This document shows positions 1-41,092 of a stretch of DNA of 41,092 bases, piece after piece; positions within the stretch are counted from its first letter, which is position 1; the number at the start of each line of letters is the position of its first letter. The stretch is from Oscillospiraceae bacterium (GTDB taxonomy: Bacteria; Bacillota; Clostridia; Oscillospirales; Oscillospiraceae), in NCBI GenBank assembly GCA_902761635.1, contig CACWLG010000055.1:1-41092 (forward strand), given 5' to 3'. The position numbers were made by a program, and so were the translations under genes. The notes below the pieces were generated by a model. The model ran no database searches. It was given only the letters and a program-made list of their open reading frames with translations, and was not told the DNA's origin.

Positions 1-183
1 ATAGTTTATTACATTACCATTCGGAAGAGTAATCTGTTTCTCCACCGCGCCTGCCGTCTTCAGTGCTTTCTCATATTTGTCATACCAATGCGTGTTGTGG
101 TGCCAATAAAGTCCGAAAGCGACAATGGCAGCTACAATTATAACCAACAATACTATACCGACAATTTTTATAGCTTTTTTCAT
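1..183 (-). CDS. Membrane-anchored protein, N-terminal part (probable alpha/beta hydrolase)
   Basis: The first 61 codons are visible; the rest lies beyond the left edge. The start is ATG at 183, behind a CGGAGG ribosome binding site. The protein opens with MKKAIK and one hydrophobic segment (about residues 5-25, rich in I/V/L/A). An aromatic/His juxtamembrane stretch (YWHHNTHWYDKYE) and the start of a beta-rich region (ITLPNGNVINY) follow. The last motif resembles the first strand of small membrane-anchored alpha/beta hydrolases of Clostridia, whose catalytic Ser would lie outside the window. That assignment is an inference from a short fragment. A promoter lies at 327-355, leaving a leader of about 135 nt. 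Confidence 0.55.
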   Translation of the reverse strand, partial: MKKAIKIVGIVLLVIIVAAIVAFGLYWHHNTHWYDKYEKALKTAGAVEKQITLPNGNVINY

Positions 184-326
184 GAGAACCTCCGTATTTG
201 ATTCTTATGAGAATTGTAATGAAAAGTTGCCGGATAATCCACCAATCGAAGACGTCAAATATTATCCGTTTTTGTTATGTTTAGTTGCGTAGTCAACACA
301 TCGACAACTTCCAATTTATCGAGATG

Positions 327-355
327 ATTATATCACGCATTTTGCCCTTCCACAA
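327..355 (-). promoter_or_regulatory. Sigma-A-like promoter for the leftward hydrolase gene
   Basis: On the minus strand TTGTGG (350-355) and TATAAT (327-332) are separated by exactly 17 nt. The surrounding ~42 bp (325-366) are almost identical to the promoter of the oxidoreductase gene at 15936-15964. Confidence 0.6.
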
Positions 356-617
356 CCGACAAATCCGTGGTGACACTGAGCGCATAGTATCTCGGAATCA
401 CCTGCAATCCGTCACACTCATAAACGGGAAAATGCCGGGATAGGTATAGACGAGCCCACTGCTTGATGAAAGCATTGTAGCATGTTTTATTTCCAGTGTC
501 AGTGCCATGGAGGTGCCAAAAAGGTGCCATCTTTCACAAAAGCTGGTAGAAATCCAAAGTTGTATCGTATATAATCAGCATATATCATGAAGTTCACGGG
601 GGAAGGGAGGCGGACAT
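356..617. other. Intergenic region without a recognised gene
   Basis: An open minus-strand frame of 65 codons (333-530) runs through here, but it overlaps the promoter at 327-355 and has no recognisable family or good ribosome binding site. A TATAAT at 570-575 may be the -10 of recD2, although no good -35 stands upstream. The octamer AGGTGCCA occurs twice near 511-526. Confidence 0.4.
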
Positions 618-3135
618 ATGGAGCGGCTGCGGTGCGTGGTTGAGAGGATCACCTATCAAAATGATCAAAACGGGTATTCCGTGATCAAGTGCAGGGCAAA
701 GGGCTATTCTGAGCTTGTCACGGTTGTCGGCGCCATGCCGGAGGTCCATGTGGGCGCTGTCCTCTCCCTCACCGGCGAATGGAAAATGGATTCCCGTACT
801 CGGAATCGAGAAGTATCTCGGCTCCGGTCTTGTGAAGGGCATTGGCCCGAAATTCGCCAAGCGGATCGTGCAGGAGTTTGGATCGGATACCCTGCAGGTG
901 ATCGAGGATGAGCCGGACAGGCTGCTGCAGGTGCCCGGAATCGGCAGCGTGCGTGTTGAGAAGATCAAACAGAGCTGGCAGGAGCAGAAAGAAATCAAGA
1001 ACATCATGCTCTTTCTCCAGAGCCACAATGTCAGCACAAGCCACGCTACCAGGATCTATAAGACCTACGGGAATGAAAGCATCAAGGTCGTGCAGGAAAA
1101 CCCGTACCGTCTGGCTGACGACATCTGGGGGATCGGCTTTCGCACGGCGGACACCATCGCCGAGAAGATGGGCTTCGACCATGAGCAGTATCCGAGACTG
1201 AGAAGCGGCATCCTGTATACGCTTAATAAGCTCTCCGAAGAGGGGCATTGCTACAGCACCCGGGAGCAGCTGCTGAAAACCGGGAAGGAGCTATTGGAGG
1301 TTGAAGAAAGCCTTCTGTCGGATGCTTTGGAGGAGATGATCCGCAACGAGGATCTGAGAACAGAGCTGCTGCCGGATGAGGAAGGATCGGCAATCTATCT
1401 CCCGGTCTTCTATTTCGCCGAGATCGGCACAGCGAGACGCCTTTCAGAGATCTTTCATGCCCCGCGCAGCATCCGGGTGGAGACTGACGGCCTTGCCCAA
1501 AGGATCACGCAGAGTACCGGGATGCAGTATGACGAGGTACAGATGCGCGCCATTGAGGCCGCGGCAGAGAGCAAGCTTTTGATCCTCACGGGCGGCCCCG
1601 GCACCGGCAAAACAACCACGACCCTCGGCATCATCAAGGCCTTTCAAACGGCGAACGCAAATATTGTCCTCGCCGCGCCCACGGGCAGAGCGGCCAAGCG
1701 CATGTCGGAGGCCACCGGCATGGAGGCCAGGACGATCCACCGACTCCTGGAGGTCAAGCCGCCGGAGGGCTACCAACGCAATGCGGAGAACCCGCTTGAG
1801 GGCGATGTGCTGATCCTGGACGAATGCTCCATGATCGACTTGATGCTGATGTACAATCTCCTGAAGGCGATCCCAAATAAAATGACCGTGATCTTTGTCG
1901 GGGACGTTGACCAGCTTCCCTCTGTGGGAGCCGGGAATGTGCTGCGCGATCTCATCGAATCGGAGATGTTCCCGGTTGTGCGCCTGACCAAGATCTTCCG
2001 TCAGGCGCAGACGAGCCGCATCATCATGAATGCTCATAGGATCAATCAGGGAAAGTCGCCGGATTTATCGAACGGCAGGGACACAGACTTCTTCTTTGTT
2101 GAGCAGGAGGACCCCGACGCGGCGGCGCAGACCATTGTGGATCTGGTCCAGCGGCGTCTGCCGAAGCACTACCGCACTACTCCGGAGAATATCCAGGTGC
2201 TGACACCCATGCAGCGCGGTGTCGTCGGCGCGACAAATCTGAACCAGATCCTCCAGCAGGCGGTGAACCCCAACGGCTTCGGCCTGCGCCGCGGTGGCGT
2301 GGAATACCGCCGCGGAGACAAGGTCATGCAGATCCGCAATAACTATGAGAAAGAGGTCTTCAACGGCGACATCGGCGTCGTGCAGGATGTTAACCCGGAA
2401 GACCGGGAGCTGAGCGTCCAGTTTGACGACCGTTTGGTCGTCTATGACGCCGCGGAGCTTGACGAGCTGGTGCTGGCCTATGCCACAACGATACACAAAT
2501 CCCAGGGCAGTGAGTACCCGATCGTCGTGATGCCCGTACTCATGACACATTATGTGATGCTTCAGAGGAACCTGATCTATACCGGAGTCACGCGGGCAAA
2601 GAAAGCGTTGGTGCTGGTGAGCAGCAAAAAAGCGCTCGCCCTGGCCATCCGCAATGTGACCGTGGATAAACGCAATACCATGCTGAAAGAGCGCCTGAGA
2701 AAAGAGCTTCGAGACCAGCCCGAACAGGCTGAGAAGCCACAGGAGCCGACGCCGAAGCATCAGGAATGGCTAAAGATTGATCTCTTTGAACGCCTTTCCA
2801 AATCTAAATTCCGCATGCGCTTTCAGCTGACGGACGCGGATCGGCGGTATATCTCCGAGAAGGGGATGGACACCATCCGGGAACACGCGGCGGAGATCGT
2901 CAGAAAGCGCCTTGCACCCGCTGAACCCGCAAACGATGGGGAACAGACGCCGATGCGCGGCGCACCGAAGGGCCACCCGGTATTCCTCGCCCAGCACGCG
3001 ACGGCGACCTGCTGCCGCGGCTGTCTGGAGAAATGGCATGGAATCGAAAAGGGGAGAGCCCTTTCGGATGCCGAACTGCGCTATGTTGTGGATATTATCA
3101 TGCGCTGGATCAGTCGGCAGATGGACAATTCATAA
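618..3135 (+). CDS. recD2: RecD2-type ATP-dependent DNA helicase fused to DUF4186; frameshifted near the N-terminus
   Basis: RecD2 is a 5'-3' SF1B helicase acting on single-strand overhangs in DNA repair. Translation begins at ATG 618 (site GGGAGG) and reads as the RecD2 N-terminal domain up to about 794 (GEWKMDS). The family then continues in another frame from about 796 (VLGIEKYLGSG). Roughly 18 expected codons are missing, so a deletion of about 55 bp has shifted the frame. Downstream the helicase is complete: helix-hairpin-helix segments (about 830-1200), Walker A GGPGTGKT at 1591, Walker B LILDEC near 1813, HKSQGSE near 2500 and YTGVTRAKK near 2580. The helicase part ends near 2710. A linker then leads without a stop into a DUF4186 domain. 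The N-terminal break makes a working product doubtful unless a downstream start is used or the break is an assembly error. Confidence 0.85.
2782..3132 (+). other. DUF4186 domain fused to the RecD2 C-terminus
   Basis: The last ~115 residues carry the hallmarks of the DUF4186 family: an FRMRF start, KGMDTIREHA, a RLAPA segment, PMRGAPKGHPVFLAQ and the Cys/His signature HATATCCRGCLEKWHGI. Family members are normally free-standing proteins of this length and of unknown function. Here the domain follows a Pro/Glu/Gln-rich linker (about 2713-2760) in the same frame as the helicase. The HATATCC and RGC residues could bind a metal; that is inference. Confidence 0.75.
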
Positions 3136-3149
3136 ATGGGGTTATGAGA

Positions 3150-3875
3150 ATGGACAAAAGATTTAAAAACAAAGTAGCCGTTATCACAGGCGGCGCGCAC
3201 GGAATCGGGAAAGCGATTGCGGAAGCCTTCCGCTCCGAGGGCGCTGAGGTACATATCATTGACATTCAGACTGGTGACTGGTTTGTGGGCGATGTCGGTG
3301 ACAAAGACACGCTGGAGCGATTTGCACGCTATGTGGCGGAGCGGTCCGGGCATGTGGATTACCTGATCAACAACGCCCTGCCGATGATGAAGGGAATCAA
3401 TGAATGCAGCTTTGAAGAGTTTCAGTATGCGCTTTCCGTGGGCGTGACTGCTCCGTTTTATCTGACCAGGCTGCTGATGCCGTATTTTGCGCCGGGAGCG
3501 TCGGTCATCAACGTCTCATCGTCACGCGACCGCATGAGCCAGCCGCAGACGGAGAGCTATACCGCAGCCAAGGGAGGCATCTCGGCACTGACCCATGCCA
3601 TGGCGATCAGCCTTGCCGGAAAGGTGCGCGTAAACAGCATTTCACCCGGCTGGATCGACACCTATGACTCCAACATCACCGGAGCGGACGCTTTGCAGCA
3701 GCCGGTCGGACGAGTCGGAAAGCCTGAGGATATCGCAGAACTGGCGCTTTTCCTCTGCTCGGAGAAGGCCGGTTTCATCACAGGGGAAAACATCTGTGTC
3801 GACGGAGGCATGACGAAGCTCATGATCTACCACGGGGAACACGGATGGAGCTATGCAGTCACTCCTTCATCCTGA
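3150..3875 (+). CDS. Short-chain dehydrogenase/reductase (SDR)
   Basis: This is a classical 241-aa NAD(P)-dependent oxidoreductase of the cytoplasm. Its Rossmann motif TGGAHGIG is at residues 13-20, NNA at 74-76, the catalytic serines in NVSSS (121-125), and YTAAK gives Tyr137 and Lys141. The C-terminus has the usual FITGENICVDGG strand. D38 after the second strand (HIID) favours NAD over NADP. The ATG at 3150 is chosen over the in-frame ATG at 3144 because only the former stands at a proper distance from the GGGG at 3137-3141. The gene starts 14 nt after the recD2 stop and probably shares its transcript. The substrate cannot be told; the family resembles glucose-dehydrogenase-like SDRs. Confidence 0.88.
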   Translation: MDKRFKNKVAVITGGAHGIGKAIAEAFRSEGAEVHIIDIQTGDWFVGDVGDKDTLERFARYVAERSGHVDYLINNALPMMKGINECSFEEFQYALSVGVTAPFYLTRLLMPYFAPGASVINVSSSRDRMSQPQTESYTAAKGGISALTHAMAISLAGKVRVNSISPGWIDTYDSNITGADALQQPVGRVGKPEDIAELALFLCSEKAGFITGENICVDGGMTKLMIYHGEHGWSYAVTPSS

Positions 3876-3920
3876 TCGAAGCCAATATGGCAAGCGACAG
3901 AATATAGATCACGAGTATAA

Positions 3921-4028
3921 TACGAAGAAATAGGGGGGGCTGATCCAGAGGTCGCGGACTGGATCTATAAGCGCATGCCTCCCCACACCATGTTTATCGG
4001 GGAGATCGAGGATGTGATCGAGAGATGA
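3921..4028 (+). pseudogene. Possible remnant of a gene 3' end upstream of the macrodomain gene
   Basis: After an in-frame TAA at 3918, an open frame of 35 codons reads as protein-like sequence (VADWIYKRMPPHTMFIGEIE) and ends in a TGA that overlaps the ATG of the macrodomain gene (ATGA at 4025-4028). It has no start codon; a run of seven G (3933-3939) lies at its beginning. It could be the 3' end of a decayed upstream gene that was once translationally coupled to the macrodomain gene. I do not recognise the family. Confidence 0.25.
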
Positions 4029-4810
4029 AAGAATTAGAGCAAATACAATTTCTGAATGAAACGCTGCTGGACGAGATGCCGCAGTACCGCCGGGAGGCAA
4101 AGCGCGTCCCGCGGAACGCGGAGGAGCAGCGCTGTTTCCTGCGCTGCCTGATGAACGTCCGAGAGCCCGGCGCACTGTCTGAGCGCTTTCTGAAGGCGCA
4201 GGATGAGCTGCTGAGCCGGGAGCGGGAGGAAAAGGGCGTTGTCCATGTGGCGGAGCTCCCGCCCGTCCCCTCTGACGAGCGCCTCATCCTCTGGCAGGGC
4301 GACATCACGCGGCTGGATGCGGACGCCATCGTGAACGCGGCCAACGCCCGGCTCCTGGGCTGCTTCCGGCCGGGGCACAACTGCATCGACAACGTGATCC
4401 ACTCCGCCGCCGGACTGCAGCTGCGCGAGGAATGTGCCGCAATCATGCGTGCCCAGGGCCACGAGGAGCCGACCGGACAGGCCAAGCTCACCGGGGGCTA
4501 CAATCTCCCGGCCAGGCATGTGCTGCACACCGTCGGCCCGATCATCGACGGGCCGCTGACCGACCGCGACCGGGAGCTGCTCGCCTCCTGCTACCGCTCC
4601 TGCCTCGCGCTGGCGGAGGAAAAGGGGCTCAAAAGCGTGGCCTTCTGCTGCATCTCCACGGGCGTGTTCCGTTTCCCCAAGGGCGAGGCCGCCCGGATCG
4701 CCGTGGCGACCGTGAAGGAAACCCTGCAAAACAGCCGGATCGAGAAGGTCGTCTTCTGCGTTCACGGAGACGAGAATCTGAGGATCTATCAGTCGCTGCT
4801 TTTGGCGTAG
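4025..4810 (+). CDS. Zinc-type macrodomain protein-ADP-ribose hydrolase
   Basis: This 261-aa cytosolic enzyme is predicted to remove mono-ADP-ribose from proteins. After an N-terminal helical extension (1-80), the macrodomain begins with WQGDIT (90-95) and the ADP-ribose loop NAANA (104-108). The signature GCFRPGHNCIDNVIH follows. Its Cys113, His118 and Cys120 match the zinc ligands of the Zn-macrodomain class found in Staphylococcus and Streptococcus. The diphosphate loop STGVFRFP appears near residue 217. In those species the enzyme is encoded beside a class M sirtuin, which modifies the lipoylated carrier GcvH-L. A SirTM gene lies in this window at 8736-9704, but no GcvH-L or LplA2 gene is visible. 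A strong hairpin follows the stop. Confidence 0.9.
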   Translation: MKELEQIQFLNETLLDEMPQYRREAKRVPRNAEEQRCFLRCLMNVREPGALSERFLKAQDELLSREREEKGVVHVAELPPVPSDERLILWQGDITRLDADAIVNAANARLLGCFRPGHNCIDNVIHSAAGLQLREECAAIMRAQGHEEPTGQAKLTGGYNLPARHVLHTVGPIIDGPLTDRDRELLASCYRSCLALAEEKGLKSVAFCCISTGVFRFPKGEAARIAVATVKETLQNSRIEKVVFCVHGDENLRIYQSLLLA

Positions 4811-4814
4811 TAAC

Positions 4815-4857
4815 GCATAAACCCCATCCGATCGTTGAAATCGGATGGGGTTTATGC
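4815..4857. terminator. Bidirectional terminator between convergent genes
   Basis: A perfect 18-bp stem (GCATAAACCCCATCCGAT at 4815-4832 with its complement at 4840-4857) and a 7-nt loop are followed by TTTCTT on the plus strand. It lies between the macrodomain stop and the stop of the convergent permease gene. Confidence 0.85.
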
Positions 4858-4861
4858 TTTC

Positions 4862-5482
4862 TTACGCACTATTTTCGCTTTTTCTTTCCACAAGGAGAAG
4901 CAGGCGGTCGATGGCGACGGCCAGCGCCGCTGACAGGAGGCTGCCCCAGAGGATCTTGGCGGTGTTCATCGTGCGCAGACCGTCAAAGAGAATCGCACCC
5001 AGGCCGCCCGCGTTGATGGAGGCGGGGATCGTGGCGATACCCACCGTGGACACCAGCGCGATCCGCAGCCCCGCGATCAGCGCCTTTTTCGCCAGCGGGA
5101 GCTGCACCTTCCAGAGAAGCTGCAGATGCGTCATGCCCATGCCTGTGGCGGCCTCCACGACTGAGCTGTCCACGCCGTCCAGACCGGCGAGGAAGTTTCG
5201 CAGCAGCAGGTACTGGTTGTAGATCACCAGCGCGACGATGGCCGTCCTCCGCCCCAGCCCCGTGATCGGGATCAGCAGAGCCAGCAGCGCCAGGCTTGGC
5301 ACAGAGTAGATCATGGAAAGCAGGTTCAGCAGCACGCGCGAGAGCCGTTTGGAATAGCTGCAGGCCACGGTCAGAAGCGCGGCAAGTGCAAGAGAGATCA
5401 GCAGCGTTATGACCACAATCTGCAGATGCTCCCAAGTCGCCGCGACCAGCTTGTCATAGTAGCGCCAGGCATAGCCGATCAT
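4862..5482 (-). CDS. OpuC/Yeh-type osmoprotectant ABC transporter permease
   Basis: This 206-aa inner-membrane permease has about five hydrophobic segments. Its cytoplasmic EAA loop reads VVEAATGMGMTHLQLLWKVQLP and contacts the ATPase. Size and sequence (IPSLALLALLIPITGLG, NAGGLGAILFDG) match the glycine betaine/choline/carnitine subgroup. The ATG at 5482 overlaps the end of the ATPase gene by 4 nt (ATGA), so the two are translationally coupled. It is the last gene of the minus-strand transporter set and ends 4 bp before the terminator at 4815-4857. A second, distinct permease at 7161-7799 probably forms a heterodimer with it. Confidence 0.88.
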   Translation of the reverse strand: MIGYAWRYYDKLVAATWEHLQIVVITLLISLALAALLTVACSYSKRLSRVLLNLLSMIYSVPSLALLALLIPITGLGRRTAIVALVIYNQYLLLRNFLAGLDGVDSSVVEAATGMGMTHLQLLWKVQLPLAKKALIAGLRIALVSTVGIATIPASINAGGLGAILFDGLRTMNTAKILWGSLLSAALAVAIDRLLLLVERKSENSA

Positions 5483-6246
5483 AAATAATCCCTCCAGAAC
5501 GCCTCCTTGGCCTTCGCGGAATCCACCAGTGACTGCACGAAGGGATCGGCGGGGCGGCGGATGATGGCCTCCGGCGTGTCGAACTGCAGGAGCTTCCCCT
5601 CGTTCATGATCATCACGCGGTCGCCGAGCTTGAAGGCCTCCTCAATGTCGTGTGTGACCAGCAGGAAGGTCTTGCCGGTCTCCCGGTGCAGACGCAGAAG
5701 CTCCTCCTGCAGCTTCTCCCGCGTGATGGAATCCACCGCGCCGAAGGGCTCGTCCATCAGCATGATCTTCGGGTCCACAGCCAGGGCGCGGGCCAGTCCC
5801 ACGCGCTGCTGCTGTCCGCCGGAGAGCTGGGCGGGATACCGGCCCCGGAATTCCTCCGGCTTCAGGCCTGTGAGCGCAAGCAGCTCGTCCACTCGCGCGT
5901 CGATCCTGGCCTTGTCCCATTTCAGCAGCTTCGGCACCGTGGCGACGTTCTCGCCCACCGTGAGATGCGGGAACAGGCCGATCTGCTGGATCACATAGCC
6001 GATGCGCCGCCGCACCTTCACCACGTCCACGGTGGAGATATCCTCCCCGAAGAGTATGATGTTGCCGGAATCCGGCTCGTATAGCCGGTTGATCATCTTT
6101 AAGAGCGTGGTCTTGCCGCAGCCGGAGGAGCCGAGGATCGTGACGAAGTCGCCCTCGTTCACCGTCAGGCTTACGTCGTCCACGGCGCGGCAGCTCGCCC
6201 CGGGAAAGCGCTTGCATACGTTTTTGAATTCAATGGCGACGACCAT
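5479..6246 (-). CDS. OpuC/Yeh-type osmoprotectant ABC transporter ATPase
   Basis: This 255-aa ATP-binding subunit has every motif of an active ABC ATPase: Walker A GSSGCGKTT (39-47), a Q-loop in GYVIQQIG, signature LSGGQQQR (141-148), Walker B IMLMDE (161-166) and the switch His199 in VTHD. It lacks the two C-terminal CBS domains that make OpuCA about 380 aa long and sense ionic strength. Regulation by ionic strength through that route is therefore not expected. The start at 6246 has AGGAG 7 nt upstream. It lies 11 nt after the solute-binding protein gene and overlaps the permease gene that follows. Confidence 0.92.
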   Translation of the reverse strand: MVVAIEFKNVCKRFPGASCRAVDDVSLTVNEGDFVTILGSSGCGKTTLLKMINRLYEPDSGNIILFGEDISTVDVVKVRRRIGYVIQQIGLFPHLTVGENVATVPKLLKWDKARIDARVDELLALTGLKPEEFRGRYPAQLSGGQQQRVGLARALAVDPKIMLMDEPFGAVDSITREKLQEELLRLHRETGKTFLLVTHDIEEAFKLGDRVMIMNEGKLLQFDTPEAIIRRPADPFVQSLVDSAKAKEAFWRDYL

Positions 6247-6257
6247 GGCCTTTCTCC

Positions 6258-7148
6258 TTACTTGCAGCAGGTCTCGTAGAACTCTCTCGCGACCTCGTCG
6301 TATTCCATGTGGTCGATGTCCACTTTCGCGTTCAAGGCGACCATGGTCTCCGTGTCCAGCTTCGCGCTGACGGCGTTCAGGATCGCGGCTATTTCGGGGT
6401 TTGCCTCCAGCACCTCGCCGCGAACGATGGGCGCCAGGTAGTAGGGCGGCCAGAAGCCGAGATCGTCGTCGAGATAGGTGAACAGCTCGGTGTTCACCAA
6501 CTGCGCGTCGGTGGAATAGGCCGGGCAGCAGTCGGCTTCGCCCTGCTCCAGGATCTGGTACTTGATGCCGTTGTCATAGACCTTGATGGAGGCAAAATTA
6601 AAAGGCCCGTAAACCTTCTCCAGCCCCGGAATGCCGTCCTCGCGATATTCAAACTCGCCCTGGGAACAGACGCGGATGTGCGCGGCCTCCCGCTGCAGAT
6701 CGGACATGGTATAGATGCCGTACTGCTGTGCGATCTCGGTGCGCACGGCGAGGCCGTTGCGGTCGTTGACCTGCGTGGAGTCCAGCCAGGTGATCTGAAA
6801 CTGCTCGGCATAGGCGGCCTTGACCGTCTCGTAGACCTCCACGGGATCGCTGCTCATCGGAAGCTGCAGGATAGCGAGCAGACCAGTCCCGGTATACTCG
6901 GGATAGAGGTCGATCTCCCCGGAGGTGATGGCGGTGTGTACGACGGAGCCCGCGATGTTCAGCTTTCGCTCCACGGTGCAGCCCGCGTCCTCCAGTGCCA
7001 GCGCGTAGATCTCGGCTACGATCAGGTTCTCGGTGAAGTCCTTGGAGCCGACGCGGATCGCCGCTTTTGTTTCCTGCGGCTTGTTGCCGCAAGCGCAGAG
7101 CGTGAGCAGCATCACGACGGAGAGAAGAAATGCGATCGTTTTTTTCAT
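6258..7148 (-). CDS. Osmoprotectant ABC transporter substrate-binding lipoprotein (OpuCC/YehZ type)
   Basis: This 296-aa protein begins with a lipoprotein signal (MKK, a hydrophobic core, lipobox LCAC with Cys20) and should sit on the outer face of the membrane. The mature part starts with the family hallmark IRVGSKDFTENLIVAE and includes IDLYPEYTGTGL and NDRNGLAVR. These mark the quaternary-ammonium-binding type II proteins. Glycine betaine, choline or carnitine are likely ligands; the exact one is not readable here. Neighbours are a permease gene on either side and the ATPase gene, all on the minus strand with gaps of 11-12 nt. Confidence 0.9.
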   Translation of the reverse strand: MKKTIAFLLSVVMLLTLCACGNKPQETKAAIRVGSKDFTENLIVAEIYALALEDAGCTVERKLNIAGSVVHTAITSGEIDLYPEYTGTGLLAILQLPMSSDPVEVYETVKAAYAEQFQITWLDSTQVNDRNGLAVRTEIAQQYGIYTMSDLQREAAHIRVCSQGEFEYREDGIPGLEKVYGPFNFASIKVYDNGIKYQILEQGEADCCPAYSTDAQLVNTELFTYLDDDLGFWPPYYLAPIVRGEVLEANPEIAAILNAVSAKLDTETMVALNAKVDIDHMEYDEVAREFYETCCK

Positions 7149-7160
7149 GAGTAAGTCCTC

Positions 7161-7799
7161 CTATGCGATTGAGTGTTTCATGGTTTTCTTTTCCAACAGG
7201 GCGAAGAGCAATCCAGTGCTCAGCGACAGCAGCGCGACCGCCGCGCCGCCGATCAAAAGCAGCTCGGTTTTATACAGCCCGATGCCCGTGAAGATGAGGT
7301 CGCCCAGGCCGCCCGCCCCGATCTTGGAGGCGAGGGTCGCGCTGGACACAATCTCCACCGCGGCGGTTTTCATTCCCGTCAGCAGCATCGGCATGGCCAG
7401 CGGGAAACGCACCTTCGTCCAGACCTGGCCTGGCGTCATGCCGAGGCCCTCTCCCGTTTCCAGCATGAATGCCGGCACACCCTCCAGCCCGGCCACGGTG
7501 TTCATCAAAATCGGCGGCACGGCCAGCAGTACCAGCGCCACGACCGCGGGGGCCGTGCCTGTGCCCAGCAGCGGCACCATCAGCAGCAGGATCGCAAGGC
7601 TCGGGATGACGCGCAGGACGGCGAAGAGCCCGGTGATGAACTTCTGCGAGCGCGGATGCCGGACGCAGAGAAAGCCGGCCGGGACGCCGATCAGCACGGC
7701 GATCGCCAGCGCGATCAGGCTCACGCGGATATGGGCCAGCAGCATACCGACAAAGCGGCTGCCGCTGCTCTCATAATAGGCGGCGATCAGAGCGGCCAT
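7161..7799 (-). CDS. OpuC/Yeh-type osmoprotectant ABC transporter permease (second subunit)
   Basis: This inner-membrane permease of 212 aa has five or so hydrophobic segments and an EAA loop (LETGEGLGMTPGQVWTKVRF). It is homologous to, but different from, the permease at 4862-5482. The ATG at 7799 is preferred: GGAGG stands 8 nt upstream inside the end of the preceding gene. A GTG directly before it (7802) is an alternative that would start right after the upstream TGA. The tight junction suggests translational coupling with the nitroreductase gene. Confidence 0.87.
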   Translation of the reverse strand: MAALIAAYYESSGSRFVGMLLAHIRVSLIALAIAVLIGVPAGFLCVRHPRSQKFITGLFAVLRVIPSLAILLLMVPLLGTGTAPAVVALVLLAVPPILMNTVAGLEGVPAFMLETGEGLGMTPGQVWTKVRFPLAMPMLLTGMKTAAVEIVSSATLASKIGAGGLGDLIFTGIGLYKTELLLIGGAAVALLSLSTGLLFALLEKKTMKHSIA

Positions 7800-7802
7800 C
7801 AC

Positions 7803-8668
7803 TCAGTCCTCCGTAAATCGCAGCCGGTGGATTCTCTCTTCCTCGACGCCTCGCTGCGTGCCTCTGGCATAGCGGATCTCCGGCCAGCCGAATCCCAGCA
7901 TCACGCCGACATAGTGGGTTTCCGGGATATGGAGCAGCGCTTTGATCTCCGGCATGTTTCGCAGCGCGTCCTTCGGGAAGCTCATCATCACGCAGCCAAG
8001 ACCGCGGGAGGCACAGAGCAGCTCGAAATACGCCGCCGCGACATTCACGTCCTCCACCGGCTCGCCCCTGCCGAGCGGCGCGTGGGGGATCAGCAGACAG
8101 GGCGCGCCGCAGAACAGCATCTCCGGCCGCACGGTCTTTTCCCAGCGCTTCATATCCTCATAGGAGGCTCTGTCAAAGCCGGCGGGATAGACGCCCTCCG
8201 AGGCCAGGCGATCCATCTCCGCATAGGCGAGACGGCGAAAGGCCTCCATCTGCGCCCGGTCGTCGATCAGCGTAAACTCCACCTGCTGCTTGTTGCCGCC
8301 GTTAGGGGCGTTGCCCAGCGTTTGGAGCATACCGTCGATCACAGAGGCGTCCACGTCCTTTTTCAGAAAGCGGCGGCAGGAATGGCGGTTCATGATCAGC
8401 GCGTCCAGCACCGGCGCGGCGCTCTCCGCCTTGACGGGCGGCAGACTGTCCTCCGGCTGCCTGCCGAAGATGCTGATCGCGCCCTTGGGGCAGACGGCCA
8501 GGCAGTGCTCACACTTCCAGCAGCCCCACCAGCCGAACTGGTCGATCTCGTCCATCTCGCATTTGCGCTCTTCGTTCAGGTGCAAATGCCTCCGGGGCAA
8601 ACCTTGACGCACAGTCCGCAGCCGATGCACTTTTCTTTATTTACCTGAAAGTCTGTGATGTTTGTCAT
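7803..8668 (-). CDS. Ferredoxin-nitroreductase fusion, frameshifted within the ferredoxin part
   Basis: The product would be an FMN-dependent nitroreductase with an N-terminal two-cluster ferredoxin domain, a layout common in anaerobes. Translation starts at ATG 8668 behind AAGGAGG and encodes the first [4Fe-4S] motif (CIGCGLCVKVCPGG). A TGA then arrives at 8576-8578. The remainder (second cluster CWKCEHCLAVCPKG, then the nitroreductase fold with NRHSCRRF and the glycine-rich GLGCVMMSFP) continues in another frame from about 8588 and runs to 7803. A one-base loss (or two-base gain) near 8580-8590 explains this. It is either a genuine inactivating mutation or a sequence error. The gene sits between SirTM and the transporter genes, on the same strand. 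Confidence 0.8.
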
Positions 8669-8707
8669 GCTGTTCCTCCTTCGCCCGGCTCTCCTGTATA
8701 AAAGGCG

Positions 8708-8724
8708 GGGATGTCAGTCATCCC
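8708..8724 (-). terminator. Weak hairpin between SirTM and nitroreductase genes
   Basis: GGGATG and CATCCC form a 6-bp stem with a 5-nt loop; on the minus strand it is followed by CGCCTTTTATAC. It could reduce readthrough from the sirtuin gene, but the stem is short. Confidence 0.35.
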
Positions 8725-8735
8725 GGTCTGGATGA

Positions 8736-9704
8736 TCATGACGCGCTTGCCTCCGCAGCCTGCAGCATTGCGGCGATGTCCCCAATGCTCTGCGCCATGT
8801 CGGCGTTGATGCCGATGGCCCGGTCACCCAGGCTTTCGGGCACAGCGGCCTTGCTGCGGCTGAGACGGATCAGGCTGATGTTCTCATGCTCCCGCGCCAG
8901 TTTTTCAAAGGGGAAGCGGATGATGGTCGGGGTGTTGAAGCCCACGCCCAGCTCCAGCAGCACGGTCTTCTGATCGACGCATTCCGAAAGAAAGCGGCTG
9001 AAGCGTTCCTCGGCGGCGTGCCAGTCCTCGTCCTGTACGAAATGATCGTCCACACGCAGATTCATCGCCATCGGCCCGCCGCAGACCGGGCACTTCGGAA
9101 CAAGCTCACTGGGAATTTTCCCATCCTTCCGTTCTCTCTCCATCTGTCGGAAAAGCTCGACCGCGTTATAGGTCTTCGGATGGCAGCCGAGTTTGCACTG
9201 GATCAGGTTATAGCTGCCCTGAGTCTGAAAGATCTGCTCTGTGGGAAGCCCTGCTTTCTCAAACTGATGGTCGGCGTTGGTGCTCAGCAGGAAAAGCTTT
9301 TTCCCTTCCAGCGCGTCCAGCAGCGTCTTGTGCAGCGGCGTCACGTCCAGATCAGCGCCGGCCAGCAGCGCCAGATGCGACCACAGGCCCCAGCGGCTCT
9401 CCTCGTCGGGGAAAGGATAAAAGCCTGCGGAGTACATGTCTTGCATATACGGCCCCTTGCCGTAGAGCTTCTGAAACTCGGCGAAATGTTCCTCAAAGTA
9501 TTTGCCGCCGTACTCGGCTCCGGCCGCGGCGCTCATACCCGCGCCCGCGCCGAGCAGCACATAGTCTGCCTCCCGGAGCGCCTGCGCGGCCTTTTCAAGC
9601 TGCTCTTTATAGGGAGTATTCTGATTGATATAGTCCCGCGCATATTCGCAGGTCAAAAAACGCTCAAAGCTCACTTTCTTTTTGGATGAACGGTTAAACA
9701 TCAT
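8736..9704 (-). CDS. Class M sirtuin (SirTM), protein ADP-ribosyltransferase
   Basis: This 322-aa NAD-binding Sir2-family protein carries GAGAGMSAAAGAEYGG (52-67) as its NAD loop, TNADHQFE (142-149) and the zinc knuckle cysteines C170/C174 and C205/C208 (CPVCGG). At the place of the catalytic His of deacetylating sirtuins it has TQGSYN (Gln162), the substitution described for class M sirtuins. Those enzymes ADP-ribosylate lipoylated GcvH-L rather than deacetylate. The matching macrodomain eraser is encoded 4 kb away at 4025-4810, facing this gene. Two adjacent ATG codons (9704, 9701) follow GGAAG. The promoter lies about 230 nt upstream, beyond a structured element. Confidence 0.87.
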   Translation of the reverse strand: MMFNRSSKKKVSFERFLTCEYARDYINQNTPYKEQLEKAAQALREADYVLLGAGAGMSAAAGAEYGGKYFEEHFAEFQKLYGKGPYMQDMYSAGFYPFPDEESRWGLWSHLALLAGADLDVTPLHKTLLDALEGKKLFLLSTNADHQFEKAGLPTEQIFQTQGSYNLIQCKLGCHPKTYNAVELFRQMERERKDGKIPSELVPKCPVCGGPMAMNLRVDDHFVQDEDWHAAEERFSRFLSECVDQKTVLLELGVGFNTPTIIRFPFEKLAREHENISLIRLSRSKAAVPESLGDRAIGINADMAQSIGDIAAMLQAAEASAS

Positions 9705-9734
9705 GGGTTTTCTTCCTTAATAAACAATATAAGT

Positions 9735-9933
9735 AGTCGATTGCGAAAGACGCTGGATAGCTCGGTTTTTACTCCGAAGGAGTTTCAAATCGTTTTTGAG
9801 GCAGCTTCGCCGACTCAAAAACACCCTGAGCCGAGCCATGAGGTCTCGCGCCGACCAAAGGCGGCGTTTTCCACGCAACGCCGCGTGCGATAAGCGTGGG
9901 TTCTCAATTGCGAAACGAGTTTCGCAATTGACT
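9735..9933. repeat. 199-bp hyper-structured inverted-repeat element in the SirTM leader
   Basis: The ends are 14-nt inverted repeats with one mismatch (AGTCGATTGCGAAA at 9735-9748, TTTCGCAATTGACT at 9920-9933). Inside are GCTCGG/CCGAGC (9760-9765, 9831-9836) enclosing ACTCC-GAA-GGAGT (9771-9783) and GTTTTTGAG/CTCAAAAAC (9792-9800, 9814-9822). Then come GCGGCGTT/AACGCCGC (9861-9868, 9877-9884) and the perfect CAATTGCGAAAC/GTTTCGCAATTG (9905-9916, 9919-9930). No coding frame is convincing. It may be a MITE-like insertion or a structured leader RNA. Confidence 0.6.
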
Positions 9934-9939
9934 GTAAAC

Positions 9940-9968
9940 AGTATAAGGGCAGTAGGGAATCGGAACAA
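9940..9968 (-). promoter_or_regulatory. Promoter of the SirTM/leftward gene set
   Basis: On the minus strand TTGTTC (9963-9968) and TATACT (9940-9945) are 17 nt apart. Transcription would run through the structured element into the SirTM gene. Confidence 0.6.
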
Positions 9969-9992
9969 GTACGCACCTTTTTGTAACTGCCC
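9967..9992. promoter_or_regulatory. Candidate HxlR operator between divergent promoters
   Basis: The stretch AGTACGCACC-TTTTT-GTAACT lies exactly between the -35 boxes of the divergent SirTM and hxlR promoters. It has the GTAC/GTAAC layout often found upstream of HxlR-family genes. Assignment to HxlR rests on position and this resemblance only. Confidence 0.4.
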
Positions 9993-10021
9993 TTGCTTTT
10001 GCCGCGCCATTACAGTATAAT
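9993..10021 (+). promoter_or_regulatory. Promoter of the HxlR-type regulator gene
   Basis: TTGCTT (9993-9998) and TATAAT (10016-10021) are separated by 17 nt, about 40 nt before the ATG at 10063. Confidence 0.7.
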
Positions 10022-10062
10022 TGGACGGCAACAGTTAATTTGAAACTATTGGAGGTTTTTCC

Positions 10063-10395
10063 ATGCGATCCAAAGAAGATATCCTGCCGGAATGCCCGGT
10101 GGCCACCACCGTTTCGCTGATCGGCAGCAAGTGGAAGCTGCTCATCATGCGCAATCTGCTCGCCCGCCCCTGGCGCTTCAATGAGCTGCAGAAGAGTATC
10201 GACGGCATCAGCCAGAAGGCACTGACCGAGGCGCTGCGCTCGATGGAGGCGGACGGCATCGTCATCCGCACCGCTTACCCGGAGGTCCCGCCCCGCGTGG
10301 AGTATTCGCTGACCGAGCTTGGCGAATCCATGCGCCCGATCATCAAATCCATGGAAAGCTGGGGTCTGGCGTATAAAGAACAGATGCAGGAGTAG
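10063..10395 (+). CDS. HxlR-family winged-helix transcriptional regulator
   Basis: This 110-aa DNA-binding protein contains the family core CPVATTVSLIGSKWKLLIMR, the recognition region FNELQKSIDGISQKALTEAL and a wing with PPRVEYSLTELG. Cys11 is in the position of the conserved cysteine through which several HxlR/YodB-type proteins sense electrophiles or oxidants. It starts at ATG 10063 behind TTGGAGG and is divergent from the SirTM operon, which includes a nitroreductase. HxlR regulators often control a neighbouring redox gene, so the nitroreductase/SirTM set is the likely target (inference). A terminator hairpin follows at 10424-10456. Confidence 0.9.
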   Translation: MRSKEDILPECPVATTVSLIGSKWKLLIMRNLLARPWRFNELQKSIDGISQKALTEALRSMEADGIVIRTAYPEVPPRVEYSLTELGESMRPIIKSMESWGLAYKEQMQE

Positions 10396-10423
10396 GGTGC
10401 TGCAACAGGTTGATGATACGATG

Positions 10424-10456
10424 AAAGCTATGCTGTGAGTTATCACAGCAGGCTTT
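10424..10456 (+). terminator. Terminator downstream of the HxlR gene
   Basis: GCTGTGA-GTTA-TCACAGC forms the upper stem, extended by AAAGC (10424-10428) with GCTTT (10452-10456), and is followed by TCT. Confidence 0.65.
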
Positions 10457-10496
10457 TCTACGATCCTGTATTATGGAAGCATTGTAAGCGTGAGTT

Positions 10497-10565
10497 TCAG
10501 TCAAGATCGACTGCGATGCTCCCCGGCATAGTCGGTGTCTCCATCTTACGGCGTGCCATGTACAT
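10497..10565 (-). pseudogene. Remnant of a LexA-like repressor 5' end
   Basis: Read leftward from ATG 10559, the sequence gives MARRKMETPTMPGSIAVDLD and then TGA. The intact repressor at 27748-28611 begins almost identically (MARRKIETPTVPGSIVVDLN). The GGAGGTCATG ribosome binding region and a degenerate copy of the upstream TTTACGTAAA box (TTTACATAAA, about 10602-10611) are also kept. A 5' fragment with its promoter region was therefore duplicated, or a second repressor gene was lost. Confidence 0.7.
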
Positions 10566-10894
10566 GACCTCCATTGTTTGAAAACAGATACGAAATACGA
10601 TTTATGTAAACCAAAACACACAAAGCGGCGAAGCGGTTTTTACCAGGTTGTCCGTATACCACTCGGAAAATATGTCGCGGCTCGTGTAATCTGCACAGCT
10701 GCGATTGCAGAGCATCTCGCCGTCATAAAACCGCAGTTCAAGCAAGCGGTGTTTTTTTCTGCGCGGCGGGAAGAAAAGGCATCATAGCTTTCAGGCACAG
10801 AGATTGTTATACATTGCAGTACATTGATGTTTGCGTCAGAAGAGGAACATCTATTCACACTGGTATTTGCCCCTTGAAAGAATGGAGAACACAA
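10566..10894. other. Intergenic region, possibly holding a second unidentified remnant
   Basis: Upstream of the repressor remnant, a minus-strand frame of about 57 codons (roughly 10590-10765) contains protein-like sequence such as ELRFYDGEMLCNRSCADYTS and DIFSEWYTDNLV. It has no ATG start and I cannot place it in a family. The rest shows no gene. Confidence 0.25.
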
Positions 10895-10928
10895 GGCCCG
10901 TGCAAAGCCGAACTGCTTTGCACGGGCC
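10895..10928 (-). terminator. Terminator downstream of the esterase remnant
   Basis: A perfect 13-bp stem, GGCCCGTGCAAAG (10895-10907) with CTTTGCACGGGCC (10916-10928), has an 8-nt loop. On the minus strand it is followed by TTGTGTTCT. Confidence 0.75.
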
Positions 10929-10948
10929 TGTACAATAGAGGAACGAAA

Positions 10949-11319
10949 TTACGCTGCGCAGATCGTGTTGATCCAGTCGATGAAAGTGCCGGTAGAGCTG
11001 CCTTCGTCGCTGCCATGCCCCATGTTCCAGACCAGATGGTAATCCACATCTGCTCCGAACATCCGGACTGCGAGAAGAATGTTGTAGCCCACGCTGAAGG
11101 AGGTGTGCTGGTCGGCGGTGCCGCGTAGGAAGCGGCGGGATCAATCTCGCCCGCGTTGACCATGGCGTTGAGCGCGTCACTGATGTTCTGCAGGATCGCG
11201 TCATAGTAGTTGCCTTCGCGCAGGGCGGTGAGCGTCAGCGCCTCGCCCGCACTGTTTTTAAGCTGCATGCCGTTGAGATAAGGGATAAAGGCGCCGGCCT
11301 CATAGAGATATCCTTTCAT
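10949..11319 (-). pseudogene. Remnant of a tannase-like (subtype B) secreted esterase
   Basis: Two pieces of one protein remain. From 11319 leftward the frame reads MKGYLYEAGAFIPYLNGM and on to NAMVNAGEIDPAA. After about 11125 the family continues in another frame with GTADQHTSFSVGYNILLAV, DVDYHLVWNMGHG and STGTFIDWINTIC, ending at TAA (10949). The second piece is the C-terminal catalytic His region typical of subtype B tannase/feruloyl-esterase-like alpha/beta hydrolases. The nucleophile domain and signal peptide are gone, so about three quarters of the usual 500-aa protein is missing. Its terminator survives at 10895-10928. Family assignment is from memory of the C-terminal motif. Confidence 0.6.
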
Positions 11320-11556
11320 AGCGGATTGAGTTTATTTTAGCACTTTACTTCGGCACAAGGTAAGGTAATAATCTGCAAACAGTTGCCGCGAAGCTCAAAA
11401 TGACCAGCAGGGAAAATATATTCGTTTTGGGGACTATATTGTAGGATTTTGACAAATCGTGCGGCATCAAATCATATTTTAACCAGCGTGTGGCGAAAGC
11501 GTAAATCCAGCTTGGAAGATATTTTCCTGGAGCCATCCTTCCATGGGTACACAGTT

Positions 11557-12474
11557 TCAGTACCAATCGTGTTTTTCGCCCCGATCCAGTGCAGCCATGG
11601 CGTCCATCTCCGCCGCGGTAAGCGCGAAGCCGAACAGATCGAGGTTTTCTTTGATATGCTCCGGATTGCCTGACCCCGGAATCACCACGACACCGCGCTG
11701 CAGATCCCAGCGCAAGATCACCTGCGCGGCGGAGACGCCATGTGCCTCGGCGATGGCGCAGATGGTATCATCCTGCAGCAGCGCAGCCGTATATCCGCGC
11801 CCGCCCAGGGGATACCAGCACTGAACCACGATACCCTTTTCCTGAATGAACGGCACGACATCCCGCTCCTGATAATATGGGTGGATTTCATTCTGCACCA
11901 GCGCGGGGGTGATCGAAACCTGAGGCAGAAACGAGCTCAGTTCCTTTACATACCAGTTGGAAAGACCAAGAGAGCGGATTTTTCCCGCCTCCACATAGCG
12001 CTCCATGGCTTTGTACGCCTTCGCATCATCCGTGCCCGGATGGTGGAGCAGCATCATATCAATATAACCGATATCCAGCTTATCAAGCGCCATGTCGATA
12101 GCGGCTTCCGGCTCATGGAACTGGTTGGGGTAAATCTTCGTGATGACAAAGATTTCCTCTCTGTCTATCCCGTACTCCGCCATGGCCTGACGCACACCCT
12201 CGCCGACGGCGTCCTCGTTTCCGTACATGTATGCCGTGTCGATCAGGCGTCCGCCGTTTTGAAGCAGCGTCTTGACAGAATTGACGCAGGTATCATAATC
12301 CAGCGCGTAGGTACCGAGTCCAAGAATCGGCATTTCATAGCCGCTGTTCAGCAGCACTGTTTTTGTTTCAAAATCAAACACGCCGGTTTCCTCCGCAAAT
12401 CCGAAATTTGTTCCGCTCATAAGAAGCAGGAGCAGCAGCGCAGACGCCGCAAGGCAGTTCCTTATTCTTCTCAT
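11557..12474 (-). CDS. Aldo/keto reductase with an N-terminal export signal
   Basis: This 305-aa NADPH-type oxidoreductase has the complete catalytic tetrad: Asp79 (LIDTA), Tyr84 (YMYGNE), Lys113 (ITKIYP) and His144/145 (LLHHPG). The cofactor-binding end is VVVIPGSGNPEHIKEN. Unusually, the first 28 residues form a signal peptide: MRRIRN, a leucine run, then a possible cut after FGFA. An exported NADPH enzyme is odd, because the cofactor is cytoplasmic. The segment may instead be an uncleaved anchor, or translation may start further down, for example at the methionine before PILGLG. The start at 12474 lies one base after the stop of the upstream hydrolase gene (TGA-G-ATG), so the two are translationally coupled. 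Confidence 0.87.
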   Translation of the reverse strand: MRRIRNCLAASALLLLLLMSGTNFGFAEETGVFDFETKTVLLNSGYEMPILGLGTYALDYDTCVNSVKTLLQNGGRLIDTAYMYGNEDAVGEGVRQAMAEYGIDREEIFVITKIYPNQFHEPEAAIDMALDKLDIGYIDMMLLHHPGTDDAKAYKAMERYVEAGKIRSLGLSNWYVKELSSFLPQVSITPALVQNEIHPYYQERDVVPFIQEKGIVVQCWYPLGGRGYTAALLQDDTICAIAEAHGVSAAQVILRWDLQRGVVVIPGSGNPEHIKENLDLFGFALTAAEMDAMAALDRGEKHDWY

Positions 12475-12475
12475 C

Positions 12476-13474
12476 TCAGTTCAGATACAGCTCGAAAAAG
12501 CTCTGAATCCTGTCAAAGGGGATGGCGTCCCTGCCGCCACCGTCATAAAGGTCGGTATGCACCGCGCCGGGAATAATCATCAGCTCTTTGTTGTCCGCGT
12601 ATTTGCTGTCGCGCACCATGTCGGCATAGGCGTCGCGGCTGAAATAGCAGGAGTGCGCTTTGTCACCGTGGATCAGCAGCACGGCCGAGCGGATCTCGTT
12701 GGAGTAGCGCAGGATGGGCTGATTGAGGAAGCTCTCGCAGCCGATCACGTTCCAGCCGCCGTTCGAGTTGAGGGAACGGGGATGATATCCGCGCGGTGTC
12801 TTGTAATAATCATAGTAGTCCTTTACGAAGAAGGGCGCATCCTCGGGCAGCGGATCGACCACACCGCCGCCGAGCTTGTATTCTCCCGCCTTCAAATCGG
12901 CAAGGCGCTGGGCGCACATGGCCGCCTTTGCCTGATAGCGCGCCTCCTCACTGTCGGCAGAGTCGAAATAGCCCTTGGCATTGACGCGGGTCATATCGTA
13001 CATGGTCGCGGCTACCGTCGCCTTGACGCGGGTATCCAGCGCGGCGGCGTTGAGCGCCATACCGCCCCAGCCGCAGATGCCGATGATACCGATACGCGCG
13101 GGATCGACCATGTTGTGCAGGGAAAGAAAGTCCACCGCTGCCATGAAATCCTCCGTGTTGATGTCAGGCGAGGCCATATAGCGGACGCTGCCGCCGCTCT
13201 CGCCGGTGAAAGAGGGATCAAAGGCCAGCGTCACAAAGCCGCGCTCCGCCATCGTCTGGGCGTAGAGACCGGAGCACTGCTCCTTGACTGCGCCGAAGGG
13301 ACCGGAAACGGCGATTGCGGGGAGTTTTCCCTCCGCGCCCTTGGGGATATAAAGATCTGCCGCCAGGGTAATGCCATAGCGGTTGATAAACGTGACCTTG
13401 CTGTGATTGACCTTATCGCTCCGGGGGAAAGTCTTGTCCCATTCTTGTGTGAGCTTCAGTTCTTCGAGTTTCAT
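12476..13474 (-). CDS. Alpha/beta hydrolase (dienelactone-hydrolase-like)
   Basis: This 332-aa cytoplasmic hydrolase has the candidate nucleophile Cys in GIIGICGWGGMALNAAA, the acid loop AVLLIHGDKAHS and the catalytic His in IIPGAVHTDLYD. The family is the one often encoded beside LysR regulators, flavodoxins and aldo/keto reductases in Clostridia; its substrate is unknown. ATG 13474 is chosen because AAAGGAG stands 8 nt upstream. The open frame extends further but without a site or family similarity. It is co-transcribed with the aldo/keto reductase gene after it and probably with the 73-aa gene before it. The LysR gene is divergent. Confidence 0.87.
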   Translation of the reverse strand: MKLEELKLTQEWDKTFPRSDKVNHSKVTFINRYGITLAADLYIPKGAEGKLPAIAVSGPFGAVKEQCSGLYAQTMAERGFVTLAFDPSFTGESGGSVRYMASPDINTEDFMAAVDFLSLHNMVDPARIGIIGICGWGGMALNAAALDTRVKATVAATMYDMTRVNAKGYFDSADSEEARYQAKAAMCAQRLADLKAGEYKLGGGVVDPLPEDAPFFVKDYYDYYKTPRGYHPRSLNSNGGWNVIGCESFLNQPILRYSNEIRSAVLLIHGDKAHSCYFSRDAYADMVRDSKYADNKELMIIPGAVHTDLYDGGGRDAIPFDRIQSFFELYLN

Positions 13475-13645
13475 TCTGCCTTCTCCTTTACCTGTGGAAA
13501 CGCTGAATAAATCGCCGCGCACGTCTTGACGACATCTTTTCCGCCTGACTTTGCCTGAAAAACTTGAAATACACAAAGTATTCCTGCGCTTTTCAGGCTT
13601 CGTCAGCCGAAAAATCTGCTCGCCAATCCGCACACTCCGATTTAA

Positions 13646-13867
13646 TCAGCGCTTCCCTGTTTTTGTTTCGCGGATCAGCTTGTCCAGCCTGTCCAGTTGT
13701 CTCTGCTTTTCGTGGATCTCCTGCAAAGCGTCACAGCGGCATGAACGCAGACAATGGATCAAATCCTCGGCGCTGCCGCTTTGATAGAAGTGTTCTGCGC
13801 GCCGTATCGTTGACTCACTGCAGCCCGCGTCGCTCATGCACTCTTCCATGCTTGTCCAATCAACCAT
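13646..13867 (-). CDS. Small conserved protein (73 aa) divergent from LysR
   Basis: A 73-aa acidic-to-basic helical protein has an excellent ribosome binding site (GGGAGG, 8 nt before ATG 13867). It carries paired cysteines (ECMSDAGC and CLRSCRCD) and a C-terminal coiled-coil-like end (EIHEKQRQLDRLDKLIRET). Similar small proteins occur next to LysR/hydrolase loci in gut Clostridia, but I know no function. The layout of an N-terminal helical pair and a final helix recalls small MerR- or antitoxin-like adaptor proteins, which is only an impression. It is probably the first gene of the leftward operon with the hydrolase and aldo/keto reductase genes. Confidence 0.7.
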   Translation of the reverse strand: MVDWTSMEECMSDAGCSESTIRRAEHFYQSGSAEDLIHCLRSCRCDALQEIHEKQRQLDRLDKLIRETKTGKR

Positions 13868-13911
13868 ATCGGTTTCCTCCCGCTTTGTCCTTGCAGATAG
13901 AGAATACCATA

Positions 13912-13956
13912 TTGCCAGGCAGCGTGCTAATAGCTATAATGAATATCGTGATATTC
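13912..13956 (+). promoter_or_regulatory. LysR gene promoter with an adjoining palindrome
   Basis: TTGCCA (13912-13917) and TATAAT (13935-13940) are 17 nt apart. Immediately downstream lies the perfect inverted repeat GAATATC-GT-GATATTC (13941-13956), a plausible autoregulatory LysR site covering the transcription start. Confidence 0.7.
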
Positions 13957-13983
13957 AAAAAAAGCATATCAAAGGAGGACGCC

Positions 13984-14865
13984 ATGGAAATCCGCACGCT
14001 TCGCTACTTTCTCGCTGTCGCCCGGGAGGAGAACATGTCCCGCGCTGCCGAGCAGCTTCATGTGACACAGCCCACCCTGTCGAAGGCGCTGAAATCCCTG
14101 GAAGATGAGCTCGGGAAGAAACTCTTTTTAAGGCACAGCTTCAGCATCACTCTCACGGAAGAGGGAGAGCTTCTCCGCAGCCGCGCGGAAGACCTTATTT
14201 CCATGGCGGACAAGATCGAACAGGAGTTTTCGTCCTTGGACGACATCACCGGCGGAGATATTTACTTCGGTCTCGCGGAGTCCTATCAGATCCGCTATCT
14301 TGCCAGAGAGGTGCATGCGTTCAAAAAGCTCTATCCTGACCTGCGCTATCATATCACAAGCGGGGATACGGAACAGGTTACGGAAAAGCTGGACAAGGGC
14401 CTGCTGGATTTTGCCGTGATCTGTGAAACACCGGATGAGAAAAAGTATCGCCATATCCTCTTCCCAGAATCGGATCATTTCGGCGCTGTTTTCTCTCCGG
14501 ATTCTCCGCTTGCCCAAAAGGAGAAAATAACCGCAGAGGATCTTGCAGGGCTGCCTCTTTTCACCTCCGAGCAGAGCTGGGAGAATGACATCCAGCCCTG
14601 GGCGAAGGAGACCTTCTCCGCGCTACGGCTGGAGGGGTCCTTCCGCCTTGCCTTCAACGGCTCCCTGTTTGCAAGGGAGGGTCTCGGCGTCCTTCTGACA
14701 CTGAACAATCTGATCGACACTTCGCCCGAAAGCGGTCTGATTTTCCGCCCGCTGTATCCGCGGCTTGAAATGAAGATGTATCTGATCTGGAACAAATACC
14801 AGAGCTTCACCCCGATTGCGGAGCGCTTCCTGAAGCAGATCAAGAACTCTTTTGCCGGCGGCTGA
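13984..14865 (+). CDS. LysR-family transcriptional regulator
   Basis: This 293-aa regulator begins with the winged helix-turn-helix MEIRTLRYFLAVAREE...SRAAEQLHVTQPTLSKALKSLE (1-60). The two-lobed effector-binding domain follows (from about residue 90, GDIYFGLAES). ATG 13984 has AAAGGAGG 8 nt upstream; longer in-frame reading upstream is non-coding. It is divergent from the 73-aa/hydrolase/aldo-keto reductase genes, the classical position for a LysR activator of a neighbouring operon. The effector is unknown. Confidence 0.92.
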   Translation: MEIRTLRYFLAVAREENMSRAAEQLHVTQPTLSKALKSLEDELGKKLFLRHSFSITLTEEGELLRSRAEDLISMADKIEQEFSSLDDITGGDIYFGLAESYQIRYLAREVHAFKKLYPDLRYHITSGDTEQVTEKLDKGLLDFAVICETPDEKKYRHILFPESDHFGAVFSPDSPLAQKEKITAEDLAGLPLFTSEQSWENDIQPWAKETFSALRLEGSFRLAFNGSLFAREGLGVLLTLNNLIDTSPESGLIFRPLYPRLEMKMYLIWNKYQSFTPIAERFLKQIKNSFAGG

Positions 14866-14903
14866 CCTCGCGCCGGGCGGACATACAAGTCCAGAAATTA
14901 CCC

Positions 14904-15057
14904 TAAGGCAATACCGCATAATACGGCAAGAGCAGATCCTGAGAAAATTTGGGTTCTGATAAAGGCACTTTTTCGCAGATGTACTTAAGTGAGCGTCCAA
15001 ATCTTTGATTTGGCTAACGCGAAGATGCCGAAGGCGGATTGTGCGGTGTTGCCTTAA
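14904..15057. mobile_element. MITE-like element, copy 1 (154 bp)
   Basis: The terminal inverted repeats TAAGGCAATACCGCATAAT and its near-complement ending GTGCGGTGTTGCCTTA match at about 20 of 24 positions. The first 83 bp (14904-14986) are identical to copy 2 at 24999-25081 except for one base, and the last 35 bp are the same too. The middle differs: here it carries the hairpin CCAAATC-TTT-GATTTGG (14997-15013). No coding capacity. Confidence 0.8.
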
Positions 15058-15065
15058 GTCATTCT

Positions 15066-15131
15066 GTCGAACTTGAAAACGAAGTACGGCGCCCGAAAGG
15101 CCATTGAGGCCGATCGGGCGCTGTATTCGAC
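15066..15131. repeat. Long imperfect hairpin
   Basis: GTCGAA/TTCGAC at the base (15066-15071, 15126-15131) and GCGCCCGA/TCGGGCGC (15089-15096, 15114-15121) inside form a ~66-nt stem-loop just after the PIN remnant. It may have been the terminator of that gene, although there is no T-run. Confidence 0.5.
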
Positions 15132-15134
15132 ACG

Positions 15135-15266
15135 TTATACGGAAATAATGCAGGCTTCGCTGCAATCCGGCAGAAGCGGATCACGCGTGAGAAAAAGCAT
15201 GTTCTCAGCTTTCGCCTGACTGATCATGATACGGTCAAAAGGATCGTTAGGGGGCTGCGGGACAAT
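15135..15266 (-). pseudogene. 3' remnant of a PIN-domain (VapC-like) toxin gene
   Basis: The minus strand reads PPNDPFDRIMISQAKAENM, then LFLTRDPLLPD and ends CIISV-stop. This is the C-terminal third of VapC-type PIN RNases, including the DPFDR motif with an active-site Asp. The frame is closed upstream by TGA at 15267-15269 and nothing of the N-terminal PIN half remains. An antitoxin-like fragment directly precedes it in another frame. Confidence 0.65.
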
Positions 15267-15351
15267 TCAGTTTCCCTTTTGCGATTCTGATCCTGCCTTC
15301 GATTGGAGCATCATGCACACTGATGGAATATGGCAGAGCATCGAGATTCAT
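15247..15351 (-). pseudogene. Antitoxin-like fragment fused to the PIN remnant
   Basis: A 34-codon frame from ATG 15351 (site AAGGAATT) includes ALPYSISVHDAPIEGRIRIA and KGKLNCP. It resembles the C-terminal end of antitoxins paired with VapC in Clostridia (from memory, tentative). Normal antitoxin sequence stops at about 15260, where the toxin remnant begins in another frame. One deletion thus seems to have removed the antitoxin end and most of the toxin. Its ATG overlaps the stop of the upstream oxidoreductase gene (ATGA). Confidence 0.45.
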
Positions 15352-15899
15352 AATTCCTTTTTGACGGAATTGATTATGGCATCAACATCAGCTCCGATAA
15401 TGTCAAGCCCTGTGGCTTTGATCAGCCTGAATTCCGAGATACCGTAAAAACTCTGTGCCAGCGCTTTGACGTATCCGGCTCCGTATTCTTCGGGGAAGAA
15501 ATCCCCGCCGACAGTTGTGACATATGTCAGACATTTTGCCCTGCACAAGCCGGTGGGTATTCCTTCCGGCGTATAGTAAAACGTGATTCCCCGGACGTTG
15601 ATCTGCTCGAAATATTGCTTTAATGCCGCGGGAAAAGACAGATCCCAAAAAGGTGCGGCAATTATGATATTATCCGCTTCGGCGAATTGTTTTGCCAGAT
15701 CAAACATGGGATCACGGAAATCCCGCTCAGCAATCAGCCGGTCACGCCTGTTGAGGAAATCTTCATCAACAATCGGAAGCTTGCATGAGTTCAGATATAG
15801 TTCCTCGTATGGTTCATTCAATTTTGAAAGCAGATAGTCTGCCAGGTCTTTTGTTCTGGATTCTTTCCTGACACACGCATTGATAAAAAGCACCATCAT
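15348..15899 (-). CDS. NAD(P)H-dependent oxidoreductase, flavodoxin-like fold
   Basis: This 183-aa protein of the NQO/AzoR-like Flavodoxin_2 group reduces quinones, azo compounds or similar substrates through FMN. It shows the first strand and phosphate loop FINACVRKESRTKDLADYL, the strand and loop IIIAAPFWDLSFPAALKQYFE that contacts the isoalloxazine ring, and the second loop YVTTVGGDF. Two ATG codons (15899, 15896) follow AAAGGAG; the second has better spacing. The promoter at 15936-15964 is a near copy of the one at 327-355. The product is probably intact. Confidence 0.88.
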   Translation of the reverse strand: MMVLFINACVRKESRTKDLADYLLSKLNEPYEELYLNSCKLPIVDEDFLNRRDRLIAERDFRDPMFDLAKQFAEADNIIIAAPFWDLSFPAALKQYFEQINVRGITFYYTPEGIPTGLCRAKCLTYVTTVGGDFFPEEYGAGYVKALAQSFYGISEFRLIKATGLDIIGADVDAIINSVKKEL

Positions 15900-15935
15900 T
15901 GTTCTCCTTTGATCAAATCCCGAGCTGTCTTGCTG

Positions 15936-15964
15936 ATTATATCACGCATTTTGTCCTTCCACAA
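15936..15964 (-). promoter_or_regulatory. Promoter of the flavodoxin-fold oxidoreductase gene
   Basis: On the minus strand TTGTGG (15959-15964) and TATAAT (15936-15941) are 17 nt apart. The region is about 38/42 identical with the promoter at 327-355. Confidence 0.65.
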
Positions 15965-15992
15965 CAGACAAAGCCGGGGCAGTTTTTTTTCA

Positions 15993-16115
15993 TGAGCAAG
16001 GTACTGGCCGCGTATTATCCTGCCGGCGGGACAACGGGAAAGGTGGCAAAGAACCTGGCAGCTGCAGAGGGCGCCGATCTGCTTGAGATCAGGCCTGAGA
16101 CGCATATACGCTTTC
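15993..16115 (+). pseudogene. Remnant of a flavodoxin gene
   Basis: ATG 15993 starts MSKVLAAYYPAGGTTGKVAK and continues NLAAAEGADLLEIRPE. This is the beginning of a flavodoxin whose FMN phosphate loop would read like SxSGTTxKVA. After about 16110 similarity is lost and no flavodoxin body follows. There is no ribosome binding site. Flavodoxin genes commonly accompany LysR/aldo-keto reductase/hydrolase loci like the one to the left, so the gene was probably part of it. Confidence 0.65.
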
Positions 16116-16537
16116 GTTCCGTTCCTTTCCGCCGGGCTGTTGGCACTTTCCGATCTGCAGGATGTGAAGGAGCTTCGCAGTGTTTTTTCCAGACTATCTT
16201 CGGCCGTTATCTCCCGACACTCTGTGGCTCGTTACGCCCGACGCAAACAAGAATCCTGCCCAAGCGGAAATACCCTGACTCCCATGTGACGGCGATCCCG
16301 GGGGATTTTCTTCGTCCGCTTTTACATCACAAACAGGATATTGACCTCGTTTCTCAGAAAGGACTCGGCGCCGTTTTTATATGATTATACAGTATTTCGA
16401 TTGGACATTGCAATAGTGAATGCGTATAATGAAATCAGAACACAATGATTACTCGGCAGAGCATGACAGCATCCCGCTGGCATGTATCAGAATCCTGATG
16501 CGGCATTCTGCTCTTCACGGCTTCTTTTCGACATACG
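16116..16537. other. Non-coding stretch with a promoter-like site
   Basis: I see no gene here. TTGGAC (16401-16406) and TATAAT (16425-16430) with an 18-nt spacer look like a rightward promoter, but the reading frame that follows is only the antisense of the GH5 and permease genes. Confidence 0.4.
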
Positions 16538-16575
16538 AGAGACCGAGGCGACTGATTTCAGCCGTCTCGGTCTCT
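16538..16575. terminator. Hairpin downstream of the GH5 gene
   Basis: AGAGACCGAGGCG (16538-16550) pairs with CGTCTCGGTCTCT (16563-16575), including one G-T pair. It lies 40 nt past the stop of the leftward sugar operon and is a likely operon terminator, although the leftward T-run is poor. Confidence 0.5.
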
Positions 16576-16585
16576 TGCTCTTTCG

Positions 16586-16610
16586 GGCTGCTTTGCCGCA
16601 GCCTCTTTTT
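16586..16610 (+). terminator. Rightward intrinsic terminator
   Basis: GGCTGC-TTTGCC-GCAGCC followed by TCTTTTT, ending 5 bp before the stop codon of the GH5 gene. It would stop rightward transcription entering the sugar operon from 16.4 kb. Confidence 0.55.
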
Positions 16611-16614
16611 CTTC

Positions 16615-17562
16615 TTACAAAAGCGACAGCAGTTCACTGCGGACGCCGTCCATGCGGGGGTCGATAAAGCCGAAGTCCATCTGCTTCCAGCTCCAGAGGC
16701 TGTGGGCGATGCCGTGACGGTCGAAGACCTCGTGCAGATCCCGGAACCACTTGAGCGCCTCCTCCGGCGGCACCACATCAATGACGCCGAACTCGCCGCA
16801 GTAGAGCTCTGTGCCCTCCTTTTCCGCCTTCTCGACAGCCGGGGCGAGAAAGTCCTCAAACCAGGCGGGGGAGGCGCCGCATGCGTCATACGTACACCGG
16901 ACATCCTTGTAGTCAGGATTCCAGTAGGCGCCCTGGTGGGTGAAGATCATCGGCTCGTAGAAATGGAAGTTATAGAGCACATGCTCGTCAAAGGGTGCGT
17001 CAAGCTCCGGCAGGGTGCGGGCGCTGTTCCAGTGATAACTGCCGAGCAGAACCGGCGTCTCGGGCGCGTGGATGCGGATGCGACGCACGCACTCCCGGGA
17101 GATGCGCTTCCAGGCGGGCAGGTATTCCGCCTTCGTCACCTCGTTCAGAAGCTCAAAAACGATACGGTCAGGCTGATCCCCGTAGCGGGCGGCAAAGGCC
17201 TCCCAGATGGCGTAAAAGCGCGCCTGATACGCCTCGTTTGTAAAAAAGCCGTCCTCATGCTCCCCCGCGTCAAAGGAGAAGCCGGGGGTCTTGTGCAGGT
17301 CCAGCACCGCCTTGAGGGCATATCGCCGGCAGAGGGCGAAGGCATCGTCAATACGCCGGAGGCCCTTCTCCTTCATGCTGCCGTCCGCGTTCTGGATGAC
17401 GTTGTAGTCCACGGGGATGCGCACATGGTCAAAGCCGAGGGCCGCGATCTCACGAAAATCCGCCTCTGTGATGAAGGTGTTGAGGCGCTCCTCACTGTAA
17501 TCACACTGGGACAGCCACCCGCCCAGGTTTACCCCCTTATTGATGCCCAGTTCTTTCAGCAT
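16615..17562 (-). CDS. Glycoside hydrolase family 5 (endoglucanase-like), cytoplasmic
   Basis: This 315-aa TIM-barrel glycosidase lacks a signal peptide, so it acts inside the cell. Family 5 marks are NLGGWLSQ at the start, HVRIPVDY (47-54), the acid/base Glu141 in FELLNEV, the His/Tyr strand LYNFHFYEP and the nucleophile Glu257 in LYCGEFGV. It is the last gene of the sugar ABC operon, 15 nt after the second permease gene. A cytoplasmic location next to a cellobiose phosphorylase suggests it trims imported short beta-glucan oligosaccharides. That substrate is inferred from context. Confidence 0.88.
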   Translation of the reverse strand: MLKELGINKGVNLGGWLSQCDYSEERLNTFITEADFREIAALGFDHVRIPVDYNVIQNADGSMKEKGLRRIDDAFALCRRYALKAVLDLHKTPGFSFDAGEHEDGFFTNEAYQARFYAIWEAFAARYGDQPDRIVFELLNEVTKAEYLPAWKRISRECVRRIRIHAPETPVLLGSYHWNSARTLPELDAPFDEHVLYNFHFYEPMIFTHQGAYWNPDYKDVRCTYDACGASPAWFEDFLAPAVEKAEKEGTELYCGEFGVIDVVPPEEALKWFRDLHEVFDRHGIAHSLWSWKQMDFGFIDPRMDGVRSELLSLL

Positions 17563-17577
17563 AAGCCTGTTCCTTTC

Positions 17578-18450
17578 TTATCCCTTCACGGAGCCCGCGG
17601 TGACGCCCCTGATGATGGACTTGGAGAGGAGGATGTACACCACGAGCACCGGCAGGATGGCCAGCAGGATGAACATGTACACCTTGCCCATGTCAAACTT
17701 GGAGTAGTCGGCGGAGCGGAGCTGGGCGATCATGATGGGGACGGTCTTCATCTCGGCCTTGGTCAGCAGCAGGGAGGGCAGAAAATAGTTGTTCCAGGAC
17801 TGGACAAAGGAGAAGATGAGCTGTACGGCGAGCGCCGGCTTGAGCATGGGGAGAATGATGAAGTTGAAGGTGCGAAACTCCCCGCAGCCGTCCACGCGGG
17901 CCGCGTCTACGATCTCCATGGGGAGGTTGGACTCCATGTATTGCTTGATATAGAAGAACACGATGGGGGCCGCGACGCCCGGCAGGATCAGCACCCAGTA
18001 GTTGTTGGTCAGGCCGAACTTGTAGCAGATCTGCACGAAGCCGGAGGCAGACACCTGCGTGGGTATGACCATAATGGCCATGATGAAGCCGAAGAGAAAC
18101 TTCTTGCCCTTGAAGTCATAGGCCTGGAAGCCGTAGGCCGTGAGAGCGGAGAAGTAGGTGGTTAAAACGGCGGTGCAGGCGGCGACGATGAAGCTGTTGA
18201 GAAGGCCGCGGGGGATGTTGATGGAGCTGTCCGTCCAGGCGTTTCGGAAGTTTTCGAGCATGTGTCCGCCGGGAATCAGCGTGAAGCCGGCCTGAAGCTG
18301 GCCGTTGGAACGGCTGGCGTTGATGAACAGCATGACAAAGGAGAACAGGCACAGGATCGACAGGAAAATCAGGATGGCGTAGACGAGGATGCGCAGCACG
18401 GTGAGCTGCACCACGGCCCGTCTGGCTTCTTTCGGTGTGGCGGAATTCAT
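17578..18450 (-). CDS. Carbohydrate ABC transporter permease (MalG type)
   Basis: This 290-aa CUT1-family permease has six hydrophobic segments. The EAA loop is MEIVDAARVDGCGEFRTFNFIILPM, written here as VDAARVDGCGEFRTF with the family's G at the centre. The C-terminal RGVTAGSVKG is typical of MalG/LacG-type subunits. ATG 18450 has GGAGGGAG upstream. It is encoded 12 nt after the MalF-type partner, with which it forms the channel. The energising ATPase (MsmK-like) is not in this window; CUT1 systems often borrow a shared ATPase encoded elsewhere. Confidence 0.9.
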   Translation of the reverse strand: MNSATPKEARRAVVQLTVLRILVYAILIFLSILCLFSFVMLFINASRSNGQLQAGFTLIPGGHMLENFRNAWTDSSINIPRGLLNSFIVAACTAVLTTYFSALTAYGFQAYDFKGKKFLFGFIMAIMVIPTQVSASGFVQICYKFGLTNNYWVLILPGVAAPIVFFYIKQYMESNLPMEIVDAARVDGCGEFRTFNFIILPMLKPALAVQLIFSFVQSWNNYFLPSLLLTKAEMKTVPIMIAQLRSADYSKFDMGKVYMFILLAILPVLVVYILLSKSIIRGVTAGSVKG

Positions 18451-18462
18451 CTTTCTCCCTCC

Positions 18463-19398
18463 TTAATCCTTCTTGTTCAGTGTGCGGAAGACTACCAGGC
18501 TCAGCGCGCCCGTGATGATGAAGATGATCACGGAGATGGCGCCGGACATGCCGTAGTTCTTGCTGCCGCCGAGATAGTTGTTCAGATACATGACCAGCGT
18601 CATGGAGGTGCGGTCCGGCATGCCCTTGCCCTTGGTGAGGACCTGAGGCACATCGAACATCTGCAGGCCGCCGATCATGGCGGTGATGATCGTGTAGACG
18701 AGGATCGGCATCAGCAGCGGCAGCGTGACCTTAAAGAAGGTCTGCACGGAGCTGGCACCGTCCAGATTCGCCGCCTCAAACAGATCCTGGTCAATGCCCA
18801 TGATGCCCGCCATCAGCAGGATCGTGGTATTGCCGAACCACATGAGGAAGTTCATCAGACTGATCAGGCCGCGCACGGTGCCCTTGTAGGCGAAGAAGTC
18901 GATGGGCACATCGCTCCAGCCCCAGGCCTGGATGAGCTGGTTGACCGGGCCGACATTGGAGAAGAGGGTGAAGAACAGCATCGAGAAGGCCGAGGCCATG
19001 ATGAGGTTCGGCATGTAGATGACCGTCTTGAAAAACTGCTGGCCCTTGATGTTCAGCCGGTAGCTGGTGAAGAAGATCGCCAGCAGCAGCGCGATCAGAA
19101 TCTGCGGCACCGCGCCCAGCAGCCACAGGGTCAGGGTGTTGCCGGCATACTTGAGGATGTTGATGGTGCCGCTCTTGTCCGGGGTAAAGAGCTTGACATA
19201 GTTGCCGAAGCCCACAAAGTTGGGCCCGATCTGCTTGAGGCCCTCGCGGTAGTTTTCAAAGAAGCTGTTGTAGATGGTCAGCACCTGCGGCGCAAAGGTG
19301 AACACGAAGTACGCAAGGAAGAAGGGCAGGATGAACAGATAGCCCCACTTGGCGTAGGAGACCCCCTTCTGACTGCGGCGCAGCTCTTTTTCGTTCAC
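18463..19398 (-). CDS. Carbohydrate ABC transporter permease (MalF type)
   Basis: This 311-aa CUT1-family permease starts at GTG 19398 (VNEKELRRSQ), with GAGGGGG about 8 nt upstream. The frame is open further but without a site. Six hydrophobic segments and the EAA loop FEAANLDGASSVQTFFKVTL are present. Its gene lies between the solute-binding protein and MalG-type genes. A strong palindrome upstream (19494-19519) probably lowers permease expression relative to the binding protein. Confidence 0.9.
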   Translation of the reverse strand: MNEKELRRSQKGVSYAKWGYLFILPFFLAYFVFTFAPQVLTIYNSFFENYREGLKQIGPNFVGFGNYVKLFTPDKSGTINILKYAGNTLTLWLLGAVPQILIALLLAIFFTSYRLNIKGQQFFKTVIYMPNLIMASAFSMLFFTLFSNVGPVNQLIQAWGWSDVPIDFFAYKGTVRGLISLMNFLMWFGNTTILLMAGIMGIDQDLFEAANLDGASSVQTFFKVTLPLLMPILVYTIITAMIGGLQMFDVPQVLTKGKGMPDRTSMTLVMYLNNYLGGSKNYGMSGAISVIIFIITGALSLVVFRTLNKKD

Positions 19399-19493
19399 GG
19401 ATGATACCCCCTCGGAAACAATCTGTAATTGGAAGATGAAGAACGCATCGCGGCGCACGGCGCGTGTGCGCTCCGATCCGCTCTTTATGAAAG

Positions 19494-19519
19494 CGGGGCG
19501 AGGCATATGCCTCGCCCCG
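19494..19519 (-). terminator. Perfect palindrome between binding-protein and permease genes
   Basis: CGGGGCGAGGCAT (19494-19506) is followed at once by its complement (19507-19519), with CTTTCATAAAG after it on the minus strand. It is a likely partial terminator or RNA-stabilising hairpin that gives the binding protein its usual excess. Confidence 0.65.
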
Positions 19520-19555
19520 TAAGGTTTGCTGGTGTCCGCTGCAGTTCAGGTCAGA

Positions 19556-20842
19556 TCACGGAGTCACGATGGTGGGGTACTTCTCGTTGACGTAGAGGTA
19601 GAAGTTCTCCATGGCGGTGTCCTGATCGACGGAGCCGCGGTAGTACTCCTGGAGGGAGTTCTGCAGGCCCTCGTTGAGGAGCTGGTCATAGATGGTGTGG
19701 TTCTCCCAGACGATGTTGTCGGTCATCTCGGAGAAGACGGCGACGTCGTTCTGGCCGCCGAGGAAGGCGGAGCCGTAGTTGGGGTCAGCGGCAAACTTGG
19801 CGTTGACGGCCATGTTGTTGGAGAACTGGGCCTCGTTTGCGACAAGCTTGGTGCAGACATCCTCGTTGTTGATGAAGGTATTCATCACGTCGGCGAGCAT
19901 GCCGGGGTTATCGGAGCCGGCAGGCGCAAGCAGCCAGGTGCCGCCCCAGAAGTGGGCAGCGGGGCCTTCGCAGATGGCCCAGTCGCCGCTGCAGCCCTTC
20001 TCGGGATCCTGGGCATTGCCCATGCAGAAGTTGAAGTACCAGGCGGGGCCGAAGAAGCACATGGTCTTGCCGTCGGCAAACATCTGGACGTTCTTCTCAT
20101 CGTCCCACACGCCGGCAGTCAGGGTGTAGCCGTTCTTGATGAACGTATCGGTCTGGGCCATCCAGGCTTCGATCTGGGGATCAATCTGGAGATTGTTGTC
20201 GGCATCGACCCAGGGCATGGTGCAGTTGTTGGAGAAGGGACGGAAGGTCTCGGCAAAGGAGGCGGTCATGTAGTAGCCCTTGGCCTTGGCGTCGGCGGCG
20301 ACAGCGTTGAACTTGTCCCAATCGGACAGAGCAGCCTGCACCTCGGCAGGATCATCGGTGCCGAGCACGTCCTTGGCGATGGAGCGGCGATAGATCAGCG
20401 CGGAGGGGCAGCACTGGAAGGAGACGCCCTTGACAACGCCGTTGGCATCGGTCGCGGCCTGTACGGTGTACTTGTATGCGTTGGAGAAATCGGTCACACC
20501 CAGCGCCTGAATGTCCTGGGTGAAATCGGAATCGACGTACTTGAGGATGTAGTCAGCCTCGGCCAGGAACAGGTCGATCTTGTCGTCGTCCTTGGCGTCT
20601 GCCTGATTGAGCAGGGCGGCGTCGAGGGCGTCCTGATAGGCGCCGTTGTCGCTGGGAACGATGACCCAGTTGACGGTCACGCCTTCGGGGACGGTGTAGT
20701 ACTTCTCAAAGAAGCCCTTGAACTCTTCGTTCCACGCGTAGATGTTGAAGACTTTGCCCTCGGGTTCATCCGCGAATGCGGCGGGGACACAGAGTGCGAA
20801 TACCAGGACAAGAACCAGAAGTGATGCGATAAGTTTTTTCAT
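19556..20842 (-). CDS. Extracellular sugar-binding protein of the ABC importer
   Basis: This 428-aa type 1 solute-binding protein starts at ATG 20842 behind AGGAG. The signal peptide is MKKLIASLL plus a hydrophobic core ending in PAAFA-DEP. The recognisable fold includes FNIYAWNEEFKGFFEKYY, the central GVWDDEKNVQMFADGKTMCFFGP, and GGTWLLAPAGSDNPG. There is no lipobox: the only Cys of the signal stands in FALCVP. It would thus be cleaved by signal peptidase I and not lipid-anchored, which is unusual for a Gram-positive importer. Context (GH94 phosphorylase, GH5) points to cellobiose or cello-oligosaccharides as ligand. Confidence 0.88.
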   Translation of the reverse strand: MKKLIASLLVLVLVFALCVPAAFADEPEGKVFNIYAWNEEFKGFFEKYYTVPEGVTVNWVIVPSDNGAYQDALDAALLNQADAKDDDKIDLFLAEADYILKYVDSDFTQDIQALGVTDFSNAYKYTVQAATDANGVVKGVSFQCCPSALIYRRSIAKDVLGTDDPAEVQAALSDWDKFNAVAADAKAKGYYMTASFAETFRPFSNNCTMPWVDADNNLQIDPQIEAWMAQTDTFIKNGYTLTAGVWDDEKNVQMFADGKTMCFFGPAWYFNFCMGNAQDPEKGCSGDWAICEGPAAHFWGGTWLLAPAGSDNPGMLADVMNTFINNEDVCTKLVANEAQFSNNMAVNAKFAADPNYGSAFLGGQNDVAVFSEMTDNIVWENHTIYDQLLNEGLQNSLQEYYRGSVDQDTAMENFYLYVNEKYPTIVTP

Positions 20843-20892
20843 GATCTTTTCTCCTGTAAAAAAATATTTTTTGCGGGACGCCTGCCCGCGGA

Positions 20893-21903
20893 TTAACAAA
20901 TTTGCCGGACCGAGCCGCCCTCCTGCAGCCTGCCCTCCACGATCACGCGGTCGAGGATCGCGGTGCGCGGATGCTCGATCTGCTCGATGAGACGAGCCGC
21001 TGCCAGGCTGCCGAGCGCTTCGGTGTCCTGACGCCAGGTTGTGAGCACGGGACTTACGATCCGGGAGAGGGGGATGCCGTCATAGCCCACGGCGGAGATA
21101 TCCGCCGGCACCCGCAGGCCCGCATCGTGGATCGCATTGAGCCCGCCGATGCAGGAGTAGTCGTCCGGGAAGAAGATGCAGGTCGGTCTCTCGGGGCCCT
21201 CCAGCAGCTCCCTTGTAATGGCATAGCAGCTTTTCGGATCATGGAACACGCCCTGGCGTATCCATTTGTCCGGGATCTGAATGCCCAGCTCCTCACAGGC
21301 CCGGTGAAAGCCCGTAAGCCTGCCTGCGGTCACACTGGTGTCCTCCCCGTGGATGAGGGCGATTTTGCGGTGGCCCTTCGCCGCGACGAAGCGCACCAGC
21401 GCATCCATGCCCTTGAGGTTGTCGGACAGCACGGCGATGCGGTCGTTGAACACATGGTCGATGGTCGCCACCGGCAGGTCCGACTGCACCAGCTCCGTCA
21501 CCATGTGATCCGTGAAATCCACCGAGGCGATCACAACCCCGTCCACGCCGCGGTAGCGGCAGTGCTGGAGATAGCTGATCTCGCGCTGACCGAGACCCTG
21601 GTTGATGAAGGTGATGTCGTATCCGTGCCCTTCGGCCTCGCTGCGGATGCTGTCGAGCACGGTGGAGAAGAACTCATGCGCAAGGCCGCCGTGCATGGGG
21701 TCCACGAACAGGACCCCGATGTTGTAGCTGCGCTTGGTCTTCAGGGCCCGGGCGGAGGCGTTGGCCATGTAGCCCAGCTCATCCGCGATGCGCAGGATGC
21801 GGGAGCGGGTCTCTTCCCCGATGTCCGGCTGGCCGTTGAGGGCCTTGCTGACCGTGGCCGTCGAAACGCCGCAGCGTTGGGCAATGTCCTTCAGCGATAC
21901 CAT
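20893..21903 (-). CDS. LacI-family transcriptional regulator of the cellobiose locus
   Basis: This 336-aa repressor has the helix-turn-helix SLKDIAQRCGVSTATVSKAL (3-22), a hinge helix (ANASARALKTKRS) and a periplasmic-binding-like effector domain with VDGVVIASVDF and ADISAVGYDGIP. It is divergent from the cellobiose phosphorylase gene and precedes the ABC importer on the same strand. The same box, TAAACGATTAAG, occurs next to its own start and at the phosphorylase promoter. It therefore probably represses both directions and responds to a cellobiose-related sugar (inference). Confidence 0.92.
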   Translation of the reverse strand: MVSLKDIAQRCGVSTATVSKALNGQPDIGEETRSRILRIADELGYMANASARALKTKRSYNIGVLFVDPMHGGLAHEFFSTVLDSIRSEAEGHGYDITFINQGLGQREISYLQHCRYRGVDGVVIASVDFTDHMVTELVQSDLPVATIDHVFNDRIAVLSDNLKGMDALVRFVAAKGHRKIALIHGEDTSVTAGRLTGFHRACEELGIQIPDKWIRQGVFHDPKSCYAITRELLEGPERPTCIFFPDDYSCIGGLNAIHDAGLRVPADISAVGYDGIPLSRIVSPVLTTWRQDTEALGSLAAARLIEQIEHPRTAILDRVIVEGRLQEGGSVRQIC

Positions 21904-21921
21904 GGGGACCAGCTCCTTAAA

Positions 21922-21971
21922 CTTAATCGTTTACGTGATCTCAATGTAACGCAGTTCTTCAAAAATTGCAA
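21922..21971 (-). promoter_or_regulatory. lacI promoter and operator
   Basis: On the minus strand TTGCAA (21966-21971) and TACATT (21943-21948) are 17 nt apart. The operator-like TAAACGATTAAG (complement of CTTAATCGTTTA, 21922-21933) lies just past the -10, over the expected transcription start region. Confidence 0.65.
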
Positions 21972-22147
21972 GTCTTTTTTCGGAAAAAATCCTCCTTTGT
22001 AAGAAGATTGGTATACTTCCACAAAACAGGGCTGGACTATTTGGAAAATATCAACAAAAGAAAAAACGCATGATATGATGTCACGCTTCTGAAATACGGA
22101 TTTCTTTGTAAAATACATAGAAAAACTACTGATTTACAAAAAAGCAC

Positions 22148-22198
22148 TTGCTTTTTTCCAAAAAGTGCGGTACTCTCTAATAAACTTAAACGATTAAG
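22148..22198 (+). promoter_or_regulatory. Cellobiose phosphorylase promoter and LacI operator
   Basis: TTGCTT (22148-22153) and TACTCT (22171-22176) are 17 nt apart. The box TAAACGATTAAG (22187-22198), the same as near lacI, covers the start of transcription. A small inverted repeat GCACTT/AAGTGC (22144-22149, 22163-22168) overlaps the -35. Confidence 0.65.
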
Positions 22199-22213
22199 CG
22201 GAGGCGACGAATT

Positions 22214-24649
22214 ATGCAATACGGACACTTTGACGACGCGCGGCGCGAGTATGTGATCACCACACCGCGCACCCCTCTGCCCTGGATCAACTATCTGGGG
22301 AGCGAGGATTTCTTTACGCTGGTTTCCAACACGGCCGGCGGCTACAGCTTCTATCGGGACGCGCGCCTGCGCAGGCTCACGCGCTACCGCTACAACAATG
22401 CGCCGCTGGATCAGGAGGGCTTCCACCTATATATAAAGGACGGGGACTGCGTCTGGAATCCCGGCTGGCAGCCGGTGCAGACGGAGCTTGACAGCTACTG
22501 CTGCCGCCACGGTCTGGGCTACTCCGTGATCGAGGGAACCAAAAACGGCGTCAAGGTCACACAGGAGCTGATGGTGCCTCAGGGAGACAACTGCCTTCTC
22601 ATGCGTGTCACGGTGAGCAACGTCGGGGCGCAGGCAAAATCGGTCCGGCTCTTCCCTTATGTGGAGTTCTGCCTCTGGGATGCGATGGACGACTCCTCCA
22701 ACTTCCAGCGCAACTACTCCATCGGCGAGGTGGAGGTGGAGGGCGGCGCCATCTACCACAAGACCGAGTACCGCGAGCGCCGGGACCACTATGCCGTCTT
22801 CTGGGCAAACCGCACCCCGGCGGGCTTTGACACCTCGCGGGAGGCTTTTCTCGGCCTCTACGGGAGCCCCGCAAGGCCGGAGGCGGTGTTCGGCGCAGGC
22901 TGCACAAACAGTGTCGCCCACGGCTGGCAGCCCATCGCCGCCCAGCAGTTTGACATTACGCTTCAGCCCGGCCGGAGCGACAGCCTGCTCCTGGGCCTCG
23001 GCTATATTGAGAACCCGCAGGCGGAGAAGTGGGCAGCCCCCGGCGTCATCAACAAGACCCGCGCCGAGGCCATGATGGCCCGCTGCACCGACAGTGCCGC
23101 CTTTGACGGCGCGATGGAGAAGCTGCGCGCCTGCTGGGATAGGCTTCTGAACAACTACCGGGTCGTCACGGGTGATGCGCGCCTGGACCGCATGGTGAAT
23201 GTCTGGAACCAGTACCAGTGCATGGTCACCTTCAATATGAGCCGCTCGGCCAGCTACTACGAGAGCGGCATGGGCCGCGGAATGGGCTTTCGCGATTCCT
23301 GCCAGGATCTGCTGGGCTTTGTGCACATGATCCCGCAGCGCGCACGCGAGCGCATCCTGGACATCGCCGCCACCCAGTTTCCGGACGGCAGCGCCTATCA
23401 CCAGTACCAGCCCCTCACGAAGAAGGGCAACCTCGCCGTCGGCAGCGGCTTTAATGATGATCCTCTCTGGCTCATCGCCGGGACGGACGCCTATCTCCGC
23501 GAGACCGGGGACTGGAGCATTCTGGATGAGCAGGTGGATTTCGACAACGATCCCGGCCTGGCCCGGCCTCTTCTGGAGCATCTGCGCCGCAGCTTCCGCT
23601 ACACCTGCACCCATCTGGGCCCCCACGGCCTGCCGCTCATCGGCCGGGCCGACTGGAACGACTGCCTGAACCTCAACTGCTTCTCCGAGCATCCGGGGGA
23701 GAGCTTCCAGATCACCGGTCCCAGTGAAGGGCCTGTGGCAGAGAGCGTGTTTATTGCCGGCATGTTCGTCAAATACGGCCGCGCCTGGGCGGAAATCTGC
23801 CGCCATCAGGGCCTGGACGCCGAGGCGGACGAGGCGCTCACGGCCATTGAAAGCATGGAGAAGGCAGTGCTCGACGCCGGGTGGGACGGCGCCTGGTTCC
23901 GCCGCGCCTATGACGCTTTCGGTCACGTGGTCGGCGGAAAAGAGTGCGAGGAGGGCCAGATCTTTATCGAGCCCCAGGGCATGTGCGTCATGGCCGGCAT
24001 CGGCAAGGAGACGGGCGAGGCAGCCAAAGCCCTCAGGAGCGTTGAGGAGCGCCTGGATACCAGGTACGGCATTGTGCTTCTGAACCCCGCCTACACCCGC
24101 TATCATCTCGAGCTCGGGGAGATTTCCAGTTATCCCCCCGGATACAAGGAGAACGCCGGCATCTTCTGCCACAATAACCCCTGGATCGTGTGCGCCGAGG
24201 CGGAGCTCGGCCACGGGGACCGGGCCTTCCAGGTTTACCGCCGCACTGCTCCCGCCTTTATTGAGGACATCAGCGACATCCATCGCACCGAGCCCTATGT
24301 CTACAGCCAGATGGTGGCGGGCAAGGACGCTCCCAGCTTTGGCGAGGCCAAGAACTCCTGGCTCACCGGCACGGCAGCCTGGTCCTTCCTGTCGATCTCC
24401 CAGGCCATCCTGGGCGTGAAGCCGACCCTCGACGGGCTGGAGATTGCGCCCTGCGTTCCCTCCGGCTGCAGGGACTATACCGTGACACGAGCCTTCCGCG
24501 GGGCGGAATACGAGATCCGCGTACTCAATCCCGCGGGCGTGCAGCACGGGGTGAAGAGCGTTGCGCTCAACGGCAGGCCCCTCGAGGGCAATGTGATCCC
24601 GCCTCAGGCCGTCGGCACGAGGAACACAGTCGAGGTCCTGATGGGATAG
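22214..24649 (+). CDS. GH94 cellobiose phosphorylase
   Basis: This 811-aa cytoplasmic enzyme splits cellobiose with phosphate into glucose 1-phosphate and glucose. The N-terminal beta-sandwich starts with the family's [20 protein letters not shown]. The (alpha/alpha)6 barrel carries [19 protein letters not shown], a catalytic acid within [10 protein letters not shown] (Asp480/Asp483) and [11 protein letters not shown]. The C-terminal part has [13 protein letters not shown]. Length and motifs fit cellobiose phosphorylase better than the larger cyclic glucan or chitobiose enzymes, but specificity within GH94 is not certain. ATG 22214 has GGAGG 9 nt upstream. It is divergent from lacI and likely repressed by it. 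An intracellular phosphorylase fits the importer and GH5 enzyme encoded next door. Confidence 0.9.
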
Positions 24650-24662
24650 AACAGCAAAAGCT

Positions 24663-24941
24663 ATGAAAGACGATACTGTACAGGGCGAGATATGGCGGAA
24701 CATAACAGTGTCTTATGCCGTTCGGATCGGACAGAGCGGGTGGAAGCATGAGCGGCTTTTTGATGAAGCCGCTGTCTCGCATGACCCGGAGAAGCGTCGG
24801 CGCCTGAATGCCTGCTGCACGTCCGGCGAATGGCTGGAGGACTGTGAAGCGGATGAACGGGGTGAGCTGCCGCCTGATCTGAAGCGCGGCATACTTTCCC
24901 AGAATGCGTTGTATGAGCTGCTGGCGAAAGCAGAGCTGTGA
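24663..24941 (+). CDS. Small protein with a DUF4298-like C-terminus
   Basis: A 92-aa frame starts 13 nt after the phosphorylase stop, without a clear ribosome binding site. Its second half reads RRRLNACCTSGEWLEDCEAD and ERGELPPDLKRGILSQNALY. This matches the conserved end of DUF4298 proteins (from memory). The usual N-terminal helices of that family are not recognisable; residues 1-40 look unrelated. It is therefore probably a 5'-truncated, possibly dead, gene. The function of the family is unknown. Confidence 0.45.
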   Translation: MKDDTVQGEIWRNITVSYAVRIGQSGWKHERLFDEAAVSHDPEKRRRLNACCTSGEWLEDCEADERGELPPDLKRGILSQNALYELLAKAEL

Positions 24942-24998
24942 GCGGGCATGGAAATCTGCATACTGGAGAAAGAAAATGATTCGGGAACAATAAACGCA

Positions 24999-25135
24999 TA
25001 AGGCAATACCGCATAATTCGGCAAGAGCAGATCCTGAGAAAATTTGGGTTCTGATAAAGGCACTTTTTCGCAGATGTACTTTGTGTACCTCAAGACCAGG
25101 AGATGCCGAAGGCGGATTGTGCGGTGTTGCCTTAA
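24999..25135. mobile_element. MITE-like element, copy 2 (137 bp)
   Basis: The same terminal inverted repeats and flanks as copy 1 at 14904-15057, with one base change in the first 83 bp. The internal segment is shorter and unrelated (about 19 nt instead of 36). It is inserted between the DUF4298-like gene and the terminator of the DNA-damage operon. Confidence 0.8.
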
Positions 25136-25137
25136 AT

Positions 25138-25177
25138 AAAGATGCTGTCTGATCAGAAAAAAGCAGACAGCATCTTT
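25138..25177. terminator. Terminator of the DNA-damage operon
   Basis: AAAGATGCTGTCTG (25138-25151) and CAGACAGCATCTTT (25164-25177) form a 14-bp stem with a 12-nt loop. The A/T flanks make it work in both directions. It lies 13 bp after the SRAP gene stop. Confidence 0.8.
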
Positions 25178-25190
25178 TATTAAGCGGGAT

Positions 25191-25829
25191 TCACGTCGGC
25201 ACTTTCCCGTGTGCGTCCTTCTCAAAGACCACATCTGTCACGGCAGAGCCGATCAGCATGTGCGGATTTCGATTCGGGTCGATCCAGTGGCCGACTTCCG
25301 ACTCCGGCAGGATAAACGGCATCCTGTCATGGATGAAGGCGATGGATTCACCCGGCTCCCGCGTCAGGATAACAAAATGGGGGAAGTTGTCCTCCAGCCG
25401 GTAGAGCCCGCAGAGCCACGTGAGCTCGCCGCCCTTGGGCATGATGGCATATTTGTCCCCGGCTTTGGATTTGCCTGACGGCATGGGCACATGCTCCCAC
25501 TCATAGTACCAGGAGGCCGGGATCGCACAGCGGTGGGCGGCCCAGGAATCCCGGAAGCTGGCCTTTTCCGCTGCGGTCTCCACACGGGCGTTGGCAATGG
25601 TGCGGCTGATGCCGGGAACATGAAAGCCCCAGACCATCGGGAAAACACTCTTCTCTCCGGATTTGCTGGTGGCGATGACCGGCACCAGAGAATCCGGGAA
25701 CACTTCGCCCTCCGTAATCAGCGGTTTGGCCACCTTCTCAATGCTGCTTTGGTACAGCCTGGAGCGCTGCGCTGCCTCCACGATCGGGCGAAGCTGCGGG
25801 GACATCTCCATATAATAACGGCAGCACAT
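25191..25829 (-). CDS. SRAP-domain protein (HMCES/YedK type)
   Basis: This 212-aa protein is predicted to cross-link to abasic sites in single-stranded DNA and shield them. All catalytic positions are visible: Cys2 (MCCRYY), Asn80 and Glu84 in NARVET, Glu110 in ASWYYEWE, and His167 in HDRMP. Typical MC-GR is MC-CR here. The ATG at 25829 follows the YolD stop by one base and its AGGAGG lies inside that gene, so translation is coupled. It is the last gene of a LexA-like/Y-polymerase/YolD operon. That context matches the reported link of bacterial SRAP genes with SOS functions. Confidence 0.93.
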   Translation of the reverse strand: MCCRYYMEMSPQLRPIVEAAQRSRLYQSSIEKVAKPLITEGEVFPDSLVPVIATSKSGEKSVFPMVWGFHVPGISRTIANARVETAAEKASFRDSWAAHRCAIPASWYYEWEHVPMPSGKSKAGDKYAIMPKGGELTWLCGLYRLEDNFPHFVILTREPGESIAFIHDRMPFILPESEVGHWIDPNRNPHMLIGSAVTDVVFEKDAHGKVPT

Positions 25830-25830
25830 A

Positions 25831-26316
25831 TCAGGAATCCTCCTGTATCACGATCTCGGCGAGCTCGGAAAACGCGATCGTCCTGTCACCGATCAAAAGC
25901 GATTTTGTAAGGACGGGATCAACTTTCCAAACCGTGCCGGTATAGCGCTCATAAGTCCCTCCGCGGCCGTAGGCCTCATGGTTTTCGTCGGCGCAGGGAA
26001 CAAACCAGGTCACCCTTGCGGTGACTTGGTTTTCTTTTGCCATGCGGAGGTTCGCGGTCAGATCATGGAGTCTTGCGAGTGCTGTTTCCAGCGCCGCCTG
26101 CTCCTCGTCGCTCAGCTCCCGCTTCTCCACATAGCGCTGGACCTTCTCGTCGATGGCCTCCTCGAAGCCCTTCAGCGCGGCAAAGGGGGAGAAGATCTTT
26201 GCCCTCTGGCTCAAAAGCATCCTGGGATGCTTCAGAGAAAAATCGTCACAGCGGCCGTGCTTCGGCCTTCCGTGGGAGAGGGCGCGCCGGTATTCGTTAT
26301 CCAATCGTGTATCCAT
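25831..26316 (-). CDS. YolD-like protein
   Basis: This 161-aa protein has the YolD-like beta-barrel region near its C-terminus (GGTYERYTGTVWKVDPVLTK...GDRTIAFSELAEI). It is preceded by a helical part with FAALKGFEEAID and a long charged helix (65-90). YolD-like genes are found next to Y-family polymerases of the UvrX type in Firmicutes; their role in mutagenic repair is not defined. ATG 26316 is chosen; a TTG two codons earlier is possible. It starts 11 nt after the polymerase stop. Confidence 0.8.
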   Translation of the reverse strand: MDTRLDNEYRRALSHGRPKHGRCDDFSLKHPRMLLSQRAKIFSPFAALKGFEEAIDEKVQRYVEKRELSDEEQAALETALARLHDLTANLRMAKENQVTARVTWFVPCADENHEAYGRGGTYERYTGTVWKVDPVLTKSLLIGDRTIAFSELAEIVIQEDS

Positions 26317-26327
26317 AAGCAATTTCT

Positions 26328-27728
26328 TTACGCGCGGTGCCCGCCGATCTGGGTGTTGCGCTCAATGGCGGTGGCGCCTTCCCGATAGTTTAAGCCCTTC
26401 AGCAGGGAGTTGGCTCCGTATTTCTTCCGTACCTCCAGCATGGCGCCCTCCAGCTTCCGCTCCTTTTGAAGAGCATCATAATCCGAGAAGAGGTCAAGCT
26501 GCCAGGCACTGTTGTCAGGCTGCACATCCTCGGCACAGATCCCGAGCCGCCGGAAGAGAAGCGCGTGATCTGTCTTTTTATCAAAGGAAGCCAGAACCGC
26601 CTGGACAATCACGCTCGGGGCGTTGGTGCGTGTACGCAGCCTGACGGTGCCACCTGAGTGGCAGGGGTGCAGCCGCCCGTAAAAGTCCAGCTTGACAGGG
26701 CCGCTGTACAGGGGATGCGCCTCGAGACTCTTGTAGTCGTAGGAGACCCACCAGCTCAGCGCGGGCGTCGTCAGATTCTTTGAAAAGAGATCGGCGCACA
26801 GAAGCTCCACCATCTCCTGGAATACGACGCGGGCCTCGTCATAGCGATAAGGGCGGGGGAGTACCTGCCCGTTGGATAAGCTGTTGGCGTTTGTCCTGTA
26901 GGACTTGATATCCTCCATCGTGACCGGCTCAATGCCCCAGGCGTGGTCAATGAGGATCTCACCGTCAATGCCGAAGGCGCGGTAGAAAAACTCCTCGTCC
27001 TTCATGGAGCGGACGGCAATATCGCCCATGCAGGTAAGATGCGCGTCCATCAGCCGCTTTGCCTTTCCGGGCCCCAGCCCCCAGAAATCCGTCAGCGGCG
27101 TGTGCTTCCAGAGGAGCTCGCAATAAGATCGTTCATCCAGCTCCGCGATGCGGACGCCGTCCTCGTCGGCGGGCGCTTTCTTCGCCACAATGTCCATGGC
27201 AACCTTGGCGAGATACAGATTCGTGCCGATGCCGACTGTGGCCGTGATACCGGTGCGCTCCAGCACCTCCCGGATCATGGTTTTCGCCATGACATGGGCA
27301 GGGCTCACGTGCTGGTGTTCAGCCTCTTTCTCAAAGCGGTAGAGATAGCGGGTACAGTCGATGAAGGCCTCGTCGATGCTGTAGATGTGGATATCCTCAG
27401 GGGCGACATAGTGCAGATAAATGGAAAAGATCAGCGCGGAGACGCGCTCATACTCCGCCATGCGCGGCGTGGCAATATAAAACTGCGTCTTCGTGCGGTG
27501 CTTCGCGTCATACAGGCGGATGGCCTGCTTTGCCTCAAAGAGCCGGGGGCGGGACGGCACGCCGATCGCCTTGAGGGCAGGGGAGACCGCAAGGCAGATC
27601 GTCTGATCCGAGCGGGTCACGTCGGCCACCAGGAGGCGTGCCTTGAGCGGATCAAGCCCGCGCGCCACACATTCAACAGAGGCATAGTAGGACTTGAGAT
27701 CAATGCAGATACAGGTGCGCGTGTCCAT
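26328..27728 (-). CDS. Y-family DNA polymerase (UmuC/UvrX type)
   Basis: This 466-aa translesion polymerase has catalytic Asp10 in CICIDLKSYYASVEC, the second acidic pair in YSIDEAF (Asp119, Glu120), and a fingers motif with AVSPALKAIGVPSRPRL. The thumb helix-hairpin-helix (FWGLGPGKAKRLM) and a little-finger region with SLSNGQVLPRPY follow. The start at 27728 has GGGAGG 5 nt upstream. Unlike DinB proteins it ends in a long C-terminal tail with a likely clamp-binding motif QLDLFSD, as in UvrX/UmuC proteins. It is encoded downstream of the LexA-like repressor and upstream of the YolD gene. Confidence 0.93.
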   Translation of the reverse strand: MDTRTCICIDLKSYYASVECVARGLDPLKARLLVADVTRSDQTICLAVSPALKAIGVPSRPRLFEAKQAIRLYDAKHRTKTQFYIATPRMAEYERVSALIFSIYLHYVAPEDIHIYSIDEAFIDCTRYLYRFEKEAEHQHVSPAHVMAKTMIREVLERTGITATVGIGTNLYLAKVAMDIVAKKAPADEDGVRIAELDERSYCELLWKHTPLTDFWGLGPGKAKRLMDAHLTCMGDIAVRSMKDEEFFYRAFGIDGEILIDHAWGIEPVTMEDIKSYRTNANSLSNGQVLPRPYRYDEARVVFQEMVELLCADLFSKNLTTPALSWWVSYDYKSLEAHPLYSGPVKLDFYGRLHPCHSGGTVRLRTRTNAPSVIVQAVLASFDKKTDHALLFRRLGICAEDVQPDNSAWQLDLFSDYDALQKERKLEGAMLEVRKKYGANSLLKGLNYREGATAIERNTQIGGHRA

Positions 27729-27747
27729 TCCGGCCTCCCTTCGGCTC

Positions 27748-28611
27748 TTATACCCGCGCAAAGCTGCGCAGCGTCAGATACGCCTCCACGTCCTCTTTTG
27801 ACGGGATATCCTTCTGTGAGACGATGCCGACCACGCGCCCGATCAGATACACGGACTGATCCTCGCCAAAGCGCAGCACGGCATACTTTCTGTTCAGCGA
27901 GTGCAGCCCGTCCTTCTCATAGCGCTTGATATAGGTTTCGTTCCCGACAATGAAGGCGCCGATCTCCCCATAGTGCAGGGCGCTGCCGCCGGAGAGCTTT
28001 TCCACCAGCACCATGTCACCGGTGTGATAGTCCGGCTCCATGCTGTCACCGTTGACGTTGAACACATAGTCCGAGCGCCTGACCTCCGGGGAGGCATAGA
28101 GATAGTAGGGCTCGGCGTCCTGCTCAAACTCGGTTGGGTCGGCGGCGCCGGCTGCAAGAGAGCGTGAGAAGAACAGCAGCTTCTTCATTTCCGGCTGCGC
28201 CGCGGCGGACTGGACAAACTGCAAGGTTTCAACAGCCCTGTCAATGGCGTACTGATGCCCGGGGCTGAGCCTGCGATACCCGTCCACAAGCGTCTTCTCG
28301 CGTGATGTGAGAGAATCCGCGGGCGCTGTCATCCCGTAGAGATCGTAGAGCGTGATATGCAAAGCCTCGCATATGGCGGGGATCAGGTTCAGATCGGGAC
28401 GGGATCGCCCGCACTCCCAGTTGCTGACGGCGTTGAAGGTCACGCCGATCTGCGCGGCCAGGGCTTTCTGCTCCATTCCCAGCCTTTCCCGGAAAAATTT
28501 GATGCGGCTGCAAATCACGGCGGGCAGGGCCTTTTCCAGTGTCTTCCCGTTGTTCAGATCGACGACGATGCTTCCCGGCACAGTCGGCGTTTCTATCTTG
28601 CGGCGTGCCAT
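27748..28611 (-). CDS. LexA/CI-like repressor with Xre helix-turn-helix and S24 peptidase domain
   Basis: This 287-aa repressor starts at ATG 28611, 8 nt after GGAGG. The family N-terminus has MARRKIET and a tail rich in P/V/D. The Xre-type helix-turn-helix spans about 34-92 (QKALAAQIGVTFNAVSNWE). The C-terminal S24 domain has Ser190 in NGDSMEP and Lys229 in YIKRYE, the catalytic dyad of self-cleavage. A candidate cleavage bond is Ala154-Gly155 (SLAAGAADP). It is probably inactivated by RecA-stimulated cleavage after DNA damage, releasing the downstream polymerase, YolD and SRAP genes. TTTACGTAAA at its promoter is the likely operator. Confidence 0.9.
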   Translation of the reverse strand: MARRKIETPTVPGSIVVDLNNGKTLEKALPAVICSRIKFFRERLGMEQKALAAQIGVTFNAVSNWECGRSRPDLNLIPAICEALHITLYDLYGMTAPADSLTSREKTLVDGYRRLSPGHQYAIDRAVETLQFVQSAAAQPEMKKLLFFSRSLAAGAADPTEFEQDAEPYYLYASPEVRRSDYVFNVNGDSMEPDYHTGDMVLVEKLSGGSALHYGEIGAFIVGNETYIKRYEKDGLHSLNRKYAVLRFGEDQSVYLIGRVVGIVSQKDIPSKEDVEAYLTLRSFARV

Positions 28612-28647
28612 AAACATGACCTCCTTTGCAGTGGGTGCTGCCTTTGG

Positions 28648-28685
28648 TTTACGTAAATCATAACACAAAAAACTGCGAAAGTAAA
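28648..28685 (-). promoter_or_regulatory. Promoter and operator of the DNA-damage operon
   Basis: On the minus strand TTTACT (28680-28685) and TATGAT (28657-28662) are 17 nt apart. The perfect palindrome TTTACGTAAA (28648-28657) abuts the -10 and is the best candidate for the repressor's own operator. A degenerate copy (TTTACATAAA) sits before the repressor remnant at 10.6 kb. Confidence 0.65.
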
Positions 28686-28689
28686 TCGT

Positions 28690-28966
28690 TTAAAATCACA
28701 AAATAATAGAGCAAAGATTTGTTGAATCTCTTTTCCGCTGCCAATAGAGAGCCGGGGCCGCAGTCCGGCTTCTGCTTGGCAAGGGCGTATTGCGTCTTTT
28801 TGGGGATTCATTCGGCATTTCCCGAAATACAGCTTTGCTGTCAGAAAAGGGTTTGTCCAGAAAAAGCCGGCAGATTGATGGACATGATCTTGAGCATCTG
28901 ACACAGATGTGATATTCTTTTTTATGGGTATCGGCTTTCATCAGCTAAGCGTCGAAACTGCCATTG
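28690..28966. other. Intergenic region without recognised gene
   Basis: Both strands have short open frames but none has a ribosome binding site and family resemblance. It separates the DNA-damage operon from a palindromic repeat. Confidence 0.4.
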
Positions 28967-29054
28967 CGTAGGGGTCGATCCCCAGATCGACCCGAACCCC
29001 GGTTCACTGCACAAGCCATCAGGTTTCGGGCTGATGAGGGCATCAGCCCCTACG
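28967..29054. repeat. Palindromic intergenic repeat (CGTAGGGG...CCCCTACG)
   Basis: Outer arms CGTAGGGG (28967-28974) and CCCCTACG (29047-29054) enclose two hairpins with 4-nt loops: GGGTCGATC/GATCGACCC (28972-28980, 28985-28993) and GGGCTGATG/CATCAGCCC (29028-29036, 29041-29049). Elements of this style with variable inner arms are common between genes of gut Clostridia. Confidence 0.75.
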
Positions 29055-29235
29055 GGGCAGGTTATACGTTGTTCGCGTTGAACACCCGATACCCAATTTC
29101 TTTTTTTAAATAGTCCGGCTCGCTGCATGCCTGTCGCTTCAGCTGCGGCACAAGCTCCTTTCGGCGCCTCGGCCTTACCATATTGGTCCGCGCTTTCACA
29201 GGATTTCATTCTGGATGTATTTCAGGAGAACAAAA

Positions 29236-29760
29236 ATGGAGATGAATAAGCCCATGATAAGAAGGATACTTGGTTTCATGATGTCAGTTTCCCTGCTGCT
29301 TGGGCTGCTGCCGGGGATGAGCCTTACGGCGCATGCGCAGGAAACAAGCGCAAGCGGCGACAGCCGTCATCGCACCCGGTCAAACGGCGGCACGGCAGAC
29401 GGGTGGAGTTACGTAGAGATCGGAGACGGCACCCTGCGTCTCACGGGCTATGAAGGCGAGGAAAGCGAGCTCGTGGTTCCGGCGATGATCGGCGAGCAGA
29501 CGGTGACGGAGCTCGGGGACGGCGCCCTCGCGGGAAAGCCGGGGCTCTACAGCGTCACGGTTTCGGAGGGGATCACCGCCATCGGCGCGAACGCCTTCCG
29601 GAACTGCACGGGTCTGACGCAGATCCGTCTGCCCAAAAACTGCGCGATCAGCGACACTGCCTTCACCGGCTGCACAAGCCTGATCGCCGTCTATGCTCCC
29701 GCGGGCGGTACGACCGAAGCATGGTGCATACGGGCGGATATCCCGTTCGCCGGGGAATGA
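29236..29760 (+). CDS. Secreted leucine-rich-repeat (BspA-like) protein
   Basis: This 174-aa exported protein has a signal peptide (two K/R clusters, a hydrophobic core ILGFMMSVSLLLGLLPG, cleavage after AHA). A low-complexity spacer follows, then a BspA-type LRR_5 domain with YSVTVSEGITAIGANAFRNC, TGLTQIRLP and DTAFTGC repeats. Such domains mediate adhesion or protein contacts outside the cell. With only about two repeats it is short for the family. ATG 29236 has AGGAG 7 nt upstream. No sortase or other anchor motif is seen, so it should be released or part of a larger complex. The mechanosensitive channel gene follows 41 nt downstream. Confidence 0.85.
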   Translation: MEMNKPMIRRILGFMMSVSLLLGLLPGMSLTAHAQETSASGDSRHRTRSNGGTADGWSYVEIGDGTLRLTGYEGEESELVVPAMIGEQTVTELGDGALAGKPGLYSVTVSEGITAIGANAFRNCTGLTQIRLPKNCAISDTAFTGCTSLIAVYAPAGGTTEAWCIRADIPFAGE

Positions 29761-29801
29761 GATCAGGCAGAATTTGACGGAATAGAAAGGAGAAAGCCAT
29801 C

Positions 29802-30641
29802 ATGGAAATCGCCGGCGTTGACCAAGCTGTACAGCAAACCCGTGAAAACCTGAATACACTCACCGGCAGCCTTGCCCTCAACACGCTCGTCTCGGGGCTT
29901 GTCACCTTCCTGGTCTGCGTCATCGCCATCCGCATCCTCAAGGCGGTGCTGACCAGGACGCTCAACCGGATGACCCGGCTCGACCCGCCCATACGGAACC
30001 TCATCATCAAGCTCGTCACGACACTTCTGTGGGTACTGACGATTATCATCGTGGCCGGGGCTTTCGGCATCAACGCGACCTCGCTCGTGGCCGTGCTCAG
30101 CGTAGCAGGTCTTGCGTTGTCGCTGTCCGTGCAGAACCTGCTGACAAATTTCTTCTCCGGTATCATGCTGCTGATCAACAAGCCTTTCAAGGAGGGCGAC
30201 TTTGTTGAGATCAGCGACAAGATGGGTACCATCAAGAACATCGGGTTCTTCAACACGATCCTTGCCACGCCTGACAATGTCTCCATTGTGATCCCCAACG
30301 GCGACCTTACCGCTGCGGCAGTCAAAAATTACAGCCGCGAGCCCAATCGCCGGGTCGATCTCACGTTTTCTGCTTCCTACGACGCAAGGACCGAAGCCGT
30401 CAAGGAGGCTGTCCGGGAGGCGATCGGCATGGATTCCCGCATACTCCCCGAGCCGGCGCCCTTTGTACGTCTATTGTCCTATGACGCAAGCTCCATCCGA
30501 TATGCTGTTCGCGTATGGTGCAAGAATGCGGACTACTGGGATGTCTACTTTGATCTCAACGAACATGTTCGAGAGTGCTTTGAGAAGCACGGCGTTGAAA
30601 TGAGCTACGAGCACATCAACGTCCACATGATGGAGAAGTAG
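29802..30641 (+). CDS. mscS: Small-conductance mechanosensitive channel (MscS family)
   Basis: This 279-aa membrane channel opens under membrane tension to release osmolytes. Three transmembrane segments lie at about 27-47, 67-88 and 93-120. The pore helix is VAGLALSLSVQNLLTNFFSG. The beta domain follows with PFKEGDFVEI and VSIVIPNGDLT, then the mixed alpha/beta C-terminal domain. Length equals E. coli MscS (286 aa). Its start has AAAGGAG upstream. With the osmoprotectant transporter at 5-8 kb, it gives this segment both uptake and emergency release of solutes. Confidence 0.93.
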   Translation: MEIAGVDQAVQQTRENLNTLTGSLALNTLVSGLVTFLVCVIAIRILKAVLTRTLNRMTRLDPPIRNLIIKLVTTLLWVLTIIIVAGAFGINATSLVAVLSVAGLALSLSVQNLLTNFFSGIMLLINKPFKEGDFVEISDKMGTIKNIGFFNTILATPDNVSIVIPNGDLTAAAVKNYSREPNRRVDLTFSASYDARTEAVKEAVREAIGMDSRILPEPAPFVRLLSYDASSIRYAVRVWCKNADYWDVYFDLNEHVRECFEKHGVEMSYEHINVHMMEK

Positions 30642-30747
30642 CGCAGCGGCACTGGCCGCCCCGGCGCGTGTCACGGAACGCCATGAGCTGTTTCACCATC
30701 ATATCGTCATAATCAGGGAGGCGCAGGAAAAAAGAACAAAAACGATA

Positions 30748-30796
30748 TTGACACGATGTCAGAATGCTGCTATACTGCGTTTTGACATCGTGTCAA
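30748..30796 (+). promoter_or_regulatory. Consensus promoter bracketed by twin palindromic operators
   Basis: TTGACA (30748-30753) and TATACT (30771-30776), spaced 17 nt, form a perfect-looking promoter. TGACA-CGA-TGTCA (30749-30761) overlaps the -35 and TGACA-TCG-TGTCA (30783-30795) lies just after the -10. Their centres are 34 bp apart. Together the two sites form a 14-bp inverted repeat. The pattern fits a TetR-type repressor that is not encoded nearby. Confidence 0.75.
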
Positions 30797-30822
30797 TATA
30801 CTGTTTGAAAGGGAGTATCACA

Positions 30823-31362
30823 ATGAAAAAGAATACGGGAGCACAGCTTGCGCTGTATCCGGCGCCGGTGATCGTGGTCGGCGCAATGGTGGACGGAAAG
30901 CCGAACTGGACGCTGGTGGCCCACGCGGGCATCATGGCGCACAGTCATTTGATGCTCTCCATGGTCAAGGCGCACTATACCAACAAGGGTATCCGGGAAA
31001 ACAAGGTCGTCTCCGTCAACGTCGTGGACGCCTCCTGGCTCAGGGATGCGGATAAAATGGGCTGCGTCAGCGGCAGCAAGACCGACAAGTCCGAAGCCTT
31101 TGCCTGCACCCTCGGCGAGAAGGGCGCACCGATGATCGACGAGGCCAAGGTCACGATGGAGTGTGAGGTGGAGGATATCTACGATCTCCAGGGCTTTGAC
31201 AATTTCATCTGCCGCATCACCGGGACCTATGTGGAGGAGGACATTCTGACCGAGAAGGACAAGATCGACTACCGCAAATTCAAGCCCGTGCTGTTCCAGT
31301 TTCCGACCTATGAGTATCTGGAGACCGGGGATGTGCTCGGCGCCTGCATGAAAATGAACTGA
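30823..31362 (+). CDS. Flavin reductase-like protein (FMN-binding split barrel)
   Basis: This 179-aa cytoplasmic protein belongs to the Flavin_Reduct/FMN-binding split-barrel family. It has ALYPAPVIVVGAMVDGKPNW, the flavin-contacting HAGIMAHSHLMLSM and AHYTNKGIRENKVVSVNV, and DYRKFKPVLFQ near the end. Such proteins supply reduced flavin or act as flavin-dependent oxidoreductases in anaerobes. ATG 30823 follows GGGAG by 8 nt. It is the first gene after the twin-operator promoter and is followed after 33 nt by the exported DUF362 gene. The context points to feeding electrons to the exported flavodoxin system downstream (inference). Confidence 0.87.
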   Translation: MKKNTGAQLALYPAPVIVVGAMVDGKPNWTLVAHAGIMAHSHLMLSMVKAHYTNKGIRENKVVSVNVVDASWLRDADKMGCVSGSKTDKSEAFACTLGEKGAPMIDEAKVTMECEVEDIYDLQGFDNFICRITGTYVEEDILTEKDKIDYRKFKPVLFQFPTYEYLETGDVLGACMKMN

Positions 31363-31395
31363 TTTTCATTGTAAAGCAGAAAAGGGGAGGTCAAC

Positions 31396-32343
31396 ATGAA
31401 AAAACTGTTCGCTTTGCTCCTGGTCCTGTCTCTTGTGCTTGCGCTGTCCGTACAGGCTGCGTCGGCCGAGGAGGGCGCGCCCACGGTGTATTTCACCGCG
31501 GACATCTCGCCCGAGGGCCTGCAGCGCGTATATGACGCTTTGAACTGGACGCCCGCCGGAAAGCTCGCCGTCAAGGTCTCCACCGGGGAACCGCCCGCCA
31601 GCAACTACCTCCGCAGTGATCTGATCGGCCCGCTGGTGCAGTCCATCGGCGGCACGATCGTCGAGTGCAACACCGCCTACGGCGGCTCCCGCGCAAGCTC
31701 CGCCCTGCATAAGCAGGTGGCGGCGGACCACGGCTTCACTTCCTTTGCGGACTTCGACCTTATGGACGAGGAGGGAGAGGTGCAGTGGCCCGTGACCGGC
31801 GGCAAACGCCTGGAGTACGCCATCGTCGGCAGCCACGCGGAAAACTATTCCGACTGGCTGATCCTGTCCCACTTCAAGGGCCACGCCATGGCGGGCTTCG
31901 GCGGCGCGATCAAGAATATGGCCATCGGCATGTCCTCGCCCAGCGGCAAGGTCTATGTCCACTCTGCCGGAACGCGCACCAGCGGCAGCATCATGCACAG
32001 CGATCAGGATGCCTGGCTGGAGGCCCTGGGCGAGATGGTGACCGCCGTGCGCGACCATGTGGGCGAGGCGCACATCGTCTATATCAACGTCATGAACCGC
32101 CTTTCCGTGGACTGTGACTGCGACGGCAACCCCGCCGAGCCGGATATCCACGACATCGGCATCCTTGCCTCCACAGACCCGGTGGCTCTGGATCAGGCCT
32201 GCATCGACCTCGTGTGGCAGGCGGAGGGCAATGAGTCCCTTATCCGCCGTATCGAGTCCCGCGAAGGTCTGCACACGCTGGAATACGCCGCCGAGATCGG
32301 CCTCGGCAGCAGAACGTATGATCTGGTGAATCTGGATGACTGA
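31396..32343 (+). CDS. Exported DUF362-domain protein
   Basis: This 315-aa protein has a signal peptide (MKKLFALLL core, cut after ASA). The DUF362 body shows SNYLRSDLIGPLVQSIGG, GGSRASSALHKQ, the signature GHAMAGFGGAIKNMAIG, and the Cys cluster VDCDCDGNPAEPDIHDIG with DPVALDQACIDL. Cytoplasmic DUF362 proteins are often fused to ferredoxins and linked to electron transfer, but their reaction is unknown. Export is uncommon and agrees with a role beside the lipoprotein flavodoxin encoded next. GGGGAGG precedes ATG 31396. Confidence 0.88.
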   Translation: MKKLFALLLVLSLVLALSVQAASAEEGAPTVYFTADISPEGLQRVYDALNWTPAGKLAVKVSTGEPPASNYLRSDLIGPLVQSIGGTIVECNTAYGGSRASSALHKQVAADHGFTSFADFDLMDEEGEVQWPVTGGKRLEYAIVGSHAENYSDWLILSHFKGHAMAGFGGAIKNMAIGMSSPSGKVYVHSAGTRTSGSIMHSDQDAWLEALGEMVTAVRDHVGEAHIVYINVMNRLSVDCDCDGNPAEPDIHDIGILASTDPVALDQACIDLVWQAEGNESLIRRIESREGLHTLEYAAEIGLGSRTYDLVNLDD

Positions 32344-32469
32344 TTAAACGGAAAAACGATTGAAAACCGAACGCTTTGTCTCCGACGATTCCGGCCAGCC
32401 GGAAAAGGAGCGGAAGGATATGGAGAGGAAGCGCAGACAATCCTGACATACAGGAAGGGAGTAAAACAA
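32344..32469 (+). other. Spacer between the DUF362 and flavodoxin genes
   Basis: 126 bp without a gene. A good ribosome binding site (AGGAAGGGAG) stands near 32453-32462 for the flavodoxin gene. No terminator-like hairpin or promoter is evident, so readthrough is likely. Confidence 0.4.
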
Positions 32470-33153
32470 ATGAAAACAAAACTGACTGCAATATTTCTTC
32501 TGCTTGCCCTGACGCTTGTTTCCGCAGGCTGCGGCAGCGCTCCGGCGCAGGCGACATCCACACCGGCACCCGCACAGACCCCCGCAGCCACACCGGCGCC
32601 CACACAGGCGCCGGCGACTCCGGCCCCCGCGCAGACACCCGAGGCCGCTGCCGAAAAAGCACCCGCTGAGCCCGCGCAGGAAAACAAGAGCCTTGTCGTG
32701 GTGTTCTCCTGCACCGGCACCACGAAGGGTGTCGCGGAAAAGATCGCGGCCCTCACCGGCGCAGAGCTTGTGGACCTCGTCCCGGCCCAGCCCTACACGG
32801 CAGAGGATCTCAATTACAATGACCGTTCGACCCGCGCCACCGTGGAGCAAAACACCCCTGACGCACGTCCGGAGATCGCGGAAGACATCCCGCTCGACGG
32901 CGTCACTACTCTTTACCTCGGCTACCCCATCTGGTGGGGGCAGGCCCCGCGCATCATGAGCACCTTTGTGGAGAGCCATGACTTTACCGGCATCACCGTC
33001 ATCCCGTTCTGCACCTCCGGCGGCAGCGGCGCGGGCCGCACCGGGGAGACCCTGGGCGAACAGGCCGGGACCGGCACCTTCCTCGCTTCCACGCGCTTCA
33101 GCTCCGGCGTTTCCGATAACGAGCTGCAGAGCTGGATCGACAGCCACAAATGA
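32470..33153 (+). CDS. Surface-anchored flavodoxin (lipoprotein)
   Basis: This 227-aa lipoprotein has a lipobox LVSAGC with Cys21 and a ~50-residue tether of repeated PAPAQTPAATPAP units (22-72). The flavodoxin domain follows with FMN phosphate loop SCTGTTKG (80-87), the ring-stacking strand LYLGYPIWWGQAPRIM with Trp, and FCTSGGSGAGRT. The flavodoxin should therefore hold FMN on the outer face of the membrane, at the end of a flexible arm. Most flavodoxins are cytoplasmic. The gene overlaps the next one by 4 nt (ATGA), so the membrane DUF4405 protein is made together with it. Confidence 0.92.
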   Translation: MKTKLTAIFLLLALTLVSAGCGSAPAQATSTPAPAQTPAATPAPTQAPATPAPAQTPEAAAEKAPAEPAQENKSLVVVFSCTGTTKGVAEKIAALTGAELVDLVPAQPYTAEDLNYNDRSTRATVEQNTPDARPEIAEDIPLDGVTTLYLGYPIWWGQAPRIMSTFVESHDFTGITVIPFCTSGGSGAGRTGETLGEQAGTGTFLASTRFSSGVSDNELQSWIDSHK

Positions 33154-34085
33154 GCAGCATGCAGAGCATCAAGCGGGACGGCCTGCGGAAGCTTGTGGAT
33201 CTGTGCATGCTTCTCCTTCTGCTGTGCCTCATGGCCTATCAGGTCACAGGGGAGGAGAAGCACGAGTGGACGGGCATCGTTATGACTCTGACCGTCCTTC
33301 TCCACCAATACCTCAACCGGCGCTGGTACGCGGCGCTTTTCAAGGGCAGGTACAACGCTTACCGCAGCGTCACGACGGCGGTCAACCTCCTGCTTCTGGC
33401 GTCCATGCTGGTGACGGCCTTCTGCGGCATGTCCATGAGCGAGTACGCCGTGCCCTTCTTATATTGGGCGCGGGGGCTGATGGTTGTGCGCCCGGCGCAC
33501 CTTGCCATGAGCCACTGGAGCTTCGTGCTGATGGGGCTGCACCTGGGCCTGCATGTGCCGCTCATGCTCGGCAGGATGAAAGACGGCGCGCGTTCGATCC
33601 TTACCGCTGTCGGCGCGGTGATCGCCGGTGTCGGCCTCTGGCTGTTTCTCAGGAACGGGATGCCGAACTATCTCTTCTTCCGTGTGCCCTTTGCCTTCCT
33701 GGACTATGAGAAGGCGTTCTGGCTTGTCTTTCTGGAAAACACCCTGATGCTCAGCACCTGGGTCTTCCTCGGCGCGGAGCTTGCTGTTTTGTGCATGAAG
33801 CGGAAGAAGAAACCGGCGCTGATCCTTGGAAGCGTTGCCGCCGCGGCGGTGCTCGGCCTTGTGTTAAACACTGCCTTTCCGGGCGACAACGATCTGGACT
33901 TCGACGCGGCCTGGAACGTCCCCGAGGCACAGCCTGCCGAGACGGCCTATACCCCGGAGCCTCTCGCAGAGAGCGCAGCGCCCGCGGAATTGAACGACGG
34001 CTTTGTGCTCATCCCAGCCGGGCGCAGCGGCCTTTCGGCCAACGTGAGCGCGTGGCTGGAGAAAAACAACATCGAACACGGATGA
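33150..34085 (+). CDS. DUF4405 membrane protein, possible b-type haem electron carrier
   Basis: This 311-aa integral membrane protein has about six hydrophobic segments. The DUF4405 region contains histidines spaced as in membrane cytochromes: His38 and His52 (EEKHEWTG, VLLHQYLN), His117, His122, His131 and His135 (AHLAMSHWSF, GLHLGLHVPL). Two helices carrying such pairs could ligate haem b, but no haem binding can be read directly. A soluble C-terminal tail (about 235-311) contains DDGFVLIPAGRSGLSANVS-like sequence with a proline/glutamate-rich spacer. Coupled to the flavodoxin gene, it is a natural candidate to pass electrons across the membrane to it. Confidence 0.83.
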   Translation: MSSMQSIKRDGLRKLVDLCMLLLLLCLMAYQVTGEEKHEWTGIVMTLTVLLHQYLNRRWYAALFKGRYNAYRSVTTAVNLLLLASMLVTAFCGMSMSEYAVPFLYWARGLMVVRPAHLAMSHWSFVLMGLHLGLHVPLMLGRMKDGARSILTAVGAVIAGVGLWLFLRNGMPNYLFFRVPFAFLDYEKAFWLVFLENTLMLSTWVFLGAELAVLCMKRKKKPALILGSVAAAAVLGLVLNTAFPGDNDLDFDAAWNVPEAQPAETAYTPEPLAESAAPAELNDGFVLIPAGRSGLSANVSAWLEKNNIEHG

Positions 34086-34091
34086 AACTGA

Positions 34092-34124
34092 GAGCCGGTA
34101 CCGCGTTGATTGCGGTACCGGCTC
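34092..34124 (+). terminator. Terminator of the redox operon
   Basis: GAGCCGGTACCGC (34092-34104) and its complement (34112-34124) form a perfect 13-bp stem with a 7-nt loop, starting 7 bp after the DUF4405 gene stop. Confidence 0.75.
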
Positions 34125-34173
34125 ATGGTTGTGTCAGTATTGTGCGCGCGGAGGCTGCTATCGAAGGAATCGG

Positions 34174-34266
34174 CTAAGGCAGTCTCATCTCGGCCAGCAG
34201 CTCATAGATGAAATCGTCATCAAGAGGCTGCTGGCCTTGCGTTTCTGCGGTTTCGGCAGAATTCAT
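34174..34266 (-). CDS. Possible small acidic protein
   Basis: A 30-codon minus-strand frame from ATG 34266 reads MNSAETAETQGQQPLDDD and FIYELLAEMRLP, with GAGGAG 12 nt upstream. The frame stays open and protein-like upstream (VFDDHEESENP), so the true start may be a GTG further right. It would follow the 862-aa protein gene on the same strand. I know no family; it may be a degraded end. Confidence 0.28.
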   Translation of the reverse strand: MNSAETAETQGQQPLDDDFIYELLAEMRLP

Positions 34267-34409
34267 CGGATTTTCACTCTCCTCGTGATCATCAAATACG
34301 TCATTGACGCAAACCACGAGACAAGAGGATAGCACAAATCCGCCGTTTGGGCAAGTCCAGAAAATACCAGGCGTCAGGCGGGGACGAGCACAGCGGTCTG
34401 CGGCATCCC

Positions 34410-36998
34410 TCAGCGCGGCAGGGGAATCCTCCGCGCAACAAGAAAACGCTCGCTGGAGAGGTCGTAATACTCCCAGATTTCGCCCTGCGGCATGCGCTGC
34501 AGATAGATGACATCCTCCATGCCGTCCGGCGAATCGACAAGCGCTGCAAGCTCATTTCCGCTTTTCAGCGCCTGCTCCCGGAAAACGCGCGTGCTTGCCC
34601 CCTCAAACACAGCCGAGTACAGGATCTCCGCCTCTACAAGATCCTGGAAAATATGGCTGCCGTAGCTGAGCTCGGGCATATATCCGGCCCGGCGGTCCGC
34701 AAGCTCCAGGATCGTGTCAAACTCACTGATGTCGGAAAACTCCGTCGGCACCCCAAGCTCGGGAGAGCTGGTGCAGATCCGGCCGGGTGTGATGAGGAGC
34801 ATCCGCTTCCGCTGCCCGCGCAGGCGCCAGTTGATGGCCGAGAGAGTCTGCTTGACGCGGTATTTGTCGCGGTAGGGCAGATGATAATAGGCGACCGGGT
34901 CCACATATACCAGCACATCCAGGGGGAAGCTGCGGGAGAAGCCCATGGAGGTGCCGATGGTTTCGATCAGAATATCCTCCTCCCGGAGATCTGCCGGGAT
35001 GGAGACCTTCTCGCCGGTACGGGTAAGCTGCAGGGGGCGGCATTGCAGCAGGCTGATCACATACTCGCCCGTTGCGGCACAGTTGATGGTGTACTCGATA
35101 TCGACCGGATAGGCGTAGGTATCCTGCAGCAGGCGCAGGATCTCGCCCATATCCCGCATCAGGACCCTGTTGCTGACAAGACCTTCACAGGAGACGTACA
35201 GCACATCCTCGCGGATGCCCTGTTCCCGCAGGATGGTCTCCGTCTCCCGGTCGTGGGAATAGAGCAGCGCGCTCAGATAGGGCGGGAGCGCCGCGCGGAT
35301 CGCCTCGGCGTCCCGGTTTTCCACACCGTCGGACTTGTCACTGACCACGTCCACCAGGCGCTGAGAGAACTGATGGCGGTCCGCTGAGGAGGTCTGCCAG
35401 ACAACGGAGGGCTTGTCGAGCGCGACCATGCGCGGGTAGGAGCCTGTGCGGCGGTCCACCGCGGCGGTGCCGAGCCCGCATACGAGGCGCAGCATGCCCT
35501 TCTCGGGATGATCGACGCCGAAGCGGTAGGGACTGGACGAATAGCCGACGCCTGCCGCGCACGGCATGAAAAAGCCCGCGTAGTGGGAGCCGGAGACCCG
35601 CTGGACAAGAATGCCCATCTGCTCGTCCAGATGCTCAAGGCCGCGTCGCTTTCGATAATCCAGCGCCGAGAGGCTGAGCGTGCTGGCGTAGACGGTGCGG
35701 ATGGCGGATTCAAACGCATGCAGGCGCTCCTCCGCTGACCCGTGATTGCTGCAGAAAACGGATTCGTATTTCCCGGCAAAGGCGTTGCCGAAGCCGTCCT
35801 CGAGGATGGAGCTTGAGCGCACGATAATGGGCTCGTTGCCGTAGTATTCCAGAAGCTGGCGGAAGTGGGTGCCAAGCGCCGGGGAAAACGCACCGCTGAG
35901 CAGGGCTTCCGAAAAGGCCTGCGCCTGAGAAAAATACCCGTCCGCCGTCTTCTGGCTGAGCTTGAGATCCCACAGGCCGTTATCCACGATGAAGGAGTAG
36001 AACACGTCGGAGCCGATGTAAAAGGAATCATGCGGCTCGATGCGCTCAAAAAGCGCCGCGTCCCGGTTCTGAATGATCTTTCTCGACAGCAGCATCCCGC
36101 AGGCCTTGCCGCCGATGAGACCTGTGCCGATCATGCGGTCGTGGATTTCAAAATAGTCCTCGGGCTGAAACTGCCGGACGATCATGTCCCGCATGCGTTT
36201 GTCGCGCGTGAGCATGATATCGCACATGCGGTCACACTCCTGCCGGATATCCAGCCCCGCGTCATATTTTACGCGCGCGGCGTGAAAGAAGCGCTCCCAG
36301 CTGTCCATGCTCTGGCTGTTTTTGAGCCCCTTTGCGTCGTTCAGGCTGCGGTAAAAGCGGCTGAGCTCCACGCTCTCCGACACGGGATAGAAGCTACCGT
36401 CCTTGAGATCGCAGCCGTAGGGCTGGGCCAAATGGGCAAGCGGTCTCTCCCAGACCTTTTCCGCCCGGAAAAAGAGCCTGTCCCGTCCTCCGGGGAAAAC
36501 GTCCAGAAAGAGCTGCGTGGTGTTCGCGATAATGTCGATCGCATCAAAGGAGTGCCTGCCGCGCAGGACCGGGAAATACGCGACCGTGTCCAGAGAGAAG
36601 AGAAACGGACAGGTCAGGTGAAAGAAATTTCCCATCATGAGATCGGTTGCCCAGGCCTCCTCCAGCTCCGAGAGACAGTCAAAGACGTAGAAGGCGTCCC
36701 GGCCTTCCCGTTCGATCAGATTGTGAATATCCACCGTGAAGGATTCAAAGAGATGGGAGAGAGGAACATGCACCTCCCGCACACCGGGCATGGCCGGCAG
36801 GATGGGATCGTGTCCGGCAAAGCGGATGTAAAGGATGTTCCGCCCGTCCCGGACGGCCTGCTTGGCAAAGGCTTCGGCGAAGACGCGAAATTCATCCAGC
36901 TCTGATACCTGCCACACCACATTGTCCCCCAGACGGATCGAATCAAGACAGCAATCCAGCCCCGGAATGCCGGAGAGGATCGGTTCAAAAGCGGCCAT
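34410..36998 (-). CDS. KaiC-like/PEP-synthase-like hybrid protein (PEP/pyruvate-binding domain)
   Basis: This 862-aa cytoplasmic protein has three parts. Residues 1-190 look like a KaiC/RecA-fold domain (SGIPGLDCCLDSIRLGDNVVWQV, Walker-B-like FYVFDCLSEL) but without a Walker A loop. Residues 290-660 match the ATP-grasp nucleotide-binding half of PEP synthase/pyruvate phosphate dikinase: GGKACG (296-301), VRSSSILEDGFGNAFAG (393-409), GLGTAAVD (508-515), DIEYTIN (633-639) and QCRP (652-655). Residues 670-862 carry PGRICTSSPELG (738-749) and PELSYGSHIFQDLVE (775-789), a conserved module of unknown role. The phosphohistidine swivel (GGxTSHAA) and the PEP/pyruvate barrel are missing, so it cannot be a normal PEP synthase. 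A phosphotransferase or ATP-dependent sensor is a guess. Expression probably passes an attenuator at 37037-37065. Confidence 0.85.
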   Translation of the reverse strand: MAAFEPILSGIPGLDCCLDSIRLGDNVVWQVSELDEFRVFAEAFAKQAVRDGRNILYIRFAGHDPILPAMPGVREVHVPLSHLFESFTVDIHNLIEREGRDAFYVFDCLSELEEAWATDLMMGNFFHLTCPFLFSLDTVAYFPVLRGRHSFDAIDIIANTTQLFLDVFPGGRDRLFFRAEKVWERPLAHLAQPYGCDLKDGSFYPVSESVELSRFYRSLNDAKGLKNSQSMDSWERFFHAARVKYDAGLDIRQECDRMCDIMLTRDKRMRDMIVRQFQPEDYFEIHDRMIGTGLIGGKACGMLLSRKIIQNRDAALFERIEPHDSFYIGSDVFYSFIVDNGLWDLKLSQKTADGYFSQAQAFSEALLSGAFSPALGTHFRQLLEYYGNEPIIVRSSSILEDGFGNAFAGKYESVFCSNHGSAEERLHAFESAIRTVYASTLSLSALDYRKRRGLEHLDEQMGILVQRVSGSHYAGFFMPCAAGVGYSSSPYRFGVDHPEKGMLRLVCGLGTAAVDRRTGSYPRMVALDKPSVVWQTSSADRHQFSQRLVDVVSDKSDGVENRDAEAIRAALPPYLSALLYSHDRETETILREQGIREDVLYVSCEGLVSNRVLMRDMGEILRLLQDTYAYPVDIEYTINCAATGEYVISLLQCRPLQLTRTGEKVSIPADLREEDILIETIGTSMGFSRSFPLDVLVYVDPVAYYHLPYRDKYRVKQTLSAINWRLRGQRKRMLLITPGRICTSSPELGVPTEFSDISEFDTILELADRRAGYMPELSYGSHIFQDLVEAEILYSAVFEGASTRVFREQALKSGNELAALVDSPDGMEDVIYLQRMPQGEIWEYYDLSSERFLVARRIPLPR

Positions 36999-37036
36999 GG
37001 TTTTTCCTCCATATCTTGAACTGCAAAAACAAACAA

Positions 37037-37065
37037 CAAAAAAAGAAAAGACGCCCCTCCGGGCG
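37037..37065 (-). terminator. Leader terminator (attenuator) of the 862-aa protein gene
   Basis: On the minus strand CGCCC-GGAG-GGGCG (37065-37052) is followed by TCTTTTCTTTTTTT, a textbook intrinsic terminator, 38 nt before the start codon. An upstream CCGGG (near 37072-37076) can pair with the CCCGG that opens the terminator stem, giving an alternative fold. Confidence 0.65.
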
Positions 37066-37101
37066 CAAAAACCCGGATGAACATCTTTGTTCTATGCTGC
37101 G

Positions 37102-37130
37102 AGAATACACCGCGAAGGCCGCTTTGTCAA
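37102..37130 (-). promoter_or_regulatory. Promoter of the 862-aa protein gene
   Basis: On the minus strand TTGACA (37125-37130) and TATTCT (37102-37107) are 17 nt apart; the leader would be about 95 nt. Confidence 0.7.
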
Positions 37131-37264
37131 GGCTCTGTTCCCGAATGCGTGAAGAATCCGCCTTTGCTGACACCCGGAGGACATGCCATTCGTTCAACAT
37201 GACGAAAGATATCCTTGTGCAGATTCCTCTGTCAATGCAAATCGGTGAAAAACATGGAACGAAC

Positions 37265-37293
37265 TTGACAAAGACGCCGAACAGGTCTATACT
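37265..37293 (+). promoter_or_regulatory. guaA promoter
   Basis: TTGACA (37265-37270) and TATACT (37288-37293), spaced 17 nt, lead directly into the hairpin at 37306. Confidence 0.8.
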
Positions 37294-37305
37294 CGCGAGC
37301 GTCTT

Positions 37306-37361
37306 GAGACAACGACGTCTCAGCGGGCTTTATGCCCCTGCACGTCGTTGTCTCTTTTTTT
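37306..37361 (+). terminator. Promoter-proximal terminator upstream of guaA (attenuator or small RNA)
   Basis: GAGACAACGACGT (37306-37318) pairs with ACGTCGTTGTCTC (37342-37354). An inner GGGC/GCCC stem is in the loop and seven T follow. Transcription should start only a few bases before the stem, so a ~60-nt RNA would be made unless termination is overcome. guaA begins 88 nt later. Confidence 0.75.
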
Positions 37362-37448
37362 ATTATCCGGGATCGTCGGATATACCGGAGCGCGCCGCGG
37401 CGCCTGTACGAAAAATCCGGCGGAACCCGTGACGGTGGAGTGTGGAGC

Positions 37449-38984
37449 ATGCAGGAAAAGATTCTTGTGCTGGACTTCGGCGGTCAGTATAACCTTCTGA
37501 TCGCAAGGCGAATCCGCGAACAGCATGTGTATGCCGAGGTGAAAGCCTTCGGCAGCGTCACCATAGAGCAGATACAGAGCGAAGCCTATAAAGGCATCGT
37601 TTTCACCGGCGGACCGAACAATGTCTATGATCTCGCCTCGCCGCACTTTGATCCGGCAATCCTTGCGCTTAAGATCCCGATCCTCGGCATCTGTTACGGG
37701 CACCAGCTTCTGGCCTGGATGGCAGGCGGCGAGATTCAGGCCGCCGAAAACGCCAGCGAGTACGGCAGGGTAACGCTCAAGTCTGCCGGGGGCATCCTGT
37801 TTGACGGGGTCCCGGCCGAAAGCGTCTGCTGGATGAGCCACACGGATATGGTGAAGACCGTACCCGCCGGCTTTACGATTACCGCCTCTACGGATAACTG
37901 CCCCTGTGCCGCTATGGCGGATGACGCCCGAAGACTCTACGGCGTGCAGTTTCACCCGGAGGTCACGCATACGGCCTGCGGCAAACAGCTTCTTGGAAAT
38001 TTCCTTTACAAGATCTGCGGCTGCCGCGGCGACTGGACAATGGAGGAGTTCGTCTCCGCCTCCGTTGAGAAACTACGTCAGGAATTGTCCGGCAAGCGCG
38101 CCCTCTGCGCCCTGTCAGGCGGGGTGGACTCCGCTGTGGCGGCGGTGCTGCTGCACCGGGCCATCGGGGATCGCCTGACCTGTGTTTTCGTGGATCACGG
38201 CCTGCTGCGCAAAGGAGAGCGCGAGCAGGTGGAGCAAGTGTTTCAACACCGCTTTCAGATGAAGCTGATCGTTGTTAATGCGCGGGAGCGCTTTCTCTCA
38301 AAGCTCAAGGGGGTCACGGAGCCGGAACGGAAAAGGAAAATCATCGGCGAGGAGTTTATCCGCGTCTTTGAGGAAGAAGCTGTGATACTCGGAAAACAGG
38401 ACGTGCTGGTGCAGGGCACCATTTACCCGGACGTGGTGGAATCCGGCGCGGGCAGCGCGGCGGTGATCAAGAGCCACCACAACGTGGGGGGCCTGCCGGA
38501 GAAGATCGGCTTTGAGCGCGTCATCGAGCCCCTGCGGGAGCTTTTCAAGGACGAGGTTCGAGCCGTTGGACTGGAGCTCGGTATCCCGGAAGAGCTGGTC
38601 ATGCGCCAGCCGTTTCCGGGCCCGGGCCTCGCCATCCGCGTGATGGGCGAGATCACGGAGGAAAAGCTCACAGCGCTCAGAGAGGCGGATGCCATTTTCC
38701 GGGAGGAGATCATGCGCGGCGGACTTGCGGATGCGCCGAACCAGTATTTCGCCGTGCTGACGGATAACCGCAGCGTCGGCGTCATGGGCGATGCCCGCAC
38801 CTACGGCTGGGTCATTGCCCTGCGCGCGGTGTCCACCGACGATTTCATGACCGCCGACTGGACGCGCCTGCCATATGAGCTTCTGGCAAGGGCATCCTCC
38901 CGCATTACAAACGAGGTCCGTTCTGTCAGCCGCGTGGTCTATGACATCACGTCCAAACCGCCCGCAACGGTGGAGTGGGAATAA
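37449..38984 (+). CDS. guaA: GMP synthase (glutamine-hydrolysing)
   Basis: This 511-aa enzyme turns XMP, glutamine and ATP into GMP. The class I amidotransferase domain comes first: [11 protein letters not shown] at the start, oxyanion and nucleophile GICYGHQL with Cys, and FHPEVTHT with His/Glu. The ATP-pyrophosphatase domain follows with the P-loop LSGGVDSAV, then the XMP-binding C-terminal part ([38 protein letters not shown]). Length equals the family norm. The start ATG 37449 has GGTGGAG 8 nt upstream. Termination control at 37306-37361 is likely. The Amt-PII gene downstream and the nadE gene also handle ammonia/glutamine nitrogen. Confidence 0.96.
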
Positions 38985-38991
38985 AAAAAGA

Positions 38992-39067
38992 CAGCCGCCA
39001 CCCTGGAAAAGTCACGGCTGCTTTTATAGAGGTAATGGAGGGCAAAAGCACTCATCACCGCCCTCCA
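38992..39067 (+). terminator. Hairpins between guaA and the Amt-PII gene
   Basis: CAGCCG/CGGCTG (38992-38997, 39015-39020) followed by CTTTTA, and TGGAGGGC/GCCCTCCA (39036-39043, 39060-39067) followed by CTTTAA. The first looks like a modest guaA terminator. The second lies in the leader of the next gene. Confidence 0.5.
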
Positions 39068-39107
39068 CTTTAACAAAGAAATACGAAGAAGTCAAGGAGG
39101 GCTTTCT

Positions 39108-40832
39108 ATGTCTGTTGAGTTTTGGTATCTGATAGGCGCGGCACTGGTTTTCTGGATGCAGGCCGGCTTTGCAATGGTGGAGACAGGATTTACCCGTGCG
39201 AAGAACGCGGGAAACATCATCATGAAAAACCTGATGGATTTTTGTATCGGCACCGTGGTGTTCTCGATCTTGGGATATACGCTGATGATGGGGGAGGACG
39301 CCTTTTTCGGCCTCATCGGCAAACCGAATCTCCAGCTGTTCACGCACTATAAGGAGTTCATTGCCTCTCCGGAAGAAGGATTCACCGGCGCAAGCACCTT
39401 CGTGTTTAACCTTGTGTTCTGCGCCACGACCGCGACGATCGTCTCCGGCGCAATGGCGGAGCGCACGAAGTTTTCCGCCTACTGCATCTATTCCGGTGTC
39501 ATCAGCCTCGTGGTATACCCCATCGAGGCGCACTGGATCTGGGGCGGCGGCTGGCTGAGCAAGCTCGGCTTTCACGATTACGCGGGCTCCTGCGCGATCC
39601 ATATGGTGGGCGGCATCGCAGCCCTGATCGGCGCCATCCTGCTGGGCGCGAGAATCGGGAAATATGTGAAGGGCCCGGACGGCAAGGTTGTCAAGATCAA
39701 CGCTATTCCCGGCCATTCGATCCCGCTCGGAGCCCTGGGCGTGTTTATCCTCTGGCTCGGCTGGTACGGGTTTAACGGCGCAGCGGCGACCTCCCCCTCG
39801 GAGCTCTCGTCCATCTTCCTCACAACGACCATCGCACCGGCTGTCGCTACCTGCACCACCATGATCTACACCTGGAAGAAGAACGGGAAACCGGATGTGT
39901 CCATGTGCCTTAACGCATCTCTTGCCGGCCTTGTTGCCATTACGGCAGGCTGTGACGCGATGGACGCCCTGGGCGCAATCGTCGTGGGCATTGTTTCGGG
40001 CATTCTGGTCGTCGTGGTTGTGGAAACTCTGGATCTGAAGCTGCATGTCGATGATCCTGTCGGCGCTGTGGGTGTCCATATGGCAAACGGCATGTGGGGT
40101 ACGCTTGCGGTCGGCCTGCTTGCAAATCCCGACGCCCCGGCGGGGCTGAGAGGCCTTTTCTATACCGGCTCCTTTACGCAGCTCGGCATCCAGACACTGG
40201 GACTTGTGACAGTCGCTGTTTATACGACGGTACTGCTGTTCATTACCTTCAGGCTCATTGAAAAGACAAACGGTCTGCGCGCCGATCCTGCGGATGAATT
40301 GATCGGCCTGGACGTGAGTGAACACGGTTTACCCAGCGCATATGCGGACTTCGCCCCTGCGGTGAGTAAATACGCAGAGTATGGCATGACTGGTGCTGAC
40401 AGCGTCGTAACCGGAACTGTTCCTCCGGCAGAGGCCGTTCCGGTCAGGCGTGAGGCCGCCTTGCGCCCGGACGGTCACAAGTTTACCAAGGTTGAAATCG
40501 TCTTCAAGGAAGAAAAGCTCTATGCCCTCAAGGATGCCATGAGCAGGCTCGGCATCACCGGCATGACAGTTTCCCATGTCATGGGCTACGGTATCCAGAA
40601 AGGACAGGTGGAGTATTACCGCGGCGTTGCGGTGGAAACCGACCTGCGGCCCAAGGTGCAGGTGGATATTGTGGTCAGCGCCATCCCGGTGCGGGATGTG
40701 ATCGAAACCGCCAAGAAGGTGCTGTATACCGGGCATATCGGTGACGGCAAGATCTTTGTCTACGATGTGGAGAACGTCGTGAAGGTGCGCACCGGCGAAG
40801 AAGGATATGACGCCCTGCAGGATGTGGAATGA
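39108..40832 (+). CDS. amt: Ammonium transporter fused to a PII signalling domain (Amt-GlnK)
   Basis: This 574-aa protein is a channel-like ammonium transporter (residues 1-405) with eleven predicted membrane segments. The twin pore histidines lie in SCAIHMVGG and GVHMANGMWG, and the phenylalanine/tryptophan gate region is present. After a linker (406-456) comes a complete PII domain: KVEIVFKEEKLYALKDAM, a T-loop GYGIQKGQVEYYRGVAVE with the Tyr of uridylylation at about 503, and the B-loop TGHIGDGKIFV. In most bacteria GlnK is separate and blocks AmtB; here the regulator is tethered to its channel. ATG 39108 has AAGGAGG 8 nt upstream. Confidence 0.95.
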   Translation: MSVEFWYLIGAALVFWMQAGFAMVETGFTRAKNAGNIIMKNLMDFCIGTVVFSILGYTLMMGEDAFFGLIGKPNLQLFTHYKEFIASPEEGFTGASTFVFNLVFCATTATIVSGAMAERTKFSAYCIYSGVISLVVYPIEAHWIWGGGWLSKLGFHDYAGSCAIHMVGGIAALIGAILLGARIGKYVKGPDGKVVKINAIPGHSIPLGALGVFILWLGWYGFNGAAATSPSELSSIFLTTTIAPAVATCTTMIYTWKKNGKPDVSMCLNASLAGLVAITAGCDAMDALGAIVVGIVSGILVVVVVETLDLKLHVDDPVGAVGVHMANGMWGTLAVGLLANPDAPAGLRGLFYTGSFTQLGIQTLGLVTVAVYTTVLLFITFRLIEKTNGLRADPADELIGLDVSEHGLPSAYADFAPAVSKYAEYGMTGADSVVTGTVPPAEAVPVRREAALRPDGHKFTKVEIVFKEEKLYALKDAMSRLGITGMTVSHVMGYGIQKGQVEYYRGVAVETDLRPKVQVDIVVSAIPVRDVIETAKKVLYTGHIGDGKIFVYDVENVVKVRTGEEGYDALQDVE

Positions 40833-40940
40833 TCATTCTCAGTCTGCGTATATCAATACAGACAGATAGCTCTATTGCCGACCGTGTCCTTGCAAACTAC
40901 GGCGCGAGCGGAACCTGAGCGGGAATGGAGATGCTGAAAC

Positions 40941-41092
40941 ATGAGACGTGATTGGAAATCTGAGTACGAAAAACGTGTAGTCTGGATTCGTGCGCTCCTT
41001 GCACGCAGCGGTGCAAAAGGAATTGTCTACGGAAATTCCGGCGGCAAAGACAGTGCTCTGACGGGTATTCTCTGCAAAGGGGCCTGTCAGGA
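40941..41092 (+). CDS. nadE: NAD+ synthase, N-terminal part
   Basis: The first 50 codons are visible and run off the right edge. They read RRDWKSEYEKRVVWIRALLA and then the N-type ATP-pyrophosphatase loop YGNSGGKDSALTGILC, as in NH3-dependent NAD synthases. ATG 40941 has GGAG about 10 nt upstream. The enzyme amidates deamido-NAD with ammonia, so its gene beside the ammonium transporter gene is fitting. A frame upstream (ATG 40925) is in another phase and short. Confidence 0.85.
   Translation, partial: MRRDWKSEYEKRVVWIRALLARSGAKGIVYGNSGGKDSALTGILCKGACQ

Follow-up and report, generated by a model that had tools for sequence, protein, structure and literature searches.

A putative TetR-repressed operon for extracytoplasmic electron transfer with a DUF4405 membrane protein, a surface flavodoxin and an exported DUF362 protein

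The window analyzed here is a stretch of 41,092 nucleotides from an Oscillospiraceae bacterium (contig CACWLG010000055.1). Four open reading frames, all on the plus strand, span positions 30823-34085, in agreement with the unidirectional four-gene set proposed in a sequence-only reading of the same DNA, and Pfam matches to Flavin_Reduct, DUF362, Flavodoxin_4 and DUF4405 in g1 to g4, respectively, bear out the domain families named there. The first gene, g1 (30823..31362, +), encodes a flavin reductase-like split-barrel flavoprotein of 179 aa (PF01613, 57.1 bits, E 3e-15), in which no signal peptide was seen and which is 96-98% identical to its counterparts in the related genomes G037, G027 and G054. 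An earlier start at TTG 30748 had been proposed for this gene. It was ruled out because the position belongs to the -35 hexamer and falls within operator 1; the start is ATG 30823, with a purine-rich ribosome site just upstream. The second gene, g2 (31396..32343, +), encodes a DUF362 protein of 315 aa (E 5.5e-38), and its proposed export is backed by a Sec-type leader of approximately residues 1-24 with the boundary AASA-EEG, as judged by eye. A lipoprotein flavodoxin (g3; 32470..33153, +) and a DUF4405 membrane cytochrome-like protein of 311 aa (g4; 33150..34085, +) complete the set, and the ATGA overlap claimed for the latter two genes is present at 33150-33153. Downstream of g4, folding revealed a hairpin with a 14-bp stem as a possible transcript end (34092..34124, +; region 34080-34150: MFE -36.7 kcal/mol, z -5.24). 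Of the terminator proposed at this place the strong hairpin thus stands, whereas a T-run is lacking and the hairpin is absent from the list produced by a scan for terminator-like sites. A role in anti-phage defence was rejected with 0 PADLOC matches for g1-g4 and TetR, as was a known RNA element with 0 Rfam matches at the gathering threshold in 28500-36000.

Two TetR-type operators around the promoter had been overlooked in the sequence-only reading. Operator 1 (TTGACACGATGTCA; 30748..30761, +) includes the -35 hexamer TTGACA (30748-30753), a -10 hexamer, TATACT (30771..30776, +), follows between both operators after a 17-nt spacer, and operator 2 (TGACATCGTGTCAA; 30783..30796, +) has a 13-base core that begins 34 bp after the core of operator 1. 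The operators were assigned from sequence and relatives and the -10 hexamer from a promoter scan, in which this promoter, with 11/12 consensus matches, was the best of three promoter-like sites in 30600-34400. In the source genome the pattern TTGACAYSRTGTCA yielded five matches at four sites, only here and on contig C8, and the reversed pattern used as a control yielded none. The site on C8 lies upstream of a 44-codon g1 remnant, which is followed by the gene order TetR-CMD-flavodoxin-FMN reductase; the C8 TetR gene occupies 6550-7179 (-) of locus L006. The palindromic operator at the operon promoter is common to the promoter region of the TetR gene itself, even though the two reside on separate contigs, an arrangement that counts against the proposed unit. 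A related DUF4405 gene is present in 275 named genomic loci, and 40 of the 80 best have the double operator, as against 0/80 in each of ten first-order Markov control sets. The next identified gene after the 41 operator pairs listed was TetR in 25 cases, g1 in ten, g2 in two and another gene in four, and by eye a -10-like hexamer is present between the operator arms in most of these pairs. Speaking against TetR control, 18 of the 80 loci contain TetR without an operator pair and nine a pair without TetR; 22 have neither. Across 47 TetR proteins the DNA-binding part is the better conserved one, with a mean majority share of 0.87 versus 0.72 in the rest. Judged by sequence, the operon would make up half of a putative regulon under TetR repression, which makes a small-molecule response likelier than constitutive extracellular respiration.

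The flavodoxin domain of g3 comprises residues 73-224 (Flavodoxin_4, PF12682; E 1.4e-40, 138.7 bits). It had been described as an external lipoprotein with a tether of about 50 residues and an FMN loop, and each of these elements was recovered: the lipobox LVSAGC with Cys21, a Pro/Ala/Thr-rich tether of some 52 residues (about 22-73, by eye) and an intact loop SCTGTTKGVAE. The location outside the cell gains further support from the relatives, since a flavodoxin gene lies at most 400 nt upstream of DUF4405 in 68/80 loci, and 53 of the 63 with a 5' end encode a lipobox; the tether, too, recurs in relatives. Extracytosolic flavodoxins, unlike cytosolic ones, have been reported with signs of covalent flavin attachment in passages of PMC11334425. 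Neither g3 nor any of the 62 genes measured (six of the 68 adjacent flavodoxins, cut or atypical, were left out) contains a flavinylation insert between strand 1 and helix 1, where the loop has seven residues. Furthermore, tblastn at E 1e-3 with the ApbE of the source genome, where it is encoded elsewhere, found no match in the window or in loci L006, L032-L051, L121-L148 and L149-L228, many of them short; the positive control was matched. The lack of an insert and of a nearby ApbE suggests that FMN is held outside the cell non-covalently or is retained in some other way. Nothing on surface flavodoxins was found in the open-access literature.

The case of g4 is more complex. Its DUF4405 match (PF14358; E 5.5e-7) scores 30.4 bits, only just above the cut-off of 26.7, and this also counts against the proposed unit. 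The description as a His-rich DUF4405 membrane protein holds insofar as H38, H52, H117, H131 and H135 are invariant among 13 aligned relatives, but g4 falls short of a full-length member of its kind. In relatives, DUF4405 occurs as a fusion of about 720 aa that combines the cytochrome with an FGE-like domain and a second flavodoxin, and sequence comparison identifies g4 as an in-frame internal deletion derivative of such a DUF4405-FGE-flavodoxin fusion. Its last 30 or so residues join the first residues of the FGE-like domain to the final 19 of the flavodoxin, the scar being located at 34018..34025 (+) by blastn against the tail of G069, whose 5' side is matched by g4 nt 736-876 and whose 3' end is matched by nt 869-942. 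Seven predicted helices and, by eye, basic loops inside place the tail outside the cell. A fault of assembly is not favored as the origin of the deletion: the junctions differ between the source genome (G000), G037 and G027, sharing, by eye, no more than a few bases of microhomology, and tails are damaged as well in drafts without a MAG label (AD3010 and NK4A179; L159, L162). Some doubt about assembly persists, as this region of g4 is also where the contigs of L034 and L049 terminate or start. The intact fusion is present in 16/80 loci and open at a contig end in one more. A recognizable FGE-flavodoxin tail is found in 36 loci, of which 19 are damaged according to inspection by eye, ten being broken and nine shortened in frame; although the deletions in G000, G037 and G027 are all in frame, these nine versus ten cases over 80 loci do not bear out selection for frame-keeping. 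DUF4405-only proteins are kept in many relatives (e.g. G024, G021), so the tail appears dispensable. In the low-confidence structure model of the fusion (mean pLDDT 68), from which matches were used per separate domain only, Foldseek with the DUF4405 part gave no cytochrome among the 50 matches listed. That g4 carries heme is supported by analogy, since a heme b spectrum has been published for another Oscillospiraceae DUF4405 protein in a section of PMC11334425.

Co-occurrence of these genes in relatives, the absence of which was to count against the sequence-only reading, was indeed found, with the set retained both across the genus and by other Bacillota. Three Chloroflexota MAGs are among the 80 loci, eight of which duplicate records already compared as relatives from the genus or order. 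As lower bounds, since many contigs end early, the best 80 of 275 loci contain TetR in 49, CMD in 40, FGE in 26, DUF362 in 24, an FMN reductase in 23 and g1 in 18 cases. ORFs clustering with an aldo/keto reductase occur in 36/80, with an ArsP_1 permease in 12/80, with ABM in 9/80 and with cupin in 4/80 loci, identities being based on Pfam for one member per ORF cluster. The low frequency of g1 and DUF362 counts against the unit, as neither is obligatory near DUF4405. Many set-bearing records stem from the rumen or herbivore gut, and some are not MAGs, implying that cultured hosts exist; Sarcina sp. DSM 11001 (L170), for instance, has TetR, CMD, g3 and an intact fusion. Lipoprotein flavodoxin and DUF362 form a single ORF in L048, L130 and L131 (in L128 with a truncated flavodoxin), and L189 encodes a DUF4405-DUF362 fusion. 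On the evidence of these fusions, flavodoxin, DUF362 and DUF4405 probably work together outside the cell. Open-access literature yielded nothing useful on the gene set with TetR or on DUF362 with flavodoxin.

The exported DUF362 protein has the fold of the nickel-pincer lactate racemase LarA, and DUF2088/Lar_N belongs to the same Pfam clan according to a passage of PMC11770544. In a weak hhalign match (E 0.057), H163, K173 and H189 of g2 fall on LarA H174, K184 and H200, which form part of the active-site motif, the seven LarA rows having been selected out of 12 loci with a pattern matching this same His/Lys/His motif. The three residues are invariant in 31/31 DUF362 proteins, their spacing is kept in 30/31, and a DCDC motif is invariant as well. 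A PDB sequence search with the DUF362 profile returned one chance match only (E 0.7), and the open-access passages found on DUF362 describe no function for it. The LarA likeness is compatible with a non-redox role, which counts against an electron-transfer unit. LarC and DUF362 are weakly associated in 60 genomes (32/35 versus 14/25, Fisher p 0.002 with relatedness ignored; p 0.11 within the genus and p 0.64 outside). A Lar_N match above the cut-off is missing in 21 of the 35 relatives with LarC, and 18 of these 21 have DUF362; terms for the use of NPN without larA are absent from PMC11796402, as are terms for LarA residue numbers from PMC12611868. A Sec-exported DUF362 protein is an unlikely carrier of the NPN cofactor. 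The statement that no terminal acceptor is encoded has become doubtful, because the exported DUF362, fused elsewhere to flavodoxin or DUF4405, is the best candidate for a terminal enzyme. It is conceivable, if improbable, that it represents a new class of LarA-fold oxidoreductase, driven by the surface flavodoxin and DUF4405, that reduces the reactive small molecule inducing the operon, maybe at a metal centre formed by His/Lys/His and DCDC. If so, a pincer-type cofactor could be used by cytosolic DUF362 proteins as well.

Taken together, the electron-transfer interpretation of the sequence-only reading is partly supported, and we put the probability at roughly six in ten that the operon is half of a putative TetR-repressed regulon building an extracytoplasmic electron-transfer unit that leads from DUF4405 via the surface flavodoxin to the exported DUF362. 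Gene content and order, the double operator, leader and lipobox, the fusions and the absence of an outer half in g4 are read directly from the DNA. An inducing small molecule would free the operon from TetR, electrons derived from NAD(P)H would enter the DUF4405 protein, possibly via g1 or quinol, and would cross the membrane on heme b. On the outer face, the lipid-anchored g3 with non-covalently held FMN would accept them and pass them to the LarA-fold g2, the likely terminal oxidoreductase. With the flavodoxin domain of g4 gone, g3 would be the sole outer carrier in the source genome. The aldo/keto reductase, CMD, ABM, FMN reductases and ArsP_1-like permease of the relatives point to a reactive small molecule, perhaps quinone- or carbonyl-like, that is reduced or detoxified; gene names are the sole basis for naming quinones or carbonyls as inducers. 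Nothing in the gene content points to dietary compounds as acceptors, an earlier suggestion. Respiratory extracellular electron transfer, in which an external acceptor serves anaerobic energy gain, as proposed for flavinylation-based systems, and TetR merely tunes expression, would fit the core of DUF4405 and extracytosolic Flavodoxin_4 as in published clusters and the 31/80 loci without a detected TetR, some of which are truncated where a contig ends, but we regard it as unlikely given that ApbE is absent from every searched locus (FMN_bind proteins lay outside that search) and that the operator pair and its enzymatic company resemble an inducible stress or detoxification set. Decay of the system in the source strain, such that the operon may no longer work, is quite unlikely: the missing outer half of g4, the TetR gene on another contig and the damage to 19/36 tails, non-MAG records included, point that way, but DUF4405, g3 and the two operators are undamaged as well as conserved, many relatives manage with DUF4405 only, and the genome retains TetR with a matching operator. 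MsrPQ-like redox repair of exported proteins or cell-wall parts is very improbable, because, despite a like order of flavin reductase, cytochrome and exported enzyme and MsrQ-like DUF4405 structures (a passage of PMC11334425), g1 occurs in only 18/80 loci, the operon in the window lacks a methionine sulfoxide reductase, and TetR regulation and the accompanying small-molecule enzymes argue otherwise.

Under the TetR-repressed electron-transfer reading, the set most likely moves electrons in rumen and gut anaerobes through the membrane to a tethered flavin protein and then to an exported enzyme, and the sequences would describe an inducible, ApbE-independent form of DUF4405/Flavodoxin_4 electron transfer. 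Surface flavodoxins without insert or nearby ApbE are widespread beside DUF4405, the fusions define DUF4405, flavodoxin and DUF362 as a partner set, and DUF362 is for the first time placed in a functional setting and given a relative by fold. The TetR operator provides a handle on the inducer and hence on the substrate.

Published clusters combine a heme b DUF4405 protein with an ApbE-flavinylated Flavodoxin_4 (parts of PMC11334425, mSystems 2024). The system described here shares with them, as far as those parts go, a conserved-His DUF4405 and an extracytosolic Flavodoxin_4 in gut Firmicutes, but differs in that no ApbE was found nearby, the flavodoxin lacks an insert, and the FGE-flavodoxin fusion, DUF362, CMD and TetR with a double operator take their place; the terms 'duf362' and 'formylglycine' are absent from the main text of PMC11334425. 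The exported DUF362 differs from LarA in being exported and shorter and in its DCDC motif; no clear counterparts of D72, R75 and H108 were seen in an extended hhalign alignment, which is unreliable there. The tail of the full-length fusion resembles the FGE-sulfatase/PvdO/TvpA fold (PF03781, 158.8 bits; Foldseek neighbours of this domain are a Treponema variable protein, FGE and PvdO); unlike FGE it is placed between cytochrome and flavodoxin, and it is deleted in the window. The G059 fusion has, by eye, no Cys in its C-terminal segment RGGGWNDF...YRAAG, which we take to be the place of the FGE copper-site Cys pair. In MsrPQ systems Fre feeds electrons to MsrQ, and the possible flow from a cytosolic flavin reductase via a membrane heme protein to an exported enzyme is similar, with flavodoxin and DUF362 standing outside the cell in place of MsrP.

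The four genes recognised in the sequence-only reading, encoding a flavin reductase-like protein (g1), an exported DUF362 protein (g2), a flavodoxin (g3) and a DUF4405 membrane protein (g4), are present as proposed, except that g1 starts at ATG 30823. The TTG at 30748, formerly taken as its start, belongs to the -35 hexamer of a promoter very close to consensus (TTGACA-17-TATACT, 11 of 12 matches) and to one half of a putative operator. Genes g2 (31396-32343), g3 (32470-33153) and g4 (33150-34085) keep their coordinates, g3 and g4 share the ATGA overlap, and the proposed terminator behind g4 is a strong hairpin without a T-run. Immediately upstream of the operon, positions 29215-30641 (+) encode a short BspA-type leucine-rich-repeat protein and then an MscS channel (Pfam). 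Also by Pfam, a Y-family DNA polymerase (IMS) adjoins an HTH/S24 peptidase regulator as an SOS-like pair at 26328-28668 (-), and an 862-aa protein at 34410-36998 (-) carries a pyruvate phosphate dikinase ATP-binding domain (residues 294-674), preceded by about 290 residues without assignment.

Two copies of TGACAnnnTGTCA, spaced 34 bp, flank the promoter; at one mismatch or fewer, the whole window holds three such sites versus 0.18 expected. The 14-base pattern TTGACAYSRTGTCA occurs in the own genome (3.59 Mb) only at the window operon and on contig C8 (locus L006), where the operator pair precedes a TetR gene, behind which come genes for CMD, Flavodoxin_4 and FMN_red. Shared operators at the two sites are supported by sequence. 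Between pair and TetR gene on C8 (L006 7200-7331) lies a g1 remnant of 44 codons, 61% identical, which is probably a trace of operon splitting or copying. On this basis, the window operon and C8 look like two halves of one putative regulon. The halves are joined in the related genomes G054 (g1-g2-TetR-CMD-g3-g4) and G059 (g2-TetR-CMD-g3-g4). In the loci of the same genus that were retrieved with g4, the pair precedes the set in the window and in G037, G027 (C2), G054, G059 (C1), G024 and G021, and it is also present in G045, on a short locus (L050). Loci without it are L048 and L051, L049, whose contig begins within g4, and L040, L041, L042 and L044. These last four represent a second cluster type of the genus, flavodoxin-flavodoxin-DUF4405, in which the FMN loop, as judged by eye, contains an insert.

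A contig scan of named genomes yielded 275 relatives, the best 80 of which were kept. Forty of these 80 loci contain the operator pair (41 pairs, spacing 36 in 24 and 34 in 13), and its arms generally enclose a -10-like hexamer; in each of ten Markov resamplings, the pair appeared in 0 of 80 loci. Both a TetR gene and the pair are present in 31 loci; 18 have only TetR, nine only the pair and 22 neither. According to their titles, the records include MAGs assigned to Oscillospiraceae/Ruminococcaceae, Lachnospiraceae, Erysipelotrichaceae and further groups, and for many the source is the rumen or the gut of another herbivore. Three loci are from Chloroflexota lineages (L185, L194, L195), and eight duplicate records of the relatives sample (e.g. 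L149 = G037, L227 = G086). Records without a MAG label include Lachnospiraceae AD3010, NK4A179 and FE2018, Sarcina sp. DSM 11001 and Butyrivibrio sp. AC2005. The anticipated co-occurrence in relatives is partly supported: G054 and G059 carry the joined sets, and a flavodoxin lies at most 400 nt upstream of DUF4405 in 68 of 80 loci, 63 with a complete 5' end. Aldo/keto reductase (36/80), ArsP_1-like permease (12/80), ABM (9/80) and cupin (4/80) genes also recur. Positions 1984-2683 of locus L146 (G148) are a further damaged copy of the set, in which a deletion has joined the CMD gene, in a different reading frame, to the latter half of a DUF362 gene; an aldo/keto reductase-like ORF lies upstream.

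In G059 and others, g4 encodes about 715-798 aa comprising DUF4405, a linker, a formylglycine-generating enzyme (FGE)-like domain and Flavodoxin_4. Across 18 intact fusions compared with G059, this tail is better conserved (FGE-like part: median identity 76%, range 63-87; flavodoxin: 75%, 69-84) than the DUF4405 part (53%, 31-69), and the FGE part is more alike than the DUF4405 part in 171 of 171 pairs of fusions. In the window, residue 292 of g4, where the FGE-like domain starts, is followed directly by the final 19 flavodoxin residues; the in-frame deletions of G037 and G027 are different ones. Read by eye, the 80 loci include 16 intact fusions (counting L180, three residues short at a contig end), one fusion open at a contig end (L205), nine in-frame deletions keeping the flavodoxin end (L149, L150, L152, L162, L167, L168 and, classed from a short tail, L158, L166 and L188) and ten broken tails (L151, L157, L159, L164, L165, L169, L171, L198, L211, L228). 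In the other 44 no tail is recognisable; contig ends truncate some of these, and one, L189, is fused to DUF362. Judged from these classes, DUF4405 is the constant part, and its tail has been either well preserved or lost. Of the 119 genomes sampled as relatives, the own genome included, 19 have a DUF4405 match and four the full-length tail (G059, G069, G086, G102); in the own genome only flavodoxin matches, and no such tail, were found.

A lipoprotein flavodoxin and DUF362 form one ORF in L048, L130 and L131, and in L128 with a truncated flavodoxin; L189 encodes DUF4405-linker-DUF362, and in L134 DUF362 has a lipobox of its own. Together with DUF4405-FGE-flavodoxin, fusions connect every pair of DUF4405, flavodoxin and DUF362, which is the best argument that the three would form one path or complex, even if single fusions such as L189 may stem from chance deletion. 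Sequence supports export, anchoring and partnership of the parts. The proposed external anchoring of the flavodoxin as a lipoprotein is supported by a lipobox, found by pattern in 53 of the 63 complete genes. The ten others are L160 and L195, which are cytosolic-type, L182, which lacks the lipobox Cys, L178, in which the pattern missed an existing lipobox (at least one such case), and L166, L174, L181, L185, L194 and L199.

We favour, at a probability of roughly 0.6, an inducible extracytoplasmic electron-transfer unit. Heme in its DUF4405 component is predicted from a published homologue; we infer the direction of electron flow, the donor, the inducer and a terminal position for DUF362. DUF362 as terminal enzyme of this unit is a tentative assignment, somewhat short of even odds, and the reading of it as a novel LarA-fold oxidoreductase is unlikely. 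On contig C13 of the own genome (L242 6107-11034), XdhC-like, LarC, LarE-like and LarB-like ORFs lie together, all except LarC named by eye. This genome (86% complete) contains five DUF362 matches and no detected LarA (Lar_N), and of 35 relatives that have LarC, 21 show no Lar_N hit above cut-off.

Extracytosolic electron transfer by DUF4405 and Flavodoxin_4 is of an already published kind. For flavinylated Flavodoxin_4 proteins, PMC11334425 describes an insert in the loop that connects strand 1 with helix 1. In contrast to those proteins, the flavodoxins studied here lack it, since the loop has seven residues in 62 of 62 measured cases (of 68 adjacent flavodoxins, six lay outside the measurement). 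Neither the window nor the searched loci gave an ApbE hit; elsewhere the own genome has one ApbE (C16) and 12 FMN_bind matches. Large frames of 681 and 1275 aa on its contig C44 (21319-25570), with several FMN_bind domains in tandem, are likely multi-flavinylated electron carriers. The open-access literature searched contained no TetR-controlled, ApbE-independent form with DUF362, an FGE-flavodoxin fusion and an optional tail, and relative to the published DUF4405 and Flavodoxin_4 systems this putatively TetR-controlled, ApbE-independent form is new.
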